Assembly (NCBI RefSeq): GCF_000069945.1 | Contig: NC_010545.1 | Span: 2,305,220 to 2,369,219 of the forward strand | Reading direction: 5' to 3' | DNA: 64,000 bases | From: Corynebacterium urealyticum DSM 7109 | GTDB lineage: Bacteria; Actinomycetota; Actinomycetes; Mycobacteriales; Mycobacteriaceae | Shown: positions 1-64,000 of the stretch, in pieces | Position numbering within the stretch: position 1 is the first letter of the stretch | How the letters are laid out: the number at the start of each line of letters is the position of its first letter | Notes under the pieces: model-generated | Databases searched by the model: none | What the model saw: only the letters and a program-made list of their open reading frames with translations | Told to the model about the DNA's origin: nothing | Program-made: the position numbers and the translations under genes

Positions 1-350
1 CGGGCGACCAGCAGCACCGGGAAGACCGGCGCCACAACGGCGAGCACCGTGCCCGCGAGGAAGAGCAGCATCGCTGCGGCGTAGACCTGCCGCAGACTAA
101 AACGCTGCATGATGTAGCCGGTCATCGGGATCACCACGGCCATCGTCAGCATGAAGCTGGTGACCAGCCACTGCGCGACATCCGCGGTGATCTCGAAGTA
201 GCCCATCAGCACCGGCAACGCGACCGAGAGAGTGGTCTCGTTGAGGATGACCACGAAGGCCGCGGCGACGAGCACGCCGATCAGGAGCTTCGCGTTGGGT
301 GCGGGTGTGTCGGCGGTGTGTGTGCCGCTGTTTTCGGCGCCGGTGCTAAT
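1..350 (-). CDS. MFS transporter, DHA2/EmrB-QacA type (partial)
   Basis: This is the N-terminal ~116 codons of a drug:H+ antiporter-type MFS permease; the rest lies left of the window. The translation has a short polar N-terminus, then a first helix ending in an N-E-T-T-L-x-V-A-L-P motif typical of DHA2 helix 1, then a second and a third helix (TSFMLTMAVVIPMTGY and beyond). The gene follows pspA closely and the two may be co-transcribed. The reading frame has no ATG near its start. The best-placed start is ATT at 348-350, six bases after GGAG at 357-360; the next in-frame GTG (273-275) would cut into helix 1. A sequencing error of ATG is possible. The substrate cannot be told. Confidence 0.8.
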   Translation of the reverse strand, partial: MSTGAENSGTHTADTPAPNAKLLIGVLVAAAFVVILNETTLSVALPVLMGYFEITADVAQWLVTSFMLTMAVVIPMTGYIMQRFSLRQVYAAAMLLFLAGTVLAVVAPVFPVLLVA

Positions 351-359
351 GGCTTTCTC

Positions 360-1106
360 CTATTGTTCGAGTTCTTTATTTTTCTCCATGTCAGCGCGAA
401 TCTCCGCGAGTCGGGAGCTGGCCTTGACGTCGCGGCCAGCTTCCGCAATCTCGGTCATGCGGTCCTGAACCGAGCCCTCGACAAGCTCCTGGGCGCCCCA
501 CGCATTCGCGTAACGGGATTCGATCTTATCCCTGACCTTGTCCAGGGTCGGGACGGCCTCATCCGGGGCGAGGGCGGCGTCGTTCATGGAGGCCATCGAC
601 TTATTCGCGGTCTCCTGCATCTTCGCCTGATCGGCCTGCGCGCGCAGCTGGTTGATCTGGTTCAGCTGGTCCTGCAGGCGGGTTTCGGACTCCTGCTGCT
701 GACGTTGTGCTTCCTCCGCGCTCCGGGACGCCGCCGCGTGCAGCTCCTTGGTTTCCTCAAGCTGCTGCTCGACGGTGACGAGCTTAGAGGCGAAGAGTTC
801 CGCGGTCTGGTTCAGCTCCGTGGCGCGATTGGCGTCGCCCCCGGACTGGGCCTGGTCGGCCTGCTGGAGTGCGACGCGGGTCTTTTCCTGCAGCTCGGTC
901 GCGTCCTTCTGGAGACGGTTGAGCTTCATCTCCAGCTGGTTGCGGTTACCGATGACGCTGGCTGCGTGCTCGGTGATCTTCGCGTGCTGCTGGCGGGCGG
1001 CCTCCTCGGCCTGACGGATCTGCACCTTGGGGTCGGCGTTCTCCTCGATCTTCGTGTCGAAGGACGCCATCAGGTACTTCCAGCCCTTGGAAAATGGATT
1101 AGCCAT
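360..1106 (-). CDS. pspA: PspA/IM30 family envelope stress protein
   Basis: Encodes a 248-aa cytoplasmic, almost wholly alpha-helical coiled-coil protein of the PspA/Vipp1 (ESCRT-III-like) family, which oligomerises on the inner face of the membrane and limits damage. The N-terminus (ANPFSKGWKYLMASFDTKIE) matches the family amphipathic helix, followed by long helices rich in Q, E, A and K. Start chosen at ATG 1104-1106 because GAGGAG lies 8 bases upstream; a longer frame to 1160 has no such site. Its stop overlaps the Shine-Dalgarno of the MFS gene downstream, so the two may be co-translated. No pspB/pspC genes are beside it, as is usual in actinobacteria. Confidence 0.9.
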   Translation of the reverse strand: MANPFSKGWKYLMASFDTKIEENADPKVQIRQAEEAARQQHAKITEHAASVIGNRNQLEMKLNRLQKDATELQEKTRVALQQADQAQSGGDANRATELNQTAELFASKLVTVEQQLEETKELHAAASRSAEEAQRQQQESETRLQDQLNQINQLRAQADQAKMQETANKSMASMNDAALAPDEAVPTLDKVRDKIESRYANAWGAQELVEGSVQDRMTEIAEAGRDVKASSRLAEIRADMEKNKELEQ

Positions 1107-1178
1107 AAGTATCGCTCCTCTAGTAGGTCGTGCGCCCCAGAGTAGACACGAATGGCTCACCGTGACCGCGCAGCGGCC

Positions 1179-1206
1179 AAGAAAAGAGCCCGCGCGGGGC
1201 GCGGGC
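1179..1206 (-). terminator. Rho-independent terminator of the thioredoxin gene
   Basis: A perfect 8-bp stem (GCCCGCGC / GCGCGGGC, 1188-1206) with a 3-base loop is followed on the minus strand by TCTTTTCTT. It lies 20 bases after the thioredoxin stop and separates that gene from pspA. Confidence 0.85.
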
Positions 1207-1226
1207 CACGGAGCGGAAAGGTGGGC

Positions 1227-1613
1227 TTAGCCCTCCTGCTGAGCCTCAGCCTGCTTCATCTGCTCCTCGACCTGCTTGCGGACCTCGTCCATGTCCAGCT
1301 GCTCGGCCTGGGAGATGAGGTCGTTGAGGGCCTCCTTCGGCAGCATGCCAGCCTCGCGAGCCAGCAGGACGCCGTCGCGGAACATCATGATCGTCGGGAT
1401 GGACTGGATCTGCAGGGCTGCGGCGAGCTCCTGGTTAGCCTCGGTGTCCACCTTGCCGAAGGTGACCTCCGGGTGCTCCTCGGAGGTGGCCTCGAAGATC
1501 GGGCCGAAGCGCTTGCATGGGCCGCACCATTCTGCCCAGAAGTCCAGCAGGACGATGCCTTCCTTGCCGACGGTCTCCTGGAAGTTCTCGCCAGTGATTT
1601 CCTTCGTAGCCAT
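1227..1613 (-). CDS. Thioredoxin
   Basis: A 128-aa thioredoxin: thiol-disulfide reductant of cytoplasmic proteins. The canonical active site WCGPC is near residue 30 (FWAEWCGPCKRFGP) and the cis-Pro loop is QSIPTIMMF. After the fold there is a ~20-residue charged helical tail (QLDMDEVRKQVEEQMKQAEA...) not found in minimal thioredoxins. Start at ATG 1611-1613, with AAAGGAAA just upstream; the frame runs on to 1682 without a better start. A SigH-type promoter lies about 90 bases upstream, which suggests induction by disulfide or heat stress. It has no reductase neighbour; trxB is near 54 kb. Confidence 0.93.
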   Translation of the reverse strand: MATKEITGENFQETVGKEGIVLLDFWAEWCGPCKRFGPIFEATSEEHPEVTFGKVDTEANQELAAALQIQSIPTIMMFRDGVLLAREAGMLPKEALNDLISQAEQLDMDEVRKQVEEQMKQAEAQQEG

Positions 1614-1702
1614 GATCTTTCCTTTCGCTGAATGCGTTGTATTTTCCGCCCGGGGTATCTGCCCGGCGCGGTGAGTATTCATCGTTTCTTTCTGCCCCGT
1701 GC

Positions 1703-1729
1703 AACGTCGGGTGCAGTTTGCTTTATTCC
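1703..1729 (-). promoter_or_regulatory. SigH-type promoter for thioredoxin
   Basis: On the minus strand GGAAT (1729-1725) is followed after 19 bases by GTT (1705-1703). This fits the actinobacterial SigH/SigR pattern GGAAT-N18/19-GTT, which controls thioredoxin genes in this group. Assignment rests on this match and on the gene function. Confidence 0.6.
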
Positions 1730-1765
1730 ACGGTCGGCGCAGAAAACATGAGTTACTTTGTTTTT

Positions 1766-2278
1766 ATGAGCATTCCGAACGCATCTTTCGCTGAAGCAGC
1801 GCCGTCTGCCACCTATAAGGCATGGAAGAAGCTAGCCAAGAAGCCGGCCGGCAACCGCCTATTCTCCGTATTCGCAGCCTTCAAGGCACCGTACTTCCTC
1901 ACCGTTTTGCCATATGTCAAGGATCTGCGCCCAGGCTACTGCCAGGTCACCGCGCCGAAGTGGTGGCTGGTCCAGAACCACATCGGCACCTTCCACGCCA
2001 TTGCTGCCTGCAACCTCGCGGAGGTCGCGATGGGCATGCTCGCCGAGGCCTCCGTGCCGAGCACCCACCGCTGGCTGCCGATGGGCATGGAGGCGAAGTA
2101 CCTGAAGAAGACCACCGGCCGGCTGACCGCCACCGCGACCGCCGAACTGCCGGACTTCTCCACCATCACCCGTGAGACCGGCGGCCAGGAGGTCCCGGTG
2201 AAGATCCACTTCGAGGACTCCGCCGGCGTGGAGTCCACCTACGCGGAGATCAAGATCTGGGTCACCGCCAAGAAGTAG
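1766..2278 (+). CDS. Hotdog-fold protein, DUF4442 (PaaI-like thioesterase type)
   Basis: A 170-aa soluble protein resembling DUF4442 hotdog-fold proteins, possible acyl-CoA thioesterases. Recognisable features are a basic N-terminal helix (TYKAWKKLAKKP), a PYF-x-x-x-P-Y-V segment, the central H-I-G-T-F-H-A-I-A-A-C-N-L-A-E segment that forms the hotdog helix, and a beta-rich C-terminus. An in-frame ATG at 1748 would add six residues; neither start has a clear Shine-Dalgarno. Divergent from the thioredoxin gene and convergent with the ABC ATPase gene. The real substrate is unknown. Confidence 0.75.
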   Translation: MSIPNASFAEAAPSATYKAWKKLAKKPAGNRLFSVFAAFKAPYFLTVLPYVKDLRPGYCQVTAPKWWLVQNHIGTFHAIAACNLAEVAMGMLAEASVPSTHRWLPMGMEAKYLKKTTGRLTATATAELPDFSTITRETGGQEVPVKIHFEDSAGVESTYAEIKIWVTAKK

Positions 2279-2284
2279 GCCCCG

Positions 2285-3100
2285 CTAGCCCTGGAAGGCG
2301 AACCAGCGGCCACCCACCCGGTGCAGCTCGACGTCCATGTCGTAGAGCTCCCCGAGCTTCTCGGCAGTCAGCGCCTCGTCCACCGGACCGCTAGACAAGA
2401 TGCGCCCGTCCTTCATTAGCAGCACGTCCGTCGTGGACGCCGCGATCTCCTCCACATGGTGCGTGATCAGCACCGTCGCCACCTCAGGCCGGGCCTGACG
2501 CAGCCGGTCCACGACGTGCAGCAGGGTCTCCCGCCCCGGCAGGTCCAGGCCCGTCGAGGGCTCATCCAACAACAGCAGCTCCGGCTCCGTCACTAGGGCC
2601 CGGGCGATCAGCGTGCGCGCCCGCTCCCCCTGGCTCATCTGCGGCCAGCGCCGATCGGTGCGGCTGCCCATCCCCACCAGCTCCAGCAACTGGGTGGTGC
2701 GCTGTTTCATCTTTTCGGTGTAGTCGAAGCGCTGCACATAACCATTCGATCCGGACACCCCAGAAAGCACCGCCTCGTAGGCCGTGATGTCCCCCAGGTT
2801 CTTCCGCGGGTCCACGTGCCCGATGCGTTTGCGCAGTTCCAGGGTGTTGACCTTGCCCATCTGCTCGCCGAGGATCTCGACGGTCCCGGTGGTGGGGAAG
2901 GACTGCGCCCCCATCAGCTTGAGCATGGTCGTCTTGCCCGCCCCGTTGGGCCCGAGGATCGACCAGTGCGTGCCCACGGGGACCTTAAGGTCAATCCCGG
3001 AGATGAGGTCCTTCCCATTGCGGGTCACGGCCACCCCCGAGATGGCGATCGCCGCCGGCCGCTCCCCCGTCGCTGCAGTGTTCGCGTCGCTGTGATCCAT
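2285..3100 (-). CDS. ABC transporter ATP-binding protein (single, no permease nearby)
   Basis: A 271-aa single ABC ATPase domain. Walker A is GPNGAGKTT (about residue 52), the signature is MSQGERART and Walker B is ELLLLDEPSTGLD, with an ITHHVEE H-loop. The signature MSQGE departs from LSGGQ, as in ModF/YlmA-like cytoplasmic ATPases. No membrane subunit lies beside it, so its partner or non-transport role is unknown. It converges on the DUF4442 gene with 6 bases between the stops. Confidence 0.88.
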   Translation of the reverse strand: MDHSDANTAATGERPAAIAISGVAVTRNGKDLISGIDLKVPVGTHWSILGPNGAGKTTMLKLMGAQSFPTTGTVEILGEQMGKVNTLELRKRIGHVDPRKNLGDITAYEAVLSGVSGSNGYVQRFDYTEKMKQRTTQLLELVGMGSRTDRRWPQMSQGERARTLIARALVTEPELLLLDEPSTGLDLPGRETLLHVVDRLRQARPEVATVLITHHVEEIAASTTDVLLMKDGRILSSGPVDEALTAEKLGELYDMDVELHRVGGRWFAFQG

Positions 3101-3162
3101 GCCTCATAACCCTACGCGCCCGGCCAGACACGCCCGCGGGTCACCCTTCCCCTTCCCCGTTT

Positions 3163-3192
3163 CCGCGCCGGGGCGCGGTGTTTTTCTCTTTT
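3163..3192 (+). terminator. Hairpin with T-tract between crcB and the ABC ATPase gene
   Basis: CCGCGCC-GG-GGCGCGG (3163-3178) is followed on the plus strand by TGTTTTTCTCTTTT. Both neighbours are on the minus strand, so the T-tract faces the wrong way for them. It may stop antisense transcription, or the hairpin may end crcB without a U-tract. Confidence 0.45.
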
Positions 3193-3700
3193 ATGAGGAC
3201 GTCAGGGCGAAACCCAGCCCCCATGCCGCGCAGGCCGCCCCGAGCATGCCCACGGCCACCAGGGCGGCCACCGCGTAGCGGCAAACCACCGCGTAGCGGC
3301 AAACCACGGCGTAGCGGCAGCCCGCCGGGCGCGGCGACGCGACAGGATCGTCGGCCTGAGGGGCTACCAGGAAGTCGGTGACCAGCCCGACCGCCACGGT
3401 GGAGAAAGTGGTGAAGCCGCCCAGGAAGCCGGTGCCTGCCACCAGCACGGCCGTGGCCCCACTCACCGAGAGCGATCCCAGCGCAAGCTCGCCGAGCGCA
3501 TCATGTCCCTCCCCCGCGCCAGTGGTCGCGCCCATGAGCAGGCCCAGCACAAGACTGCCGAGGGTGTTGATCACCGCGAGGCTCCCCAGGGCGGGCAGGT
3601 GGCGTTTTAGCCAGCTATCCACGCCCCATCGGGCGAGCGCGCCCAAGCCACCGGCGATGGCCATCAGCAGCACCGCACCTGTGCCAGCCCCCGCCATCAT
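3191..3700 (-). CDS. crcB: Fluoride channel CrcB/FluC, second of pair
   Basis: A 169-aa four-helix membrane protein of the Fluc family, which exports fluoride ions as dual-topology dimers. It shows the N-terminal GGLGALARWG motif and the core GTGFLGGFTTFSTV motif that builds the central sodium site and the fluoride pore. It overlaps the upstream crcB copy by 4 bases (ATGA type), suggesting the two proteins form a heterodimer. It is longer than the usual ~125 aa because of a C-terminal insert with three copies of C-R-Y-A-V encoded by an 18-bp tandem repeat. No fluoride riboswitch was recognised. Confidence 0.9.
   Translation of the reverse strand: MMAGAGTGAVLLMAIAGGLGALARWGVDSWLKRHLPALGSLAVINTLGSLVLGLLMGATTGAGEGHDALGELALGSLSVSGATAVLVAGTGFLGGFTTFSTVAVGLVTDFLVAPQADDPVASPRPAGCRYAVVCRYAVVCRYAVAALVAVGMLGAACAAWGLGFALTSS
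3272..3320 (-). repeat. 18-bp tandem repeat inside crcB
   Basis: Two perfect 18-bp copies (3272-3289, 3290-3307) and a partial third (3308-3320) of CGCGTAGCGGCAAACCAC. They encode repeated C-R-Y-A-V-V just before the last membrane helix. The unit length keeps the frame, so copy number could vary without killing the gene. Confidence 0.85.
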
Positions 3701-4308
3701 GCGTCACCCCCATGGGCGCCCTGGCCAGGCTGTCCGCCCCGCCGCTGGCTGGCGGCGCGGCCGGTAGCGATGCCGGCCGCGGCCGCGCACACGCCCAGCA
3801 CGATCGTGGCCGCGAAATAGCCGAGGACGGCGGTGGCGCCGGCGTCGTCAATAAAGGCGACAGCACCGGCGAGCGCAGAGTAACTGGTGAACGCCCCGCA
3901 GAAACCGGTACCGAGCAGGAGCTTCTCCCGCCCCGCGAGGAGGCGGCCGCGGCGTGCGGAAACACCAGCTCCCGTAGCCGCACCAGGACCCTGGAAGAAC
4001 GCGCCGACAAAACCGAGCAGGCCTGCGCCGAGCACATTCGCGGCAAGCAACCCCCACTGCGCAGCCAGCCCGCCCCCATCGGTGCTGAGCGCATCGGTGA
4101 GCACCCAGCGGGCCAAAGTGCCGAGCAGGCCGCCGGTGAACACGAGCAGAGCGCCAATCACGCTGTTCAGCGTACCGGCGCCCAAAAAATGCGAAAACTC
4201 GCCCCACAGCCAACTGCGCGGCTCACTGCGCTGCAGTACACCGCGGTGCCGCTCGAGGGCACAGGCTGGCGGGGCGAGTTTCGGGGAAAGAGCGGGGGAT
4301 AAACCCAC
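3697..4308 (-). CDS. crcB: Fluoride channel CrcB/FluC, first of pair
   Basis: A 203-aa frame holding a four-helix Fluc domain: GGLLGTLARW near residue 60 and GTGFCGAFTSYSAL near residue 133. The core would be ~150 aa. The first ~45 residues (GTG start at 4308) are not typical of the family, and an in-frame TTG or GTG near residues 42-50 could be the true start. An insert after helix 2 (AFFQGPGAATGAGVSARRGR) is unusual. The 4-base overlap with the second crcB points to a co-translated heterodimer. Confidence 0.85.
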   Translation of the reverse strand: MGLSPALSPKLAPPACALERHRGVLQRSEPRSWLWGEFSHFLGAGTLNSVIGALLVFTGGLLGTLARWVLTDALSTDGGGLAAQWGLLAANVLGAGLLGFVGAFFQGPGAATGAGVSARRGRLLAGREKLLLGTGFCGAFTSYSALAGAVAFIDDAGATAVLGYFAATIVLGVCAAAAGIATGRAASQRRGGQPGQGAHGGDA

Positions 4309-4314
4309 CGCTAC

Positions 4315-4863
4315 TTAGGCCTCCTTGACCGCGGAGACGTCGAAGTTCAGGGTGATCTTCTCGGAGACCAGGACACCGCCGCCGTCGAGGGCGGTCTGCC
4401 AGGTCAGGCCGAAGTCCTTGCGGTTGATGGTGGTCGCACCCTCGAAGCCGATGCGGGACATGCCCCACGGGTCGGTGACCTCGCCGTTGAAGTCGAAGTC
4501 GATGGTGACGGACTTGGTGACGTCCTTGATGGTCAGGTCGCCGGTGACCTTCAGGCCGTCCTCGCCGTTGGCCTCGACCGCGGTGGAGTTGAAGGTGATC
4601 TTCGGGAACTTATCCACCTCGAAGAAATCAGAGGTGCGCAGGTGGCCGTCGCGGTCGGCGTTACCGGTATCGATGGAGGCGACGTCGATCTCGACGTTGA
4701 TTGCCGCGTCCTCGAGGTTCTCCTTGGTGCTAGCGGAGCCGGTGAACTCGGCGAAGTTGCCGCGCACCTTGGTCACCATCGCGTGGCGAGCGGTAAAGCC
4801 GATCTCGGTGTGAGTCGGGTCGATGTTGTAGGTGCCTGCGTAGTCATTCACGGACTTGGTCAT
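4315..4863 (-). CDS. YceI family protein (lipid-binding lipocalin-like fold)
   Basis: A 182-aa YceI-domain protein, a beta-barrel family that binds isoprenoid-like lipids. The typical elements are present: Y-N-I-D-P-x-H-T-E-I-G-F near the N-terminus, a V-E-I-D-V-A-S-I-D-T-G strand, D-x-H-L-R-T-S-D-F-F, and F-x-P-x-I-T-F. There is no signal peptide, so this is probably a cytoplasmic form. Start at ATG 4861-4863 with AAAGGCAAC upstream; the longer frame to 4980 runs through the promoter. Divergent from a MarR gene that could regulate it. Confidence 0.9.
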   Translation of the reverse strand: MTKSVNDYAGTYNIDPTHTEIGFTARHAMVTKVRGNFAEFTGSASTKENLEDAAINVEIDVASIDTGNADRDGHLRTSDFFEVDKFPKITFNSTAVEANGEDGLKVTGDLTIKDVTKSVTIDFDFNGEVTDPWGMSRIGFEGATTINRKDFGLTWQTALDGGGVLVSEKITLNFDVSAVKEA

Positions 4864-4951
4864 TGTGTTGCCTTTCGTGGCGGCGGCTGCGTTGTTCCGC
4901 CGTAGTGATTTTTCCTTTGGGACGTCAGGCTCCAGCCTGGCGTTGATCTCA

Positions 4952-4980
4952 ACCATAGGCCGATGTAGGTGATGTGTCAA
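4952..4980 (-). promoter_or_regulatory. Housekeeping promoter of yceI
   Basis: On the minus strand TTGACA (4980-4975), 17 bases, then TATGGT (4957-4952). The leader to the YceI start is about 80 bases. The region is AT-rich and shared with the MarR gene, so a MarR operator may be here; no clear dyad was seen. Confidence 0.65.
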
Positions 4981-5011
4981 CTACTTAGAAATATGTTTAA
5001 ATGAATGCATC

Positions 5012-5653
5012 ATGACCAGGAACAATTCACAGCTGACGCCCCAGGGTGGCACGGGAACACCGGCGCCCCTGGGAGCGAAGCACAATGCGAAGGACGGTAC
5101 GGCACAGCCCGAGACCCAGCAGGCAGTCCCGAACCCAGCACAGGACGTGCGCTGGCTCACCGACGAGGAGCAGCAGGTCTGGCGCCAATGGCTGGACCTC
5201 GGCGCCCGCATCACCAATGCGCTCAGCCGCGAACTGCAGCTCGACAGCACCATCTCGCTGGCCGATTACGAAGTGTTGGTCAACCTCTCGGAGTCGCCGG
5301 ATCACCGGCAGCGCGTCGTGGCTCTCGCTGAGGCCATCAAGTGGGAGCGCTCCAGGCTCTCCCACCAGATCACCCGCATGGCCAAGCGCGGGCTCGTCCG
5401 CCGCGAGGCCTGCGATAAGGACGGCCGCGGCGCATTCGTGATCCTCGAGGAGCACGGGTTGGAGGCCATCACCGCCGCCGCACCCGGGCACGTCGAAGCC
5501 GTGCGCCACATGATGTTCGACGGGCTGAGCGCAGAGCAGCTCGCCGCCTTCCGGGACGTGCTCGCCCACATCGAGCCGCAGGTCGCGGACCAGGAGGAAC
5601 GCATCGCCGCAGCCCTGGCCACCAAGCGCAGGCGCGGCAAGGCGCAGAGCTAA
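5012..5653 (+). CDS. MarR family transcriptional regulator
   Basis: A 213-aa winged helix-turn-helix repressor-type protein. The first ~45 residues are a low-complexity extension (Q, G, P, A), then comes a MarR domain. Its dimerisation helices hold W-L-T-D-E-E-Q-Q-V-W, the recognition helix region is WERSRLSHQITRMAKRGLV, and the wing follows with R-E-A-C-D-K-D-G-R-G-A-F-V. The divergent arrangement with yceI suggests it controls that gene or itself. The ligand is unknown. Start at ATG 5012 has only a weak Shine-Dalgarno (CCAGG is downstream). Confidence 0.85.
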   Translation: MTRNNSQLTPQGGTGTPAPLGAKHNAKDGTAQPETQQAVPNPAQDVRWLTDEEQQVWRQWLDLGARITNALSRELQLDSTISLADYEVLVNLSESPDHRQRVVALAEAIKWERSRLSHQITRMAKRGLVRREACDKDGRGAFVILEEHGLEAITAAAPGHVEAVRHMMFDGLSAEQLAAFRDVLAHIEPQVADQEERIAAALATKRRRGKAQS

Positions 5654-5659
5654 GTAGAG

Positions 5660-7180
5660 CTAGCCAGCGCGGTACTCGGAGAACTTCGAGTACTGGAGCT
5701 GGTGAGCCACCACCACGGTGCCGATCGGGCCACCACGGTGCTTCGCGAGGATGATGTCCGCCTCGCCGGCGCGCTCGTGATCGCGGTTCGCACTATCCGG
5801 GCGGTTGATCAGCATGACCATGTCCGCATCCTGCTCCAGCGAACCGGACTCACGCAGGTCGGAGATGCGCGGCAGTGCGTCGTCGCCACGGCTCTCCACG
5901 CCACGGTTCAGCTGGGAGATCGCCACGAGCGGGACATCCACCTCCTTGGCCAGCAGCTTCAGCTGGCGGGAGAACTCGGAAACCTCCTGCTGGCGGGACT
6001 CGACCTTCTTACCCGAGCTCATGAGCTGCAGGTAGTCGACGACGATTAGCCCGATATCGTGCTGTTGCTTCAGGCGGCGGGCCTTCGCGCGGATCTCCAT
6101 CATCGTCAGGTTCGGGGAGTCATCGATGAAGATCGGGGACTTATCGATCTCCCCGATGCGGCGGGTCAGCCGCTCCCAGTCGTCCTCCTCCATCTTGCCG
6201 CCGCGCATCGCGGAGAGGTGCACCTCCGCTTCGGCGGAAAGGATGCGCATCATCACCTCGGACTTACTCATCTCCAGGCTAAAGAGCACGGAGGCCTTGT
6301 TCTGGCGGATGGAGGCCGAACGCATGAAGTCCAGCGCCAGGGTGGACTTACCCACACCAGGGCGCGCCGCGACGATGATCATCTGCCCGCCGTGCAGCCC
6401 ATTGGTGAGGTCATCCAGATCCTGGAAGCCGGTGGCAATGCCCTTGGCAGTGCCGCCCTGGGACTCGAGCTCGTCGATCTCATCCAGGGTGGGGTCCAGC
6501 AGGCGCTCGAATACCTCGTAGTCCTCGCTGGTCGCAGAGTTCGTCAGCGCGAACATCTCCTGCTGGGCGTTGTCCACCACGGACTCCACCTCAGCGCCCT
6601 CGATGCCGGAGTAGCCCAGCTGCACAATGCGGGTGCCCGCGGTCACGAGCCGGCGCAGCGTGGCCTTCTCCTTGACCAGGTTGGCGTAGTAGCCCACGTT
6701 CGCACTGGTCGGAGTCTTGGACATGATGGACTGCAGGTACGGCGCGCCGCCGATCTGCTCGAGCTTGCCATCCCGGTCCAGGCGCCCGGCGACGATGACC
6801 GGGTCGACCTCCTTGCCCTCGCCATAGAGGCGGACGATGACGTCGAAGATCGTCTGGTGGGCGGGACGGTAGAAGTCGTCCATGACGAGGACCTCGACGA
6901 CCTCGCTGATGGCGTCCTTGTTCATCAGCATGCCGCCGAGCACGCCCTGCTCCGCCGCGACGTTCTGTGGCATCTCGCGGCCCAGATCCTGGAATTCTTC
7001 ACGACGTCCACCCGAACGCCCGGATCGGCGCTGGCCGGATCCGAAGTTATTGCGGGCGGGCGCGGCAGAGCTCCACGCACCCCCACCGCTATCCGGGTGC
7101 GGGGCGTGGTCCTCCTCCGGTGGTGGCGGCAGGAGTTCTGCGCCGTCGTCGAAAGACATTCCACCCATGTTGCTCTCCAT
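5660..7180 (-). CDS. dnaB: Replicative DNA helicase DnaB
   Basis: A 506-aa hexameric replicative helicase that unwinds DNA ahead of the fork. After a ~65-residue Gly/Arg-rich N-terminal stretch there is the DnaB_N domain (P-Q-N-V-A-A-E-Q-G-V-L-G-G-M), a linker helix, then the RecA-like C-terminal domain. This has Walker A RPGVGKST (about residue 270), Walker B LIVVDYLQLM, and the ISQLNRGVE and DLRESGSLEQDAD motifs. No intein is present although this family often carries one. Start at ATG 7180, with GGAGG upstream. It converges on the MarR gene. A cluster of DnaA boxes lies directly upstream. Confidence 0.97.
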   Translation of the reverse strand: MESNMGGMSFDDGAELLPPPPEEDHAPHPDSGGGAWSSAAPARNNFGSGQRRSGRSGGRREEFQDLGREMPQNVAAEQGVLGGMLMNKDAISEVVEVLVMDDFYRPAHQTIFDVIVRLYGEGKEVDPVIVAGRLDRDGKLEQIGGAPYLQSIMSKTPTSANVGYYANLVKEKATLRRLVTAGTRIVQLGYSGIEGAEVESVVDNAQQEMFALTNSATSEDYEVFERLLDPTLDEIDELESQGGTAKGIATGFQDLDDLTNGLHGGQMIIVAARPGVGKSTLALDFMRSASIRQNKASVLFSLEMSKSEVMMRILSAEAEVHLSAMRGGKMEEDDWERLTRRIGEIDKSPIFIDDSPNLTMMEIRAKARRLKQQHDIGLIVVDYLQLMSSGKKVESRQQEVSEFSRQLKLLAKEVDVPLVAISQLNRGVESRGDDALPRISDLRESGSLEQDADMVMLINRPDSANRDHERAGEADIILAKHRGGPIGTVVVAHQLQYSKFSEYRAG

Positions 7181-7320
7181 CGTGCCTCCGCGTGCTTAAT
7201 CAGGCTCGGTTATCACCCTAGCCAGCGCTGCGGACAAACCCGATTCGGCGGCCCAGAGCGTTCTAATTCTTGTTCTTCAGATGACTGACTCGGGGCCGAT
7301 CCAGCGCGCATTCGGAGGAG

Positions 7321-7623
7321 TTATCCACAGGCGATTGTGGATAGCTCTGTGTATGGCGTGTGGATGATGTGTGGACAAATCCACAAGCCCCAGGTCAGCT
7401 TGTGGATGAACTGTGGATCAGCCTGTCCATAACCCTCTGTGCGCCCTATTTCTGCAGGTAGAGAGCTTTTCCAAAAACCTGCCGAGAAGCAGACCCCCCT
7501 GTGGATAACTCGCGAAAATGCCTATAAGTGCAGCTCAATATGGCGTGTCCCCCACAACCTTCACCCACCGCTAGACCCCCCGAAATTACAAGTTTTGGGA
7601 CGCCCCGCAGGCAGTTATCCACA
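7321..7623. promoter_or_regulatory. DnaA-box cluster upstream of dnaB
   Basis: Three perfect TTATCCACA boxes occur: 7321-7329 (+), 7500-7508 (-) and 7615-7623 (+). Single-mismatch boxes lie at 7336-7344, 7359-7367, 7370-7378, 7401-7409 and 7412-7420. The first six boxes fall within 100 bases. The cluster lies 140-440 bases before dnaB and about 56 kb from oriC. It contains no gene. It could regulate dnaB or titrate DnaA. Confidence 0.75.
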
Positions 7624-7654
7624 TCCTTGCCCACACCGCGCAAGGCCCTTGAAT

Positions 7655-7692
7655 ACACCAAGCCCCCGGCGGGATCATTCCCGGCCGGGGGC
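7655..7692 (-). terminator. Hairpin terminator, probably of the rpsF-ssb-rplI operon
   Basis: A perfect 9-bp stem GCCCCCGGC (7662-7670) / GCCGGGGGC (7684-7692), followed on the minus strand by TTGGTGTATT. It lies about 300 bases after the rplI stop, leaving a long structured region between gene and terminator. Confidence 0.55.
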
Positions 7693-7782
7693 CTCGTGCT
7701 TGCTGTTGTCTATGTTTGCGTTCCGGCGTTCATCGCAGCAGCGCCGCTCGCCTGTGCGGCGGCCTGCACACCAGCCAAAACG

Positions 7783-7960
7783 CGGTGAAAAATGAGCCTG
7801 TCCCAACGCCATTGTGCATGGGCGGTTCCAACCCGGCCCCTGGGTGTCTAAGCCAGGGGCGTAGAAGTGTGAACCCGCCACTGTGCCGGTTGTCTAGGCC
7901 GGCGAAGGTCAGCGAGGGCTTAAGCGCACAGCGCTCAGACGGCGCGGCGCATGCCACCCG
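7783..7960. other. Structured non-coding region with twin hairpins
   Basis: Hairpin 1 is CCCCTGG/CCAGGGG (7837-7859) with the 9-base loop GTGTCTAAG. Hairpin 2 is GCCGG/CCGGC (7885-7903) with the 9-base loop TTGTCTAGG. The loops share the pattern KTGTCTARG on the plus strand. Further short hairpins are at 7806-7823 and 7923-7935 (AGCGC-ACA-GCGCT). No supported gene lies here. The element may be the 3' untranslated part of rplI mRNA, a small RNA, or a pair of protein-binding sites. The strand is not decided. Confidence 0.5.
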
Positions 7961-7992
7961 CCTCGGCGCTGGACGCCAGGCTGCTTCTGCGA

Positions 7993-8451
7993 TTACTTAT
8001 CGGCGTCGACCACTGCGAACTCGAGGTTCGCGGTCATGCCGGAAACCAGCTTCACATCCACGGCGTACTTACCCGTGTTCTTGATGCTGTTCTTTGGCAG
8101 CTTGATGGCGTGCTTGTCCAGCTTCGGACCGCCTGCGCGCTCAACAGCTGCGACGACGTCTGCGGAGGTCACGGAGCCGAACAGCTTGCCGCCCTGTGCG
8201 GTGCGCACCGGCACCTGAACAGCGGACAGCGCCTCGAGCTCTGCCTTGACCGCCTCTGCGTGCTCCTGGTCGCGGATAACGCGATCAGCCTTGGCACGCT
8301 GGATGTCCTTGATCTGCTTCTCTGCGCCGCGGGTCGCAACGATCGCGTAGCCGCGTGGCAGCAGGTAGTTACGTCCGTAACCAGCCTTGACTTCAACGAT
8401 GTCGCCGGGGACACCGAGCTTGTCAACGGCGGTGGTGAGGATCAGCTTCAT
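7993..8451 (-). CDS. rplI: 50S ribosomal protein L9
   Basis: A 152-aa bL9. The N-terminal domain is clear: MKLILTTAVDKLGVPGDIVEVK, then AGYGRNYLLPRGYA, the 23S-rRNA-binding signature. A long connecting helix and the C-terminal domain follow. Start at ATG 8451 with GAAAGGGTTGG upstream. Last gene of rpsF-ssb-rplI; rpsR, which lies between ssb and rplI in many bacteria, is not here. Confidence 0.97.
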   Translation of the reverse strand: MKLILTTAVDKLGVPGDIVEVKAGYGRNYLLPRGYAIVATRGAEKQIKDIQRAKADRVIRDQEHAEAVKAELEALSAVQVPVRTAQGGKLFGSVTSADVVAAVERAGGPKLDKHAIKLPKNSIKNTGKYAVDVKLVSGMTANLEFAVVDADK

Positions 8452-8546
8452 GATCCAACCCTTTCGTTGTGCATGGAGTGTTGACGTGAACAGTGATTAT
8501 TGCTTCTGGCGGCCGGTCTGCCGGTCACCAGCGCTCATCAATTGGT

Positions 8547-9164
8547 TCAAAATGGCGGCTCTTCGTCGCCGACACCGAAATCAGTTTGAGGTGCAGAGTT
8601 CCACGGGTCATCGGCATTGGAGGCATTCTGCCCACCGAAGCCACCCTGGTTCTGCTGGCCACCCATGCTCTGCCCAGAACCGGAGCCCTGGTTGAATCCG
8701 CCCTGGCCGCCCTGGTTTCCACCAAAGCCGCCCTGGCCACCCTGACCGAAGTTGGAGCCGCCGCCCTGGTTTCCACCAAAGGACTGCCCGCCACCACGGG
8801 GGTTGCGCTGTACCTGCGCGGTCGCGTACTTCAGGGACGGGCCAACCTCGTCGGCCTCCACCTCGAAGACGGTGCGCTTCTCGCCCTCACGGGTCTCGAA
8901 GCTCCGCTGGCGCAGCCGACCAGTGACGACCACGCGGTCGCCCTTGTTCAGCGAATTGGCCACGTTCTCCGCGGCCTGACGCCAGATGTTGCAGGTGAGG
9001 AACAGTGCCTCGCCGTCGACCCACTGGCCTGCCTGCGCGTCGTAGCGCCGCGGGGTGGATGCGACTCGGAAGCTGGCGACTGCGGCACCCGACTGGGTGT
9101 AACGCAGCTCCGGATCAGCAACAATGTTGCCGACCAGGGTAATTGGGGTATCTCCCGGTGCCAT
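8547..9164 (-). CDS. ssb: Single-stranded DNA-binding protein
   Basis: A 205-aa SSB that coats single-stranded DNA in replication and repair. The N-terminal OB fold (residues 1-115) begins [20 protein letters not shown] and contains [15 protein letters not shown] Gly/Gln-rich disordered linker of about 70 residues with repeated G-G-N-Q-G-G follows. The acidic tip GDEEPPF is the family docking peptide for partner proteins. Start has AAAGGAAC upstream. Middle gene of the rpsF operon. Confidence 0.97.
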
Positions 9165-9247
9165 TGATAGTTCCTTTCAGCTGGGGTTATGCAGTTAAGG
9201 CCAGGTTAATCGCCTGCGCCCCGTGCTGCATGGGTGAAGCTGATTTC

Positions 9248-9535
9248 TTACTTGTCCTTGCGGAGCACCTTGGTGCGCAGGACGTTGTCGTTGAGGTTGA
9301 GCACGCGGTCGAGCTCGCGCACAGTGTCCGACTCGCAGGTCAGGTCGAGAACGATGTAGACGCCCTCTTCCTTCTTCTGGATCGGGTACTCAAAGCGGCG
9401 CTTGCCCCAGACATCAACCTTGTCGACCGAGCCCTTTTCCTCGCGGACAATGTTCAGGTACTTGTCCAACGATGGGGCTACGGTGCGCTCATCCTGGGAA
9501 GGATCGACGATGATCATGACTTCGTATTGACGCAC
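9248..9535 (-). CDS. rpsF: 30S ribosomal protein S6
   Basis: A 95-aa bS6, beginning [18 protein letters not shown], which fits the family N-terminus if GTG at 9533-9535 is the start. An upstream ATG (9544) is in frame but sits only two bases after the AGGAGG, too close to be used; from the GTG that AGGAGG is 11 bases away. S6 binds S18 and helix 22 of 16S rRNA. First gene of rpsF-ssb-rplI. Confidence 0.93.
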
Positions 9536-9568
9536 GGACCTCATCACCTCCTGTGGTCTAGTGTTTCG

Positions 9569-9590
9569 GCCATGCTTATTTGGGCATGGC
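9569..9590 (-). promoter_or_regulatory. Leader hairpin of rpsF
   Basis: GCCATGC (9569-9575) and GCATGGC (about 9583-9589) form a stem with a 7-base loop in the rpsF leader, about 35 bases before the start. Many rpsF leaders carry an S6:S18 autoregulatory hairpin with a conserved CCG; a CCG lies just after this stem on the minus strand. The link is tentative. Confidence 0.35.
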
Positions 9591-9710
9591 AGGAGGGTCG
9601 TTGCGTCAGCAACCTGGCCAGTGTACCCCGCTGCCTGCGGAAATGGGAAATCCGCGACCGTGGCCCCCGTTGCTCCCCGCGCTCCCCCATCCGGCCTGCC
9701 CGGGGCCGGG

Positions 9711-9899
9711 TTATTTATTGATCGAGGCCCAGCCCACGGCCAGGGTGACCGGGATGATCGTCATGAACACGATCGCGATGGAAAACAGCAGGATGATGAC
9801 GTTTTTGGGCTTCTGCGCGTGGAAGCTGTAGAACGCCGTGCCGAAGAAGATGAATCCGATGAGGATGCTGCCCATCCCCAGGTACAAGGACATCGACAT
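9711..9899 (-). CDS. Small two-helix membrane protein
   Basis: A 62-aa protein with two hydrophobic segments: [19 protein letters not shown] (about residues 9-27) and [25 protein letters not shown] (about 33-57), joined by a short basic H-A-Q-K-P-K loop. The function is unknown. GGGAGAG lies upstream of the ATG. It starts 18 bases after the GT87 gene stop, so it belongs to the ponA-GT87 transcription unit. The same position in Mycobacterium tuberculosis (between Rv0051 and rpsF) holds Rv0052, but I see no similarity I could claim. Confidence 0.75.
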
Positions 9900-9917
9900 T
9901 GCCGCTCTAACTCTCCC

Positions 9918-11414
9918 TTAGTCCGTTGCGGGCGCTGCCTCGCTGCGGTTCTTCCCAGCGGGCTTCTTCTTCACCGTGGTTGCGCCGCTTTCTTTTTCCG
10001 ACGTCAACCGCCTCGCGCCCGGCTCCTTAGCAGCCAGGATACCCGCGAGCGGGTCTGCTCCCGAATGCGCGGCGCGCACCAGGTCGCCCTGCCTGCCCGG
10101 CGCGGTCAGGCGCCCGTCAGTCTGCAGCATGTCGCGGATGACGATCACCGCCATCGCGACCAGCAGGCCCAGGCGCAGCACCGTCACGCTGTCGACCAGC
10201 CAATTCGGAGCAGCCTCCTCGGCGGGGAGGAACTGCCACATCCGCAGGTACCAGTAGCCGGCCTCGATGGTGGCCCAGATGAAGTACAGCCGCCAGCGGG
10301 GCAGCGCCAGGGCGATCAGCGGCACCAGCCAAATGGAGTACTGCGGACTCCACACCTTATTGGTCAGCAGGAAGGCAAGCACCGCAAGGAAGGCGACCTG
10401 AGCGACCCGGGGCGTCGTCCTCAAATAAAAGACGACGAACCAGCCCAGGGCGACCAGGGCGAGGAGCAGCAGGCCGGTGGTGATGTAGTTGAGGGTCTCC
10501 ACGCCCTCGATGGCCTTGGAGGGCGAGCCGCCGTCCCAGGCCTCCTTGCCGGTGATGTGGGCGATGACCGCGTAGATGGTCGAACCCTCGTAGCCGCGCA
10601 CGGAGTTCAGCCGGAAGAACTCGCCCCAGCCACGGGGCGCGGCGATCATCACCGGTGCGTTCAGCAGCACCCAGCTGCCCGCCGCGCCAGCCAGCATGCG
10701 GCCGAGCTCGCGCCACGCGCGGGTCTTCAGGCACAGCAAGAGCAGCGCCCCGAGGATGAACGCAGGCCACAGCTTCGCGGCCACCCCAAGCCCGCCGAGC
10801 ACGCCCGCGAGCAGGGGCTTGTGATTCGCCCACGCAGTCAAGCAGCCCAGAGCGAAGACGATGGAGAGCAGGTCGAAGTTCGTGAACGCGTGGACGATGA
10901 CCAGCGGGGAGGCGGCCATGAGCATCGCGTCCCAGGTGCGCGCACCCGTCAGCCGGGTCAGCAGCGCCACCCCGATCAGCCAGCACAGGGCCAGACCAAT
11001 GGAGGAGACGGCGAAGAAGACCACCGAGGCGGGCACCGGGGGCAGACCCAGGGAATCCCACGCGGCATGCACCGGCCGGGCGAGTGCCGCGGCGAAGTAT
11101 TGATAGAACCCGGAGAGCACCGGGTACTCCATCCACCGCTCCACCCCATCGGTGGTGATGGACTGGAAGTACGGGACGGTCAGGGTATCCAGGCCCCGGC
11201 CGCCGAACAGCGGGATCTGGTCCGAGTAGCAGGCAGCGGTGTACTGCGGGCGGCCCGACCAGTCCAGGTGGGCCTCGCCGCTTTCATTGACGTAGCCGCG
11301 CAGGCACGGGGCTTTCTGCAACCACCCGAGAATGAGGAAGAAACCCGCAGTCGCGAGGATCGCTAGCTGCGGGTTCCACCGGGGCGCCAACGCGTGGCGG
11401 TCACGGTTGGCCAT
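9918..11414 (-). CDS. Multi-spanning GT87/DUF2029-type membrane mannosyltransferase-like protein
   Basis: A 498-aa integral membrane protein with about ten helices and a C-terminal ~50-residue cytoplasmic basic tail (KKKPAGKNRSEAA). The sequence fits the GT-C fold GT87/DUF2029 family, which uses polyprenyl-phosphate mannose to build lipomannan-type glycolipids. It is in the same place as Rv0051 of M. tuberculosis, next to ponA1. An extracytoplasmic segment follows helix 1 (residues ~35-70; R-G-Y-V-N-E-S-G-E-A-H-L-D-W). The ATG directly follows the ponA stop, so the two are translationally coupled. The acceptor sugar is unknown. Confidence 0.75.
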   Translation of the reverse strand: MANRDRHALAPRWNPQLAILATAGFFLILGWLQKAPCLRGYVNESGEAHLDWSGRPQYTAACYSDQIPLFGGRGLDTLTVPYFQSITTDGVERWMEYPVLSGFYQYFAAALARPVHAAWDSLGLPPVPASVVFFAVSSIGLALCWLIGVALLTRLTGARTWDAMLMAASPLVIVHAFTNFDLLSIVFALGCLTAWANHKPLLAGVLGGLGVAAKLWPAFILGALLLLCLKTRAWRELGRMLAGAAGSWVLLNAPVMIAAPRGWGEFFRLNSVRGYEGSTIYAVIAHITGKEAWDGGSPSKAIEGVETLNYITTGLLLLALVALGWFVVFYLRTTPRVAQVAFLAVLAFLLTNKVWSPQYSIWLVPLIALALPRWRLYFIWATIEAGYWYLRMWQFLPAEEAAPNWLVDSVTVLRLGLLVAMAVIVIRDMLQTDGRLTAPGRQGDLVRAAHSGADPLAGILAAKEPGARRLTSEKESGATTVKKKPAGKNRSEAAPATD

Positions 11415-13652
11415 TTAGCCCAGGAGATCGTCGATGATCTGGCCGAGGTCCGGGACCGGCGGTGCTCCCCCACCGGTGTTCCCGCCACCCTGGCGCGGTG
11501 GCGTGGCCGGCTCCGGCTGCGGAGCCGGGGACGGGGCCTCCTGCACTGGCTGCTCCACCTCAGGCTGCGGGTTCTGCGGCTCGACGTAGCTGCCCGAGTC
11601 CGGGACGCCGGCCGCTGCCTCGCCGCCGGAGCCCCAGTTCTCGATCGGGTCGTCGACCAGGGAGCGGTCCATCACGTTCTTCCAGATGGTGGACGGCATG
11701 CCGGAGCCGTACATGGTCCCGCCCCACTGGTTGACCAGCGGGCGGTTGTCCACGGTGCCGATCCACACGGCGGTGGCCAGCTGCGGGGTGGAGCCGATCA
11801 TCCAGGCGTCCTTGTTCTGGCCGGTATCGCCAAGCTGGGCGGTACCGGTCTTCGCAGCGGACGGGCGGCCATTGGCCAGGGCGTTGCCGTTGGAGTAGGC
11901 CGCGATCGGGCCCATCGCCTCGATGACGGCGTTGGCGATCTCCTTGTCGATCACCTGGTCACCCTCCGGCTTGGTGTTGTCCAGCAGGACCTCACCATTG
12001 GAGTTCTCCACCTTCTCCACGAAGTGCGGGCGGTGGAAGACACCCTCGTTGGAGAGGGTCGCCAGGCCAGCGGCCATGTCCAGCGGGCGGGACTGGTACT
12101 GGCCCAGGAGGATGCCCTCGTACGGGGTGCCGCCGTTTTCCTGCAGGGTCTTGCCGAAGCCCGGCAGCTCCTCGGCCACGCCCAGGCGGTGGGCCATGTC
12201 GGCCACGGCCTGCGCGCCCCCGTCGAGGGAGCGAGTCAAGCGGATGAAGGGGGTGTTCAGGGACATCTTCAGAGCCTGAGCGATGGAGCAGCTGCCGCAG
12301 GATTCGCCGCCGTCGTTGGTGACCTCGGTCTGGCCGGTGGTCACCGGGGAGGAGTCGAAGTTGTCGTAAATCGACCCGCCCTGGTCCAGGTAGGCGGCGA
12401 GGCCGAAGATCTTGAACGTCGAGCCGGTCTGCATCGGCGCGTTGGCGTAGTCCCAGCCGACCGGGTCGTCGCCGCCGTAGTAGCCGCGCACTCCGCCGGT
12501 CTTCGGGTCGATGGAGACGACCGCGCCGCGGATGCCTTCCATCGCGCCCTCGAACTGCTGGTGGACCTCGTCAACGACCGACTGCTGGACTTTCGGGTCG
12601 ATCGTGGTGGTGATCTTCAGGCCGCCGGTGTTGACCTGGTTTTCGTTGATGCCGGCTTCCTCAAGCTCGCGGATGACCGCCTGCTTGATCAGCCCATTGG
12701 TGCCCTTAGCCTGGTGCACCTGCCCTGCCTTGGCCGGGTCCTGAGCCTTCGGGTATTCCGCGGTGTCGCGCTGCTCCTGGGTGATGGAGCCCATGCCGAG
12801 CATGCCGTCGAGCACGTAGTTCCAACGGGATTCCGCGCGCTCGCGGTTGGTCCACGGGTCAAGCACGCTCGGGGACTGGATGGACGCGGCGAGCACCGCA
12901 CCTTCCTCGACGGTGAGGTCCTTGACGTCCTTGTTGAAGTAGGCGTGTGCGGCGGAGTTGATGCCGTAGGCGTTGCGACCGAAGTAGATGGTGTTCAGGT
13001 AGGCGCGGAGGATCTCGTCCTTGGACCACTCGCGGGCCATCTTGGAGGAAATCACCAGCTCCTTGGCCTTACGGGTGATGCTGAGCTCATCGCCGACCAT
13101 GGCGTTCTTCACGTACTGCTGCGTGATGGTGGAACCACCGCCGGCGCTGGTGTTGCCGGTGAGCTGGCCGAGCGCGGCGCGGCCGAAGCCGGTCAGGGAG
13201 AAGCCGGGGTTGTCGTAGAAGTCCCGGTCCTCCGCGGCGAGGACGGCCTCGCGGACATGCTCCGGAATCTCGGAGATCTCCACGTTGGTTCGGTTGCCCT
13301 CGGGCGGGATGATGCGCGCGAGCTCGGTCTCATTGTCGGAGGCCATGATGTAGGAAACCTGGTTGTTGACCAGCTCCTCTGGCTCCGGGACCTTCGTCAC
13401 CGAGTAGGCGGTGAAGAAGGCCACGACGGGCACGATGATGGCGACCGCGATGAGCGCGGTGAAGCCCACCAGGACTTTCTTGCGGAATTCGCTATCGCGC
13501 CAGTCGTTCTTCTTGCGTGCCCGCGCGACGTAGTTGCCGCTGCGGACAGAGCGCCCTGAGCCGGACCCGTTCTTGTTCGGGCCTGGCTTCGCGGCGTCGT
13601 TCTTGCGGTGCGGCGGCTGAGTGTTCTTACTCAACGAGCTATGTCTCCTCAT
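11415..13652 (-). CDS. ponA: Class A penicillin-binding protein (PBP1-type)
   Basis: A 745-aa bifunctional peptidoglycan glycosyltransferase/transpeptidase. A basic cytoplasmic N-terminus (~55 residues) is followed by one membrane anchor (KVLVGFTALIAVAIIVPVVA). The GT51 domain has A-A-E-D-R-D-F-Y and G-G-S-T-I-T-Q-Q-Y-V-K-N. The transpeptidase domain has S-T-F-K as the serine site, S-L-N and K-T-G-T-A-Q. The C-terminus is Pro-rich (QPEVEQPVQEAPSPAPQPEP). The ATG at 13652 has no good Shine-Dalgarno; TTG at 13632-13634 lies 10 bases after GAGGAG and may be the real start. Mycobacterial ponA1 has the same neighbours. Confidence 0.95.
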   Translation of the reverse strand: MRRHSSLSKNTQPPHRKNDAAKPGPNKNGSGSGRSVRSGNYVARARKKNDWRDSEFRKKVLVGFTALIAVAIIVPVVAFFTAYSVTKVPEPEELVNNQVSYIMASDNETELARIIPPEGNRTNVEISEIPEHVREAVLAAEDRDFYDNPGFSLTGFGRAALGQLTGNTSAGGGSTITQQYVKNAMVGDELSITRKAKELVISSKMAREWSKDEILRAYLNTIYFGRNAYGINSAAHAYFNKDVKDLTVEEGAVLAASIQSPSVLDPWTNRERAESRWNYVLDGMLGMGSITQEQRDTAEYPKAQDPAKAGQVHQAKGTNGLIKQAVIRELEEAGINENQVNTGGLKITTTIDPKVQQSVVDEVHQQFEGAMEGIRGAVVSIDPKTGGVRGYYGGDDPVGWDYANAPMQTGSTFKIFGLAAYLDQGGSIYDNFDSSPVTTGQTEVTNDGGESCGSCSIAQALKMSLNTPFIRLTRSLDGGAQAVADMAHRLGVAEELPGFGKTLQENGGTPYEGILLGQYQSRPLDMAAGLATLSNEGVFHRPHFVEKVENSNGEVLLDNTKPEGDQVIDKEIANAVIEAMGPIAAYSNGNALANGRPSAAKTGTAQLGDTGQNKDAWMIGSTPQLATAVWIGTVDNRPLVNQWGGTMYGSGMPSTIWKNVMDRSLVDDPIENWGSGGEAAAGVPDSGSYVEPQNPQPEVEQPVQEAPSPAPQPEPATPPRQGGGNTGGGAPPVPDLGQIIDDLLG

Positions 13653-13832
13653 TGAAAAGGGCAGTCGATTTTCATTACTTTACGCGGTCGGCCCCGGAAT
13701 TCGCACCTTCCGCGCGCCACTTTCGTCACAGAGGTTTACTGCCTCCCCATCGCCACGGCTCGTTATTGCCCCGGATGTACCGCTTTCTCGGATCCCCTCC
13801 CCTACCTTTGAGGACGTCGCCCCGGGCCGGCA

Positions 13833-13864
13833 CTTGATCGGTTTACTGGCGGCTCTTGATCGGT
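13833..13864 (+). promoter_or_regulatory. Direct repeat in the ino1 promoter region
   Basis: CTTGATCGGT occurs at 13833-13842 and at 13855-13864, exactly 22 bases apart (two helical turns), ending 54 bases before the ino1 start. A pair of regulator sites is likely; in C. glutamicum ino1 is controlled by the LacI-type regulator IpsA, but I cannot confirm that motif here. Confidence 0.5.
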
Positions 13865-13918
13865 CAACCGCTTTAAGGCTCCCAATTGCCAAGGTCAGCG
13901 GCCTTAAGTTGTTCAGCT

Positions 13919-15046
13919 ATGAGCAATAATTCGACTTCCCCTGCAGCGGCCGAGGGCCGCACGGTCAACATCGCGATCGTCGGCCTCGGCAACTGCGCCA
14001 CCTCCCTGGTTGAGGGCCTTGAGTTTTATAAGGACGCCGCCCCGGATGCTGACATCCCGGGCCTAATGCACACCGTTTTCGGCGACTACCACGTCGCGGA
14101 CGTCAAGGTCGTCGCTGGTTTCGACGTCGACGCGGACAAGGTCGGCAAGGACGTCTCCGAGGCGCTGTACTCCGGCCAGAACCAGACGATCAAGATCGCG
14201 GATATCCCGCACCTCGGTGTCGAGGTCAAGCGCGGACCCACCCACGACGGCCTGGGCCGTTACTACCAGGAGTCCATCGAGGAGTCCTCGGTGGAGCCGG
14301 TGGACGTCGTCGCTGAGCTAAAGAAGGCGGAGGCGGACGTCGTCGTCAGCTACCTGCCGGTCGGCTCGGAGGAGGCGGACCGCTTCTACGCGCAGTGCGC
14401 CATCGACGCGGGCTGCGCCTTCGTCAACGCCCTGCCGGTGTTCATCGCCTCGGACCCGGAGTGGGCGCAGAAGTTCCGCGACGCGGGCCTGCCGATCATC
14501 GGCGATGACATCAAGTCCCAGGTCGGCGCCACGATCACCCACCGCGTGCTCGCCCACCTCTTCGAGGAGCGCGGCGTTCGCCTGGACCGCACGATGCAGC
14601 TGAACGTTGGCGGCAACATGGACTTCAAGAACATGCTGGAGCGCGAGCGTCTGGAGTCGAAGAAGATCTCTAAGACGCAGGCGGTGACGTCCAATCTGAA
14701 GACCTCCCCGCTGGCGGGCAAGGTGCACGATAAGAACGTGCACATCGGACCGTCGGACTACGTGGGCTGGCTGGACGACCGGAAGTGGGCCTACGTGCGC
14801 CTGGAGGGCTCCGCATTCGGTGAGGTCCCGCTGAACCTGGAGTACAAGCTCGAGGTGTGGGACTCCCCGAACTCCGCGGGCATCATCATCGACGCTGTTC
14901 GTGCGGCGAAGATCGCCCTGGATCGCGGTGTTGCTGGTCCGGTTGAGGCGGCGTCCAGCTACCTGATGAAGTCCCCTCCGACGCAGCTGCCGGACGATGT
15001 GGCGCGCACCCAGCTGGAGGAATTTATCTCCGGCGGGATTGGCTAA
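13919..15046 (+). CDS. ino1: Inositol-3-phosphate synthase
   Basis: A 375-aa NAD-dependent synthase that turns glucose-6-phosphate into inositol-1(3)-phosphate, the first step to phosphatidylinositol, mannosides and mycothiol. It has an N-terminal Rossmann motif [18 protein letters not shown], then the conserved [11 protein letters not shown] segment and the catalytic [11 protein letters not shown] region. C-terminal to it lie [15 protein letters not shown] and [15 protein letters not shown]. Start chosen at ATG 13919; no strong Shine-Dalgarno. Followed by a terminator and then malR-uspA, an order also seen in C. glutamicum. Confidence 0.97.
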
Positions 15047-15097
15047 ACCCGTACGTGCATCGGCTGCGGCTTCAGCCCAGCAGGCCTCCTATACCGC

Positions 15098-15137
15098 TAC
15101 CCTCGGGGTGCTACACGAGCCCCCGGGGTAGATCTTT
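15098..15137 (+). terminator. Terminator of ino1
   Basis: TACCC-CGGGG (15098-15108, one bulged T) pairs with CCCCG-GGGTA (to 15130), followed by GATCTTTCC. It is 50 bases after the ino1 stop. Confidence 0.5.
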
Positions 15138-15172
15138 CCCCGCGATAGGGGAATATCTGGTAGTCGATAGTT

Positions 15173-15184
15173 TTGTATGGACAA
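15173..15184 (+). promoter_or_regulatory. Possible MalR autoregulatory operator
   Basis: A dyad TTGT-ATGG-ACAA lies 22 bases before the malR start. MarR-type proteins often bind dyads over their own promoter. Only the position and the symmetry support this. Confidence 0.35.
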
Positions 15185-15205
15185 CACTCAGGTAGATTGG
15201 TCTTT

Positions 15206-15670
15206 ATGCCACGTTCAAAAATGGACATCGCCCGGGATCTTCGCCCGAGCCTCACGCGCCTTTACCTGCTCTACTTCCGTAAGACGGAGCAGTCGAGCAT
15301 CTCGCAGGCCCAGCTGTCGATCATGATGATCCTGGACAGCGAGGGGCCCATGCGCATCTCTCAGATCGCTGCGATGGAATCCATCCGCATGCCGACGGCC
15401 TCCAACGCCGTCAACCAGCTCGAGACGATGGGGCTGGTCCACCGCGTTCGGGACGTCAGCGACCGCCGCGGCGTACGCGTTCAGCTCACCGACAAGGGGC
15501 GGGAAGAGCTGCACAACCAGGAGGGGGCGCGCAGCATCCAGCTCGCCAGCATGCTGGAGAACCTCAGCGAGGAAGATCTGCAGACCGTCGACGATTTCAT
15601 CCCGGTCATCGACACCATCCTGGAGCGCTACTCTGAGGATGATGAGAGCGCTAACCCGGCTGAGAAGTAG
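15206..15670 (+). CDS. malR: MarR family regulator, MalR-like
   Basis: A 154-aa MarR-type winged-helix dimer. The order is dimerisation helix 1 (RDLRPSLTRLYLLYFRKTEQ), then Q-A-Q-L-S-I-M-M-I-L, the recognition helix region (RMPTASNAVNQLETMGLV), the wing (RDVSDRRGVRVQLTDKGREE) and the C-terminal dimer helices. Start at ATG 15206; the frame extends to 15173 but through the putative operator. It is 36 bases ahead of a universal stress gene. C. glutamicum MalR has the same partner (uspA) and controls stress and envelope genes, hence the symbol; this rests on synteny. Confidence 0.8.
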   Translation: MPRSKMDIARDLRPSLTRLYLLYFRKTEQSSISQAQLSIMMILDSEGPMRISQIAAMESIRMPTASNAVNQLETMGLVHRVRDVSDRRGVRVQLTDKGREELHNQEGARSIQLASMLENLSEEDLQTVDDFIPVIDTILERYSEDDESANPAEK

Positions 15671-15706
15671 CGCTAAACACTGATTTGGGACGGGGAGCTC
15701 AACGCT

Positions 15707-16933
15707 GTGGCACCGAAGAAGACGAAGAAGTCCCGCACCGCTAAGAAGGCATTCCGCCCGCCAACGCTCGCCAAGCCGGTGAGCGCGCCGCGCGTCAACC
15801 GCGCGCTGCGCGTCCTGGTCGCGTGGCCACCGCATGCCGGAAGCGTGGGCGAGGACCTCGCGCGCACCGTTGCCTGGCTCGCGCAGGAGAACCCGCTGGT
15901 CGTGCGGACCGCGACGGTGATCTCCCAGACCTGGCCACAGACGGACGTCCCCGCCGCGGCGGCGGATCAGGCGGACCTCTACCCCACCGCCACCTCGGAC
16001 CTCTACCCCACCAGCCCGGACACCAGCCGCAGCCACGGCACCCCAGGCACCGGGATGGGCGCGGCCGAGGCACTGGGCGCCCCGGTCGCCGGGTCCGCCA
16101 CCCCCACCACCTATACGGAGGCCCGGGAGGCCTTCAACACCTGGTTGGCGGCAGAAATGACCGCCGCGGGCGAGTCCGCTCGTGCCGCGCTGCTGGCCGC
16201 CGGGGTGCCCGAGAAGATGCTCGACGAAGAGCAGCTCGCGATGGTCTACAGCGATCACTCCGAGACCAGCCGACTCATCGAGGCCGGTGAGGAGTTCGGG
16301 GCGGATGTGATCCTGCTGGGTTCGCAGGCGGATTCGCCGGACGGGCGCTACCGGATGGGCTCCACCGCGGATGCACTGCTGCACTGCTCCCCGCTACCGC
16401 TGATGCTGGTGCCGCGGAACCTGGACTTCTCTAAGGCCGGGCCGACCCGCCTGAACTGCGCTTATGTGGATACCGAGCAGTCCCAGCAGGCACTGCGCCA
16501 TGCCTCGGATCTCGCGCGGCGGTGGGAGGTGCCACTGCGCCTGGTGGCCTTCTCCCCCGCCGGGGTCTCGCTGGACCCCACGCAGGTGGCCTTCGGCGAC
16601 GCGGTGGATGCCGCGGGTGCCGGCAGTGCCGGTGCTGTTGGTTCTAACAACGCCGCTGCCCCGTTGGCGGAGGCGTGGCAGGTGCAGGCCAAGGAGCTGC
16701 TGGAGCGTGGCCGGAAACGAGCGCTGTCCCGCCACCCAGAGCTGGAGGTCACGACGAAGACCGGCATCGGCGCGAGCTGGGAGGAGGCCGTCGGCGCGAT
16801 CAAGTGGCGCAAGGGCGACCTGATGGTCATGGGCTCCAGCGTGCTGGGTGACTTCAACCGCGTGTTCATCGGCCCATCGACAAACCAGATCCTGCGGCAC
16901 GTGCCGGTGCCGGTGTTCCTCAGCACGGTCTAG
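15707..16933 (+). CDS. uspA: Universal stress protein, tandem UspA domains
   Basis: A 408-aa cytoplasmic protein with two Usp folds. Domain 1 (residues ~35-230) starts R-A-L-R-V-L-V-A-W-P and ends D-V-I-L-L-G-S-Q. Domain 2 (residues ~245-408) has a strand L-N-C-A-Y-V-D-T and the motif G-D-L-M-V-M-G-S-S-V-L-G-D-F-N-R-V-F-I-G-P-S, an ATP-binding type G-x-x-G-x-x-S end. A basic K/R-rich N-terminus precedes domain 1. An insert of about 60 residues in domain 1 contains a repeated D-L-Y-P-T. GTG start with GGGGAG upstream. In an operon with malR. Confidence 0.88.
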   Translation: MAPKKTKKSRTAKKAFRPPTLAKPVSAPRVNRALRVLVAWPPHAGSVGEDLARTVAWLAQENPLVVRTATVISQTWPQTDVPAAAADQADLYPTATSDLYPTSPDTSRSHGTPGTGMGAAEALGAPVAGSATPTTYTEAREAFNTWLAAEMTAAGESARAALLAAGVPEKMLDEEQLAMVYSDHSETSRLIEAGEEFGADVILLGSQADSPDGRYRMGSTADALLHCSPLPLMLVPRNLDFSKAGPTRLNCAYVDTEQSQQALRHASDLARRWEVPLRLVAFSPAGVSLDPTQVAFGDAVDAAGAGSAGAVGSNNAAAPLAEAWQVQAKELLERGRKRALSRHPELEVTTKTGIGASWEEAVGAIKWRKGDLMVMGSSVLGDFNRVFIGPSTNQILRHVPVPVFLSTV

Positions 16934-17135
16934 GCGGTCGGGGCGAGCTAGGCGGGTCGAGCTAGCCGGATCTGGCTGCCCCTCCCCCTGTGTGCATTGC
17001 GCGCCGCAGCGCACACCCACTACCCCACCCGAGTTACGCTTCCCCGCTCGAGTGTGGCAGCGGGGTTTAGCTTTGTGGCCGGGATCTCTTAAGGTTGGGA
17101 GCTACCAGGAGTTTCACCGAAGGAAGAGGGTAATC

Positions 17136-17612
17136 GTGAGTACGTTGGGCCCGGAGCACCCGGAGAATCGCGCCGAGCTGCCACCAGAGGACCTTCCCCC
17201 GCAGACCGCCGGCCGCCCGAAACTCACCGAGCTCGATTACGAGGCCGATCCCCTCGCCCGCCTGGAGCGCAATAACCGCTCGACGAAGCAGGCGATCATC
17301 TACTTCTGCGCCGTCCCGGGCATCGCGGCGGTCCTCGCGTTGGGCACCGCGATTATCTCCCGCATCGTGGGCGGCCCTTATTGCGACGCCGATTCTTCCG
17401 CCTGGTTGTGCACCGAGGGATTCCGGCTGTTCTTCCACATCGCCCCAGCTCTGGTGTGCTTTTTCGGGCTCTTCGGCGCGGCGTATATCTGCTACTACAA
17501 GTGGAAGCGCCACCAGCGCTGGCGCCCGTGGATCGCGGTGATCTGGTTCATCATGCCCGTGGCGATCGGCTGGTCGGTCAACAGCGCGGCGATGCTGATC
17601 CTCAACGCCTAG
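17136..17612 (+). CDS. Three- or four-helix membrane protein of unknown function
   Basis: A 158-aa protein. The first ~50 residues are polar and acidic (PPEDLPPQTAGRPKLTELDYEAD). Then come hydrophobic segments AIIYFCAVPGIAAVLALGTAII, FFHIAPALVCFFGLFGAAYICYY and WIAVIWFIMPVAIGWSVNSAAML. A loop between the first two has two Cys (PYCDADSSAWLC) that could pair outside the membrane. GTG start 17136, preceded by AAGGAAGAGG. Convergent with leuS. I do not recognise a family with a known role. Confidence 0.8.
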   Translation: MSTLGPEHPENRAELPPEDLPPQTAGRPKLTELDYEADPLARLERNNRSTKQAIIYFCAVPGIAAVLALGTAIISRIVGGPYCDADSSAWLCTEGFRLFFHIAPALVCFFGLFGAAYICYYKWKRHQRWRPWIAVIWFIMPVAIGWSVNSAAMLILNA

Positions 17613-17695
17613 AACCCAGCCCCCGCCCCCACGGGCCAACGGGCCAACCCCCAACGGGCCCCGAAAAGGCAAGGCTCCAGCGCACCCCCAGATGC

Positions 17696-17727
17696 AGGCC
17701 GCCCGGTCCTCTCCCCGGGCGGCCTTT
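17696..17727 (+). terminator. Terminator between the membrane protein gene and leuS
   Basis: A perfect 11-bp stem AGGCCGCCCGG (17696-17706) / CCGGGCGGCCT (17714-17724) with a 7-base loop, then TTCG. It lies between convergent genes and may serve both. Confidence 0.75.
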
Positions 17728-17731
17728 CGCC

Positions 17732-20700
17732 TTACTTCGCGACGATATTGATCATGCGGCCCGGCACGACGATGACCTTCTGCACCGTCTTGCCCTCGAT
17801 GTGGCCCTGGACGGTCTCGTCGGCCAGTGCGGCGGCCTCCAGGTCCTCGCGGGAGGCATCGGCGGCGACCATGATGCGGGCGCGAACCTTGCCCATGATC
17901 TGAACCGGCATCTCGATCTGGTCGTCGACCAGCCAGTCCTCTTCCCACGCCGGGTATGGCACGAAGGCCACGGAGGCCTCGTCCTGGGTCAGGCCAGAAC
18001 CCTGACCTGCCCCGTCAGCCAGCAGGCCGGAGGCCGCAGCCCCGCCCAGCACCTGCCACAGCTCCTCGGCCAGGTGCGGGGCCACCGGGGCCAGCATCAG
18101 CGCCAGCGCCTCCGCCGCCGCACGCGGCACTGCAGCATCCGCCGCGGCACCCTGGGCGCCACCGGCACCAGCCGCGCCGTACTGCTTCGTCAGGTAGTTG
18201 ACCAGCTCGATCAGCTTCGCGACGGCCGTGTTGTTGTGCAGGTTGGTGTAGTCCTCGTGGACACCCGCCAGCGCGCGGTTCACCGCACGGCGGTCCTCAT
18301 CCGGCAGCGAGGCCAGCGTGTTGACGTCCTCATCGACGGCGGCCTTGCCGGACGTCTCGTCCACGACCAGGCGCCAGGCGCGCTGCAGGAAACGCTGCGC
18401 GCCGACGACGTCCTTCGTCGCCCACGGGCGGGAGGTATCCAGCGGCCCCATGGACATCTCGTAGACGCGCAGGGTGTCCGCGCCGTAGTTATCGCAGATC
18501 TCGTCCGGGGAGACGGAGTTCTTCAGGGACTTGCCCATCTTCCCGTACTCCTGCTGGACCGGGGTTTCCTCGCCGGTCTCCGGGTTGACGTGCACGAATG
18601 CGCCGTCGCGCTCCACGACCTCCGCGGCCGGCATGTACACGCCGCGGGAATCGGTGTAGGCGTAGGCCTGGATGTAGCCCTGGTTGAACAGGCGGTGGTA
18701 CGGCTCGAAGGAGCTGACCACGCCCAGGTCGAAGAGCACCTTGTGCCAGAAGCGGGAGTACAGCAGGTGCAGCACCGCGTGCTCCACGCCGCCGACGTAC
18801 AGGTCCACACCACCGGAGGGGTTGCCCTCGCGCGGGCCGACCCAGTAGCGCTCGTTGTCGATGTCTACCAGCGCGTTCTCGTTATTCGGGTCGATGTAGC
18901 GCAGCTGGTACCAGGAGGAACCGGCCCACTGCGGCATGACGTTCGCGTCGCGGTAGTAGGTCTGCGTGCCACGGCCATCGCCGAGGTCCAGCTCGACCTC
19001 GATCCACTCGCGGGCCTTCGCCAGCGGGGGCTGCGGCTCGGTGTCCTGGTCCTCCGGGTCGAAGGCGACCGGCTTGTAGTCCTCGACCTCCGGCAGCTCC
19101 ACCGGGAGCATGTCCTCCGGCAGCGGGTGGGCGACACCGTCGGCGTCGTAGACGATGGGGAAGGGCTCGCCCCAGTAACGCTGGCGGGCGAACAGCCAGT
19201 CGCGCAGCTTGAACTGCACCTTGCCGTGGCCGTAGCCCTTCTCCTCGAGCCAGTCGGTGGTGGTGGCCTTCGCCTCTGCCAGGGCGAGGCCGTTGATGTC
19301 CAGACCCTCGGCGTTTGCGCTGTTCACGGCCTTGCCGCCCTCGGTGTAGGCGGCGGTGAGCTGGCCGTCCTCGCCCTTCTCGCCGCCGGCGACGACCTCG
19401 CGGATCGGCAGGCCGAAGGCGGTGGCGAAGTCGAAGTCGCGCTCGTCGTGTGCCGGGACCGCCATGATGGCGCCGGTGCCGTAGCCCATGAGGACGTAGT
19501 CGGCGATGAAGACGGGCACCTGCTCGCCGTTGACCGGGTTGGTGGCGTACGCGCCGGTGAACACACCGGTCTTTTCCTTGTTCTCCTGGCGCTCCAGGTC
19601 GGACTTCGCGGCGATGGACGCGCGGTAGGCGGCGACGGCCTCGGATGGGCTGTTCTTGCCGAAGGTCCAGCGCTCATCGGCGTCGGCGTAGGCGGCCTGC
19701 GGGGAGCCGGCGGCGTCCTCAGCTGCGGAAACGAGGGTGTCGACGAGCTTGTGCTCAGGGGCGAGCACCATGTACGTCGCACCGAAGAGGGTGTCCGGGC
19801 GGGTGGTGAAGACCTCGATCGGGCCCGCCGCGGAGGAAAACGCGAGCTGCGCGCCGCGGGAACGGCCGATCCAGTTGCGCTGCATGGACTTGACCTTCTC
19901 CGGCCAGTCGAGGAATTCCAGGTCCTCGAGCAGGCGGTCGGAGTAGGCGGTTATGCGCATCATCCACTGCTGGAGGTTCTTGCGGAAGACCGGGAAGTTG
20001 CCGCGCTCGGAGCGGCCCTCGGCGGTGACCTCCTCGTTCGCCAGCACGGTGCCCAGGCCCGGGCACCAGTTGACGGTGGAGTTGGAGCGGTAGACCAGGC
20101 GGTAGCCGTCGATGATCTCCTGGCGCTCGGCTTCGGTCTTCTCGGCCCAGTCGGCGTGCTCGGCCTCGAGCTTCGGGATGAGCTCGGAGATCGGGCGGGC
20201 GCGGCCCTTCAGCTTGGCTGGGTAGCCCGGCGCGGGGTCGGCCTCCGGGTCGAACCAGGAGTTGTAGATCTTGAGGAAGATCCACTGGGTCCAGCGGTAG
20301 AACTCGCGGTCAGTGGTGGCGACGGCGCGGCGTTTATCGTGGCCAAGCCCCAGGCGGCCCAGCTGGCGCTCCATGTTCTCGATATTGGCCATGGTGGTGG
20401 TGCGCGGGTGGGTGCCGGTCTGGACGGCGTACTGCTCGGCGGGCAGGCCGAAGGCGTCGTAGCCGAGGGTGTGGAGCACGTTCTTGCCGGTCATGCGCTG
20501 GAAGCGTGCATAGACATCGGTGGCGATGTAGCCCAGCGGGTGGCCGACGTGCAGCCCGGCGCCGGAGGGGTAGGGGAACATGTCCTGCACGAAGATGCGG
20601 TCTTCCGGCAGCTTCTGGCCGTCTTCGGCGAGGTCGCCGACGGGGTTGGGGGCGTTGAAGGTGCCGTGGTCGGCCCAGTGCTTCTGCCACCGCTGCTCGA

Positions 20701-20767
20701 TATCCGCGGCGAGCGCGGGGGAGTAGCGGTACGGGGTCTGGTCGGACGTGTCAGCTGGGGTGTTCAT
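17732..20767 (-). CDS. leuS: Leucyl-tRNA synthetase
   Basis: A 1011-aa class I synthetase that charges tRNA-Leu. The HIGH box is [10 protein letters not shown] (about residue 72) and the KMSKS loop reads KMGKS (about residue 744), a usual substitution in some actinobacteria. Between them lies the CP1 editing domain (residues ~250-450), with [11 protein letters not shown] and V-P-A-H-D-E-R-D. The length is above the usual ~870 aa of E. coli but normal for corynebacteria. A C-terminal anticodon-binding region contains a low-complexity Ala/Gly stretch ([16 protein letters not shown]). Divergent from the SdpI-like gene with 40 bases between the starts. Confidence 0.97.
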
Positions 20768-20807
20768 GGTTGGTCATTCTAATAGACGGGGTAATAGACT
20801 GAACCGC

Positions 20808-21440
20808 ATGATCGTGCTCACCATCCTGCTGGTTATTCTCGCCCTCGCTGTTCTGACGGTGGGGCTGCTCGGCTTTCTTGAGAAACTGCCTGGTAACGGG
20901 GTGGTTGGCCTGCGTATTCCGGAGGTTCGGAAGTCCTCCGAGAACTGGGTTTTGGCGCACAAGATCGCGGGCCCGGCGTGGATGGGTGCGGGTGCGGCAC
21001 TGCTGGGCGCTGCGTTGTTGACGACGGGGATCGGCGGCTGGATGTGGCTGGTCTTCGCGCTGTTGATCGTGGGGGCGCTGTTCCTGATTGGGATGGGTTC
21101 TGCGATGGCGGCGTCCACGATGGCTCGCCTGGAGCACGTGCGTGGTCAGGAGGCCGAGGAGGCCCGGTCCGCTGCGGGTTGCTGTTCCTCTGGTTCTTCT
21201 TCCAACGACGACGCCTCGGCTGGCGGTTGTGAACCGTCGGCGGAGGAATGTGCGTCGGGGAATGCGTGCGGTAGCTGCTCGCTCAATGGCGCATGCGAAG
21301 GCGGGGGAGCGGCCTTCGACGCAGGTCGGGACGCCGGTTCTGGTGCTGGTGCTGGGCAGGGCGCTCAGCAGGCGGCGGCGAAGCCTGCGCTGGATCTGGA
21401 TGCGGCACGGCGCGCGGTGGCGGAGCAGGACCGCCGCTAG
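20808..21440 (+). CDS. SdpI family membrane protein with Cys-rich tail
   Basis: A 210-aa protein. The N-terminal ~110 residues have three hydrophobic helices and the SdpI/YhfL motif G-L-R-I-P-E-V-R-K-S-S-E-N-W-V-L-A-H-K, the family hallmark; SdpI itself is an immunity and sensor protein in Bacillus. The C-terminal ~90 residues are unusual: a Ser/Gly/Ala-rich stretch with a cluster of eight Cys (GCCSSG, GGC, EEC, NACGSC, GAC). Start at ATG 20808; an AT-rich TAATAG lies 10 bases upstream and the transcript may be almost leaderless. The target is unknown. Confidence 0.85.
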   Translation: MIVLTILLVILALAVLTVGLLGFLEKLPGNGVVGLRIPEVRKSSENWVLAHKIAGPAWMGAGAALLGAALLTTGIGGWMWLVFALLIVGALFLIGMGSAMAASTMARLEHVRGQEAEEARSAAGCCSSGSSSNDDASAGGCEPSAEECASGNACGSCSLNGACEGGGAAFDAGRDAGSGAGAGQGAQQAAAKPALDLDAARRAVAEQDRR

Positions 21441-21471
21441 GGGTTAACGCGGGTACACCTTAGCGCGCAGA

Positions 21472-22035
21472 CTAGCGGAGGTTCGCGCGCTTCAACTTGG
21501 GTCGCGCGATGGAAAAAATCACTAGCGAATAGGCGCTCGCGGCAAGCGTGACCCACAGCGTGGGCTTCCAAAAAAGCGGCAGGAACTTTGCTGGTAGGGC
21601 CACGATCAATAGACACTGCGCAAAGGCCAGAAAGAGTGTCGCGCTCAGCGCATGTAGTGGGGGCTGCACAAGACTTAAGGTCCAGAAGCAGGCCAGACTC
21701 AAGGCGCTAAACTGCCACAAGCCTGCGTTTCCGAACGAGGCGAGCAGAACCAGTGGGAGATACGCAGCACCGAGAAAGGCATAATCCTGTGTCTTCCACG
21801 ACCGGGGGCTGTATTCCTCCCACACCGCGAGGTCGCTGGTGTAGAAGAGCACAACAGCACTGAGAAACAGCAACGCAAAGACGACATTGAACGGCACAAC
21901 AGCGCCGTACGTGCCATCAACCCACGGCAAGGGTATTGCTGTTGTCCCCAGAACAATGGCGCCGCATACAGCGATCGCAATTAGACCAAAGGCCTGGGGG
22001 ACACGGTGGCCACGAAGGTACAGCTTGGTCATCAC
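21472..22035 (-). CDS. Membrane protein, last gene of the exporter-like operon
   Basis: A 187-aa protein with about six hydrophobic helices (e.g. AFGLIAIAVCGAIVLGTTAIPL, VVFALLFLSAVVLFY, AYLPLVLLASFG, LWVTLAASAYSLVIFSI) and a basic C-terminal end (RPKLKRANLR). It overlaps the upstream membrane gene by 4 bases and is the fourth gene of the unit. It may be a second permease half or an immunity protein. No family recognised. GC content looks lower than in the flanking housekeeping genes. Confidence 0.75.
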   Translation of the reverse strand: MMTKLYLRGHRVPQAFGLIAIAVCGAIVLGTTAIPLPWVDGTYGAVVPFNVVFALLFLSAVVLFYTSDLAVWEEYSPRSWKTQDYAFLGAAYLPLVLLASFGNAGLWQFSALSLACFWTLSLVQPPLHALSATLFLAFAQCLLIVALPAKFLPLFWKPTLWVTLAASAYSLVIFSIARPKLKRANLR

Positions 22036-23216
22036 GACGCCACGCAGCCCTCGTTGACCTTGCTAATGAGCGCCTCATGATCGAGCTCTTGCCGAAGGTG
22101 ACCCGATGGCTCCAACACCAAGCGCTTGAGGTCATCAGGGGAGACCCCGTCAAAGGCATCGGCGACCGGCACGGGCCCGTCCTCGCCGAACCAGCAGCTC
22201 GGGGTGCGGCGTAGTGCGTCATCTGCCTGAAGATGCTGCAGGATGAGCACGAGTTCAACCGTGTCGGGGTCGGTGGATCGCACAAGGAGATATTGCTGTG
22301 GTTGCTCCTTCTGCAGGTCTTCCGGTGCAGCTGAGCTGTGTATGTCCCACAGGGACGCCTGCGGCTTGCCGAGAGAGCTCAGCACATCACGATTAGCAGC
22401 CACGACCTCCTCGGGCGTTTCGGGCCATAAACACTGGCTATCGCTGCAGACCAAGTCTTTCTCAGACCTTTGGACGGTCACGTCATAACCAGCCCCTGCA
22501 ACTTGCGAATAGCTAGCAAACCCTCCCAACAGCGCAACGGCTACTCCAGCGGCCACGGCGGCGGTCGTTCCTCGACACCCGGAGCTACCGACATAAATGA
22601 GCACCCACGCTGCCATGAGCAATGCGGCGAGCATCGTGGCACTCGCCGCCACGAAGGAGGAGTTCAGTTCGCGGTCAATACCGCAGCACAGCCCTGCAGT
22701 CTGGCCGAACATGTAGCGCCATTCAGGCTGCGACAGTGCCGGCGGGTAAGCCTGCAGAACAAAGCTCAGGAACATTGCCACGGGCAAGGCGATCAGGCTT
22801 GGAAGATAGAGGCCGCATGCCGTACCGAGTGAAGCCCAAACGAGCGCATGCAGCGCGATAATCAACACGCCTTGCGGCCAGGCCCTGGAGCCGAATCCAT
22901 CGTTGAGAACAAAATGTAGAGTGACGAGCAAAAATGCAATCAGCTGGAGTGGAGCAATCGACCGCAACCATACTTTCCCGGCATAACGTGGCCTGCCCAG
23001 CTGAGTCAGGATTTCGCGAAACCGGGACGCCTCCCACGCGCTCAGGAACCCAAGCAAGGGCCCCAGGACAATGAACAACTGCCAAGACTTATGGAGCGTG
23101 GCTTGCGGGGAACTCGGGTAGGTTTCAGCACCCTCGATGCTGATGTTGAGCCACAAGCTGACAGCGAAACCCACGAGAACGATTAGCGCATTTCGAAGTA
23201 ACGCTTTTCTCATCAC
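22032..23216 (-). CDS. ABC-2-like permease with large extracytoplasmic C-terminal domain
   Basis: A 394-aa membrane protein. Six or seven helices fill residues 1-245 (NALIVLVGFAVSLWL, LFIVLGPLLGFLSAW, LIALPVAMFLSFVL and others). A soluble ~150-residue domain after the last helix has three Cys (VCSDSQC, SCWFG) and an acidic, Gln-rich character; the topology puts it outside. It overlaps the ATPase gene by 4 bases and so is very likely that ATPase's membrane partner. The layout resembles actinobacterial ABC permeases with a C-terminal DUF7224-like domain, but I cannot verify the match. Confidence 0.75.
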   Translation of the reverse strand: MMRKALLRNALIVLVGFAVSLWLNISIEGAETYPSSPQATLHKSWQLFIVLGPLLGFLSAWEASRFREILTQLGRPRYAGKVWLRSIAPLQLIAFLLVTLHFVLNDGFGSRAWPQGVLIIALHALVWASLGTACGLYLPSLIALPVAMFLSFVLQAYPPALSQPEWRYMFGQTAGLCCGIDRELNSSFVAASATMLAALLMAAWVLIYVGSSGCRGTTAAVAAGVAVALLGGFASYSQVAGAGYDVTVQRSEKDLVCSDSQCLWPETPEEVVAANRDVLSSLGKPQASLWDIHSSAAPEDLQKEQPQQYLLVRSTDPDTVELVLILQHLQADDALRRTPSCWFGEDGPVPVADAFDGVSPDDLKRLVLEPSGHLRQELDHEALISKVNEGCVAS

Positions 23217-23941
23217 GCCTCCGACCGGTGGACGGCAGACAACTGCAGAACAGTGGGGGAGATAGGTTCTCCTCGCCAGGTCGTATCGGAGGCGTCAGTT
23301 CGGTCATCACTGAAGCCAATGAAGTCGTCGATTCGCCCCTGAAATGCGAGACAGCCATGATCTAACACGATGACCTGCTCAAATGGTTCGCCGACTTCCA
23401 AGGGCTGGTGGCTGGAAACCCACAACCGGATGCCTCGGTTGATGACGTCGCGATAGAGCTGCCGTAGCTCCTGCTTCGCGATTGGGTCCAGAGTCGCACT
23501 GGGTTCGTCGAGTAACAGCCAGCGCGCCTGAGAATTCAAGGCGGCGGCCAGCTGGAGCTTCGCCTGCTGCCCACCGCTCAGCTGTCGACATTCCTGGCGG
23601 GTTACATCTCCCTGCAAACCCACGAACTCGGCCCAGGTGAGGGCGTCCTTCTGGGCCTGTCGCATGGGAGCCCCTTGCAGCCAACCGACGTAAGAAATGT
23701 AATCCGCCACGTTAAAACCGCTGATGGGCATGAACTTTTGGGCAACGTAGACGGTGCCATCCGCGCTGGGCAGCTTCCCTCGTTGCAGTTTGAATTGTCC
23801 AGCGAGGCAGCGCAACATGGTCGTTTTACCTGCTCCGTTGACACCGAGAACGACTGTGGCAGCATCGTTGATGGCGAGATCGCGGATGTCGATCCGTTGG
23901 GTACTCTGCGGGTAGGCGAAGCGGAAAGAGGCTGTAGGCAT
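23213..23941 (-). CDS. ABC transporter ATP-binding protein of the exporter-like operon
   Basis: A 242-aa ABC ATPase. Walker A is GVNGAGKTT, the Q-loop is VYVAQKF, the signature is LSGGQQAKLQLAAAL, Walker B is RWLLLDEPSATLDP and the H-loop is LWVSSHQP. Start set at ATG 23939-23941: it lies only 11 bases after the stop of the secreted-protein gene, and the frame beyond it overlaps that gene. The C-terminus overlaps the permease start (ATGA), so subunits should be made in balance. Acts at the cytoplasmic face of the membrane. Substrate unknown; the secreted 138-aa protein or an attacker are candidates. Confidence 0.88.
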   Translation of the reverse strand: MPTASFRFAYPQSTQRIDIRDLAINDAATVVLGVNGAGKTTMLRCLAGQFKLQRGKLPSADGTVYVAQKFMPISGFNVADYISYVGWLQGAPMRQAQKDALTWAEFVGLQGDVTRQECRQLSGGQQAKLQLAAALNSQARWLLLDEPSATLDPIAKQELRQLYRDVINRGIRLWVSSHQPLEVGEPFEQVIVLDHGCLAFQGRIDDFIGFSDDRTDASDTTWRGEPISPTVLQLSAVHRSEA

Positions 23942-23952
23942 GGAGTGGCAAT

Positions 23953-24369
23953 CTAAAAGTAGAGGTTCATGATGCGGGCGCTGGTTGTCTGGTAATCCCG
24001 TGACTTTACTTGCCAGTAATACTTCGCATGACCAGGGAATCCCCACGACGCTCGGTACGGCTTTTTAAAGCAATTAGAGACATTTCGAAGCCCCATGTTG
24101 ACATCTGGCTGGAGTCGCCGAACTTTCTTCAACATCAACTCAAGGTACGGGGTAGCCCCGGGGGCATTGGAAGTACAATCGATCAACCCTGCCTGCACTG
24201 CATGCGCACCCACATGGTTTACGCGCTGCGATTGAAAACCGGTGCGAACGCGCTCAAGTCGTGTATTGATGACGCTAGCGTCGGCAGGGGCGGCAACGAG
24301 GCTTGTTGACAAAGCCAGGGCTGCGGCAACCGCGGTTACCCCTCGCCGGTTCTGCATAATTTTACGCAT
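23953..24369 (-). CDS. Secreted 138-aa protein, possible bacteriocin or effector
   Basis: A small exported protein. The signal peptide is MRKIMQNRRGVTAVAAALAL...APADA with cleavage likely after about residue 31. The mature part of ~107 residues is basic, has two Cys (LIDCTSNAPG and NVSNCFKKP) that could form one disulfide, and ends in an aromatic segment (SWGFPGHAKYYWQ...MNLYF). I recognise no family. The first gene of a four-gene unit with an ABC ATPase and two membrane proteins, a layout seen in lactococcin-972-type bacteriocin loci, but the mature sequence does not match that family. Start at ATG 24369 with GGAGAGG upstream. Confidence 0.75.
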   Translation of the reverse strand: MRKIMQNRRGVTAVAAALALSTSLVAAPADASVINTRLERVRTGFQSQRVNHVGAHAVQAGLIDCTSNAPGATPYLELMLKKVRRLQPDVNMGLRNVSNCFKKPYRASWGFPGHAKYYWQVKSRDYQTTSARIMNLYF

Positions 24370-24415
24370 GTATTCCTCTCCGAAATCGTACGGACCGCAA
24401 CTCTATCCCTCCTCA

Positions 24416-24421
24416 ATTGTA
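24416..24421 (-). promoter_or_regulatory. Candidate -10 box for the secreted-protein operon
   Basis: TACAAT on the minus strand, 47 bases before the first start codon, in an AT-rich stretch. No -35 box with correct spacing is clear. Confidence 0.4.
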
Positions 24422-24540
24422 CTATTGATAGATTACCCAACCAGGGGTATCGCGTGCCCGGAATCTGCGGCTTCTGTAATGCACCTGTGGCGTTGGCCAC
24501 CCCCTTCCGAGACAACCCCAGGCAAGCCCGGGGCGTCTTC

Positions 24541-24546
24541 TAGACT
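24541..24546 (+). promoter_or_regulatory. -10 box of leaderless rbsK
   Basis: TAGACT ends 7 bases before the rbsK ATG, which puts transcription start at or next to the A of the ATG. Confidence 0.55.
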
Positions 24547-24553
24547 GTGAGGC

Positions 24554-25594
24554 ATGAACCCCGGTAAGAACCCGAACACCGCGCCCACCGACGCGGCGAA
24601 CACTCCTGCATCCGTCGACGCGAACAGCAACGCTGCGCCTGCCGTCCTCGTGTGCGGCAGCATCAACGTCGACACCTTCGTGGGCCTCGATGAGTTCCCG
24701 CACCCCGGCGAGACCATCATCGGCCGCCGCGGGCTGCAGGGACTCGGCGGCAAGGGCGCGAACCAGGCCGTCGCCTCCGCCCGCATGGGCGTGGAGACGA
24801 TCCTGCTGGGTGCCGTGGGGGAGACCAGCGCCGATAACCCCAACCAGCCGCTCGATCCGCTGGCGCTGCTGGCGATCAAGGAGCTCGACGAGCACGGGGT
24901 GAACACCGCCCACATCGCCCGCACCAACCAGCCCACCGGCCAGGCGTTCATCATGAACGACGCGTCGGGCGAGAACATCATCATCGTCACCTCCGGGGCC
25001 AACGAGCTGACCAGCCCGGCTGAGCTGACGGGCCTGGCCACCGAGCTGGCCGATGAGCGCCCCATCCCGGTTGTGCTGGCCCAAGGCGAGCTCACCCCGG
25101 AGCACTCCGCGGAACTGCCCGCGTTGGCCGAGGCCATCGGGGCCCGGCTGATCCTGAACCTCGCACCGGTGACGACGAAGGACGCCGACCTGGTCGCGGC
25201 GTCCGACCCGATCATTCTCAACGAGCTGGAGGCCGCGGACATCACCGGGCTGCCCCGCGAAACCCCCACCGAGGAGCTCTTCGCCGCGCTCGAGGACCTC
25301 GCCCGCACCTGCGTGGTCACCCTGGGCCCGGCGGGCGCGGCCGTCATCGACGAGGACGGGGTCACGCGCGTGCCCGCCCCGCAGATGGAGAACATCGTGG
25401 ACACCACGGGTGCCGGGGATGCGTTCTGTGGCACGCTCGCGGCCGAGGTAGCCACCGGTTCCTCCCTGGTGGACGCCACCCGCGTGGCTGTTGCGGCCGG
25501 GTCCTTGGCGACCCAGAAGGCCGGCGCGGCGGCGTCGTACGCGACGGAAGCAGAGATCCGCGACCTGGCGTTGGGACAGGAAAACCGCAGCTAG
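24554..25594 (+). CDS. rbsK: Ribokinase (PfkB family)
   Basis: A 346-aa sugar kinase that phosphorylates ribose. It has the N-terminal strand VLVCGSINVDTFVGLDEFP, the G-L-G-G-K-G-A-N-Q-A-V-A motif and the C-terminal signature DTTGAGDAFCGTLAA with catalytic Asp. A ~30-residue Asn/Ala/Thr-rich extension precedes the fold. The neighbouring nucleoside hydrolase and MFS gene match the uridine-use set (rbsK1-uriT-uriH) of C. glutamicum; no uriR is present. The last 75 bases are repeated as a remnant at 26280. Convergent with the cadD-like remnant, whose stop overlaps its own. Confidence 0.93.
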   Translation: MNPGKNPNTAPTDAANTPASVDANSNAAPAVLVCGSINVDTFVGLDEFPHPGETIIGRRGLQGLGGKGANQAVASARMGVETILLGAVGETSADNPNQPLDPLALLAIKELDEHGVNTAHIARTNQPTGQAFIMNDASGENIIIVTSGANELTSPAELTGLATELADERPIPVVLAQGELTPEHSAELPALAEAIGARLILNLAPVTTKDADLVAASDPIILNELEAADITGLPRETPTEELFAALEDLARTCVVTLGPAGAAVIDEDGVTRVPAPQMENIVDTTGAGDAFCGTLAAEVATGSSLVDATRVAVAAGSLATQKAGAAASYATEAEIRDLALGQENRS

Positions 25595-25636
25595 AGGCCG
25601 AAAGTGTAGCCCTGGACTAGGATCACCACGCCCAGG
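25519..25636. repeat. 118-bp direct repeat, copy A
   Basis: Matches 26280-26397 without gaps, offset 761 bases, with about eleven mismatches by eye, all in the last two-thirds. It covers the rbsK 3' end and the end of the convergent cadD-like remnant. With copy B it brackets an inserted segment. Confidence 0.9.
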
Positions 25637-25735
25637 CCTTCCATGCAGCCTTCAGGCCATCGACCAGCGGAATCAGACCGAAATAGGGGATCGCGCTGGG
25701 CGGCAGGAAGGCACCCGCACCGGCGACGACAGCCA
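25591..25735 (-). pseudogene. CadD-like transporter remnant A
   Basis: On the minus strand the frame reads A-V-V-A-G-A-G-A-F-L-P-P-S-A-I-P-Y-F-G-L-I-P-L and then G-L-K-A-A-W-K-A, a middle-region pattern of CadD-type cadmium transporters. A different frame reads L-G-V-V-I-L-V-Q-G-Y-T-F-G-L to a stop at 25591, the family's last helix. The join lies near 25636, so the gene has an internal deletion and a frame change. The family name is from memory of the pattern. Confidence 0.5.
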
Positions 25736-25788
25736 ATCAATCCCAATCGCCATCTGCTTACCCCAAATACTCAAAGCAGAATGCCGAT

Positions 25789-26163
25789 CTAACCGCATAA
25801 ATCCCTTTTATCTTCAAGGGGAGATAATAGGCTGAAAAAATCTAATGTCTGAGAATTATTCAGCGCATACAGCACGCAGCTATACACTTCGTCACTCAGT
25901 TCATCTAAATCTGAAACATTGGCACTCGCGCTGAATGAAATAGCGACCGTATTAACCTCAGTCGCATCCGGACTTCTTCCATCATCCCCCGTCGGAAGCT
26001 CTAAATTATATTCATTCTCTCGGTCAACCCCTTGAACGCAGTCAATTATTTCCATTACCATGGGACTATTTTTCAACGCCCTCAGTAACCGTGACTTGAT
26101 TACGCTAAACCTTTGTGGGGAACACCTAACGTTGAGCTCCTCTTCAAATAATTGTGTCGTCAA
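25789..26163 (-). CDS. Orphan 124-aa protein in inserted segment
   Basis: A small acidic, soluble protein (LFEEELNVRC..., then NTVAISFSASANVSDLDELSDEVYSCVLYALNN), with no signal peptide or membrane helix. TTG start at 26163 with AAGGA 9 bases before it. The base composition is clearly more AT-rich than the surroundings, and it lies inside the repeat-bracketed insert, so it was probably acquired. It could be an orphan immunity-type protein, but no family is recognised. Confidence 0.55.
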   Translation of the reverse strand: MTTQLFEEELNVRCSPQRFSVIKSRLLRALKNSPMVMEIIDCVQGVDRENEYNLELPTGDDGRSPDATEVNTVAISFSASANVSDLDELSDEVYSCVLYALNNSQTLDFFSLLSPLEDKRDLCG

Positions 26164-26279
26164 CTCCCTCAGTCCTTAATACAATAGGCGGATGAAGATT
26201 AACTTAGACCTTATGGCAACATCTTCTTTCGTCGTAGATGTTCTAGCACCAGCCTGAGAACCAGGCCACCGACCCCCGG

Positions 26280-26397
26280 GGCCGGCGCGGCGGCGTCGTA
26301 CGCGACGGAAGCAGAGATCCGCGACCTGGCGGGGGAGCAGGACAACCGCAGCTAGAGGCCGAAAGCGTTCCCCTGGACCAGAATCACCGCGCCCAGG
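26280..26397. repeat. 118-bp direct repeat, copy B
   Basis: Second copy of 25519-25636. It encodes a variant rbsK C-terminus (D-L-A-G-E-Q-D-N-R-S in place of D-L-A-L-G-Q-E-N-R-S), so it looks like a different allele rather than a fresh duplication. Confidence 0.9.
26281..26354 (+). pseudogene. rbsK 3'-end remnant
   Basis: About 24 codons (A-G-A-A-A-S-Y-A-T-E-A-E-I-R-D-L-A) ending in TAG at 26352-26354. It has no start and no upstream fold, so it is a leftover end of a ribokinase gene. Confidence 0.8.
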
Positions 26398-26471
26398 ATG
26401 ATCAGCACCAGTGGGAACGGGATCTGCACGGCGACAGGGCCAACAGCCTGGGCGATCGTTGCGAACAAGGG
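26352..26471 (-). pseudogene. CadD-like transporter remnant B
   Basis: The minus-strand frame ends L-V-L-I-I-L-G-A-V-I-L-V-Q-G-N-A-F-G-L then stop, homologous to the last helix of remnant A. About 40 codons are left before the similarity fades. Shares its stop region with the rbsK remnant just as remnant A does with rbsK. Confidence 0.5.
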
Positions 26472-26577
26472 GCGTCCTGGGGGTTGGGCGCGGAGTATGC
26501 GCGGGGTGTGAAAGTGCGTGAGCAATATCCTAGCTTTCGCACCGCGTTCTCCCAGGTGCGCGTGGCACACTTGAGGT

Positions 26578-27657
26578 ATGAGCACTTCTGCAGCCAATAA
26601 CACCCAGCCGCGCAAGATCATCCTCGACTGCGACCCCGGCCACGACGACGCCATCGCCATGCTCCTGGCCTGGGGAAACCCGAACCTCGAGCTGCTCGCG
26701 GTCACGACCGTCGCGGGGAACCAGACCCTCGAGAAGGTCACCAAGAACGCGCAGGCGCTGGCCCGCGTCGGCGGGATCACCGGCGTGCCCTTCGCCGCTG
26801 GTGCGCACCGTCCGCTCGTCGGGCCGCAGCTGATTCCGGATGAGATCCACGGCGAGTCCGGCCTCGACGGCCCGCAGCTGCCGGAGGCTGGCGTGGAGCT
26901 GGAGGACACCCACGCCGTCGACCTGATCGCGCAGGTCATCGAGCGGGAGGAGCCGGGCACCGTCACGCTCGTGCCGACCGGCGCGCTGACCAACATTGGG
27001 CTGTTCGCGCGCCGCTACCCGGAGCTCGTCTCCCGCGTGGCGGGTGTGACGCTGATGGGCGGTGGGCACCACACCGGCAACATGACCCCGTCCGCGGAGT
27101 TCAACATCCTCGCCGACCCGGAGGCCGCCGCGATAGTCTTCGACGCGGAGTGGCCGGTCACGATGGTTGGTTTGGACGTCACCCACAAGGTGCTCGCGGT
27201 TCCGTCCCGCATGGCGCAGCTCAAGGCCGTGGGCACGGATGTTGCGGAGTTCATCGCGGAGCTTGTGGAATTCTTCGGCGGCGCGTACATGAAGGAGCGC
27301 CGCTACCCGGGGCCGCCGATGCACGACCCGCTGGCCGTTGCGGCGGTGGCCGACCCGGAGGTGCTGCGCACCGTGGCGGCCCCGGTCGTCGTGGAGACCA
27401 AGGGTGAGTACACCCGCGGCATGACCGTGGTTGACCTGCGGCGCACCTGGGGCGCGCAGGATCAGACGGCTGAGCAGCCGGGCGATCCTTCCTCGCTGTG
27501 CCGCACGGATGATTACGCCTGCGCGGGCATGGATACCTATGGCGAGCACGTGGAGCCGGTGCGCCACCGCGTCGGCGTGGACGTGGACGTGGATCGCTTC
27601 TGGGACCTGCTGGTTGATGCGCTGACCCGCATCGGTAACACCGGCTTCCGGGGCTAG
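26578..27657 (+). CDS. uriH: Inosine/uridine-preferring nucleoside hydrolase
   Basis: A 359-aa hydrolase that splits ribonucleosides into base and ribose. The calcium-binding signature KIILDCDPGHDDAIAML is at residues ~11-27. V-P-T-G-A-L-T-N-I and M-G-G-G-H-H-T-G-N are the substrate loops, and M-H-D-P-L-A-V-A-A holds the second Asp ligand. The ribose would go to RbsK. The ATG comes 6 bases after CACACT, so the transcript may be leaderless. It is cut off from rbsK by the inserted segment. The symbol follows C. glutamicum uriH and is inferred from family and neighbours. Confidence 0.88.
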   Translation: MSTSAANNTQPRKIILDCDPGHDDAIAMLLAWGNPNLELLAVTTVAGNQTLEKVTKNAQALARVGGITGVPFAAGAHRPLVGPQLIPDEIHGESGLDGPQLPEAGVELEDTHAVDLIAQVIEREEPGTVTLVPTGALTNIGLFARRYPELVSRVAGVTLMGGGHHTGNMTPSAEFNILADPEAAAIVFDAEWPVTMVGLDVTHKVLAVPSRMAQLKAVGTDVAEFIAELVEFFGGAYMKERRYPGPPMHDPLAVAAVADPEVLRTVAAPVVVETKGEYTRGMTVVDLRRTWGAQDQTAEQPGDPSSLCRTDDYACAGMDTYGEHVEPVRHRVGVDVDVDRFWDLLVDALTRIGNTGFRG

Positions 27658-27733
27658 CGCCCGTTCGGGGCCGCGCGGGGAGCGGGTGTGCTTCCAGGGC
27701 GGCCCCCGCACCCGCGAGCGGGGCACGCCCCCT

Positions 27734-27811
27734 CCTTCACGTTTTGCAGAGTTTGATGTCGCTTTTGGGCGGATTTCCGGCAACAAACTCTGCAAAACAC
27801 ACAATCGGGGG
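27734..27811. repeat. Palindromic repeat, copy 1
   Basis: 15-bp arms GTTTTGCAGAGTTTG (27741-27755) and the exact complement (27784-27798), a ~28-base middle, and flanks CCTTCAC and ACACAATCGGGGG shared by all three copies. Confidence 0.9.
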
Positions 27812-27877
27812 AGCGGGTTCCGGTGCCCGCGCGCTAACACGTCCCCACGCCCGCACTCTCCCGCACCCCCCGCACCC

Positions 27878-27955
27878 CCTTCACGTTTTGCAGAGTTTGA
27901 GGTCGGTTTTGGGCAGATTTCCGGCAACAAACTCTGCAAAACACACAATCGGGGG
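27878..27955. repeat. Palindromic repeat, copy 2
   Basis: Same arms at 27885-27899 and 27928-27942; the middle differs from copy 1 by a few bases. Confidence 0.9.
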
Positions 27956-28166
27956 CCAGGGCACGGGGAAGTGGGCACCCTCGAGGGGGCCGGACAGGGG
28001 CCACCGGGGCACCGGCGCGGCCGGGATTCCGGGGCGGGGCAGGGGGCTGGCTCCCGCGCCCGCGCACGCCCTCCAAGCCCCAAAGCCCCCAAAGCCCCCA
28101 CCCGCGAGCGGGGCATCCCCACGCCCGCGCGCTAACACGTCCCCACGCCCGCGCCCTCCCGCACCC

Positions 28167-28244
28167 CCTTCACGTTTTGCAGAGTTTGATGTCGCTTTTG
28201 CGGGGATTTCCGACATCAAACTCTGCAAAACACACAATCGGGGA
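28167..28244. repeat. Palindromic repeat, copy 3 (longest stem)
   Basis: The arms extend to 21 bp (28174-28194 with 28211-28231) because both inner sides changed together (ATGTCG / CGACAT). Copies 2 and 3 are preceded by the same GC-rich flank (GCGCTAACACGTCCCCACG), so the three repeats lie in a larger repeat block at 27658-28300. No gene is seen in this stretch. Confidence 0.9.
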
Positions 28245-28342
28245 GCCCGCGCACGCGCTCGCTCGCACCCTCCCGCACCAACCAGCGCGCACGTGCAGCC
28301 AACATCACAGGAAAAAGTGTGGACTCGCACGAATCGCCCACT

Positions 28343-28348
28343 TATCCT
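28343..28348 (+). promoter_or_regulatory. -10 box of the leaderless MFS gene
   Basis: TATCCT ends 6 bases before the ATG at 28355; transcription would start at the ATG. Confidence 0.45.
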
Positions 28349-28354
28349 GCATAT

Positions 28355-29860
28355 ATGAACGCAACTACGCCCCGCTCAGGCGGGCCAAATAACCCCGCCG
28401 GTGCGACCCCGGTCATCGACCCGGTGGATTCGCGCAAGGGCGGCCTGCCACTGCTCATGTTCGTGCTCATCACCGCGGCGGTGGCATTCCAGCTCAACGC
28501 CTCGATGCTCTCCCCGGTGCTGCGCACGATGGCCACGGAGCTCAACACCGATGAGTCCGCGGTGGGCCTGACCCAGACCGCCTTCTTCACCGGTGGCGCG
28601 ATGTGCGGCCTGTTCCTCCCGCGCCTCTCGGACATTGTGGGACGCCGCCGCATCCTGGTCATCATGCTGGCCGTGATGTCCCTGGGTGGCCTGCTGGCCG
28701 CCCTCGCCCCGAATATCGGCGTGCTGATGCTGGCCCGCGCGCTGCAGGGCATTTCCGGCCCGACCATCCCGATGACGCTGATCATCCTGCGCAGCCAGGT
28801 TAAGGACGAGGTTCGCCTCGGCACGCTGATGGGCCTGATCGCCGCGATCAACGGTGGTGTTGCGGGTATCGACGTCCTGCTCTCCGGCTGGATGGCTGAG
28901 CACTGGGGATTCCGCTCCGTGTTCTGGCTGATCTTCGCCGTCGGTGCGGTCGCCACCGTGGTGGTCGCGATGTTCGCCCCGGAGTCCAAGCCTTCCGATA
29001 ACGTCCGCATGGACTGGATCGGTGCGGCCGTCCTCGTCGTTTCCGTGCTGTCCATCACGCTGGCCGCGAATGAGGCCGGTAAGGGTGCGGCCGCGGACTG
29101 GCTGTACGTCATCGGCCTGGTGGCCGCTGGTCTGATCATGTTTGCCATCTTCTGGCGCTGGGAGACCCGCCAGGAGAACACCGCTGGTGCGGCTCCGCTG
29201 GTTGCCCCGAAGTACCTGCGCCGCCGCGAGACCTGGGGTCTGCTGCTGACCACCGTCCTGACGATGACGGGTGTGTTCGCTGCCGTCAACGGTGTGGCAC
29301 CGTCCTTGGCACAGAACGCGGAGGCTGGTTTCGGCATGCGCGCGACGATGGCGTCCCTGCTGCTGTTGACCCCGTACGCACTGATCGGTTGGGCGGTGGG
29401 CCCCTTCGCAGGTCGCCTGGCGCCGAAGGTGGGTTATGCGAACCTGCTGCGCCTCTCCAATATCGCGTCCATGCTGCTGCTGTTCCTGCTAGCTTTCGTG
29501 GGGACGCGCTCGAAGATCGTGCTGATCGTGGGCGTGATCCTGCTGGGCGTGACCTACGCAGGCATCGGCAATATCGTGCTGAACAACCTGGGTGTGGTGA
29601 ACTCGCCGCAGGATAACCAGGGCTTCCTGCCGGGCATGAACTCCGCAGCCTTCAACCTGGGTGCGGGTATCTCCTTCGCGGTGCTGCCGGTGTTCCAGGT
29701 GGTGGGCTCCCCAGAGGGCTCGGATTCCGCCACGGGCTACACCACGGCTTTCCTGGTGGGTGGCATCATTCTGGGCCTGGCTGCGCTGACCAGCCTGTTT
29801 ATCCCGAAGACGACCACGGCAGAGCAAGAAGCCGCAGCGCAGGAAAACGCCGCGGCTTAA
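28355..29860 (+). CDS. uriT: MFS transporter, likely ribonucleoside uptake
   Basis: A 501-aa MFS permease with 14 predicted helices (DHA2-like). The helix-2/3 loop is G-R-R-R-I-L-V-I and helix 4 begins M-L-A-R-A-L-Q-G-I-S-G-P-T-I-P-M. The position after rbsK and the nucleoside hydrolase gene matches uridine importer UriT of C. glutamicum, so a nucleoside substrate is inferred. Start at ATG 28355. The gene lies 700 bases from uriH because of the repeat block and seems to have its own promoter. Confidence 0.8.
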   Translation: MNATTPRSGGPNNPAGATPVIDPVDSRKGGLPLLMFVLITAAVAFQLNASMLSPVLRTMATELNTDESAVGLTQTAFFTGGAMCGLFLPRLSDIVGRRRILVIMLAVMSLGGLLAALAPNIGVLMLARALQGISGPTIPMTLIILRSQVKDEVRLGTLMGLIAAINGGVAGIDVLLSGWMAEHWGFRSVFWLIFAVGAVATVVVAMFAPESKPSDNVRMDWIGAAVLVVSVLSITLAANEAGKGAAADWLYVIGLVAAGLIMFAIFWRWETRQENTAGAAPLVAPKYLRRRETWGLLLTTVLTMTGVFAAVNGVAPSLAQNAEAGFGMRATMASLLLLTPYALIGWAVGPFAGRLAPKVGYANLLRLSNIASMLLLFLLAFVGTRSKIVLIVGVILLGVTYAGIGNIVLNNLGVVNSPQDNQGFLPGMNSAAFNLGAGISFAVLPVFQVVGSPEGSDSATGYTTAFLVGGIILGLAALTSLFIPKTTTAEQEAAAQENAAA

Positions 29861-29958
29861 GCACCCGAAAGGGTTCAACGGGGGAGCAGGGGGAGAGCGC
29901 GGGGCGCTCGCAGTGGGAGGTGCGGGCCCCGGAAGGCGTGGGGGCCTCCCGCCCGGGG

Positions 29959-30534
29959 CTAGCGCCAAGTTGCTCGGTCCCAAGTGAAAGTTGTCACGCT
30001 CCTTTTGCGCAGCAGTGACACTAAATCCAAGTTGATCTGAGCATCGACGTACTGCGAAAAGGAGGATGGACGAAACTCACCATCGTAGAACCGCTGGTTC
30101 ACGAGGGGGTTTATGAAGTCCGATGGATCCCGATCCCGTTTCGCCGGCGCATTTTCTCGGTCAGCAAAGAAGCTGATATTGCCTGGATCGAGGATAAACA
30201 TGTATCGCTGGGCTGAAACCAACGCTCCTACCGGCAAGGACAAGTCCCAGACGGCAAAGAGCTCCCGAATGGGGAACCGACTGTCGCTGATCCTGGTGTT
30301 GACATGGAGATTCAACAGATCGTGGCCACGATATTCTTCAGTGGTGACATCGTTGATCTCCCACAGGCCCTTTTCCAGCCAGTAGACGTCTTGATTTCCA
30401 GTATCTGCAAATCCTAATGCCAATTCATGCTGCCGAAACCGATCGAACACGATCCAGGGGTCGAATGGCGCGTAGCCTTTTCTCAGCTCGGCTCTCAGGA
30501 CGATGGAGATGAAACCGTTGACGGGGGTAAACAC
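29959..30534 (-). CDS. Orphan 191-aa soluble protein downstream of the aldehyde dehydrogenase gene
   Basis: The frame opens with GTG at 30534, 7 bases after the aldehyde dehydrogenase stop, and reads without interruption to 29959. It is rich in aromatic and Arg/Asp residues (Q-D-V-Y-W-L-E-K-G-L-W-E-I-N-D) with no signal peptide or membrane helix. Composition is more AT-rich than the operon above it. The usual start region lacks a good Shine-Dalgarno, and a GTG near residue 29 is an alternative. No family recognised; possibly acquired. Confidence 0.55.
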   Translation of the reverse strand: MFTPVNGFISIVLRAELRKGYAPFDPWIVFDRFRQHELALGFADTGNQDVYWLEKGLWEINDVTTEEYRGHDLLNLHVNTRISDSRFPIRELFAVWDLSLPVGALVSAQRYMFILDPGNISFFADRENAPAKRDRDPSDFINPLVNQRFYDGEFRPSSFSQYVDAQINLDLVSLLRKRSVTTFTWDRATWR

Positions 30535-30540
30535 TCCCGC

Positions 30541-32073
30541 CTACTTCTCCCGCTCTTCCCGTGCCTTTTGAGCATAGGATTCCAGCGAAGTCCCCAGCAG
30601 CCCGAACTTCGCGAGCTTCACCGGGGCAGGCTGCTCCGCGAAGTAGGCCTGCAGCATCTTGCTGAACTTCTCGTACTTCTTCTCCGTGTACGGGTACCAG
30701 TTCGCTTCCAGGCCAGCGCCCTGGGAGCCGTCCTTATCCACGATGACGGACTTCGGGTTACACCAGCCGCGCAGGCCCTCGGCACCCTTGTGGCGGCCCA
30801 TCCCGGAGTCACCCACCCCACCGAACGGCAGCACCGGGGTGGCCTCGGTGGCCATGACGTTGTTGATGGACACCCCGCCGGCGCGCAGCGCCCCGGCCAC
30901 CCGGCGCGCCCGGTCGATGTCCGCGCTCCACACGGAACCGGTCAGCCCGAAGGGCGTGTCATTCGCCCGGTCGATGACCTCCCGTTCCGAGCTGAAGCTC
31001 AGCACCGGGATCACCGGTCCGAAGGTTTCCTCCGTCACGACCAGCGCATCCTCCGGCACGTCGACCAGCAGGATCGGTGGGATCAGCGCGGAACGGCCGT
31101 CCCAGTCCTGCCCGGTGAGCTGGCGCGCACCACGCGAAACAGCGTCCTGAACCTGCTCGTTGACCTGCTCGATCTGGAAGTCGACGGTCATGCGGCCCAG
31201 GTCGTTGTTGCGGGAATCCGTGTCCGCCTGCGTGAGCAGCCGGGCCTGCCGGACCAGCTCGGCGACGAACTCCTCCTTGATGCTCTCGTGGACGTAGAGC
31301 CGCTCCACCGAAGTACAGGACTGGCCGGTCGCCGTCAGACCGCCGAACAGTGCGCCCGCGGCGGTGCGGGGGATGTCGACGTCCTCGAAAACGATCATGG
31401 CGTCCTTGCCACCGAGCTCGAGCTCGACGGGGATGAGCATGTCGGAGCACTGCTTCATGATCTTCCGGCCGGTCGCGCACGAGCCGGTGAACATGACGAG
31501 GTCGGGGTGCTGGTCGATGACCTCGGCGCCCACGGCACCGTCGCCGTAGACCACCTGCACCCAGTTCGGGGCGATGGCGGCTTCCTCCAGGAGGGATTCG
31601 ATCAGCCCGGCCAGTGGGGTGTGCTCGGAGGGCTTGTAGACGACCGCGTTGCCGGCAGCCAGCGCCGCCACGATCGGCACGATCGCCTGGAAGAAGGGGT
31701 AGTTCCAGGGCGCGATGATGAAGGCCACGCCGAGGGGTTCGTACCAGATCTCGGACTTCTTACCCATCATCGTCAGCGGGGTCTCGACCTTCTGCGGAGC
31801 CAGGACCTTCGCGGCGTTCTTTTCGTGCCAGCTGATAACGTCCAGCGCGCCGAACATCTCGGACATCAGGATGTCGCTGCGGGACTTGCCGGTTTCCTGC
31901 CACACGCGCTCGACGATCTCTTCGGTGCGGTTGACGATCACTCCGCGCAGGAGGCGGAGGTGTTCGAGGCGTTCCTCGACGCTCAGGGCGCGGATGGATT
32001 TCTGTGCTTCGCGTGCTCGTTCGACGACGCCCTCGACCTGGGCGTATTCGGATTCTGGGATCTGTGTTGCCAT
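30541..32073 (-). CDS. Aldehyde dehydrogenase (NAD(P)-dependent)
   Basis: A 510-aa ALDH superfamily enzyme oxidising aldehydes to acids. It shows the N-terminal APWNYPFFQAIVPIVAALAAGN cofactor-binding region, F-T-G-S-C-A-T-G-R-K-I, the catalytic base region ELELGGKDAMIV and the nucleophile in GQSCTSVERLYV. The C-terminal ~60 residues (Y-T-E-K-K-Y-E-K-F...) are a family III-like extension often seen in fatty aldehyde enzymes. Third gene of an operon with a GMC oxidoreductase, so the substrate is probably the aldehyde made by that enzyme. Confidence 0.92.
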   Translation of the reverse strand: MATQIPESEYAQVEGVVERAREAQKSIRALSVEERLEHLRLLRGVIVNRTEEIVERVWQETGKSRSDILMSEMFGALDVISWHEKNAAKVLAPQKVETPLTMMGKKSEIWYEPLGVAFIIAPWNYPFFQAIVPIVAALAAGNAVVYKPSEHTPLAGLIESLLEEAAIAPNWVQVVYGDGAVGAEVIDQHPDLVMFTGSCATGRKIMKQCSDMLIPVELELGGKDAMIVFEDVDIPRTAAGALFGGLTATGQSCTSVERLYVHESIKEEFVAELVRQARLLTQADTDSRNNDLGRMTVDFQIEQVNEQVQDAVSRGARQLTGQDWDGRSALIPPILLVDVPEDALVVTEETFGPVIPVLSFSSEREVIDRANDTPFGLTGSVWSADIDRARRVAGALRAGGVSINNVMATEATPVLPFGGVGDSGMGRHKGAEGLRGWCNPKSVIVDKDGSQGAGLEANWYPYTEKKYEKFSKMLQAYFAEQPAPVKLAKFGLLGTSLESYAQKAREEREK

Positions 32074-32105
32074 GGTGTGTGCTCCTTGTGGTTGTTGAGC
32101 GCGGG

Positions 32106-32660
32106 TTAGTCGCGTGGGTTCTGCGCGTCGGCGGCGGCGAGGGCGGCCTCGTAGGCCTCCTGGTTGATGGTGGTCTCGTAGCCGATGGCCTGGTGGATGT
32201 TCGGCAGCTGGTTGGGGTTGCTGCCCCGGGCGATCAGTGGGGAGTCGGTGAGCTCTTCACCCAGGCGCACCCCGAGGTTGGAGTAGTAGAGGCTGTGCAC
32301 GACACCCTTGATACCAAGGTTGGCCATGCGCATCAGCCCGGCGAGTGGCTCGGGGAACTTGGCATTCGCGTTGGCCATCGCGACGATCAGGCGGACCAGG
32401 GGCGTGGGTGCGTAGGCGCAGACGACGGCGAGCGCTTGGAAGGCGGTGCGGTCGTCGTCGTACATGTAGGAGAGCATGCGGTCGATGCCGGCCGCGCATC
32501 CGGACTCGGAGAAGGATGGTAGCGCCCCGCCGCCGGACGTCGACGCTGCCTGGCGGGCAGGGACGCCGGGGATGACGACGTCGCCCAGGCGCAGCAGGCC
32601 CTTCATCTGCGTGGCGGTGAGCAGCTCGGTGGAGCGGGGGTTGAGGTTCTTGCTGGTCAT
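32106..32660 (-). CDS. Small partner protein between GMC oxidoreductase and ALDH genes
   Basis: A 184-aa protein with an N-terminal L-T-A-T-Q-M-K-G-L-L-R-L-G-D-V-V-I-P-G segment and mostly helical rest. The layout resembles subunit 3-type small proteins beside GMC or gluconate dehydrogenase-type flavoenzymes. There is no signal peptide. It lies 18 bases downstream of the GMC gene and 32 bases ahead of the ALDH gene, so it is co-transcribed. Probably a subunit or chaperone of the flavoenzyme; unproven. Confidence 0.7.
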   Translation of the reverse strand: MTSKNLNPRSTELLTATQMKGLLRLGDVVIPGVPARQAASTSGGGALPSFSESGCAAGIDRMLSYMYDDDRTAFQALAVVCAYAPTPLVRLIVAMANANAKFPEPLAGLMRMANLGIKGVVHSLYYSNLGVRLGEELTDSPLIARGSNPNQLPNIHQAIGYETTINQEAYEAALAAADAQNPRD

Positions 32661-32678
32661 GTCTGCTTTCTTCCTTCC

Positions 32679-34292
32679 TTAGCTCGCGGCGATGATCTGC
32701 TCGGCGGCCTTGAGGGACAGGGCGGCGATCGTGAGTGCGGGGTTGATGCCCGGCGCGTTCGGGAAGATCGAGGAGTCTGCGGCGTGGATGCGCTGGCTGC
32801 CGTAGAGGGTGAACTCGGGGGAGACCACGCCCTGCTTGGCGCTCGCGCCCATCCCGAGCCCGCCCATGAGGTGCAGGCCGATTCCGAACTGGCCGTGGAG
32901 GATCTCCTCCGCGCCGGTGGCGTTGAAGATGTTGCGGATGGCGGCCATGCCGGCGTCGCGGCGGCGGGCGTCCTCCCGGTTGAGCTTCTTCTTGATCACC
33001 GGGTTGCCCTTGCGGTTGATGGTGATTTCGCCGGGGTTGGTGTCGCGCACGCAGACCTCGATGCAGCCCAGGCGTGGGAAGTCCTGCATGATCTCCGCGT
33101 GGCGGGCCCCGAAGCCGGGCAGCAGAAGGGCGATATTGCCGGGGCCGGCGAAGACATTCTCCAGCTTGAAGCCCTGGCGGCGGAAGCTCGGGTCGTCGGA
33201 CTTGTAGTTCTGCAGCGGGCCGGCGAAGGCGCGGACGTCCTCGGCGTAGCGGCCGAGGTTCATGTACTGCGGGTGGGTGAAGAAGTTCTTACCCAGGCCC
33301 GGCAGCTGCTTGCCGTAGCCGCTGCGCAGCAGGAGGGCGGTGTTACCGATCGCGCCGGAGGCCAGCACGACGCGCCGGGCGGTGAAGGTGCGCTCCACCT
33401 GGGGTTCGAAGTTGGTGGGCTTGCCGAAGCCGCGGCGGCCCTTCGGGGTGTTGTCCGCAGGCACGCGGGTGGTAACGGTGACGCGGTCGGGGTGCTCGGT
33501 GATCGTGCGCGCTTCGGCGCAGTCGATGAGGTGGAAGCCGTGCTTTTCCGCTGCTGGTAGGGCGGTGATGGCGGTGGACTGCTTGGAGTCGATGCCGCAG
33601 CCGCTGAGGCATTCCACGCAGCAGTTGCCGTCCTCGAAGCGGCAGTCGGCCTCACCGCGGCGCAGTGGGGCGTAGCGGTAGCCGTTGGCGTCGAAGCCCT
33701 CGGCGAAGTTCTTTGCGTTGTTGTTGCGCCACTCTTCGGGCACGTTCTTGAGGCTCATGTTTCCCTCGGCCCGATCGTAGTAGTCGGCGAGGTCGTCCTC
33801 GTTGAGCCAGGAGACGCCGGACTGGTCGCGCCAGGAGGAGAAGGCGACGTCGTCGAAGCGGTCCATGAGGGCCTGGTTGACGATGGAGCCGCCGCCGACG
33901 GCCTTGGGGCGGAGTAGGCCGAGGCCGGCGTCGGTGGTCAGTTCCACGCCGCCGCCCCAGAAGAGCTGGGAGCTGGAGTCGATCTCGGTGCGTGGGTAGG
34001 TGTGCCGGTCGTAGCGCTTGCCGGCTTCCAGGCCGAGGACGCTGAGGCCAGCGGCGGCGAGTTCGCGGGCGATGTTCAGCCCGGAGGTGCCGGCGCCGAT
34101 GATGATGACATCGTAGGTTTCTTGCGCCGCGGCGGTCGGGTCGATTCTTTCGGCGGTCGCGAGTGTGGTGCCTGCGGCGGGCGTGGTGGCGGCGGTCGCG
34201 GTGCCTGCCGTGCCCTGCGGTCCGGCGGTCGGGTTCTGTGGTGCGCGGCCAGCTGCCGCGCCGGTGCTGTGATCCCCTCGGTAGTTCGTCAT
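32679..34292 (-). CDS. GMC-type flavin oxidoreductase (probable long-chain alcohol dehydrogenase)
   Basis: A 537-aa FAD enzyme. A ~50-residue Ala/Thr-rich N-terminus precedes the FAD motif DVIIIGAGTSGLNIARELAA. The fold has A-V-G-G-G-S-I-V-N, then a Cys-rich loop CRFEDGNCCVECLSGC (five Cys) seen in fatty alcohol oxidase-type members. R-V-V-L-A-S-G-A-I-G-N-T is the second FAD contact, and A-D-S-S-I-F-P-N-A-P-G-I-N-P-A-L-T the C-terminal signature. With the ALDH it would turn alcohols into acids. Alternative: a sterol or choline-type substrate. Divergent from the BASS gene. Confidence 0.85.
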   Translation of the reverse strand: MTNYRGDHSTGAAAGRAPQNPTAGPQGTAGTATAATTPAAGTTLATAERIDPTAAAQETYDVIIIGAGTSGLNIARELAAAGLSVLGLEAGKRYDRHTYPRTEIDSSSQLFWGGGVELTTDAGLGLLRPKAVGGGSIVNQALMDRFDDVAFSSWRDQSGVSWLNEDDLADYYDRAEGNMSLKNVPEEWRNNNAKNFAEGFDANGYRYAPLRRGEADCRFEDGNCCVECLSGCGIDSKQSTAITALPAAEKHGFHLIDCAEARTITEHPDRVTVTTRVPADNTPKGRRGFGKPTNFEPQVERTFTARRVVLASGAIGNTALLLRSGYGKQLPGLGKNFFTHPQYMNLGRYAEDVRAFAGPLQNYKSDDPSFRRQGFKLENVFAGPGNIALLLPGFGARHAEIMQDFPRLGCIEVCVRDTNPGEITINRKGNPVIKKKLNREDARRRDAGMAAIRNIFNATGAEEILHGQFGIGLHLMGGLGMGASAKQGVVSPEFTLYGSQRIHAADSSIFPNAPGINPALTIAALSLKAAEQIIAAS

Positions 34293-34404
34293 GATCGTTA
34301 GTTAACCCGACGAAACCCTCTGTGTATTCTATATCTGTGAAAAAGTTTTAAAGCTGCCCGCGGGGTGCAATTCTTCCCATCGCTGACGCAACTGTGACGC
34401 AGGC

Positions 34405-34410
34405 TACAAT
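34405..34410 (+). promoter_or_regulatory. -10 box of the leaderless BASS gene
   Basis: TACAAT ends 7 bases before the ATG at 34418. This settles the start in favour of that ATG over GTG 34394. Confidence 0.6.
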
Positions 34411-34417
34411 GCCAAGA

Positions 34418-35446
34418 ATGAGCGCTGAGAACCCCACCCCGAAGAAGCAGACGGTCCTGCAGAAGATCCTGGGCTACCGCCCGGACTTTTTGATTGTGTT
34501 GATCGTGCTCGCGGTGATCGCGGCGGTGATCGTGCCGCTGCGGGGGCAGGGCGCGGAGATCGGCAACTGGGTGGTGACCATCGCCATCGCCTTCCTCTTC
34601 TTCCTCTACGGTGCGCGCCTGCACCCGCGGGAGGCGCTGGAGGGCTTGATGCACTGGCGGCTGCACCTGCTGATCATCGCCTTCACCTTCGCGATCTTCC
34701 CGCTGATCGGCGTGGCGCTGCGGCCACTGTCCGGGTTGATCGGGCAGGAGATGTACCTGGGCATCTTGTTCATGACGTTGGTGCCTTCCACGGTGCAGTC
34801 CTCGGTGGCTTTTACCTCCATCGCCCGGGGTAATGTGGCTGCCTCGATTGTGGCGGCGAGTGCCTCCAGCCTGCTGGGTGTGGTTCTCACACCACTGCTG
34901 GTGCTGTTGTTGATGTCCACCGCGGAGGGTGGTTTCCATATCGACGCCAGCACCTTCTACAAGATCGGCCTGCAGCTGTTCTTGCCCTTTGTGGTGGGTC
35001 AGCTGTTGCGGCCGTGGGTGAAGGATTTCGCGGCCTCGAAGGCGACGAAGAAGGTGGACCAGATCTCCATCGGCCTGGTGGTGTATGTGTCCTTCTCTGA
35101 GGGGATCGTGGACGGGATCTGGTCGACGATCAGTTGGGTGAGCGTGGTTGGCCTGGTGCTGGGCTCGGTGGTGCTGGTGTACCTGATGCTGTCGCTTTCC
35201 TCACTGGCAGCCCGGAAGCTGGGCTTTAACTATGAGGATCAGGTGGCGATCCAGTTCGCGGGGACGAAGAAGTCCCTGGCCTCTGGTTTGCCGATGGCGG
35301 CGGTGATGTTCGGCGGAGGCGGGCTGGGGATGATGATCCTGCCGCTGATGATCTTCCACCAGGTGCAGTTGATTATTTGTTCTTTCCGGGCCTCCAGTTA
35401 TGCCGCGAAGTACGAGGAGGCCCCGGAGCGCGCCACGACCTGGTAG
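34418..35446 (+). CDS. Bile acid:sodium symporter family permease (BASS/SBF-like)
   Basis: A 342-aa membrane protein with ten helices and the SBF-like signatures A-F-L-F-F-L-Y-G-A-R-L-H-P-R-E-A, T-L-V-P-S-T-V-Q-S-S-V-A-F-T and F-A-G-T-K-K-S-L-A-S-G-L-P-M-A. These match the DUF4137/SBF-like branch present in many bacteria, whose real substrate is unsettled. Start at ATG 34418. Divergent from the GMC operon with about 125 bases between starts, so joint control is possible. Confidence 0.88.
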   Translation: MSAENPTPKKQTVLQKILGYRPDFLIVLIVLAVIAAVIVPLRGQGAEIGNWVVTIAIAFLFFLYGARLHPREALEGLMHWRLHLLIIAFTFAIFPLIGVALRPLSGLIGQEMYLGILFMTLVPSTVQSSVAFTSIARGNVAASIVAASASSLLGVVLTPLLVLLLMSTAEGGFHIDASTFYKIGLQLFLPFVVGQLLRPWVKDFAASKATKKVDQISIGLVVYVSFSEGIVDGIWSTISWVSVVGLVLGSVVLVYLMLSLSSLAARKLGFNYEDQVAIQFAGTKKSLASGLPMAAVMFGGGGLGMMILPLMIFHQVQLIICSFRASSYAAKYEEAPERATTW

Positions 35447-35541
35447 CGCCGGGCTCGCCTGACTGCGCTGGGCTTGCGGGGCTTGCCTAGCTGCGCCGGG
35501 ACGACGGGGCGGCGCCGGTCGCGGCGGGGGAGCGGCAGCCC

Positions 35542-36114
35542 CTAGCTGCGCTTGAAGTAGCCGATGCGGGGCCGGAAGCCCTGCGGGTGCTTTAGCTGCG
35601 CGACGGCGTCCGCGATGATGAGGCGGAACCGTGGCTTCATTGGGGGCAGTTGGGCCACGGAGAACCAACCGACGTCGGTGGATTCTTCGTCGCCGACGAT
35701 GGGTTCAGCGAGTGAATCGTAGTCGGGGAGTGTGGGGTCGAGGGGGTTGGCGTCCTTATCGGTGAGGACGCACCGCATCGCGGTATCCATGTATGCGGTC
35801 TGGTCCCCGTTGGGGTAGGTGACCTGGTCGGTAGCGCCGACGCCGAGGAGGGCGGCGACGGTGACGTACAGGCCGGTTTCCTCTTTGACTTCACGGATAG
35901 CAGCGACGTGCGGTTCCTCGCCGGGGTCGACGATGCCGCAGACGGGCGTCCATTCGCCGTTGTCGGCGCGTTTGACGAGCAGGACTTTCGGGACTTCCCA
36001 GAGTGGGGCTTCGGGCGGGACTTCTTTGAGGACGATCGCGGTGATGCCGGGGAGCCAGAGCGGGTCGGTGCCGATTTTTTCGCGCAGGTTGAGGATGAAC
36101 TCGGGGGTTGCCAT
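35542..36114 (-). CDS. NUDIX hydrolase
   Basis: A 190-aa NUDIX enzyme. The Nudix box is G-I-V-D-P-G-E-E-P-H-V-A-A-I-R-E-V-K-E-E-T-G-L-Y (residues ~61-84) with the metal-binding R-E-x-x-E-E. It cuts a nucleoside diphosphate linked to some group X; the substrate is unknown. Start at ATG 36114, since TACACT lies 6 bases before it and the frame beyond is not family-like. Opposite strand to the BASS gene; alone. Confidence 0.9.
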   Translation of the reverse strand: MATPEFILNLREKIGTDPLWLPGITAIVLKEVPPEAPLWEVPKVLLVKRADNGEWTPVCGIVDPGEEPHVAAIREVKEETGLYVTVAALLGVGATDQVTYPNGDQTAYMDTAMRCVLTDKDANPLDPTLPDYDSLAEPIVGDEESTDVGWFSVAQLPPMKPRFRLIIADAVAQLKHPQGFRPRIGYFKRS

Positions 36115-36120
36115 GCCTGC

Positions 36121-36126
36121 AGTGTA
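36121..36126 (-). promoter_or_regulatory. -10 box of the leaderless NUDIX gene
   Basis: TACACT on the minus strand, 6 bases before ATG 36114. Confidence 0.5.
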
Positions 36127-36221
36127 GCTGGGTGGGCGCTGGGCTTGGGCGGTGTGGCTGGAGAGTGGGTGCGAGTGCTGGCAGCGGGGCTGGGGCGGGT
36201 CGGTGCGCAGGGTTGGGGATG

Positions 36222-36275
36222 GGAAAAGGCTCCCGGGCCGCGCGAACAATGCAGTTCATGCGGCTCGGGAGCCTT
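36222..36275 (-). terminator. Terminator of the giant surface protein gene
   Basis: A long stem AAGGCTCCCG...CGGGAGCCTT with inner GCCGC/GCGGC pairs, followed on the minus strand by TTTTCCC. It lies about 100 bases after the surface gene stop. Confidence 0.75.
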
Positions 36276-36376
36276 CTACCCGCGGTTAAGCGGGGTGTGC
36301 GCTAGAGCGCTGCCCTTCCGGCCTACAGGGGGGGGACCAGCTTTCGCCGGCCCATACCTGAAGCCGTGGGGGTTAT

Positions 36377-39300
36377 TTAGTTTTCGCGGCGACGACGGCC
36401 AGCCAGCAGTGCGCCACCGATAGCCAGGGCCATCGCGGCAGCACCCAGCATGATCGCCACGCCGGACACACCGGTCACTGCCAGGGAACCCTGACGACCC
36501 GCGCTAGAGCTGGAGCTAGAAGCACCAGACTGTGCCGCGCCGGACTGAGCACCGGACTGGGAGGTACCGGACTGGCCAGCACCCTTACCGCCCTGCTGAG
36601 CACCCTTGTCGGCACCGTTGCCTGCACCCTTATCGGCGCCCTTGCCGTGGGAACCGTGGCCGGAGCCAGCGCCCTGGCCCGGGGTGGAGGAACCGTGGGA
36701 GGAGCCCAGATTGCCACCAATGATGCCACCGATGATGCCGCCACCGATCAGGCCCGGAATCAGGCCCTCCGGCAGGTCAGAGGAGCCACCCGGCTTCTCC
36801 TTTTCGGTGACCGTGACGGTGACCTCGTCGATCACGTTGCCGTCCTTGTCCTTGACAACGACCTCGATCTTGTCACCAGGCTTGGCGTCCTCATCGATAT
36901 CGACAACCAGGTTGCCGTTCTCATCGATCTCAGCCTTACCCGGACCCTCGGTCTCAACCGTGGCGCCCTCCGGAACATCGCCACCGGTGTTCGGGATCTC
37001 AACCTTGTCGCCAGGCTTACCCTTATCGTCGCTCCAGTCAGGCTTCTCAGCCGGAGCGTCCGGCTGCTCAACCTCAACGACTACACGGTCGATCTCGTTG
37101 CCGTCCTTGTCCTTGACAACGACCTCGATCTTGTCACCAGGCTTGGCGTCCTCATCGATATCGACAACCAGGTTGCCGTTCTCATCGATCTCAGCCTTAC
37201 CCGGACCCTCGGTCTCAACCGTGGCGCCCTCCGGGACATCGCCGCCGGTGTTCGGGATCTCAACCTTGTCGCCAGGCTTACCGGAATCGTCCTTCCAGTC
37301 AGGCTGCTCAGCCGGAGCATCCGGCTGCTCAACCTCAACGACTACGCGGTCGATCTCGTTGCCGTCCTTGTCCTTGACAACGACGACGATCTTGTCACCA
37401 GGCTTAGCGTCCTTATCGATGTCGACAATCAGGTTGCCGTTCTCATCGATCTCAGCCTTACCCGGGCCCTCGGTCTCAACCGTGGCGCCCTCCGGGACAT
37501 CGCCGCCGGTGTTCGGGATCTCAACCTTGTCGCCAGGCTTACCGGAATCGTCCTTCCAGTCAGGCTGCTCAGCCGGAGCATCCGGCTGTGGCTTGTCGTT
37601 CGGGTCCTTCGGGTCGGTGCCCTTCTCCTTCTCCTCCTCGTCGGTGAAGCCGTCGCCGTCGTCGTCATCGTCCTTGGAGTCCGGCGTGCCGTCTCCATCG
37701 GTGTCGAGGTTGAACACTGCGTTCGCGGTGTCGTCGCTCGTCGCGGTGCCGTCTGGGTAGGTGACGACGATCGGAACGATGACCTGCTCCTGGCGTGCTC
37801 CGTCCGGGCCAGCCGGGACGACCGTAGCCGTCACGGTGCCGGTCTCCGGATCGACCTCGAAGGTCCAGCCGTGCGGTGCAACGAAGTTCTCGGCGATGGA
37901 GAACGTGGTGCCCTCAGGCTTGTCCTCGCCGGTGAAGGTCACCGGGCTCTCGACGGACTGGCCAGCCGGAACGGTCTTCTCCTCGTAGCTCGGCTGGAAG
38001 TCATTCACCGGAGCTTCTGGAGTGGAGTCCGGATCCTTCGGATCGGAGCCGTTGTCCTTCTCCTCCTGGTCAGAGACGCCGTCGCCGTCGTCATCCTCGT
38101 CCGTGATGTCAGGGATGTTGTCGCCATCGGTGTCCAGCTGGAACGTTGCGTTCGCAACGTCATTGCCGGTTGCGTTAGCGTCCTCTGGGTACTGCACCAG
38201 AACCGGGACAACCAGCTCTTCCTGACGTGCACCATTCGGGCCAGCCGGGTCGACCGTCGCAGTGACCTTGCCGGTCGTCTCGTCAACCTCAATGGTCCAG
38301 CCGTTCGGGACGGTGTAGTTCGGGTCGAGGACGTACTTGGTGCCCGCCGGTGCGGTCTGATCCGCTGGGTAAGCGATCTCCGCGGTCTTGGAGCCACCAG
38401 CCGGAACGACGACCGGGTCGCCGTAGGACGGACGGTAGTCAACCTTCGCAGGAGCGTCAGGCTCTTCAACCTCAACGACTACACGGTCGATCTCGTTGCC
38501 GTCCTTGTCCTTGACAACGACCTCGATCTTGTCACCAGGCTTGGCGTCCTTATCGATATCGACAATCAGGTTGCCGTTCTCATCGATCTCAGCCTTACCC
38601 GGACCCTCGGTCTCAACCGTGGTGCCCTCCGGAACATCGCCACCGGTGTTCGGGATCTCAACCTTGTCGCCAGGCTTACCCTTATCGTCGCTCCAGTCAG
38701 GCTTCTCAGCCGGAGCGTCCGGCTGCTCAACCTCAACGACTACACGGTCGATCTCGTTGCCGTCCTTGTCCTTGACAACGACCTCGATCTTGTCACCAGG
38801 CTTGGCGTCCTTATCGATATCGACAATCAGGTTGCCGTTCTCATCGATCTCAGCCTTACCCGGACCCTCGGTCTCAACCGTGGTGCCCTCCGGAACATCG
38901 CCACCGGTGTTCGGGATCTCAACCTTGTCGCCAGGCTTACCCTTATCGTCGCTCCAGTCAGGCTTCTCAGCCGGAGCCTCTGGCTTAGAGTCCGGGTCCT
39001 TCGGGTTAGAGCCCTTCTCCTTCTCCTCCTCGTCGTTGACGCCGTCACCGTCATCATCCGGGTCCGTGACGTCAGGGTCACCGTCACCATCGGTGTCCAG
39101 CTTGAAGTTCGCCTTAGCGTCGTCCTTGCTGCCATCCGGGTAGGTCACCGTGACAGGAACGTCGAACTCCTCGACGGTGTCCTTGTTGAGCTTGCCCCCG
39201 TCGACAGTCACCGTGATCTCACCGGTGTTCTCATCGATAGAGACTTCGTAGCCCTCGGGAGCGGTGAAGCCCTCCGGAATGGTGAACTTCGAACCCTCAG

Positions 39301-42300
39301 GAGCCTTGGCGTCCTTACCGTCCTTGTCAGTGAAGGTCGGAGAAGACTTGGTCTCCTGACCAGGAACAACCAGCTTGTCCTCGTACTTCGGCTCGTACAG
39401 GCCGGCATCCTTATCGGTCACCGTGACGGTGACCTCAACGGTGTCCTTGGAGCCATCCGGGTAAGTCACCTCAACCGGAACGGTGATCTTGTCACCAGGG
39501 TTAGCACCCTCAGGGATCGGAACCGTGATCTCACCGGTGTTCTCGTCGATGGTCACACCCTCAGGCGCGTTCTCACCAGGGGTGAACTTGGTGCCCTCAG
39601 GAGCCTTGGTCTCGTTGCCGTCCTTGTCCTTGAAGGTCGGAGGATCGATCTTGACGTCGCTGCCCGGCTTACCCGAACCATCTTCGTATACAGGATCGAA
39701 GTGATCGTTCGCGTTCGGAACCTTCGGGTTGCTGTCGTCTTCGTCCGGGATGCCGTCGCCGTCATCATCCGGGTCCGTGACGTCAGGGTCACCGTCACCA
39801 TCGGTGTCCAGCTTGAAGTTCGCCTTAGCGTCGTCCTTGCTGCCATCCGGGTAGGTCACCGTGACAGGAACGTCGAACTCCTCGACGGTGTCCTTGTTGA
39901 GCTTGCCCCCGTCGACAGTCACCGTGATCTCACCGGTGTTCTCATCGATAGAGACTTCGTAGCCCTCGGGAGCGGTGAAGCCCTCCGGAATGGTGAACTT
40001 CGAACCCTCAGGAGCCTTGGCGTCCTTACCGTCCTTGTCAGTGAAGGTCGGGGAAGACTTGGTCTCCTTACCAGGAACAACCAGCTCGGACTTGTACTTC
40101 GGCTCGAAGACGCCGTTGTCCTTGTCGGTCACCGTGACAGTGACCTCGACGTTGTCCTTCGTGCCATCCGGGTAGGTCACAACAACCGGAACCTTGATCT
40201 CATCACCCGGGTTCGCACCCTCAGGGATGGTCACGGTGATCGCACCGGTGTTCTCGTCTACCTTGACACCCTCCGGAGCATCATCACCAGGAGTGAACTT
40301 GGTGCCCTCAGGAGCCTCGGTGTCCTTATCGTCCTTATCGGTGAAGGTCGGAGCCTCGATCTTGACATCAGAACCCGGCTTACCCGAACCATCCTCGTAC
40401 TTCGGATCGAAGTGCTCGTTAACGTTCGGAACCTTCGGGTTGCTGTCGTCCTTATCCGGGATGCCGTCGTTATCGTCGTCCTCATCCTCGGTGTCCGGCT
40501 TACCGTCACCATCGGTGTCCAGCTTGAAGTTCGCCTTAGCGTCGTCCTTGGTGCCATCCGGGTAAGTAACCGTGACAGGGACACTGAATTCTTCGGCAGT
40601 GTCCTTGTTCAGCTTGGACTTGTCCGGGAACGTTACGGTGACCTCACCGGTGTTCTCGTCAATCTTCACTTCGTAGCCCTCAGGAGCCTTGAAGTCTTCA
40701 GGAATCGAGAACTTCGCATCCTTAGGAGCGTCGACCTTCTGACCGTCCTTGTCAGTGAAGGTCGGGGTCGACTTGGTTTCCTCACCAGGAACAACCAGCT
40801 TGTCTTCGTACTTGGGGTCCATGGAATCGGTCATCGGCTCCTTGACGATGAACGAATCAGCCAAGAACGGGGTGCCATCCGGCAGTTCCACAACTGCTGT
40901 AAAGACATCACCGGCTTTTGCCGTGTCCGGAACGGTGAACGGGCACGAAGGCACTGCGCCCAAGTCATCGCTGTCAAGCTTGCAGGTTGTGCCCACCTTC
41001 TCACCAGCAGCGTCGTACCACTGGATGGTGTACGGCGTGTTCGGAACAAGGCCGACGGTCCTGGTCTGCACCTCGGTGCCCTTGAAAGCAGGCTTGTCGG
41101 TGGTGTTGTAATCGACAACATCAAAGCCGGGCTTCGAGGGCTTCAGAGCGAAGTCAGAGTTATCAACGGCGTGCCTCTTGGGCGCTGTGGCGTATGAAAT
41201 ATTCCAGGTCGGGTTGGTGAACATGGCCGTCCGGAAGTTATCCGGATTGACATTGGCGCTTTCGTCCAAGATGGGCTGCACATAGACGTAGTCCATGTTG
41301 ATGTGCTTTGAGACGTTCCCTGCCGCGCTCTGAGCAAGGTCTCCTCCCGATGTGGCCCATCGTCCAGAAGCGGCAGAGTCGGCGACAGTGTGGAAGAGTT
41401 TCTTGGCTTCCGCATTTGGCCAAGTCCCGATGTTCGTCGATGTGACTCCGTACGTACCGTTGAACTGAAGAACGTACTGTCCTTGGGCGTCCGTCGTAGC
41501 TGTCACGGTTTCGGCAATTGCCGACTGCCCCGGATTATCAGTTTCGAACTTCTTGATGGCGTCCTGCTGCGCCTGCTTAAGTTCGAGCTGCGTGTAGCCG
41601 CGGTTGTCCTTCTTCCACTGATCAAGTTCGTTTGCGACTTCATCACGCAGGTACGAACCGACAACCTTGACACCGGAAACTGCTACGTCACCGTGGCCCG
41701 TGTTGTACTGGGGGACATCTCCGGCACCAGCAAGATTTTTCTGGTCCCAGAAAACACGACCGTTAATGTAGCCGTCGCCGGTCTTTGCCTCGCTTTGCTT
41801 CCAGTCAGCTTCCGGCTTCTGCAGCCAGCTTTCCGGCGTTTCTGTCAGTGCAATGTTCTGGTCACGGACATTGCCACCGTTGACCAGGTCAAGGCTCCAC
41901 ACGGAGGCGTAGCGCTCAGTAGAGCCCTTGAAGACTCCATCGCCTTCCATGTACGAAATTTCGTACTTGCTGCTGTCAGGGTTTTCGATCCACACACGCA
42001 GCTTCTGGTACGGATTAGCCTTGAAAAGGTGCTTATTGCCTTGGCTGTCCGTCCACTCTGGGAAGTCGACGGTATAAGTTCCGTCTGCACGAGTGTTGGT
42101 GGTGTACACCGGCGAAACGGCATAGCCCTTGACTTTTTCGTCCATCCACTGGGCGTACACCTTGACGTTTGACAGGCCTTGGTCCTCACCCGACTTGGTC
42201 GAGTTGATGCTGGACCGGTCAACGTACACAGCACCATTGACCGTGTGGTTGGCCCTGTGATCGCCCGCCGAGTAGATAGCCTTCGATTCCTGCAAAACGT

Positions 42301-42463
42301 TGGCGGCGGCCGGGGCGTTCTGAGACTGCACCACCACGGTGCCAGTGGTTGCCAGCGCCAGGACTGCCATTGCGCCCGCCACGGACTTCATCTTGTCGGA
42401 AAAGCCCAGCGCGAAAGCGCCGGACTTCTCACCGCGGGCGATAGGCCCCCGCAGATTTGCCAT
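36377..42463 (-). CDS. Giant repeat-rich sortase-anchored surface protein
   Basis: A 2028-aa cell-wall protein. The signal peptide has a long basic N-region (residues 1-25), a hydrophobic core (SVAGAMAVLALATTGTVVV) and a likely cut near APAAA. Residues ~60-460 form a non-repetitive SdrD-like region (G-A-V-Y-V-D; Y-V-Q-P-I-L). Then come Rib/YPDG-type beta repeats (V-T-Y-P-D-G-S-K-D-D-A-K-A-N-F-K-L-D-T-D-G) with calcium-binding D-x-D-x-D-G spacers, then 87-residue units (K-P-G-D-K-V-E-I-P-N-T-G-G-D-V-P-E-G). The C-terminus has LAVTG, a hydrophobic helix and RRRREN. Start ATG 42463 after AAAGGAAG. Likely an adhesin. Confidence 0.9.
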   Translation of the reverse strand: MANLRGPIARGEKSGAFALGFSDKMKSVAGAMAVLALATTGTVVVQSQNAPAAANVLQESKAIYSAGDHRANHTVNGAVYVDRSSINSTKSGEDQGLSNVKVYAQWMDEKVKGYAVSPVYTTNTRADGTYTVDFPEWTDSQGNKHLFKANPYQKLRVWIENPDSSKYEISYMEGDGVFKGSTERYASVWSLDLVNGGNVRDQNIALTETPESWLQKPEADWKQSEAKTGDGYINGRVFWDQKNLAGAGDVPQYNTGHGDVAVSGVKVVGSYLRDEVANELDQWKKDNRGYTQLELKQAQQDAIKKFETDNPGQSAIAETVTATTDAQGQYVLQFNGTYGVTSTNIGTWPNAEAKKLFHTVADSAASGRWATSGGDLAQSAAGNVSKHINMDYVYVQPILDESANVNPDNFRTAMFTNPTWNISYATAPKRHAVDNSDFALKPSKPGFDVVDYNTTDKPAFKGTEVQTRTVGLVPNTPYTIQWYDAAGEKVGTTCKLDSDDLGAVPSCPFTVPDTAKAGDVFTAVVELPDGTPFLADSFIVKEPMTDSMDPKYEDKLVVPGEETKSTPTFTDKDGQKVDAPKDAKFSIPEDFKAPEGYEVKIDENTGEVTVTFPDKSKLNKDTAEEFSVPVTVTYPDGTKDDAKANFKLDTDGDGKPDTEDEDDDNDGIPDKDDSNPKVPNVNEHFDPKYEDGSGKPGSDVKIEAPTFTDKDDKDTEAPEGTKFTPGDDAPEGVKVDENTGAITVTIPEGANPGDEIKVPVVVTYPDGTKDNVEVTVTVTDKDNGVFEPKYKSELVVPGKETKSSPTFTDKDGKDAKAPEGSKFTIPEGFTAPEGYEVSIDENTGEITVTVDGGKLNKDTVEEFDVPVTVTYPDGSKDDAKANFKLDTDGDGDPDVTDPDDDGDGIPDEDDSNPKVPNANDHFDPVYEDGSGKPGSDVKIDPPTFKDKDGNETKAPEGTKFTPGENAPEGVTIDENTGEITVPIPEGANPGDKITVPVEVTYPDGSKDTVEVTVTVTDKDAGLYEPKYEDKLVVPGQETKSSPTFTDKDGKDAKAPEGSKFTIPEGFTAPEGYEVSIDENTGEITVTVDGGKLNKDTVEEFDVPVTVTYPDGSKDDAKANFKLDTDGDGDPDVTDPDDDGDGVNDEEEKEKGSNPKDPDSKPEAPAEKPDWSDDKGKPGDKVEIPNTGGDVPEGTTVETEGPGKAEIDENGNLIVDIDKDAKPGDKIEVVVKDKDGNEIDRVVVEVEQPDAPAEKPDWSDDKGKPGDKVEIPNTGGDVPEGTTVETEGPGKAEIDENGNLIVDIDKDAKPGDKIEVVVKDKDGNEIDRVVVEVEEPDAPAKVDYRPSYGDPVVVPAGGSKTAEIAYPADQTAPAGTKYVLDPNYTVPNGWTIEVDETTGKVTATVDPAGPNGARQEELVVPVLVQYPEDANATGNDVANATFQLDTDGDNIPDITDEDDDGDGVSDQEEKDNGSDPKDPDSTPEAPVNDFQPSYEEKTVPAGQSVESPVTFTGEDKPEGTTFSIAENFVAPHGWTFEVDPETGTVTATVVPAGPDGARQEQVIVPIVVTYPDGTATSDDTANAVFNLDTDGDGTPDSKDDDDDGDGFTDEEEKEKGTDPKDPNDKPQPDAPAEQPDWKDDSGKPGDKVEIPNTGGDVPEGATVETEGPGKAEIDENGNLIVDIDKDAKPGDKIVVVVKDKDGNEIDRVVVEVEQPDAPAEQPDWKDDSGKPGDKVEIPNTGGDVPEGATVETEGPGKAEIDENGNLVVDIDEDAKPGDKIEVVVKDKDGNEIDRVVVEVEQPDAPAEKPDWSDDKGKPGDKVEIPNTGGDVPEGATVETEGPGKAEIDENGNLVVDIDEDAKPGDKIEVVVKDKDGNVIDEVTVTVTEKEKPGGSSDLPEGLIPGLIGGGIIGGIIGGNLGSSHGSSTPGQGAGSGHGSHGKGADKGAGNGADKGAQQGGKGAGQSGTSQSGAQSGAAQSGASSSSSSAGRQGSLAVTGVSGVAIMLGAAAMALAIGGALLAGRRRREN
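36787..37570 (-). repeat. Three tandem 261-bp units in the surface gene
   Basis: Identical landmarks recur at 37048, 37309 and 37570, exactly 261 bases (87 codons) apart. Long stretches are identical at the DNA level, which points to recent copying or gene conversion. Confidence 0.85.
38446..38968 (-). repeat. Two more 261-bp units in the surface gene
   Basis: Same unit as at 36787-37570, with landmarks at 38707 and 38968. Separated from the first array by two Rib-type modules. Confidence 0.85.
39050..40071 (-). repeat. Near-identical ~310-bp segments, 711 bases apart
   Basis: 39050-39360 and 39761-40071 differ by only a few bases. They are parts of a larger module of 237 codons (Rib-type domain plus calcium-binding spacer). 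Confidence 0.8.
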
Positions 42464-42769
42464 GTTGCTTCCTTTCGACGAGTTAGCAGCGCCAACTAAC
42501 AGTCGGCACTTTCTAAATACACACTGATAGTACCCACATAAGACCCCAGGTAAAGAGGGTTGCTTCGTACACCTAAGAGTGAGAACATTATGCACTTGCC
42601 ATGCATGTTTAACGCCCCAACACTGCTTACATTTCAGATGCAAACATAGTGACCCTAGGCTTAAGCGACTCCCAGGCTTAGGCCCACGAAAGCACAAAGC
42701 CCCTCCCGGGAGCACCGACCACACCGGCACCCCCGGAAGGGGGGCTAAGAAACACCTAAGCGCGCAGCA
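42464..42769. other. AT-rich region between the surface gene and pcnA
   Basis: 306 bases with no gene. It holds the surface gene's promoter region (AT-rich at 42480-42545; no hexamer pair is convincing), and the pcnA terminator at its right end. Confidence 0.5.
42690..42746 (-). terminator. Terminator of pcnA
   Basis: An imperfect GC-rich stem (AGCCCCTCCCGGG with CCCGGAAGGGGGGCT), followed on the minus strand by TTTGTGCTTT. About 30 bases after the pcnA stop. Confidence 0.55.
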
Positions 42770-44341
42770 CTACCCCTGCTGCACGTCCCACCAGGCCCGC
42801 AGCTCCGCAATGGCCTCGTCCCGACCCAGCGGCCCCCGATCCAAGCGCAGCTCCTTCAAAAACGCCCACGCCTGACCCACCTCCGGGCCCGGCTTCAAAC
42901 CCAGGATCTCCATGATCTCGTTGCCATCCAGGTCCGGGCGCACCGCGGCGAGGTCCTCCTTCTCCTTGAGTTCCTCAATCCGCCGCTCGAGGTCGTCGTA
43001 ATTACGGCGCAGGCGCGCCCCCTTGCGCTTATTACGGGTCGTGCAATCCGCCCGCACCAGCATGTGCAGCTTCGGCAGCAGATCACCCGCATCCGTCACA
43101 TAACGGCGCACCGCCGAATCCGTCCACGCGCTATCCCCATAGCCATAGAAACGCATGTGCAGGAACACCAGCTGGGAAATATCCTTCACCAACTGCTTAG
43201 AAAACTTCAGCTTCCGCAGACGGCGACGCACCAACTTCGCGCCCACCACCTCGTGCTGGTGGAAGGTCACCTGGCCAGATTCCGTGAACGCCCGGGTGTC
43301 CGGCTTCCCGCAGTCGTGCAGCAGGGCGGCCCAGCGCAGCTCCAGATCCGGCTCCACGCCGTAGTTCTGCTCCTGCACCAGCGCATTGCGCAGCACCGTC
43401 AGGGAGTGCCAGTACACATCCTTGTGCTGCTTGTGCTCGTCCTGGGTCATCCGCAGGCGCGGCAGCTCCGGGAGGACGTAATCCGCCAGGCCGGCCTCCA
43501 CCATCAGGTCCAGGCCCTCCCACGGGGCCGTGCCGAGCAGCAGCTTATTCAGCTCCACCGCCACGCGCTCCACCGTGATCCGCTGGATCTGATCCGCCAT
43601 CGCCACCATGGCCTCAGCCACCCGAGGGGCGACCGCGAAACCCAGCTGAGAGACGAAACGGCAGGCCCGCAGCATCCGCAGCGGATCGTCCCGGAAGCTC
43701 ACCTCCGGGCTATCCGGGGTGTCCAGCACCCCGGCGGCTACGTCGGCCAAACCACCCAGCGGGTCGCAGAACTCGTGCTCCCCGTCTGCGGAGAGCTTCA
43801 ACGCCATCGCGTTCGCGCGGAAGTCCCGGCGCACCAGATCCCCCTCCAGGGTGTCGCCGAAGGTGACCTCCGGGTTGCGGGACTGGCCGTCGTACTGATC
43901 CGCCCGGAAGGTAGTGATCTCCACCTCCAGGCCGCCGACCAGCGCGGAGACGGTGCCGAACTCAATGCCCGTATCCCAGACCGTCTCGGCCATCGGCTCC
44001 AGGATCCCCATCACCGCATCGGGGCGGGCATCCGTGGTGAAGTCCAGGTCGTGGCTGAGGCGTGCCAGCATCGCGTCGCGCACCGAACCACCCACCAGGT
44101 AGAGCTCGTGGCCCGCTTCCTCGAAGGCCTTTGCCAGCCGGCGCAGCGTGGCGTCATTGCGGCGCAGGGACTGCCACGCCGCCCCCAGCATCGCCGCCTC
44201 CTTGGCCTGCGTATCCCCGGTTACCTCGGCAGCGCCCGCCCCAGCGCCAGCCCCAGCACCGGCCGCCGTCGCACCGGCTTCCGCGGCAGCGCCAGCCGTC
44301 GCGCCATCTGCAGTCTCATTCGCCCTCGTAGTCACGCGCAA
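42770..44341 (-). CDS. pcnA: CCA tRNA nucleotidyltransferase with HD domain
   Basis: A 523-aa enzyme that adds CCA to tRNA 3' ends. After a ~50-residue Ala/Gly-rich N-terminus comes the nucleotidyltransferase motif [15 protein letters not shown] with [18 protein letters not shown] follows, then the neck and body, and a C-terminal HD phosphohydrolase domain ([12 protein letters not shown]...). The upstream start is uncertain because the Ala-rich stretch is not conserved; an ATG at the [10 protein letters not shown] position would remove it. Divergent from the NUDIX gene, as Rv3907c is from Rv3908. Confidence 0.93.
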
Positions 44342-44453
44342 TACCTTACTTCATGGCCCAACACCCCAACACCGCGCCGGTCACCCACCCGGCAGCCACC
44401 ACCGGCACGCCCAACCCCCCGCCAGCGGTTCCCCCAAGCCCCGGCCAAGCAGC

Positions 44454-44459
44454 TACTAT
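44454..44459 (+). promoter_or_regulatory. -10 box of the leaderless NUDIX gene
   Basis: TACTAT ends 7 bases before the ATG at 44467, which fixes that ATG as the start. An upstream frame from 44353 would cross the promoter. Confidence 0.6.
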
Positions 44460-44466
44460 AAACAGA

Positions 44467-45288
44467 ATGAACACGAACGACAGCGCCACCACGAGCAGCG
44501 GTTCGCCCCGCAGCACGCGCCGCCGTTCGCAGCACGACGAACAGCCGCAGCGCGAAAACCAGCGCCGCCCAAAAAACGCCAAGAACGCGAAGAACAACCG
44601 CAAGGGCAAGGGCCGCGGCAACCAGCAAGGCCAGCAGGGCGACAACAGCCGCAACAGCAACCGGAACAACCGCAGCTCGAACCGCAGCAACCGCTCTAGC
44701 TCCAACCGCAACCACCCGAAGCGCACCGGCACCCGGCGCGCCAAGCAGGGCAAGCAGGGCCGCACCCACCTGGAGCACTCCGACCTGCCGCTCTCGGTGG
44801 AAACCTCCGCCGGCGGCCTCGTCCTCACCGGACTGGCCGAAGCCGTGCGCCCCAACGGCAGCGTGGACATGTCCAAGATCTACGCCGCCCTCATCGGCCG
44901 CGTCGACCGCCGCGGACGCCTCCTGTGGTCCATGCCCAAAGGCCACGTCGAAGAACACGAATCCCACCACAGCACCGCCGAACGCGAAGTGTGGGAGGAA
45001 ACCGGCATCGCCGGAACCGTCATCGACGAGCTCGGCACCATCGACTACTGGTTCGTCTCCGAAGGCACCCGCATCCACAAGACCGTCCACCACCACCTGC
45101 TGCGCTACGTGGACGGCGAGTTCAACGACGAAGACCCCGAGGTCACCGAAGTCACCTGGGTTCCCGTGAACAACCTGGTCGAACGCCTCGCCTACGCCGA
45201 CGAGCGCCGCCTGGCCCGCCGCGCCCTCGACACGCTGCCGAAGCACGCCCGCGCGGAAGCGGAAGCAGGCCGCGCCACCCCGCGTTAG
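44467..45288 (+). CDS. NUDIX hydrolase with long basic N-terminus (MutT4-like position)
   Basis: A 273-aa protein. The first ~100 residues are a disordered basic stretch of R, K, N, Q and S (e.g. [10 protein letters not shown]). The Nudix fold then starts at [11 protein letters not shown], with the box [23 protein letters not shown]. It corresponds to Rv3908 (mutT4) by position. The basic tail may bind RNA or ribosomes. The next gene begins 10 bases after its stop, so it heads an operon. Confidence 0.9.
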
Positions 45289-45297
45289 GAGGGCTGC

Positions 45298-48177
45298 ATG
45301 GCTGCCAAAATCCGCCCCGCCACCGCCCTCGCGCTCGGCTCCCTCCTCTGCGCCGGGTGGGTCACCGCCGTACCCGGCCCGTTCGCTGGCTCCGCGCTGC
45401 CTGCCGCAAACGCACTGCCCGCTGCCTCCGCACTGCCTGCCGCGGGCGCCCAAACCCCCGAGCACACCACCACCTTCCACCACGCGGAGGCCACGGACTG
45501 GGCCAACCCGAACGCCCGCTCCACCGACCCCAATCGGGGCATTAACCTGCAGGTTCGCAACATCAGCCCGCGCTTCCTCAACCCAGCGGACACCGACCCG
45601 CAGACCTACACCCTGCGCATCCGCAACACCAGCCCCGGCACCATCCGGGGCCTCACCCTGAGCCTCAAAACCGCGCCCGCCGCCGGCAGCCCCGCCCAGG
45701 TGCGCACCTCCCTGCTCTCCAACAGCGGCGAATACCCGCACAGCTCCCCGGCCCGCCCGCTGCAACGCAGCAACGGCAGTCAGGTCTCCCTGGGGCCGGG
45801 CGAAACCGCCGACGTGGACGTCCGCCTCGTCCGCGACCCTTCCTTTCAGGACGACGCCACCCCCCACCCCGAGACCCCCACCGGCGAAACGGCGGGCCCA
45901 GCTGGGGCCTTGGCACCGATGAGCTTCGGGCTGCCGGATGCCGCGCAGGCCGGAACCTACCCGCTGATGTTCACCCTCGGCGGCACGCCCGGGGCCGCTG
46001 ATGGTGCCGATGGTGGGGGAGAGGCCGCTGGGGAACAGGCAGCGCAGGGGGCGGAACTGCTCGCGGTGACCCGCGCGACGGCCGTCGTCACCCCGGAAGA
46101 AGATAAGGAAGAAGGGGAGGGCAGTGGCACCTCCGGCACCCCGCTGACCTTCCTGTGGCCCATCGGTGGCGAAACGCACGCCACACCCGGCGCGGTCGGG
46201 GACGCCCCCGAGCCCGCCGAGCTCTACCTCAACGAGGACTCCCTCGGTGAGCAACTGAAAGAAGGCGGGCGGCTACGCACCCTCCTCGACAGCTACCGCA
46301 CCGCACTGGACGGCCCACAGGGCACCAAGATCCGCGAAGCCAGCTGCCTGGCGATCGACCCCGACCTCCTGCAGACCGTGGAGCGCATGGCCGGCGGCTA
46401 CCGCGTGGGCGGGCGTGTCCCAAAGCCCGTCGAGGAGCGCAAGCGGCTCCGCGACTCCTGGGGAGACATCTTCAACACCAAGGACCGCTCCGAACCCGGC
46501 GCCCACGATAAGGCCGCCGCTACCTGGCTCAGCGACCTGCGCGACACCACCAAGGAGAGCTGCACCGTCGCGCTGCCCTACGGCGGGGCGGACATCAACA
46601 CCACCGCCCAGGCGACCGGTCCCACCAACCCGGAGGCCGCGGCAGGACAGGCCAATGGCGCCGCTGCCAGCGGAGATGCGGCCGGTGGTGCCGCTGGAGC
46701 AGATACCGGCGTGGCCGAGGAATCCACCAGCGCGGCCTGGCTCAGCATGCACGCCCTCGGCCGGGGTGCCGCCACCATCCACGAGATCCTCGGCACCACC
46801 CCGGTGGCCAATATCGCCATCCCCAGCAGCGGCTACCTCACTCCCGAAGCCCTGCCGTACCTCGCCGCCGCGAAGGTGGACCCCGCCTCGGAGGGGGCCG
46901 ACCCGTCCCGCCGCTTCGAGAACACCCTCAAGGGCCAGGCGCTCCTGCCCACCCTTGACCCCAAGGTGCCAGTCACCGCGCTCGTCGCGAATAACACCGT
47001 GCTCACCCAGCAGCCCGCCCAGACCCCCGAGACCTCGGGGGAGGAGGGGCAGGACAGCGAATCACAGGACCCAGCTACCCAGCAGGCTGACCAGCAGTGG
47101 AACGACCGCCTGCTGAAGCTCAACGATGCCGGCAGCCTCCGCGCGCTGCGCTACTCCGGCGACCTCGGCACCGTCCTCGCCGCCACCGGCGCCCGTCCCG
47201 ACACCACGGGCTACTCCAACCCCCAGGCCCGCTTCGACGCCAACGCGGACTCCGAGGCCACCCGCATGTCCACCGCCCTGGCCGTGCTCCAGCAGGAACT
47301 CGCCAGCCCCGAGCCGATCCTCGCCGTCCCGCCGGGCCAGTGGGAGGTCAACGGGCAGGACGCCACCGCCCTCCTGGACTACATCGAGCAGGCCTTTGCC
47401 ACCGGGCACGCCACCCCGGTCTCCCTGGCCGACGCGCTGCGCCCCCGCGGCCTGAAGAACTCCGAGCTGGCTCTCGGGGAGGTCACCCAGCCCTTCACGG
47501 ACCCCGGGAAACCCACCGAGGCACTCGCGCCACAGCTGGCGACCCTGGCCGACCGCATCCGCAGCCTCACCCTGATGATGTCCAACTCCCGGCAGATCGC
47601 CCTGACCCGCGAACAGTTCACCCGCCCGATCCTCGCCGATCTGGCGCGAGCCACCAGCAACTACGGCACCCGCAACCCCGCCGAGCAGGACGGGGCCAGC
47701 CAGCGCGCCGCCGCGCGCGTCGCCGGTGCGGCAGAGACCGCGGACACCCTGCGCAACTCGGTGACCCTGCTGCCACCCGGCAACGTCTTCACCCGAACCT
47801 CCGAAGCCGCGCCACTGATCGTCGCCGCCCAAAACGGCCTACCGCTGCCCGTGCCGGCGAAGATCCGCTACCGCGACACCCTCGACGAGCACGCCGGGCA
47901 CCCCGCCACCATCCTGGAATCCGAGTCGCAGATGATCCCGGCGCGTGGTTCCCTCACCGTGTCGATCGACCTCGGTGCCGCAAACCGCCGCAGCGACCTC
48001 GACCTGTGGCTCGCCAGCCCCAAAAACAAGCGAATCAGCGACTCCGTGCAAGTCAGCGTGCACTCCAGCCCCAATATCCCGCTGGATAAGATGATCCTCC
48101 TGCTCACCATCATCGCTGGCGCGGGCATCGGCGGGAAGCTCCTCCTGGACCGTCGGCGCCGCCGCCGCAGCCGCTAG
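45298..48177 (+). CDS. Large secreted, membrane-anchored DUF6049 protein
   Basis: A 959-aa exported protein. Signal peptide in residues 1-30 followed by an Ala/Pro-rich stretch with a repeated A-L-P-A-A (S-A-L-P-A-A-N-A-L-P-A-A-S). The body contains an immunoglobulin-like N-terminal region (Q-V-R-N-I-S-P-R-F) and a DUF6049-type core. A C-terminal membrane helix (MILLLTIIAGAGIGGKLLL) and a poly-Arg end come last. It corresponds to Rv3909, between mutT4 and murJ. Probably works with MurJ at the cell wall. GGAGGGCTGC precedes the ATG. Several internal acidic and Gln-rich insertions. Confidence 0.85.
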   Translation: MAAKIRPATALALGSLLCAGWVTAVPGPFAGSALPAANALPAASALPAAGAQTPEHTTTFHHAEATDWANPNARSTDPNRGINLQVRNISPRFLNPADTDPQTYTLRIRNTSPGTIRGLTLSLKTAPAAGSPAQVRTSLLSNSGEYPHSSPARPLQRSNGSQVSLGPGETADVDVRLVRDPSFQDDATPHPETPTGETAGPAGALAPMSFGLPDAAQAGTYPLMFTLGGTPGAADGADGGGEAAGEQAAQGAELLAVTRATAVVTPEEDKEEGEGSGTSGTPLTFLWPIGGETHATPGAVGDAPEPAELYLNEDSLGEQLKEGGRLRTLLDSYRTALDGPQGTKIREASCLAIDPDLLQTVERMAGGYRVGGRVPKPVEERKRLRDSWGDIFNTKDRSEPGAHDKAAATWLSDLRDTTKESCTVALPYGGADINTTAQATGPTNPEAAAGQANGAAASGDAAGGAAGADTGVAEESTSAAWLSMHALGRGAATIHEILGTTPVANIAIPSSGYLTPEALPYLAAAKVDPASEGADPSRRFENTLKGQALLPTLDPKVPVTALVANNTVLTQQPAQTPETSGEEGQDSESQDPATQQADQQWNDRLLKLNDAGSLRALRYSGDLGTVLAATGARPDTTGYSNPQARFDANADSEATRMSTALAVLQQELASPEPILAVPPGQWEVNGQDATALLDYIEQAFATGHATPVSLADALRPRGLKNSELALGEVTQPFTDPGKPTEALAPQLATLADRIRSLTLMMSNSRQIALTREQFTRPILADLARATSNYGTRNPAEQDGASQRAAARVAGAAETADTLRNSVTLLPPGNVFTRTSEAAPLIVAAQNGLPLPVPAKIRYRDTLDEHAGHPATILESESQMIPARGSLTVSIDLGAANRRSDLDLWLASPKNKRISDSVQVSVHSSPNIPLDKMILLLTIIAGAGIGGKLLLDRRRRRRSR

Positions 48178-48264
48178 GCCCGCCGCCGAAAACACCGTGT
48201 AAAACCCGTCACAGGCAGCGAAAACCCGCCCCGGGAGCGCGTTTCTAGTTAGGAAACGCACCCA

Positions 48265-51200
48265 ATGTGGACGATGATGGATTCTGTGACTAACCCAGAC
48301 GTTCCCGAGGATTCCGCTGACAGCGCAGGCCACGGCAGCACGCCACCGACCAAGCCACCCGCAGGCCAGCGCGGCCGCTTCATCGAAGCCCGCCCGCCCG
48401 CGCTGGCCCCCCAGGCGCGCGAAGAAGCCAATACTCCGGAAACAACGGACGACTACTCCTCACTGAGCGTCGCCCCCTCCCAGCACGGTCAGGAACCCGA
48501 AAACACCACGCCCGAGGCCCCAGCCGCCCCGGCTGTGGACTTCCGCCGGCCCGCCTCGGAGATCCACCTGGGCAACGAGCGGCACGCCTATGACCAATAC
48601 GAGTTCGGCCTCGCCGGGGAGCTCGGGCACTCCGCCGACCCCGGGGCAGACCCCGCGGGCCGCCAGTACCGCGCCAGCTCCCAACCGGCCCGCACCTCCG
48701 CCCGAGCGCTCGCTGGCGCCGGGGTCGGAGCTGCCGCCTCCCGCGGCGCAGCATCCCGCGCCGCCGCATCCGCCGGAACGGCAGGCACCAACGCCCCCGA
48801 ACACACCGCGACCCCCGCAGTCACCGCAACCACCGGCGGCGGCGACGTCCCACCGGAGGAAGACACCCCCACGGACCGCACCGCCGCAGCCGCGGCGGAA
48901 CAGGACAAGCAGAACGAACAACCCTCGGACGCCGACGTCGTCCGCACCGGCGGCTCCATGGCCATCGCGACCCTCCTGTCGCGCATCACCGGCTTCCTGC
49001 GCACCGTCCTCATCGGCTCCGCGCTCGGCGCCGCCGTCGCCTCCGCGTTCAACACGGCGAACACCCTGCCGAACCTCATCACGGAGCTCGTCCTCGGCGC
49101 GGTGCTGACCTCCCTGGTCGTCCCCGTGCTCGTCCGCGCCGAGAAGGAAGACCCCGACCGCGGCGAAGCCTTCATCCGAAGACTGCTGACGATGACGTTC
49201 AGCATCACCGTCATCATCACCCTCCTCGCCGTCGGCGCGGCACCCTGGCTGATCAGACTCACACTCGACCAAGACGGCCAGGTCAACGTCCAAATGGCGA
49301 CAATGTTCGCCTACCTGGTGCTCCCGCAGATCTTCTTCTACGCCATGTTCGCCGTGTTCATGGCCGTGCTGAACACCAAGGGAGTATTCAAACCCGGCGC
49401 GTGGGCGCCCGTGGTCAACAACCTCGTGACCATCACCGTCCTCGGCGGCTACCTACTGCTCCCCGAGGACACGAAGCTCCAGCCCACCGACCACGTCACC
49501 ATCAGCGACCCGCACGTGCTGCTGCTGGGGCTCGGAACCACCCTCGGCGTGGTCTTCCAAGCGCTCATCATGGTGCCCTACCTCCGCAAGGCGGGCATCA
49601 ACCTGCGGCCCCTGTGGGGCGTGGACGAGCGCCTGAAGAACTTCGCCGGCATGGGCGTGGCCATCGTGCTCTACGTGGCCATCTCCCAGGTCGGTTGGGC
49701 CGTCAATAACCAGATCGCCTCCAGCGCGTCCGGGGACGCCCCGACGATCTACATGAACGCCTGGCAGCTGCTGCAGATGCCCTACGGCGTCATCGGCGTG
49801 ACCCTGCTAACCGCCGTCATGCCGCGCCTGTCCCGCAACGCCGCCGACGGCGACGATAAGGCCGTGGTCCGGGACCTCACCGTCGCCAGCCGCCTGACCA
49901 TGTTCGCGATGATCCCCATCATCGTGTTCATGACCGCATTCGGCGGGATCATCGGACCGGCACTGTTCGCCTACCGCTCCTTCTCCATGGAAACCGCGAG
50001 CGTGCTGGGATGGACCGTTTCCTTTTCCGCCTTCACGCTCATCCCGTACTCCCTGGTGCTGCTGCACCTGCGCGTGTTCTACGCCCGCGAGGAGGTCTGG
50101 ACCCCGACCTTCATCATCGCCGGCATCACGATCACCAAGATCGCGCTGGTCTCCATCGCGCCATTCATCGCCACCGAGCCGCGACTCGTCGTGGTGTTGC
50201 TGGGTGCGGCCAACGGCTTCGGCTTCGTCACCGGCGCGATCATCGGCGTGCTGCTGCTGCGCCGTTCCCTGGGCAACCTCAACTCCGGCGAGGTGATGCG
50301 CACCAGCATCTGGGCCTTCGGCGCCTCCCTCGTCGGCGCGCTCGTCGCCTGGCTGGTGGACCTGGCTCTCACCAACACGATCATCACCCCCGGCCAGAAC
50401 CCGGGCTTCCTGATTCGCCTGCTGATCACCGGCCCGGTGTTCCTCATCGCCACCGGCGTGGTCATGGCGCGCTCCAAGCTGCCCGAGGTGCTCACCGTCG
50501 GCTCCGCGCTCTCCCGCGTCCCTGGTATCGGCCGCTTCTTTTCCGGACGTCAAGCCGAGGAGGAACTGGGCTCCGCCGCAGAGCGCATGGTTCCCGCCCC
50601 GCTGGGCCCCGCAGAGGCCGCCCGCGAGGCTGCCGTGGCCAACTCCCTGTTGCCGCCCCTGCCGCCACTGTCCGCAGGGCGCGTGCGCGGCCCACGCCTG
50701 GTGCCCGGCGCGCCGATCCTGGACGGGCGCTACCGCCTGCTCGCCGACCACGGTGGCTCCACTGCCGCCCGGTTCTGGCAGGCCCGGCGCACCGCCACCG
50801 GGGAGCTGGTTGGGCTCACCATCCTCGACCCGCTGGCAGCGGTGCGCCAGGGCAAGCGCCCCGGCGAGTACGTGCCGAACCAGTCCCGACTGGTGATGCA
50901 GATCAAGCAGGAAATGTCGCAGAAATCACGGGCCATGATGGAGGCCCAGGAGGCCGCCCTCGCACACGCCCTTGAGAACGCCGACGACGGCGCCGAGGGC
51001 GAGGAGGCGAACCCGCTGGCCGGACTCACGCAGATCCAGCAGGTCATCGACAGCCCCGGCAGCGTGGTCGTGGTGTCCGACTGGACCGACGGCTCCGCAC
51101 TCTCCGCAGTCGCGGACTCCAGCCCGGACCCGCTGGCCGTCGGCTTCGCCGTCGCCGACCTCGCCGAGGCCGCCGCGGAGATGCACGACCATGGCCTGGC

Positions 51201-52746
51201 CCTCGGCGTGGACCACCGCGACCGCATCCGCATCAGCACCGCCGGGGGTGCTGTCCTCGCCTTCCCCGGCTACCTGCCGAATAACTCCTCCGCGCAGGAC
51301 ATGCAGGGCATCGCCGCCGTCCTCGAGCTCCTGCTGGCCAACGTGCCGGTCTCGGAGATCCCGAAGGAACTCCTCGCCGAGTCGCTGGCCGCCAGCAACC
51401 TCAGCGCCGAGCAGCGCGCCGCCGTCATCAGCGGCGGGGCGGCCAACCCGGCGGCCGCACGTAGCGAGGACACCGACAAGGACGCAGACGCAGACGCAGA
51501 CCGCAACGAAGGCGACCACCGCGACGAGGGCGACGTCCCACCGAATCCGGCGGACCGCGACCCCCGCGAACTGGCGACCAGGCTGCGCTACCTCACCTCC
51601 GGGGAGCTGGCCATCAACCCGGACGAAGCGCCGACCCCGCAGGTCCAGAAGACCGGCTTCGGTGTGCGCCAGGCGCGCCTGCAGCACGTCGCCGTCATCG
51701 GCGGCATCGCCATCGGCTCCGCCCTGCTCATCGCCGCGCTCGTCGCCAGCCTGCTCAGCGTGGTCGGCGGGGGACGGGAGGACTCGCCGCTATCCACGGA
51801 CTCCATCCGCTCCGGCGCGGAGGGCATCATCAAGCGCGAGCCGACGATCGTGCCGATCCGCAACGTCCGCGAATGGATGCCCGCCGGCGCGAAGGGCACC
51901 CTCGACGCGCCTGAGGACGTCCAGCTGGTCACCGACGGGCGCGCGGCGACGAAGTGGCAGTCCGACTCCTACCTCAGCCCGCTGGGGCGCACCCCGGAGG
52001 CCACGAAGGAGGGCATCGGACTGCTCGTGGACCTGCCGACTGGCACCCGGATCCACGCACTGCAGCTGGAGGGGCTCGCCCCCGGCATGAAGGTCGAGCT
52101 GCGCCGCGTCGACGAGGCCACCGCGCCGACCGACCCGGCGGCACCACACGGGGCGGCCGTCCCGAACAAGGAGGGCGCCAAGGCCTCCGCCCAACCGACC
52201 GCCTCGGAGGAGCCGAGCGCTTCGGAGACCACGCCGGAGGGTGAGGCGACAGCCACCACGACCAGCGGAAACCAGTCCGCCAACCTGCGCAAGGTCCCGC
52301 TCACCCTGGACGAGACCACCTCCCTGGGCACCGTGACCGCCACCGAGTCCACGATGAACGTGGAATTCCACGGCGAGGACGGGCAGGACGTCCTCGTGGG
52401 CCAGGGTGCGAACCAGAAGCTGCTGAAGGCCCTGGCGGAGGCCAAGGCCAAGGAGGCGGCGAAGGCTGGCGGCGCTGATGAGGCTTCGGAGGGGGCCGAG
52501 TCTGAGGAGGAGCGCGCCGAGGACGCCGAGAAGAAGGAGCAGGGCACCAAGCCGATGAAGCAGCTGCTGATCTGGATCACCCAGCTGCCGGAGGCCGACG
52601 GCCGCGCCACCCTCGGCGAACTGCGCGTCATGGGCACCTGGCAGGGCCAGAACCGCGTGGACGAGACCAGCACCGCGCCGAGCAGTCCGACACCGAGCAG
52701 TTCGGCACGGGGGAGCGCACGCGCTTATCCACAAGAGCGGAGCTAA
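48265..52746 (+). CDS. murJ: Lipid II flippase MurJ fused to pseudokinase and C-terminal domain
   Basis: A 1493-aa protein. Residues 1-225 are a disordered Pro/Ala/Thr-rich N-terminus. The MurJ/MviN membrane core (residues ~230-770, about 14 helices) starts G-G-S-M-A-I-A-T-L-L-S-R-I-T-G-F-L-R-T. A pseudokinase (residues ~820-1130; G-R-Y-R-L-L-A-D-H-G-G-S-T) follows, with no intact kinase motifs. A single helix near residue 1160 leads to an extracellular discoidin-like domain. Mycobacterial Rv3910 (FhaA partner) has the same plan; this one is about 300 residues longer. Start may be ATG 48265 or GTG 48286. Confidence 0.9.
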   Translation: MWTMMDSVTNPDVPEDSADSAGHGSTPPTKPPAGQRGRFIEARPPALAPQAREEANTPETTDDYSSLSVAPSQHGQEPENTTPEAPAAPAVDFRRPASEIHLGNERHAYDQYEFGLAGELGHSADPGADPAGRQYRASSQPARTSARALAGAGVGAAASRGAASRAAASAGTAGTNAPEHTATPAVTATTGGGDVPPEEDTPTDRTAAAAAEQDKQNEQPSDADVVRTGGSMAIATLLSRITGFLRTVLIGSALGAAVASAFNTANTLPNLITELVLGAVLTSLVVPVLVRAEKEDPDRGEAFIRRLLTMTFSITVIITLLAVGAAPWLIRLTLDQDGQVNVQMATMFAYLVLPQIFFYAMFAVFMAVLNTKGVFKPGAWAPVVNNLVTITVLGGYLLLPEDTKLQPTDHVTISDPHVLLLGLGTTLGVVFQALIMVPYLRKAGINLRPLWGVDERLKNFAGMGVAIVLYVAISQVGWAVNNQIASSASGDAPTIYMNAWQLLQMPYGVIGVTLLTAVMPRLSRNAADGDDKAVVRDLTVASRLTMFAMIPIIVFMTAFGGIIGPALFAYRSFSMETASVLGWTVSFSAFTLIPYSLVLLHLRVFYAREEVWTPTFIIAGITITKIALVSIAPFIATEPRLVVVLLGAANGFGFVTGAIIGVLLLRRSLGNLNSGEVMRTSIWAFGASLVGALVAWLVDLALTNTIITPGQNPGFLIRLLITGPVFLIATGVVMARSKLPEVLTVGSALSRVPGIGRFFSGRQAEEELGSAAERMVPAPLGPAEAAREAAVANSLLPPLPPLSAGRVRGPRLVPGAPILDGRYRLLADHGGSTAARFWQARRTATGELVGLTILDPLAAVRQGKRPGEYVPNQSRLVMQIKQEMSQKSRAMMEAQEAALAHALENADDGAEGEEANPLAGLTQIQQVIDSPGSVVVVSDWTDGSALSAVADSSPDPLAVGFAVADLAEAAAEMHDHGLALGVDHRDRIRISTAGGAVLAFPGYLPNNSSAQDMQGIAAVLELLLANVPVSEIPKELLAESLAASNLSAEQRAAVISGGAANPAAARSEDTDKDADADADRNEGDHRDEGDVPPNPADRDPRELATRLRYLTSGELAINPDEAPTPQVQKTGFGVRQARLQHVAVIGGIAIGSALLIAALVASLLSVVGGGREDSPLSTDSIRSGAEGIIKREPTIVPIRNVREWMPAGAKGTLDAPEDVQLVTDGRAATKWQSDSYLSPLGRTPEATKEGIGLLVDLPTGTRIHALQLEGLAPGMKVELRRVDEATAPTDPAAPHGAAVPNKEGAKASAQPTASEEPSASETTPEGEATATTTSGNQSANLRKVPLTLDETTSLGTVTATESTMNVEFHGEDGQDVLVGQGANQKLLKALAEAKAKEAAKAGGADEASEGAESEEERAEDAEKKEQGTKPMKQLLIWITQLPEADGRATLGELRVMGTWQGQNRVDETSTAPSSPTPSSSARGSARAYPQERS
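52725..52733 (+). promoter_or_regulatory. Perfect DnaA box at the murJ 3' end
   Basis: TTATCCACA, within the last codons of murJ, with a weaker CTGTCCACA at 52757-52765. Isolated; may be chance. Confidence 0.35.
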
Positions 52747-52770
52747 CCCCGCCGAGCTGTCCACAGCTTT

Positions 52771-52812
52771 GAGCGCCCCGGCGCCATCGACATCACGATG
52801 GCCGGGGCGCTC
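52771..52812 (+). terminator. Terminator of murJ
   Basis: A near-perfect long stem (GAGCGCCCCGGC...GCCGGGGCGCTC with inner CATCG/CGATG), 25 bases after the murJ stop, followed by ATT. Confidence 0.75.
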
Positions 52813-52863
52813 ATTAGTGTCTAAGCCACGATCCAGGCTCACCAGGGGGAAAGGGGAGGGGCC

Positions 52864-53526
52864 ATGACGGCACCAGTCACCGACACACAGCACACCACCG
52901 CGCCGGATAGGGCGGCAGCCACCACGTGGGGCAGCGCGCCAAGCAACACGGGGGACGCGCCCCACACCAGCGCGCACCGCACCGACCAGGAGCTGCTCGC
53001 CGAGCACATCGCCGGCGACCCGCTCGCACTCCACACACTGCTGGCCCGCCACGAGGTCCGCATGCACTGGGCAGAACGCGCCGCCGGCGTCCCGGAGAGC
53101 GAACTGGCGGACGTCCACCAGGAAGCCGTCCTGAAAATCCACCGCCGCGCCGCCACCTTCCGCAACCGCTCCAGCGTCGTGACCTGGATGGTGACCATCG
53201 CGCACCGCACCGCCCTGAACTTCGTGACCGCCCAGCACCGGCGCGGGCACCGCCACCGCGAGGACATCAGTGACTGTGAACGCGACCTGCCGAGCTCGCA
53301 CGCCACACCGAACCAGGAGCTCAGCGTTGACCTGCACAACGCGTTGGCCAGCATCCCGGTCCTGTTCCGGCAGACCGTCGTGCTGCGCGGGATGCTCGGC
53401 TACTCCATCTCCGAGATCTCCGCGATGCTCGATGTCGCGCCCGGCACCGTGAAATCCCGCTACTCGCGCGGGCGACGCTTGCTGCAGGACCACCTCGTGC
53501 TTGCCGACTATGCCGACCACCCCTGA
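52864..53526 (+). CDS. sigM: ECF RNA polymerase sigma factor SigM
   Basis: A 220-aa ECF sigma factor. After a ~45-residue Ala/Thr-rich N-terminus comes region 2 (D-Q-E-L-L-A-E-H-I-A-G-D-P-L-A-L-H-T-L-L-A-R-H) with its -10-binding part (D-V-H-Q-E-A-V-L-K-I-H). The region 4 helix-turn-helix follows (G-Y-S-I-S-E-I-S-A-M-L-D-V-A-P-G-T-V-K-S-R). In C. glutamicum SigM controls disulfide-stress genes including trxB. No anti-sigma gene lies between it and trxB, unlike mycobacteria. AAAGGGGAGG precedes the ATG. Confidence 0.93.
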   Translation: MTAPVTDTQHTTAPDRAAATTWGSAPSNTGDAPHTSAHRTDQELLAEHIAGDPLALHTLLARHEVRMHWAERAAGVPESELADVHQEAVLKIHRRAATFRNRSSVVTWMVTIAHRTALNFVTAQHRRGHRHREDISDCERDLPSSHATPNQELSVDLHNALASIPVLFRQTVVLRGMLGYSISEISAMLDVAPGTVKSRYSRGRRLLQDHLVLADYADHP

Positions 53527-53530
53527 GCTG

Positions 53531-53556
53531 GGAATATATCCCGTGTCTACTGGGTT
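53531..53556 (+). promoter_or_regulatory. SigH/SigM-type promoter of trxB
   Basis: GGAAT (53531-53535), 18 bases, then GTT (53554-53556). This fits the GGAAT-N18/19-GTT class used by thiol-stress sigma factors. It lies 55 bases before the trxB start. A similar promoter precedes the thioredoxin gene at 1613. Confidence 0.6.
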
Positions 53557-53611
53557 AGATAAAGTGCGTTAAGAAAACGAAACCCACATCAAAGAACACG
53601 AGCGAGGTCAC

Positions 53612-54676
53612 ATGTCTCAGCCCTTCCTGCAGGCCAACGTCGGAATCGGCGTGAACAAGGCGGGCGACGCCGCGGCCGCGGCCACCCCAGCCGATACTCC
53701 CGATACCTCCGCCAGCTCGGGTGGCACCCACGACCCTGCGGAGAAGATCCACAACGTGATCATCGTGGGCTCCGGGCCAGCCGGCTACACCGCCGCGATC
53801 TACGCCGCCCGCGCCGAGCTCGAGCCGATCGTCTTCGAGGGCATGGACTTCGGCGGCCTGCTGATGCAGACCACCGAGGTGGAGAACTTCCCGGGCTTCG
53901 CCAAGGGCATCCAGGGCCCAGAGTTGATGGACGAAATGCGCAACCAGGCGGAGCGTTTCGGCGCCGACCTGCGCATGGAGGACGTCGAGAAGATGGACCT
54001 GACCGGCGAGATCAAGAAGGTCTGGGTAGACGGCGAGGAGTACCAGGCACGCGCCGTCATCCTCGCAACCGGTGCGGCACCGCGCTACCTGAACATCCCG
54101 GGCGAGCAGGAGATGATCGGCCGCGGCGTGTCCGCCTGCGCCACCTGCGATGGCTTCTTCTTCAAGGACCGCAAGATCGCCATCGTCGGCGGCGGCGACT
54201 CCGCGATGGAGGAGGCGGATTTCCTCACCAAGTTCGGCGAGACCGTGACCCTCATCCACCGCCGCGACGAGTTCCGCGCCTCCAAGATCATGCAGGAGCG
54301 CGCTCGCCAGAACCCGAAGATCGAGTTCTTGATGAACTCCAAGGTCACCGCCGTCCACGGTGAGAGCGCAGTGACCTCCCTGACCGTCGAGGACACCGTC
54401 ACCGGCGAAAGCCAGGAGATGGAATTCGACGCCCTCTTCGTCGCCATCGGCCACGACCCGCGCGTCAGCGTTTTCGAGGGGCAGGTGGAGCTGAAGGAGG
54501 ACGGCTACGTCAAGGTTGACGAGCCAAGCACCGCCACCAGCCTGCCGGGCGTGTTCGCCGCCGGCGACCTCGTGGACTCCCACTACCAGCAGGCCATCAC
54601 CGCAGCTGGCAGCGGCTGCCGCGCCGCCCTGGACGCGGAGCACTACCTGGCCGCACTGCCGGCCAACGAGAGCTAA
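53612..54676 (+). CDS. trxB: Thioredoxin reductase
   Basis: A 354-aa NADPH-dependent flavoenzyme that reduces thioredoxin. FAD motif [19 protein letters not shown] (about residue 47), redox active site CATCDGFFF (about residue 175), NADPH motif [10 protein letters not shown], and C-terminal FAD motif [10 protein letters not shown]. An N-terminal extension of ~45 residues (Ala/Thr-rich) is not part of the fold; an internal start is possible. Downstream of a SigH/SigM-type promoter and ahead of trxA. Confidence 0.96.
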
Positions 54677-54804
54677 AACTCCACGCCACAGCACACTGCT
54701 GGCCTCCCGAGCTTTTCCGGGATTCACGGTATCCTGGGACAAGGAAAACCCCGGTGGACCACCCACCCCCAAGGACCACCCAACCCCGGAAAGGCAGGGC
54801 CCGC

Positions 54805-55128
54805 ATGTCGAACATCATCACGGTCACGCAGCAGACATTTAAGTCCACCGTTGTGGAGTCCGACCTGCCGGTACTCGTGGATTTCTGGGCCCAGTGGTGC
54901 CAGCCCTGCCTGCGCATGAACCCCAGCCTCGAAGAACTTGCCGAGGAGATGGACGGCCGCGCCGTTGTCGCGAAGGTCAACGTCGACGAAGAGCGCGCGC
55001 TCGCAGCGATGTTCCAGGTGATGTCCATCCCAGCCCTCATGGTTTTTAAGGACGGCAAGAAGGTCGCGGAATTCACGGGCCTGCAGCCGAAGGGCACCCT
55101 CGTCGAGAAGCTGGAATCCCTCGCCTAG
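54805..55128 (+). CDS. trxA: Thioredoxin with atypical WCQPC site
   Basis: A 107-aa thioredoxin next to its reductase. The active site reads FWAQWCQPCLRMNP in place of WCGPC; the Gln for Gly change between the two Cys would shift the redox potential. The cis-Pro loop (S-I-P-A-L-M-V-F) is intact. Start at ATG 54805 after GGAAAGGCAGG. The canonical WCGPC thioredoxin of this window lies at 1227-1613. The pair could divide the work. Confidence 0.93.
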   Translation: MSNIITVTQQTFKSTVVESDLPVLVDFWAQWCQPCLRMNPSLEELAEEMDGRAVVAKVNVDEERALAAMFQVMSIPALMVFKDGKKVAEFTGLQPKGTLVEKLESLA

Positions 55129-55184
55129 ACCGCGGGAAACCCTGGACCACCAGCAACTGTTCGGAAAGTAGGACGCAGCGAGCC

Positions 55185-56411
55185 GTGACGGATAAACAAC
55201 ACGCCGAGAACCACGCCCCCCGCGTGGGCCAGCAGAATGTGCTGCTCACCGTGGGCGATAAGAGCCCCCGGGTCGCCGAGGTGCGCAGCGCCCTCGCCCG
55301 GCTCGGCATGCTCTCCGATTACGGCGCCGCGCTCACGGCCTCCAATAACGAGCAGTGGTCTGAGGAAGAGGAGTTCTTCGACGCCGTTTTGGCCACCGCC
55401 CTGCGCGCCTTCCAGCAGCAGCGCGGCATCATCGCCGACGGCGTGATCAACGAGACCACCCTGCGTGCCCTGCGCGAGGCGTCCTACAAACTCGGCAACC
55501 GAGTGCTGAGCCTGCAGGACCCACAGTACGTCGGCGACGACGTCTCCGAACTCCAGTCCCAGCTCTACGACCTGGGCTTTTACACCGGTCGGGTGGACGG
55601 GCACTTCGGCCCAGACACCCACCAGGCAGTCACTCAGTACCAATTTGAGTACGGGCTGAACTCCGATGGCATGGTCGGTCCGGACACCCTCCGCGCACTG
55701 GCCTACCTGGGCCGCCGCATCACCGGCGGCTCCCCACACTCCATCCGCGAGAAGGAGATGATCCGCGCCGCAGGTCCGCAACTTTCCGGCAAGCGCGTCG
55801 TCATCGACCCGGGCTGCGGTGGCTCCGACGAGGGCACCGCTGTGAAGGGCCCCTTCGGCGCGATCACCGAGCAGGAGATCCTCTGGGACCTCGCCAACCG
55901 CCTGGAGGGGCGCATGATCTCCGCAGGCATGGAGACGATCCTCTCCCGCAGCCGCACGGCGAACCCCAGCGACACTGAGCGCGCGGACCTCGCCAATGCC
56001 TTCGGGGCAGACGTGGTGATCTCCCTGCGCACCGATAGCTACCCGAACGAGCGCGCAAACGGCGTGGCCAGCTTCTACTTCGGCTCCGAGAACGGCTCGA
56101 GGTCCATGGTCGGCGAGAAGCTCTCGGGCTACATCCAGCGCGAGATCGCCGCCCGCACCGACCTGCTGAATTGCCGCACCCACGCCCGCACGTGGGACAT
56201 CCTGCGGCTCACGAAGATGCCGACCGTGCAGGTCGTCCCCGGTTACCTGACGAACCCGGACGACGCGGCCGCGCTGACCTCGCCGGAGGTGCGCGACATC
56301 ATCGCGGAGGCCATCGTCGTCTCCGTGAAGCGCCTGTACCTGATGGATCAGGACAGTCACCGCACGGGGCAGTTCAGCTTCACGGAGCTGCTGCGCATCG
56401 AGCAGCAGTAG
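55185..56411 (+). CDS. cwlM: CwlM-type regulatory pseudo-amidase
   Basis: A 408-aa protein. Two peptidoglycan-binding motifs come first (residues ~20-90, S-P-R-V-A-E-V-R-S-A-L-A-R-L-G; and ~100-165, S-E-L-Q-S-Q-L-Y-D-L-G-F-Y-T). The amidase_3 fold (residues ~200-385) has DPGCGG where an active enzyme has the zinc-binding DPGHGG, and ISLRTD where it has the second His. This fits CwlM, which in mycobacteria is a cytoplasmic activator of MurA controlled by PknB. No signal peptide. GTG start 55185. Confidence 0.9.
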   Translation: MTDKQHAENHAPRVGQQNVLLTVGDKSPRVAEVRSALARLGMLSDYGAALTASNNEQWSEEEEFFDAVLATALRAFQQQRGIIADGVINETTLRALREASYKLGNRVLSLQDPQYVGDDVSELQSQLYDLGFYTGRVDGHFGPDTHQAVTQYQFEYGLNSDGMVGPDTLRALAYLGRRITGGSPHSIREKEMIRAAGPQLSGKRVVIDPGCGGSDEGTAVKGPFGAITEQEILWDLANRLEGRMISAGMETILSRSRTANPSDTERADLANAFGADVVISLRTDSYPNERANGVASFYFGSENGSRSMVGEKLSGYIQREIAARTDLLNCRTHARTWDILRLTKMPTVQVVPGYLTNPDDAAALTSPEVRDIIAEAIVVSVKRLYLMDQDSHRTGQFSFTELLRIEQQ

Positions 56412-56473
56412 GGAGCGGCTCTCTGGGGGTGAGAGGGGCTCCTAGCCTGCTAGGGGACAGAAAGCAGGACAAA

Positions 56474-56500
56474 GGCCGGGCATGCTGCCCGGCCTCTAGT
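56474..56500 (+). terminator. Terminator between cwlM and the GNAT-like gene
   Basis: A perfect 10-bp stem AGGCCGGGCA (56474-56483) / TGCCCGGCCT (56487-56496) with a TGC loop, then CTAG. It lies between convergent genes. Confidence 0.75.
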
Positions 56501-56604
56501 GTTGTGCTGGCGGTTCTGAGCTCAACGCGGGAGTTAGGGGTGCTGCGAAGGCAGCCAACTAAGCGTGGGATGAACGGAGCGCCCGAAGCGGAACCACAGA
56601 TTCT

Positions 56605-57429
56605 TTAGAAGGCCTCGCCCTCGCGGTCGAGAAAGAGGTTATACGCGCCGGAAACCTCGCGGCGGTAGCGCGGGTAGAGCTCGTGATCGTCCACGCGCTC
56701 GAACTCGGCCTCCTCAACCACGTCGATGGACAGCATTGGAGCCACACTGAGGGCGTCCTTCAGCAGGTTGCCCGTGTGAAGAGCCTCCGGCGTCTGCCAG
56801 CCACGATAAGCCTCTGGCACGTAGCTGGGGGCGTTTTCGATCCGCAAACTAGGGTCCAGGCTGGACCTGGAGCTTGCTGCGCTCGATGGGGAAGGGAAGG
56901 ACGGCGTCCCGCTGTACTCCAAACCCGCATCCTGCGCGAATCCACGTGCTTCCTGCTCCTGCTTCCGCAACAGCTCGTCAAGCGCGTCCTCGTCGCGGGC
57001 GAAGACCTCCACGGCGCTGAAGCCGCGACGGCCCGCCTCCACAAGGACCGTCTCGATCAGGCGGTGCTCCAGATAGAGGCCCATGAATGCGTCCTCAACG
57101 TACACATCACTCAGCAGGAGGGCGTCGGAGGACACGGTGGAGGGGAGGCCCTCCGCGCCCGGCAGGAAGCGCGTCGGGGCGAAGAAGACGGTCGCTGCGG
57201 GCTGCAGCTTGCGGCCCGGCACGCCCGTGCCTACGAAGGCGGTAAAGCCACAGGTGCCCCAGCTCATCAGCGTCCGCTGGATCCACAGCTGCTTATCGAA
57301 GGCAGGGTCCTCGGTATGGGTCGGCCCATACAACGGATCCCACGGCAGCGCCCAGAACGTGCTGTTCGCTGCGTCTTCCGTAATCTGCTCCGCGTTATCA
57401 AAGCTCAGAGCGCGGATTTCAACCTCCAC
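56605..57429 (-). CDS. GNAT-like protein in the Rv3916c position
   Basis: A 274-aa protein between cwlM and parB on the opposite strand to cwlM, as Rv3916c in M. tuberculosis. It has N-terminal strand-rich segments (V-E-I-R-A-L-S-F-D-N-A-E-Q), A-L-L-L-S-D-V-Y-V-E-D-A-F-M-G-L-Y-L-E-H-R-L-I-E-T-V-L-V, and a helix before A-V-E-V-F-A-R-D that would be the acetyl-CoA-binding part of a GNAT fold. The middle has a Ser/Pro-rich insert. The acetyltransferase call is weak; role in cell division or wall is only suggested by place. Confidence 0.7.
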   Translation of the reverse strand: MEVEIRALSFDNAEQITEDAANSTFWALPWDPLYGPTHTEDPAFDKQLWIQRTLMSWGTCGFTAFVGTGVPGRKLQPAATVFFAPTRFLPGAEGLPSTVSSDALLLSDVYVEDAFMGLYLEHRLIETVLVEAGRRGFSAVEVFARDEDALDELLRKQEQEARGFAQDAGLEYSGTPSFPSPSSAASSRSSLDPSLRIENAPSYVPEAYRGWQTPEALHTGNLLKDALSVAPMLSIDVVEEAEFERVDDHELYPRYRREVSGAYNLFLDREGEAF

Positions 57430-57621
57430 GGGCTCTCCCTCCCTGATGAGCTTAAAACGGTCGGCTCAACTATCGCGTGATGATGTGTCTGTGCGGGGCA
57501 AGCAACGCTGGGAACCTCGTGGGCTCGGCCGGCATGGGCCGGATGTTGCTTCTGGGGCTATTTTATGACGGCCGCCCGCCCCATGAGGAGATTTAGAAAA
57601 TCAGCCCGAAAAACCTTGAAT

Positions 57622-57637
57622 TGTTTCACGTGAAACA
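57622..57637. promoter_or_regulatory. parS site 1
   Basis: TGTTTCACGTGAAACA, the full 16-bp palindromic ParB-binding site, 17 bases beyond the parB stop. Confidence 0.95.
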
Positions 57638-57653
57638 ATTGCGGGCGCAGAAA

Positions 57654-59105
57654 CTACTGTTCGCCGCCGCCGAGGATCTCAATGATGCGGTCAAAGTCCT
57701 CCTGGCCACCGAACTCCACGACGATACGGCCCCGCTTCTTGCCCATCTGGACGCTGACCTTGGTCTCCAGGGTGTCCGCGAAGTCATCCACCCAGCTGTT
57801 CACGTAGTCCGGCAGGGGGGCAGGGGTGCGCTGCTTGCGCTCCTGCTTCTGGCTCTCGCCCCGGTTCATCAGCGTGACCGCCTCTTCCGTGGCGCGGACG
57901 CTCAAGCCCTCGGCGACGATACGATCTGCCAGCTGTGCCTGCGCTTCCTCTCCGCCCTTGAGCGCGAGCAGGGCGCGGGCATGACCGGCGCTGAGAACAC
58001 CGGCGCTCACGCGTCGCTGCACCGCGACGGGCAGCTGGAGCAGACGGATCATGTTCGCAATAAGGGAGCGGGAGCGCCCAATACGCTTGGCCAGCTGCTC
58101 CTGGGTGACGCCGAACTCCTCCAGCAGCTGCTGATAAGCGGCGGCCTCCTCAAGCGGGTTCAGCTGCACGCGGTGGATATTCTCCAGCAGCGCGTCGCGC
58201 AGCATCGCATCGTCCTGCGTCTCGCGGACGATAGCCGGGATCGTCTCCAGGCCAGCCTTCTTGGATGCGCGAAGGCGGCGCTCACCCATGATGAGTTCAT
58301 AGGGAGCAGGCGCCCCGCTAACCGGGCGCACCACGATAGGTTGCATGAGCCCGAACTCCCGGATGGAGTGGACCAGCTCGTTCAGCTGCTCCTCGTCGAA
58401 GACGGAGCGCGGCTGCTTCGGGTTCGTCGTGATCGCGTCGAGCGGGAGCTCCTGATAGGTCGCGCCGAAGCTATCCGCATTCGAGAGCTCCGGGCCCCCG
58501 GCCTCACCCTGCGATTCGGCCGAGCCTTGCAGTTCGGTCAACTCCTGTGGCGCAGTGGAGCCCTTCGTGTGGGACGAGTCCTTAGCCCCACGAGAACGGG
58601 GAGCATCGGCCTTTGTCGAGGCGCCACCCTTCGCGACCTTCGAGCCCGCGGCCCCCTTGGCATACGAAGCGTGCGCTTCACCAGATGCTGCGGAGGCGGA
58701 TTTTTGGGTCGGCGCACCCGTGTTCTCGCCCATACTGGAGGTTGGGCGATTAACGTCACTGTGACGAATATCGGTACCACCGGCGTCGGCGCCCGACGCG
58801 GAAGCACCGCGCGCAGCATCGCCGGAATCCTGACCCGTGGCACGGCGGGCGGCAGCACCGCCGGCGCCACCGCCGCCAAGAATGACGTCGGCCGCACCAT
58901 TTCCCAGCCCCGGGCGAGATGGGCCGGTCGGGATCAGGCTCGCAAGCCCGCGGCCCAGCCCACCGCGTCGGGTGGCCTCCCGGTCGGGGAGGGCCGCCGG
59001 CATCGCCGGCTTGCGGGCCGCCCCGCGAGGCGCCTTCGCGCCACCCTGAGCGCTCGAAGCCTTCTTAGATGCCGAATCCTTCTTAGCCACGGTCTTTACC
59101 TTCAA
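57654..59105 (-). CDS. parB: Chromosome partitioning protein ParB
   Basis: A 483-aa CTP-dependent DNA clamp that loads at parS. N-terminal ParA-contact motif [14 protein letters not shown] (about residue 46). A ~140-residue Ala/Gly/Ser-rich linker is much longer than in most ParB proteins. CTP-binding core follows ([13 protein letters not shown]), then the helix-turn-helix ([16 protein letters not shown]) and a C-terminal dimer domain. Start ATG 59105. Confidence 0.96.
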
Positions 59106-59155
59106 TCCAAAGTTGTGATGATGGGGGAGGCGGGATCTGCCCGGAAACCGGGCAT

Positions 59156-59171
59156 TGTTTCACGTGAAACA
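59156..59171. promoter_or_regulatory. parS site 2
   Basis: TGTTTCACGTGAAACA between parA and parB, 51 bases upstream of the parB start. Confidence 0.95.
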
Positions 59172-59180
59172 TTCGAGGGT

Positions 59181-60113
59181 TTAGATGTTGTGCAGCTCCG
59201 GTGCGATGCCGATCGGGGCGGTCTCCTCGCTCGGGAGGTAGTCGCCACGCTTGGCGAACTCGACAGCGGCGTCGAAGTAGGCCAGGGCGCCGCGCGAACC
59301 ACCGTCGTACTGGAGAACGGTCTGGCCGTAACCCGGAGCCTCAGACACCTTGACGGAGCGCGGGATGTGGTTATCCAGAACCACGGAACCAAAGTGGTTT
59401 CGAACCTCGTCGGAGACCTGCTCGGAGAGCTTCGTGCGCCCGTCGTACATGGTCAGCAGTACGGCACTGATGTGCAGGTTTTTGTTGAGGTTCTCGCGGA
59501 TCATCGAGATGTTATTCAGCAGCTGGCCCACGCCCTCCAGCGCGTAGTACTCGCACTGGATGGGGATAAGCACCTCATCGACCGCGGTCATCGCGTTGAT
59601 GGTCAGCAGGCCGAGGGAAGGCGGGCAGTCGATAAATACGTAGTCAAAGCCCTGCTCAGCGAGAAAGTCATCGTTGATCGCATCAACCAAGCGGTACTCG
59701 CGCCGCACCATCGAGACGAGCTCGATCTCGGAGCCAGCCAGGTCGATGGTTGCTGGGATCGTATAGACGTTCTCGTTCACCGGATTCTGCTGCATCACCT
59801 CGGCGGCAGTCATCTCACCGATCAGCAGCTCGTAGCTGGAAGGGGTGCCCATCCGGTGCTCGGCGTCCAGCGCGGTAGACGCATTGCCCTGCGGGTCCAG
59901 GTCGATAACGAGGACCTTGAGGCCATGCAAGCCCAGCGCCCAGGCGAGGTTCACCGTGGAGGTGGTCTTACCCACCCCGCCCTTCTGGTTGGCGATGGTG
60001 ATCTTCCGGGGCTTCTTCGGCTTCGGAAGTTTCAGGTTGTGGGAGTTCTGCATCTTGGCAGCCTGGCGCGCAGCCTGCGCGATTGGGGTGTCATCCCACT
60101 GCATTGGTGCCAC
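59181..60113 (-). CDS. parA: Chromosome partitioning ATPase ParA
   Basis: A 310-aa Walker-type ATPase of the ParA/Soj family that moves ParB-parS complexes. The deviant Walker A motif is K-G-G-V-G-K-T-T-S-T-V-N-L-A (about residue 46). Walker B region D-Y-V-F-I-D-C-P-P-S-L-G-L-L-T and V-L-I-P-I-Q-C-E-Y-Y-A-L-E-G follow. N-terminal ~35 residues are basic. Start has no strong Shine-Dalgarno (GATAGGTAGTGGCACC). Followed by parB with parS between. Confidence 0.96.
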   Translation of the reverse strand: MAPMQWDDTPIAQAARQAAKMQNSHNLKLPKPKKPRKITIANQKGGVGKTTSTVNLAWALGLHGLKVLVIDLDPQGNASTALDAEHRMGTPSSYELLIGEMTAAEVMQQNPVNENVYTIPATIDLAGSEIELVSMVRREYRLVDAINDDFLAEQGFDYVFIDCPPSLGLLTINAMTAVDEVLIPIQCEYYALEGVGQLLNNISMIRENLNKNLHISAVLLTMYDGRTKLSEQVSDEVRNHFGSVVLDNHIPRSVKVSEAPGYGQTVLQYDGGSRGALAYFDAAVEFAKRGDYLPSEETAPIGIAPELHNI

Positions 60114-60155
60114 TACCTATCCTCCGTCCGTCGCGATCCTTGAGATCGCTGCGAT

Positions 60156-60171
60156 GTTTCACGTGAAACAA
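60156..60171. promoter_or_regulatory. parS site 3
   Basis: TGTTTCACGTGAAACA between rsmG and parA. Confidence 0.95.
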
Positions 60172-60190
60172 TTTCCTTGAGGCGCTGGTT

Positions 60191-60985
60191 TTAACGCGCC
60201 TTTTCCACAATGACGGCGAAGGTGGATTCCTCCAGCACGCCCTCGCCCAGCTCAACTACGGAGCGTTTCCCTCCGCCAACCTTATCAATCTGGGCCTTAT
60301 CCCGCTCCAGCTCTTCAGCTACGGAACTGCCCTTCAAAGCACGCATCTGCCCACCCACACGGGCGAGGGGGAGGGACCACTGGCAGAGACGGCCCAGCGG
60401 TGCGACGGCGCGGGAGGTGACGACGTCCGCGCCCGCCAGCTTCCGGACAATTGCCTTTTCTTCCGCGCGTCCACGGTGGACCTCGACGTTGTCCAGGCCA
60501 AGGTCCTCGACAACCTCCTCGAGGAACTTGGTGCGGCGCAGGAGCGGCTCCAGCAGCTGAACCTTCACATTCGGCCGCGCGATGGCCAGCGGGATGCCCG
60601 GAAGGCCCGCGCCGGAGCCGACGTCGATGACTCGCTCGCCGTCCTCGATGATCTCCTCGAGCACTGCGGAGTTCATGATGTGGCGATCCCAGATGCGCGG
60701 CACTTCGCGAGGACCGATGAGCCCGCGCTGGATCCCGGCAGTCTCGAGCCACTGGGCGTAACGCTCGGCCAGGGGAGCGCGGTCACCAAAGACCTCAACC
60801 AGGTTCTCTGGACGCAGCCCATCGACCTGCAGCTCGCCCCCGTGGTTATCCGGCGTTAGGGACGTGATCTGCTGCTCACGGGCAGAGCCGCCGGCCGCCG
60901 CGGCACCCTTGTTGGAATCCGCAGAAGCCGGGTTGGGGGATTGGTTTCTCGAAGCGTCAGAATCACGATGTTTCACGTGAAACAT
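60191..60985 (-). CDS. rsmG: 16S rRNA m7G527 methyltransferase RsmG (GidB)
   Basis: A 264-aa SAM-dependent methyltransferase acting on G527 of 16S rRNA. SAM motif V-I-D-V-G-S-G-A-G-L-P-G-I-P-L-A with later L-E-P-L-L-R-R-T-K-F-L and V-T-S-R-A-V-A-P-L. A ~50-residue N-terminal extension precedes the fold. Start at ATG 60985; codons 1-6 spell M-F-H-V-K-H because parS site 4 overlaps the start codon. A frame upstream to 61102 has no Shine-Dalgarno. Confidence 0.93.
   Translation of the reverse strand: MFHVKHRDSDASRNQSPNPASADSNKGAAAAGGSAREQQITSLTPDNHGGELQVDGLRPENLVEVFGDRAPLAERYAQWLETAGIQRGLIGPREVPRIWDRHIMNSAVLEEIIEDGERVIDVGSGAGLPGIPLAIARPNVKVQLLEPLLRRTKFLEEVVEDLGLDNVEVHRGRAEEKAIVRKLAGADVVTSRAVAPLGRLCQWSLPLARVGGQMRALKGSSVAEELERDKAQIDKVGGGKRSVVELGEGVLEESTFAVIVEKAR
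60969..60984. promoter_or_regulatory. parS site 4, overlapping the rsmG start
   Basis: TGTTTCACGTGAAACA occupies codons 1-6 of rsmG. ParB spreading here could affect initiation of rsmG transcripts. Confidence 0.95.
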
Positions 60986-61291
60986 TCTAGTGGCTTTCCA
61001 CGACAACCCAACTTTCTCCCAGAACGGGTGGAAAGGGGAACGCGGGGACGTCCCAACGGAAAGCCGGGCAAGAAGGGGAGCGGCCCGGTAACGAAGCGAC
61101 ACGGGTAGACAGGCGGACCAAGCAACGAAGGAAAGGAACCCGACCGGAAAGCGAAGAACCGGCAGGAAAAGCCTCCGGGATGGATAAGCGGATGATCACA
61201 CGGTGCGAAAGCACGGGGCGTCGACGTCCCTCAAAAGACAAAGAAAAAGCGCCACACGGCGAACCGTGCGACGCTATGCGGAGAACCGAAA
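60986..61291. other. 306-base gap between rsmG and yidC
   Basis: No gene is seen, including jag/khpB, which sits here in mycobacteria (Rv3920). The right end holds the yidC terminator and the rest presumably carries the rsmG promoter. The stretch is purine-rich on the plus strand (GGAAAG and GAAGG runs). Confidence 0.5.
61231..61274 (-). terminator. Terminator of yidC
   Basis: On the minus strand GCGTCGCACGG-TTCG-CCGTGTGGCGC (61274-61249) with two G-U pairs, then TTTTTCTTTGTCTTTT. Very strong. Confidence 0.85.
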
Positions 61292-62266
61292 CTACTTCTT
61301 CCGCTTCTTATTATTCTGCGGCTTCGCGCCCGGCTTCGGGGCGGAGGTGCGGCGAGCCTCGAGCTTCGCCTGGCGCTCCTCCTCCTCTTCCTTATCCATG
61401 ATGCCGAACAGGATGCGCTGCTGGATGAAAGTCCACAGACCGTTGGTGAACATGTACAGGGCCAGACCAACCTGCCAGAGGAAACCACCGGCGAGGATGA
61501 TCAGCGGCATGAACCACAGCATGATGCGCTGCATCATGTCCATCTGCATCTGCATCTGCTGAGCCTTCAGGTCATCAGCTGCCGGCTTCGGGTTATTCGC
61601 CTGACGCTTCTTATTGCGGTTCAGGGACAGGCGAGCGGTGAAGTGCATAATCACCGCAGCGCCCAGCATCAGCGGCAGGACCACGGCGATGATGTTCGCC
61701 TTCGTGAAGTCCGGGGCGATGCCTGCCGGGGAGAAGGCGCCGTAACCGGAGGGGTCCATGGAGATATAGGAGGACAGCGGCGCACCGAACAGGCGGGCGT
61801 CGAGGAAGGACTGCACCTCTTCCACGCCGAAGACGTAGTTCGGGGTGTTACGGGTCTCCTCAATGCTCATGCCGAGCTGCCCAGTGCCCGTGCCGGTGCG
61901 GTTGAAGGAACGCAGCACGTGGAACAGGCCGATGAAGATCGGCATCTGAACCAGCATCGGGAGGCAGGCCGCCATCGGGCGGACACCCATCTCCTGCTGC
62001 GCCTTGCGCACCTCAACCATCAGCTTCTGCTGATCATTGGCGTACTTGCGCTGGAGTTCCTTCATCTTCGGCTGGAACTCCTGCATCTTGCGCGAGGAGC
62101 GGAGCTGGTTAGCGGTGGGCTTGACCAGCAGGATACGGATGGTCACCACGAGGAAGACGATGGAAAGCGCCCACGTGATGCCCGCGGTCGGGTCGAGCAC
62201 ATAGCCAAACACTTTGTGCCAGAACCACAGGACCGCTGAAATCGGGTAATAAATAAAATTCAGCAC
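61292..62266 (-). CDS. yidC: Membrane protein insertase YidC
   Basis: A 324-aa insertase for inner-membrane proteins. The gram-positive-type five-helix core starts F-I-Y-Y-P-I-S-A-V-L-W-F-W-H. The first cytoplasmic loop (M-Q-E-F-Q-P-K-M-K-E-L-Q-R-K-Y-A-N-D) and M-G-V-R-P-M-A-A-C-L-P-M-L-V-Q-M-P-I-F-I-G-L-F-H are diagnostic. The C-terminal tail is Lys/Arg-rich (NNKKRKK), as in ribosome-binding forms. 75 bases separate it from yidD. Confidence 0.95.
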   Translation of the reverse strand: MLNFIYYPISAVLWFWHKVFGYVLDPTAGITWALSIVFLVVTIRILLVKPTANQLRSSRKMQEFQPKMKELQRKYANDQQKLMVEVRKAQQEMGVRPMAACLPMLVQMPIFIGLFHVLRSFNRTGTGTGQLGMSIEETRNTPNYVFGVEEVQSFLDARLFGAPLSSYISMDPSGYGAFSPAGIAPDFTKANIIAVVLPLMLGAAVIMHFTARLSLNRNKKRQANNPKPAADDLKAQQMQMQMDMMQRIMLWFMPLIILAGGFLWQVGLALYMFTNGLWTFIQQRILFGIMDKEEEEERQAKLEARRTSAPKPGAKPQNNKKRKK

Positions 62267-62341
62267 GTCTGGAGGGATCCTCTACTTTTCGGACGTCTCA
62301 AAATCTTGCGGAGTCTCTTCAGGCTTGGGCTTAGCCCTGCG

Positions 62342-62740
62342 CTAGCGGGGCGGAACGGGGTCCCACCCGCCCGGATGCCAAGGGGCACAGCGCAACAGCC
62401 GACCTATTGACAGTAACAGCCCCTTGAACAGACCATGCCTTTCCAACGCCGTGAGAGCGTAATTACTGCAGGTCGGCTCGAAGCGGCATGATGGCCCCAT
62501 TTTAAGGGGCGAAAGAAATTCTTGATAGGCCAGCACTGCTCGCCGAGCCATCGCGGCACGGCCAGTGACGCGGCGACGCGCGGTACGGCTGTCGGCGCCG
62601 GGCTTGAAGTCAGCCTGGGAGCCGGGGTTGCGGTGGGATTCGGTGCCGGGCTGTGAGCTGTGCTCAGCGGGCTGAGCACTGCGCTCACTAGGCTTAGCGC
62701 CACGCTCAGCGGGAGAGCCGGGAGAGGCAGCGTCGCACAT
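62342..62740 (-). CDS. yidD: Membrane protein insertion factor YidD
   Basis: A 132-aa protein. The C-terminal ~70 residues are the YidD fold: [24 protein letters not shown], then [12 protein letters not shown]. The first ~60 residues are a low-complexity Ser/Ala/Pro/Glu stretch with imperfect repeats. ATG 62740 has AAGGAG upstream and overlaps the rnpA end by 35 bases. An internal ATG at 62551 would give a typical short YidD but lacks a Shine-Dalgarno. Confidence 0.85.
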
Positions 62741-63089
62741 CGGACTCCAACTCCTTACTGCTAGCCTCCGCGCTGCCGGGAAGGGCGCGCACCACCACAA
62801 AGCTGGTCTCCTGCAGCTGCGGGGACGCCGCGGTGGCGTCCTCATCGATGATGGTGGCCAGGACGGCGCGCAACTTGCGGGAGACAGCGTGGCGGACCAC
62901 GGCGTTGCCGACCGCCTTGGAGACGATGAGGCCCGCGCGAGGTCCGCCGGTCAGCTCCAGCGGGGCGTCGGGGCCTGGCTCCGGGGTCCAGAGGTGGACG
63001 ACGAGGGTGCGGCTACCCTTGCGCGCACCCTTCTTCACCACGGTGCTAAACAGCGCTGAGGAGCGGAGACGGTGTTCCGGTGCCAGCAT
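62706..63089 (-). CDS. rnpA: Ribonuclease P protein component
   Basis: A 127-aa basic protein that helps RNase P RNA cut tRNA leaders. [21 protein letters not shown] at the N-terminus and the central [24 protein letters not shown] are the family signature. Start at ATG 63089 after AAGGAG. The frame continues upstream to 63206 but crosses a terminator. Overlaps yidD. Confidence 0.95.
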
Positions 63090-63160
63090 GGGCAGCTCCT
63101 TGGTGGTTGGGTCGGTGCGCGAGGGGTGTTGGCTACCCGCCCCGCATAAAGGTGAAATTA

Positions 63161-63195
63161 CAGCAAAAACGGCGCCCACCGAGTGGCAGGCGCCG
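63161..63195 (-). terminator. Attenuator-like terminator between rpmH and rnpA
   Basis: CGGCGCC (63170-63176) and GGCGCCG (63189-63195) with a 12-base loop that can itself pair (CACC/GGTG type); on the minus strand TTTTTGCTG follows. It could lower rnpA output relative to rpmH. Confidence 0.6.
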
Positions 63196-63246
63196 GAGCT
63201 TCCCACGTGGTGGGAGAGTGTGCGACCAAGCTGGCCGCCCGCTCAA

Positions 63247-63384
63247 TTAAGCGGTCAGGGACTTGCGGCCCTTACGACGACGTGCGGACACGATCGCGCG
63301 ACCTGCGCGGGTGCGCATGCGGGTGCGGAAGCCGTGCACGCGTGCGCGACGGCGGTTATTAGGCTGGTAAGTACGCTTCGACAC
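63247..63384 (-). CDS. rpmH: 50S ribosomal protein L34
   Basis: A 45-aa protein, too short for many gene finders. Begins (GTG) [19 protein letters not shown] and ends [10 protein letters not shown], the full bL34 pattern. GTG start at 63382-63384 has AAGGAG 9 bases upstream. First gene of the leftward rpmH-rnpA-yidD-yidC block, and the last gene before oriC. Confidence 0.95.
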
Positions 63385-63390
63385 GGTACT

Positions 63391-64000
63391 TCACTCCTTA
63401 AAACTACGCGCGGAGGCGAAGCGTTGAAGCGCCATGATCGAGCGATGGCGGGGTGGATTCCCTGCCACTGCGCCCGGGCGGTGCGCTGTACGCCACGCTG
63501 TCCACGCCGATGGACTTGTGGTTGCCAGAGCTCCGGCGCCACGTGTGGAATGTGGGCGACGCAGAGCATCCGGCCAAAACGGCATCCGATACAAGGTCGG
63601 CTGTTGCCATAGACCGTTTAAGAATACTCAGCGGGGGAGCCGAAAACCAAATCTTCGCAGGATGACAGGCGTGTCATTTAAATCCCGGTTCATGGAAAAG
63701 TCCGCGCAATCCTGCGCTTTTGTGGATTGATCATCACTCACAGTGGAATGTCAATCCACACAGCTTGTGGATAACTTCTCCACCCCCGAAGACTAAAGCA
63801 CTGGTTTAGGGTTAGTTTTTGCAGGTCAACGCCATTTTTTTGGAAAATTAGAAGTTGTCCACAGGAGCGGGGTAAATTGGGGACAACTCAATGGACAAGT
63901 TATCCACAGGTGTGGACAGCTCTGTGGAAGCCCAGAACACACGCCAAATCCGGCTGTGGGTAAAAATGTGAGTTCAGTGTGAACTCACGTGTAAATTGAA
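63391..64000. other. oriC region (left part) with DnaA boxes
   Basis: No supported gene from the rpmH start to the window end; dnaA should begin just beyond. Perfect DnaA boxes are at 63766-63774 (-) and 63901-63909 (+). Near matches are at 63721-63729, 63752-63760, 63855-63863 and 63912-63920. An AT-rich stretch at about 63795-63850 (TTTAGGGTTAGTTTTTG, ATTTTTTTGGAAAATTAG) may be the unwinding element. Position between rpmH and dnaA is the usual actinobacterial origin. Confidence 0.85.
63968..63988. promoter_or_regulatory. Perfect palindrome upstream of dnaA
   Basis: GTGAGTTCA (63968-63976), GTG, TGAACTCAC (63980-63988): a 9-bp perfect dyad at the window end, in the likely dnaA promoter or leader. 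Its shape fits a repressor operator; no regulator is known to me for it. Confidence 0.6.

What the first reader, a model, noticed from the sequence alone, without database searches (positions are those of the whole stretch)
21472..24369. Four-gene operon coupling a secreted small protein to an ABC transporter
Seen: a 138-aa protein with a signal peptide, then an ABC ATPase 11 bases later, then two membrane proteins, each overlapping the gene before by 4 bases. The mature secreted part has two Cys and an aromatic end and fits no family I know. The larger membrane protein has an outside domain with three Cys. Inference: a bacteriocin, or a secreted factor with its own exporter, immunity or sensing transporter. 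Composition and its place between conserved genes point to acquisition. This is my best candidate for an undescribed system.
Basis: partly seen in the sequence, partly recalled or inferred. Interest (0 to 1): 0.75.

Follow-up and report, generated by a model that had tools for sequence, protein, structure and literature searches.

The report
Undescribed secreted protein with immunity-like transporter
A small secreted protein and a three-part membrane pump travel together as a mobile gene set in Corynebacterium and Streptomyces; the pattern of loss suggests a new family of bacterial weapon and self-protection pump, but killing has not been tested.

Summary
In detail: four genes, A (138 aa, Sec-type signal), B (ABC ATPase), C and D (membrane proteins), form one tight operon. 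No curated family fits A, C or D. The set recurs. In Corynebacterium, all 19 A places found (intact or remnant) lie beside an ABC ATPase gene; in Streptomyces, 46 of 47 A regions do, in two gene orders. Of 28 Corynebacterium transporter loci, 10 have an intact A, 8 a broken or partial one and 10 none; 17 of the 18 without an intact A keep a full-length C. A sister species has other DNA at this site. AlphaFold models mature A as a basic two-Cys beta-sandwich, and C as an ABC-2-like exporter subunit with an outside domain. Best explanation: a Sec-secreted bacteriocin (A) with an ABC immunity exporter (BCD), organised like lactococcin 972 or streptococcin B loci but of another sequence family. 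Killing and immunity are inferred, not shown. Two Streptomyces A genes lie alone.

The parts
23953..24369 (-). A: 138-aa secreted protein; Sec-type signal about 1-31, mature 107 aa, two conserved Cys (65, 100); putative bacteriocin
   Evidence: 12 relatives scanned: nothing in Pfam below E 0.06 and only two weak NCBIfam hits, best E 0.003
23213..23941 (-). B: ABC ATPase, 242 aa, Walker A, Q-loop Gln, LSGGQ, Walker B-Glu and H-loop present
22032..23216 (-). C: 394-aa membrane protein; residues 1-217 modelled as an ABC-2-like exporter domain, residues about 243-394 an outside domain with four Cys
   Evidence: no Pfam family
21472..22035 (-). D: 187-aa membrane protein, second putative permease subunit
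   Evidence: hydrophobic segments; fold not predicted
21444..24527 (.). stretch replaced by 903 bp of DNA without similarity to A-D in a sister species with 95-96% identical flanks

Best explanation
A-B-C-D is a mobile bacteriocin-immunity cassette. A is made with a signal peptide, secreted by Sec, and folds outside the cell into a small, strongly basic beta-sandwich, probably held by one disulphide, that attacks an envelope target of neighbouring actinobacteria. B (ATPase) with C and D (two membrane subunits, C ABC-2-like) forms an exporter that protects the producer by capturing A at the membrane, possibly with C's outside domain, and expelling it or stripping it from its target. Shown: gene set, signal, family, conservation, linkage, asymmetric loss, horizontal spread. 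Predicted by model: folds of A and C. Inferred: disulphide, toxicity, target, immunity, and the role of C's outside domain.
Confidence: 0.62

Rival explanations
1. A is a secreted non-toxic factor (lectin-like binder or signal) and B-C-D is its sensor or processing/export transporter.
For: The A model resembles many lectin, CBM and TNF-like jelly rolls; no activity is shown.
Against: A has a Sec-type signal and needs no exporter; 18 of 28 Corynebacterium B loci have no intact A, and 17 of these keep C. No two-component system is among the direct neighbours in the window.
Confidence: 0.15
2. B-C-D moves another molecule (lipid, small antibiotic or wall precursor) and A is an outside helper of that transport.
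For: The C model aligns with lipid and drug exporters ABCG/ABCA and with NosY; B-C-D alone is kept at the ispF site in seven genomes.
Against: A is almost never without the ABC gene; 7 of 47 Streptomyces regions hold 2-4 A genes, which fits several toxins under one immunity transporter better than a single helper.
Confidence: 0.13
3. A is an enzyme, protease inhibitor or adhesin whose neighbourhood with B-C-D is incidental.
For: A occurs alone in L174 and L097.
Against: Linkage in 19 of 19 places and 46 of 47 regions, with two gene orders; no known enzyme family hit.
Confidence: 0.05
4. A acts on a eukaryotic host or predator rather than on bacteria.
For: The one Foldseek hit below E 0.001 is a bacterial mitogen with a jelly roll, and the VIA list includes PirA.
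Confidence: 0.05

Closest known systems
Lactococcin 972 / streptococcin B loci (lcn972-orf2-orf3; scbABC)
   Same: Bacteriocin thought to be Sec-secreted, followed by genes for a putative immunity ABC transporter; plasmid-borne or strain-variable; strains that lack the bacteriocin gene but keep the other two genes (PMC11796350 and PMC4055356, passages)
   Different: A matches no lactococcin 972 model of Pfam or NCBIfam; A has two conserved Cys; three transporter genes (B, C, D) instead of two; Actinomycetota
LanFEG-type lantibiotic immunity ABC transporters (recalled)
   Same: One ATPase gene plus two membrane subunit genes
   Different: B has a normal Q-loop Gln where LanF proteins are recalled to have Glu; C has a large outside domain; no lantibiotic modification genes among the direct neighbours in the window
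ABC-2-type exporters (ABCG, ABCA, NosY)
   Different: No Pfam family at all for C; C's outside domain is not covered by those matches
Lactococcin 972-like class IId bacteriocins predicted in Corynebacterium (PMC12188740, passages)
   Same: Secreted bacteriocins predicted in the same genus
   Different: Found there by antiSMASH as lactococcin 972 homologues; A has no such match

Membership tests
Lactococcin 972 bacteriocin family | Match to the curated lactococcin 972 sequence models | tested here: not met
   12 family members scanned singly against Pfam-A and NCBIfam at E up to 10: no such family listed; only weak other hits, best E 0.003
Lactococcin 972 bacteriocin family | Same three-dimensional fold as Lcn972 | tested here: inconclusive
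   Only the first 50 rows of the Foldseek and VIA lists for A were seen
Lactococcin 972-like locus organisation | Sec-signal bacteriocin gene followed by ABC transporter genes in one operon | tested here: met
   gene order and signal; as described for lcn972-orf2-orf3 in PMC4055356 (passages)
Lactococcin 972-like locus organisation | Growth inhibition of relatives by the secreted product | not testable with these tools
   needs an assay
LanFEG immunity transporters | Glu in place of the Q-loop Gln in the ATPase (recalled) | tested here: not met
   VYVAQ in B, WLPQ and WMPQ in two Streptomyces relatives
LanFEG immunity transporters | ATPase plus two membrane subunits in one operon | tested here: met
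ABC-2-type exporters | ABC-2 transmembrane fold | tested here: inconclusive
ABC-2-type exporters | Match to an ABC-2 membrane Pfam model | tested here: not met
   no family for C; for D only TrpP at E 0.15
SdpC/SdpI toxin-immunity | SdpI-type immunity gene belonging to the operon | tested here: not met
   The SdpI-domain gene at 20748-21440 is on the other strand and lies in the flank shared with the sister species that lacks the operon

The most novel reading that the evidence does not exclude
A previously undescribed family of Sec-secreted, jelly-roll-like, two-Cys protein bacteriocins with a dedicated ATPase-plus-two-permease immunity exporter, spread by plasmids and horizontal transfer through Corynebacterium (including Corynebacterium diphtheriae) and Streptomyces, at times with several toxin paralogues under one transporter. 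It may be the genetic basis of bacteriocin activities long reported in corynebacteria without an identified gene (recalled; the one search made for such a name found nothing relevant).
Probability: 0.55. Interest if true: 0.75.

Novelty: new variant of a known kind. Interest (0 to 1): 0.66.

Why it matters
If true, it adds a family of protein bacteriocins to two heavily studied genera, where A, C and D carry the name hypothetical protein wherever they are listed in the 12 annotated Streptomyces plasmid records read. It gives a concrete, testable candidate for contact-free competition among corynebacteria and among streptomycetes, a defined putative immunity transporter whose outside domain can be tested for toxin binding, and a new small scaffold (basic two-Cys beta-sandwich) to test against actinobacterial envelopes.

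Tried and rejected
Chance or annotation artefact: rejected by recurrence and purifying selection. Known enzyme or toxin family for A: nothing convincing in Pfam, NCBIfam or PADLOC (best NCBIfam hits BRANT_His_rich E 0.005 in 4 of 12 and WGxxGxxG_fam E 0.003 in 2 of 12 members, taken as composition) and no PDB sequence match better than E 1.1. Phage origin: no match at E <= 1 in 50,697 phage records. Selenomonad hits L005 and L006 are parts of mfd-like ORFs (by eye), chance. The B hit in G215 (L065) has 35% identity inside a 543-aa ORF and no C beside it; dropped from the counts. The A hit of G342 (L086/L185) has no B, C or D hit in its 14-kb region; kept as unexplained and not counted as Corynebacterium or Streptomyces. 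SdpI-type neighbour as the immunity gene: rejected, it is in the shared flank. Lcn972 fold not among the rows seen: proves nothing. Recognition of A by C's outside domain: co-divergence test mixed. Promoter-like sites were at chance level (1 found, 0.9 expected); terminator-like sites 5 found, 2.9 expected, none convincing. Literature: eight searches; no listed title or abstract start describes this family; only open PMC papers are covered.

Not inspected: 4 of the 16 plasmid records hit (NZ_CP109318, NZ_CP109126, NZ_CP108550, CP077967).

Full report
1. The observation. A is a 138-aa protein with a Sec-type signal (charged start, hydrophobic run at about 10-29, A-D-A cleavage motif, no Cys before residue 65); mature A would be 107 aa, pI 10.3, with Cys65 and Cys100. 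B has all the ABC ATPase motifs looked for. C and D have several hydrophobic segments. C's outside part has four, not three, Cys. A, C and D match no curated family convincingly (PADLOC, gives only generic ATPase hits for B).

2. The set in the genus. B matches at E <= 1e-40 in 28 of 242 genus genomes, 29 places. One (G215) is not of this family, leaving 28 loci in 27 genomes. I read the surroundings of all of them. A is intact in 10 (window, L007, L008, L044, L049, L053, L056, L057, L058, L064). It is partial or interrupted in 8 (L009, L052, L055, L059, L060, L061, L062, L063; L061 is at a contig end and L063 has an unclear start, so these two are uncertain). No A was found in 10 (L041, L042, L043, L045-L048, L050, L051, L054). 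An ORF of 367-416 aa in C's position is present in 26 of 28; L052 lacks it and L053 has it split into two frames. Thus 17 of 18 loci without intact A keep C. The reverse was looked for with an A profile: 18 of 242 genomes, 19 places. Eighteen places are beside B. The nineteenth, a 200-aa distant relative in G162, also lies directly upstream of an ABC ATPase gene. The sets of G000, G024, G004 and G181 have different neighbours.

3. Beyond the genus. A tblastn of A against plasmids gave two weak Streptomyces hits (E 0.1 and 0.5), both of which turned out to sit in the same four-gene set. With Streptomyces and G004 queries, 16 plasmid records were hit in all; I read 13 regions in 12 of them, and 12 of 13 contain A, B and C. 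The exception is L097, near the end of a 36-kb linear S. clavifer plasmid, with A alone; its chromosome was not examined. Where listed in these records, A, C and D are called hypothetical protein. Two further plasmids hold B-C-D without an intact A (L099, L100), L100 with a weak A remnant (E 5e-4). Among genomes, the A4 profile hits 4 of 396 sampled across the phylum, the window genome included, and 44 of 295 genomes of genus g28, 55 places. That genus, centred on the positive genome G288, is taken to be Streptomyces from genome size and from the similarity to the named plasmid sets (inference). All 55 places are covered by 47 fetched regions. B follows A on the same strand in 46 of 47 and C is recognisable in 43 of 47; orders are A-C-D-B 22, A-B-C-D 16, A-B-C 5, A-B 3 (with more distant B), A alone 1 (L174). 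B-type hits outside the clusters number 7 in 651 kb (counted from the list), so this is far above chance. Seven of 47 regions hold two to four A genes. In the 5.8-billion-protein search the A2 profile found 15 proteins, among them one in Corynebacterium diphtheriae (P0030) and a Streptomyces alboflavus plasmid protein; single-sequence searches with A and with C had found only near-identical copies.

4. Acquisition. In the sister species G017 (rbsK 96% identical) the flanks match at 95.4 and 96.3% nucleotide identity, but window 21444-24527 is replaced by 903 bp without similarity to A-D. This shows presence/absence; that the operon was gained rather than lost is inferred from composition and from its scattered places. 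GC3 is 0.59-0.68 in A-D, 0.91 in rbsK, 0.93 in leuS; the neighbouring SdpI-domain gene is 0.71, so low GC3 alone would not prove import. 3.9% of the 612 sliding windows of operon length, the operon's own included, have GC as low as the operon.

5. Selection and co-divergence. In four closely related sets (L008, L056, L057, L058) dN/dS of A is 0.13-0.40, of B 0.10-0.20, C 0.19-0.24, D 0.15-0.52: A is constrained, not hypervariable. Between more distant sets A can even be the best kept part (L008 with L064: A 67%, B 60%, C 37%, D 34%). Over 55 Streptomyces sets mean distances are A 0.69, B 0.46, C membrane part 0.73, C outside part 0.84. A's divergence tracks C's membrane part beyond what B explains (partial r 0.40-0.52, 0 of 500 label shuffles as high in each group). 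For the outside part it does so over all sets (0.38) and in the A-B-C-D group (0.43), 0 of 500 each, but not in the A-C-D-B group (0.09, 96 of 500 shuffles as high). These partial correlations do not remove all shared ancestry.

7. How it most likely works. A Sec-type signal on A means that no dedicated exporter is needed. B-C-D looks like an exporter, is kept when A is lost, and A is hardly ever kept without the ABC gene. That asymmetry is what a toxin and its immunity would leave. The lactococcin 972-like scb locus in pneumococcus shows the same gene pattern: 72.5% of 571 genomes had the full form, and about a quarter of strains lack the bacteriocin gene but keep scbBC (PMC11796350, passages read). 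[quoted passage not shown] in PMC4055356 (passages) orf2-orf3 are putative immunity genes. So the analogy rests on a system whose immunity part is itself partly inferred. Toxicity, target and protection are inferred here.

8. What it is not. Not a member of the lactococcin 972 family by sequence model; fold membership is undecided. Not LanFEG by the Q-loop criterion (the criterion is recalled). Not an SdpC/SdpI pair: the SdpI-domain gene is in the flank shared with the operon-less sister. In organisation it works like the first two kinds.

9. Limits. No assay. Losses were counted as loci, not as independent events; seven A-less loci share the ispF site (gene named by eye). Genomes are one per species; overlap between the plasmid records and the genome set was not checked. 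ORF starts in high-GC Streptomyces are over-extended by the script, so lengths there are upper bounds. Literature searches cover open PMC papers only.

Noticed in passing
window 27722-28243: Three copies of an 89-nt repeat (89-91% identical to the reference copy), each with the dyad TTTTGCAGAGTTTG...CAAACTCTGCAAAA, i.e. a potential hairpin element.
   Followed up: partly
window 20748-21440: SdpI/YfhL-domain protein (Pfam PF13630, E 2e-16) with a Cys- and Ser-rich C-terminal tail, beside the operon but in the flank shared with the sister species.
   Followed up: partly
L107:2154-3056: At the same site the sister species carries a 903-bp stretch of low GC (0.56) with a 296-codon stretch free of stops, unrelated to A-D: the site may take different cargo.
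   Followed up: partly
L142 (Streptomyces G707): Four A-type genes around one C-D-B transporter, on both strands; L138, L151, L153, L010 and L090 hold A pairs on one strand. Possibly two-component or multi-specific toxins.
   Followed up: no
L086:1474-1941 and L185: Weak A-like secreted 155-aa protein in G342, same phylum but another class or family, followed by a 174-aa protein with a twin-arginine-like start (by eye) and a 179-aa protein; no B, C or D hit near.
   Followed up: partly
L184:7273-7875 (G162): Distant 200-aa A relative with extra Cys, directly upstream of a more distant ABC ATPase; C and D not recognised.
   Followed up: partly
L174:6928-7347 (Streptomyces G662): An intact-looking A gene alone, beside a MurJ/MviN-like gene (named by eye from the ORF); no B, C or D hit in 14 kb.
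   Followed up: partly
L009, L041-L048: The ispD-ispF site (named by eye) holds B-C-D in nine Corynebacterium genomes: A intact in one (L044), a remnant in one (L009) and none in seven.
   Followed up: partly
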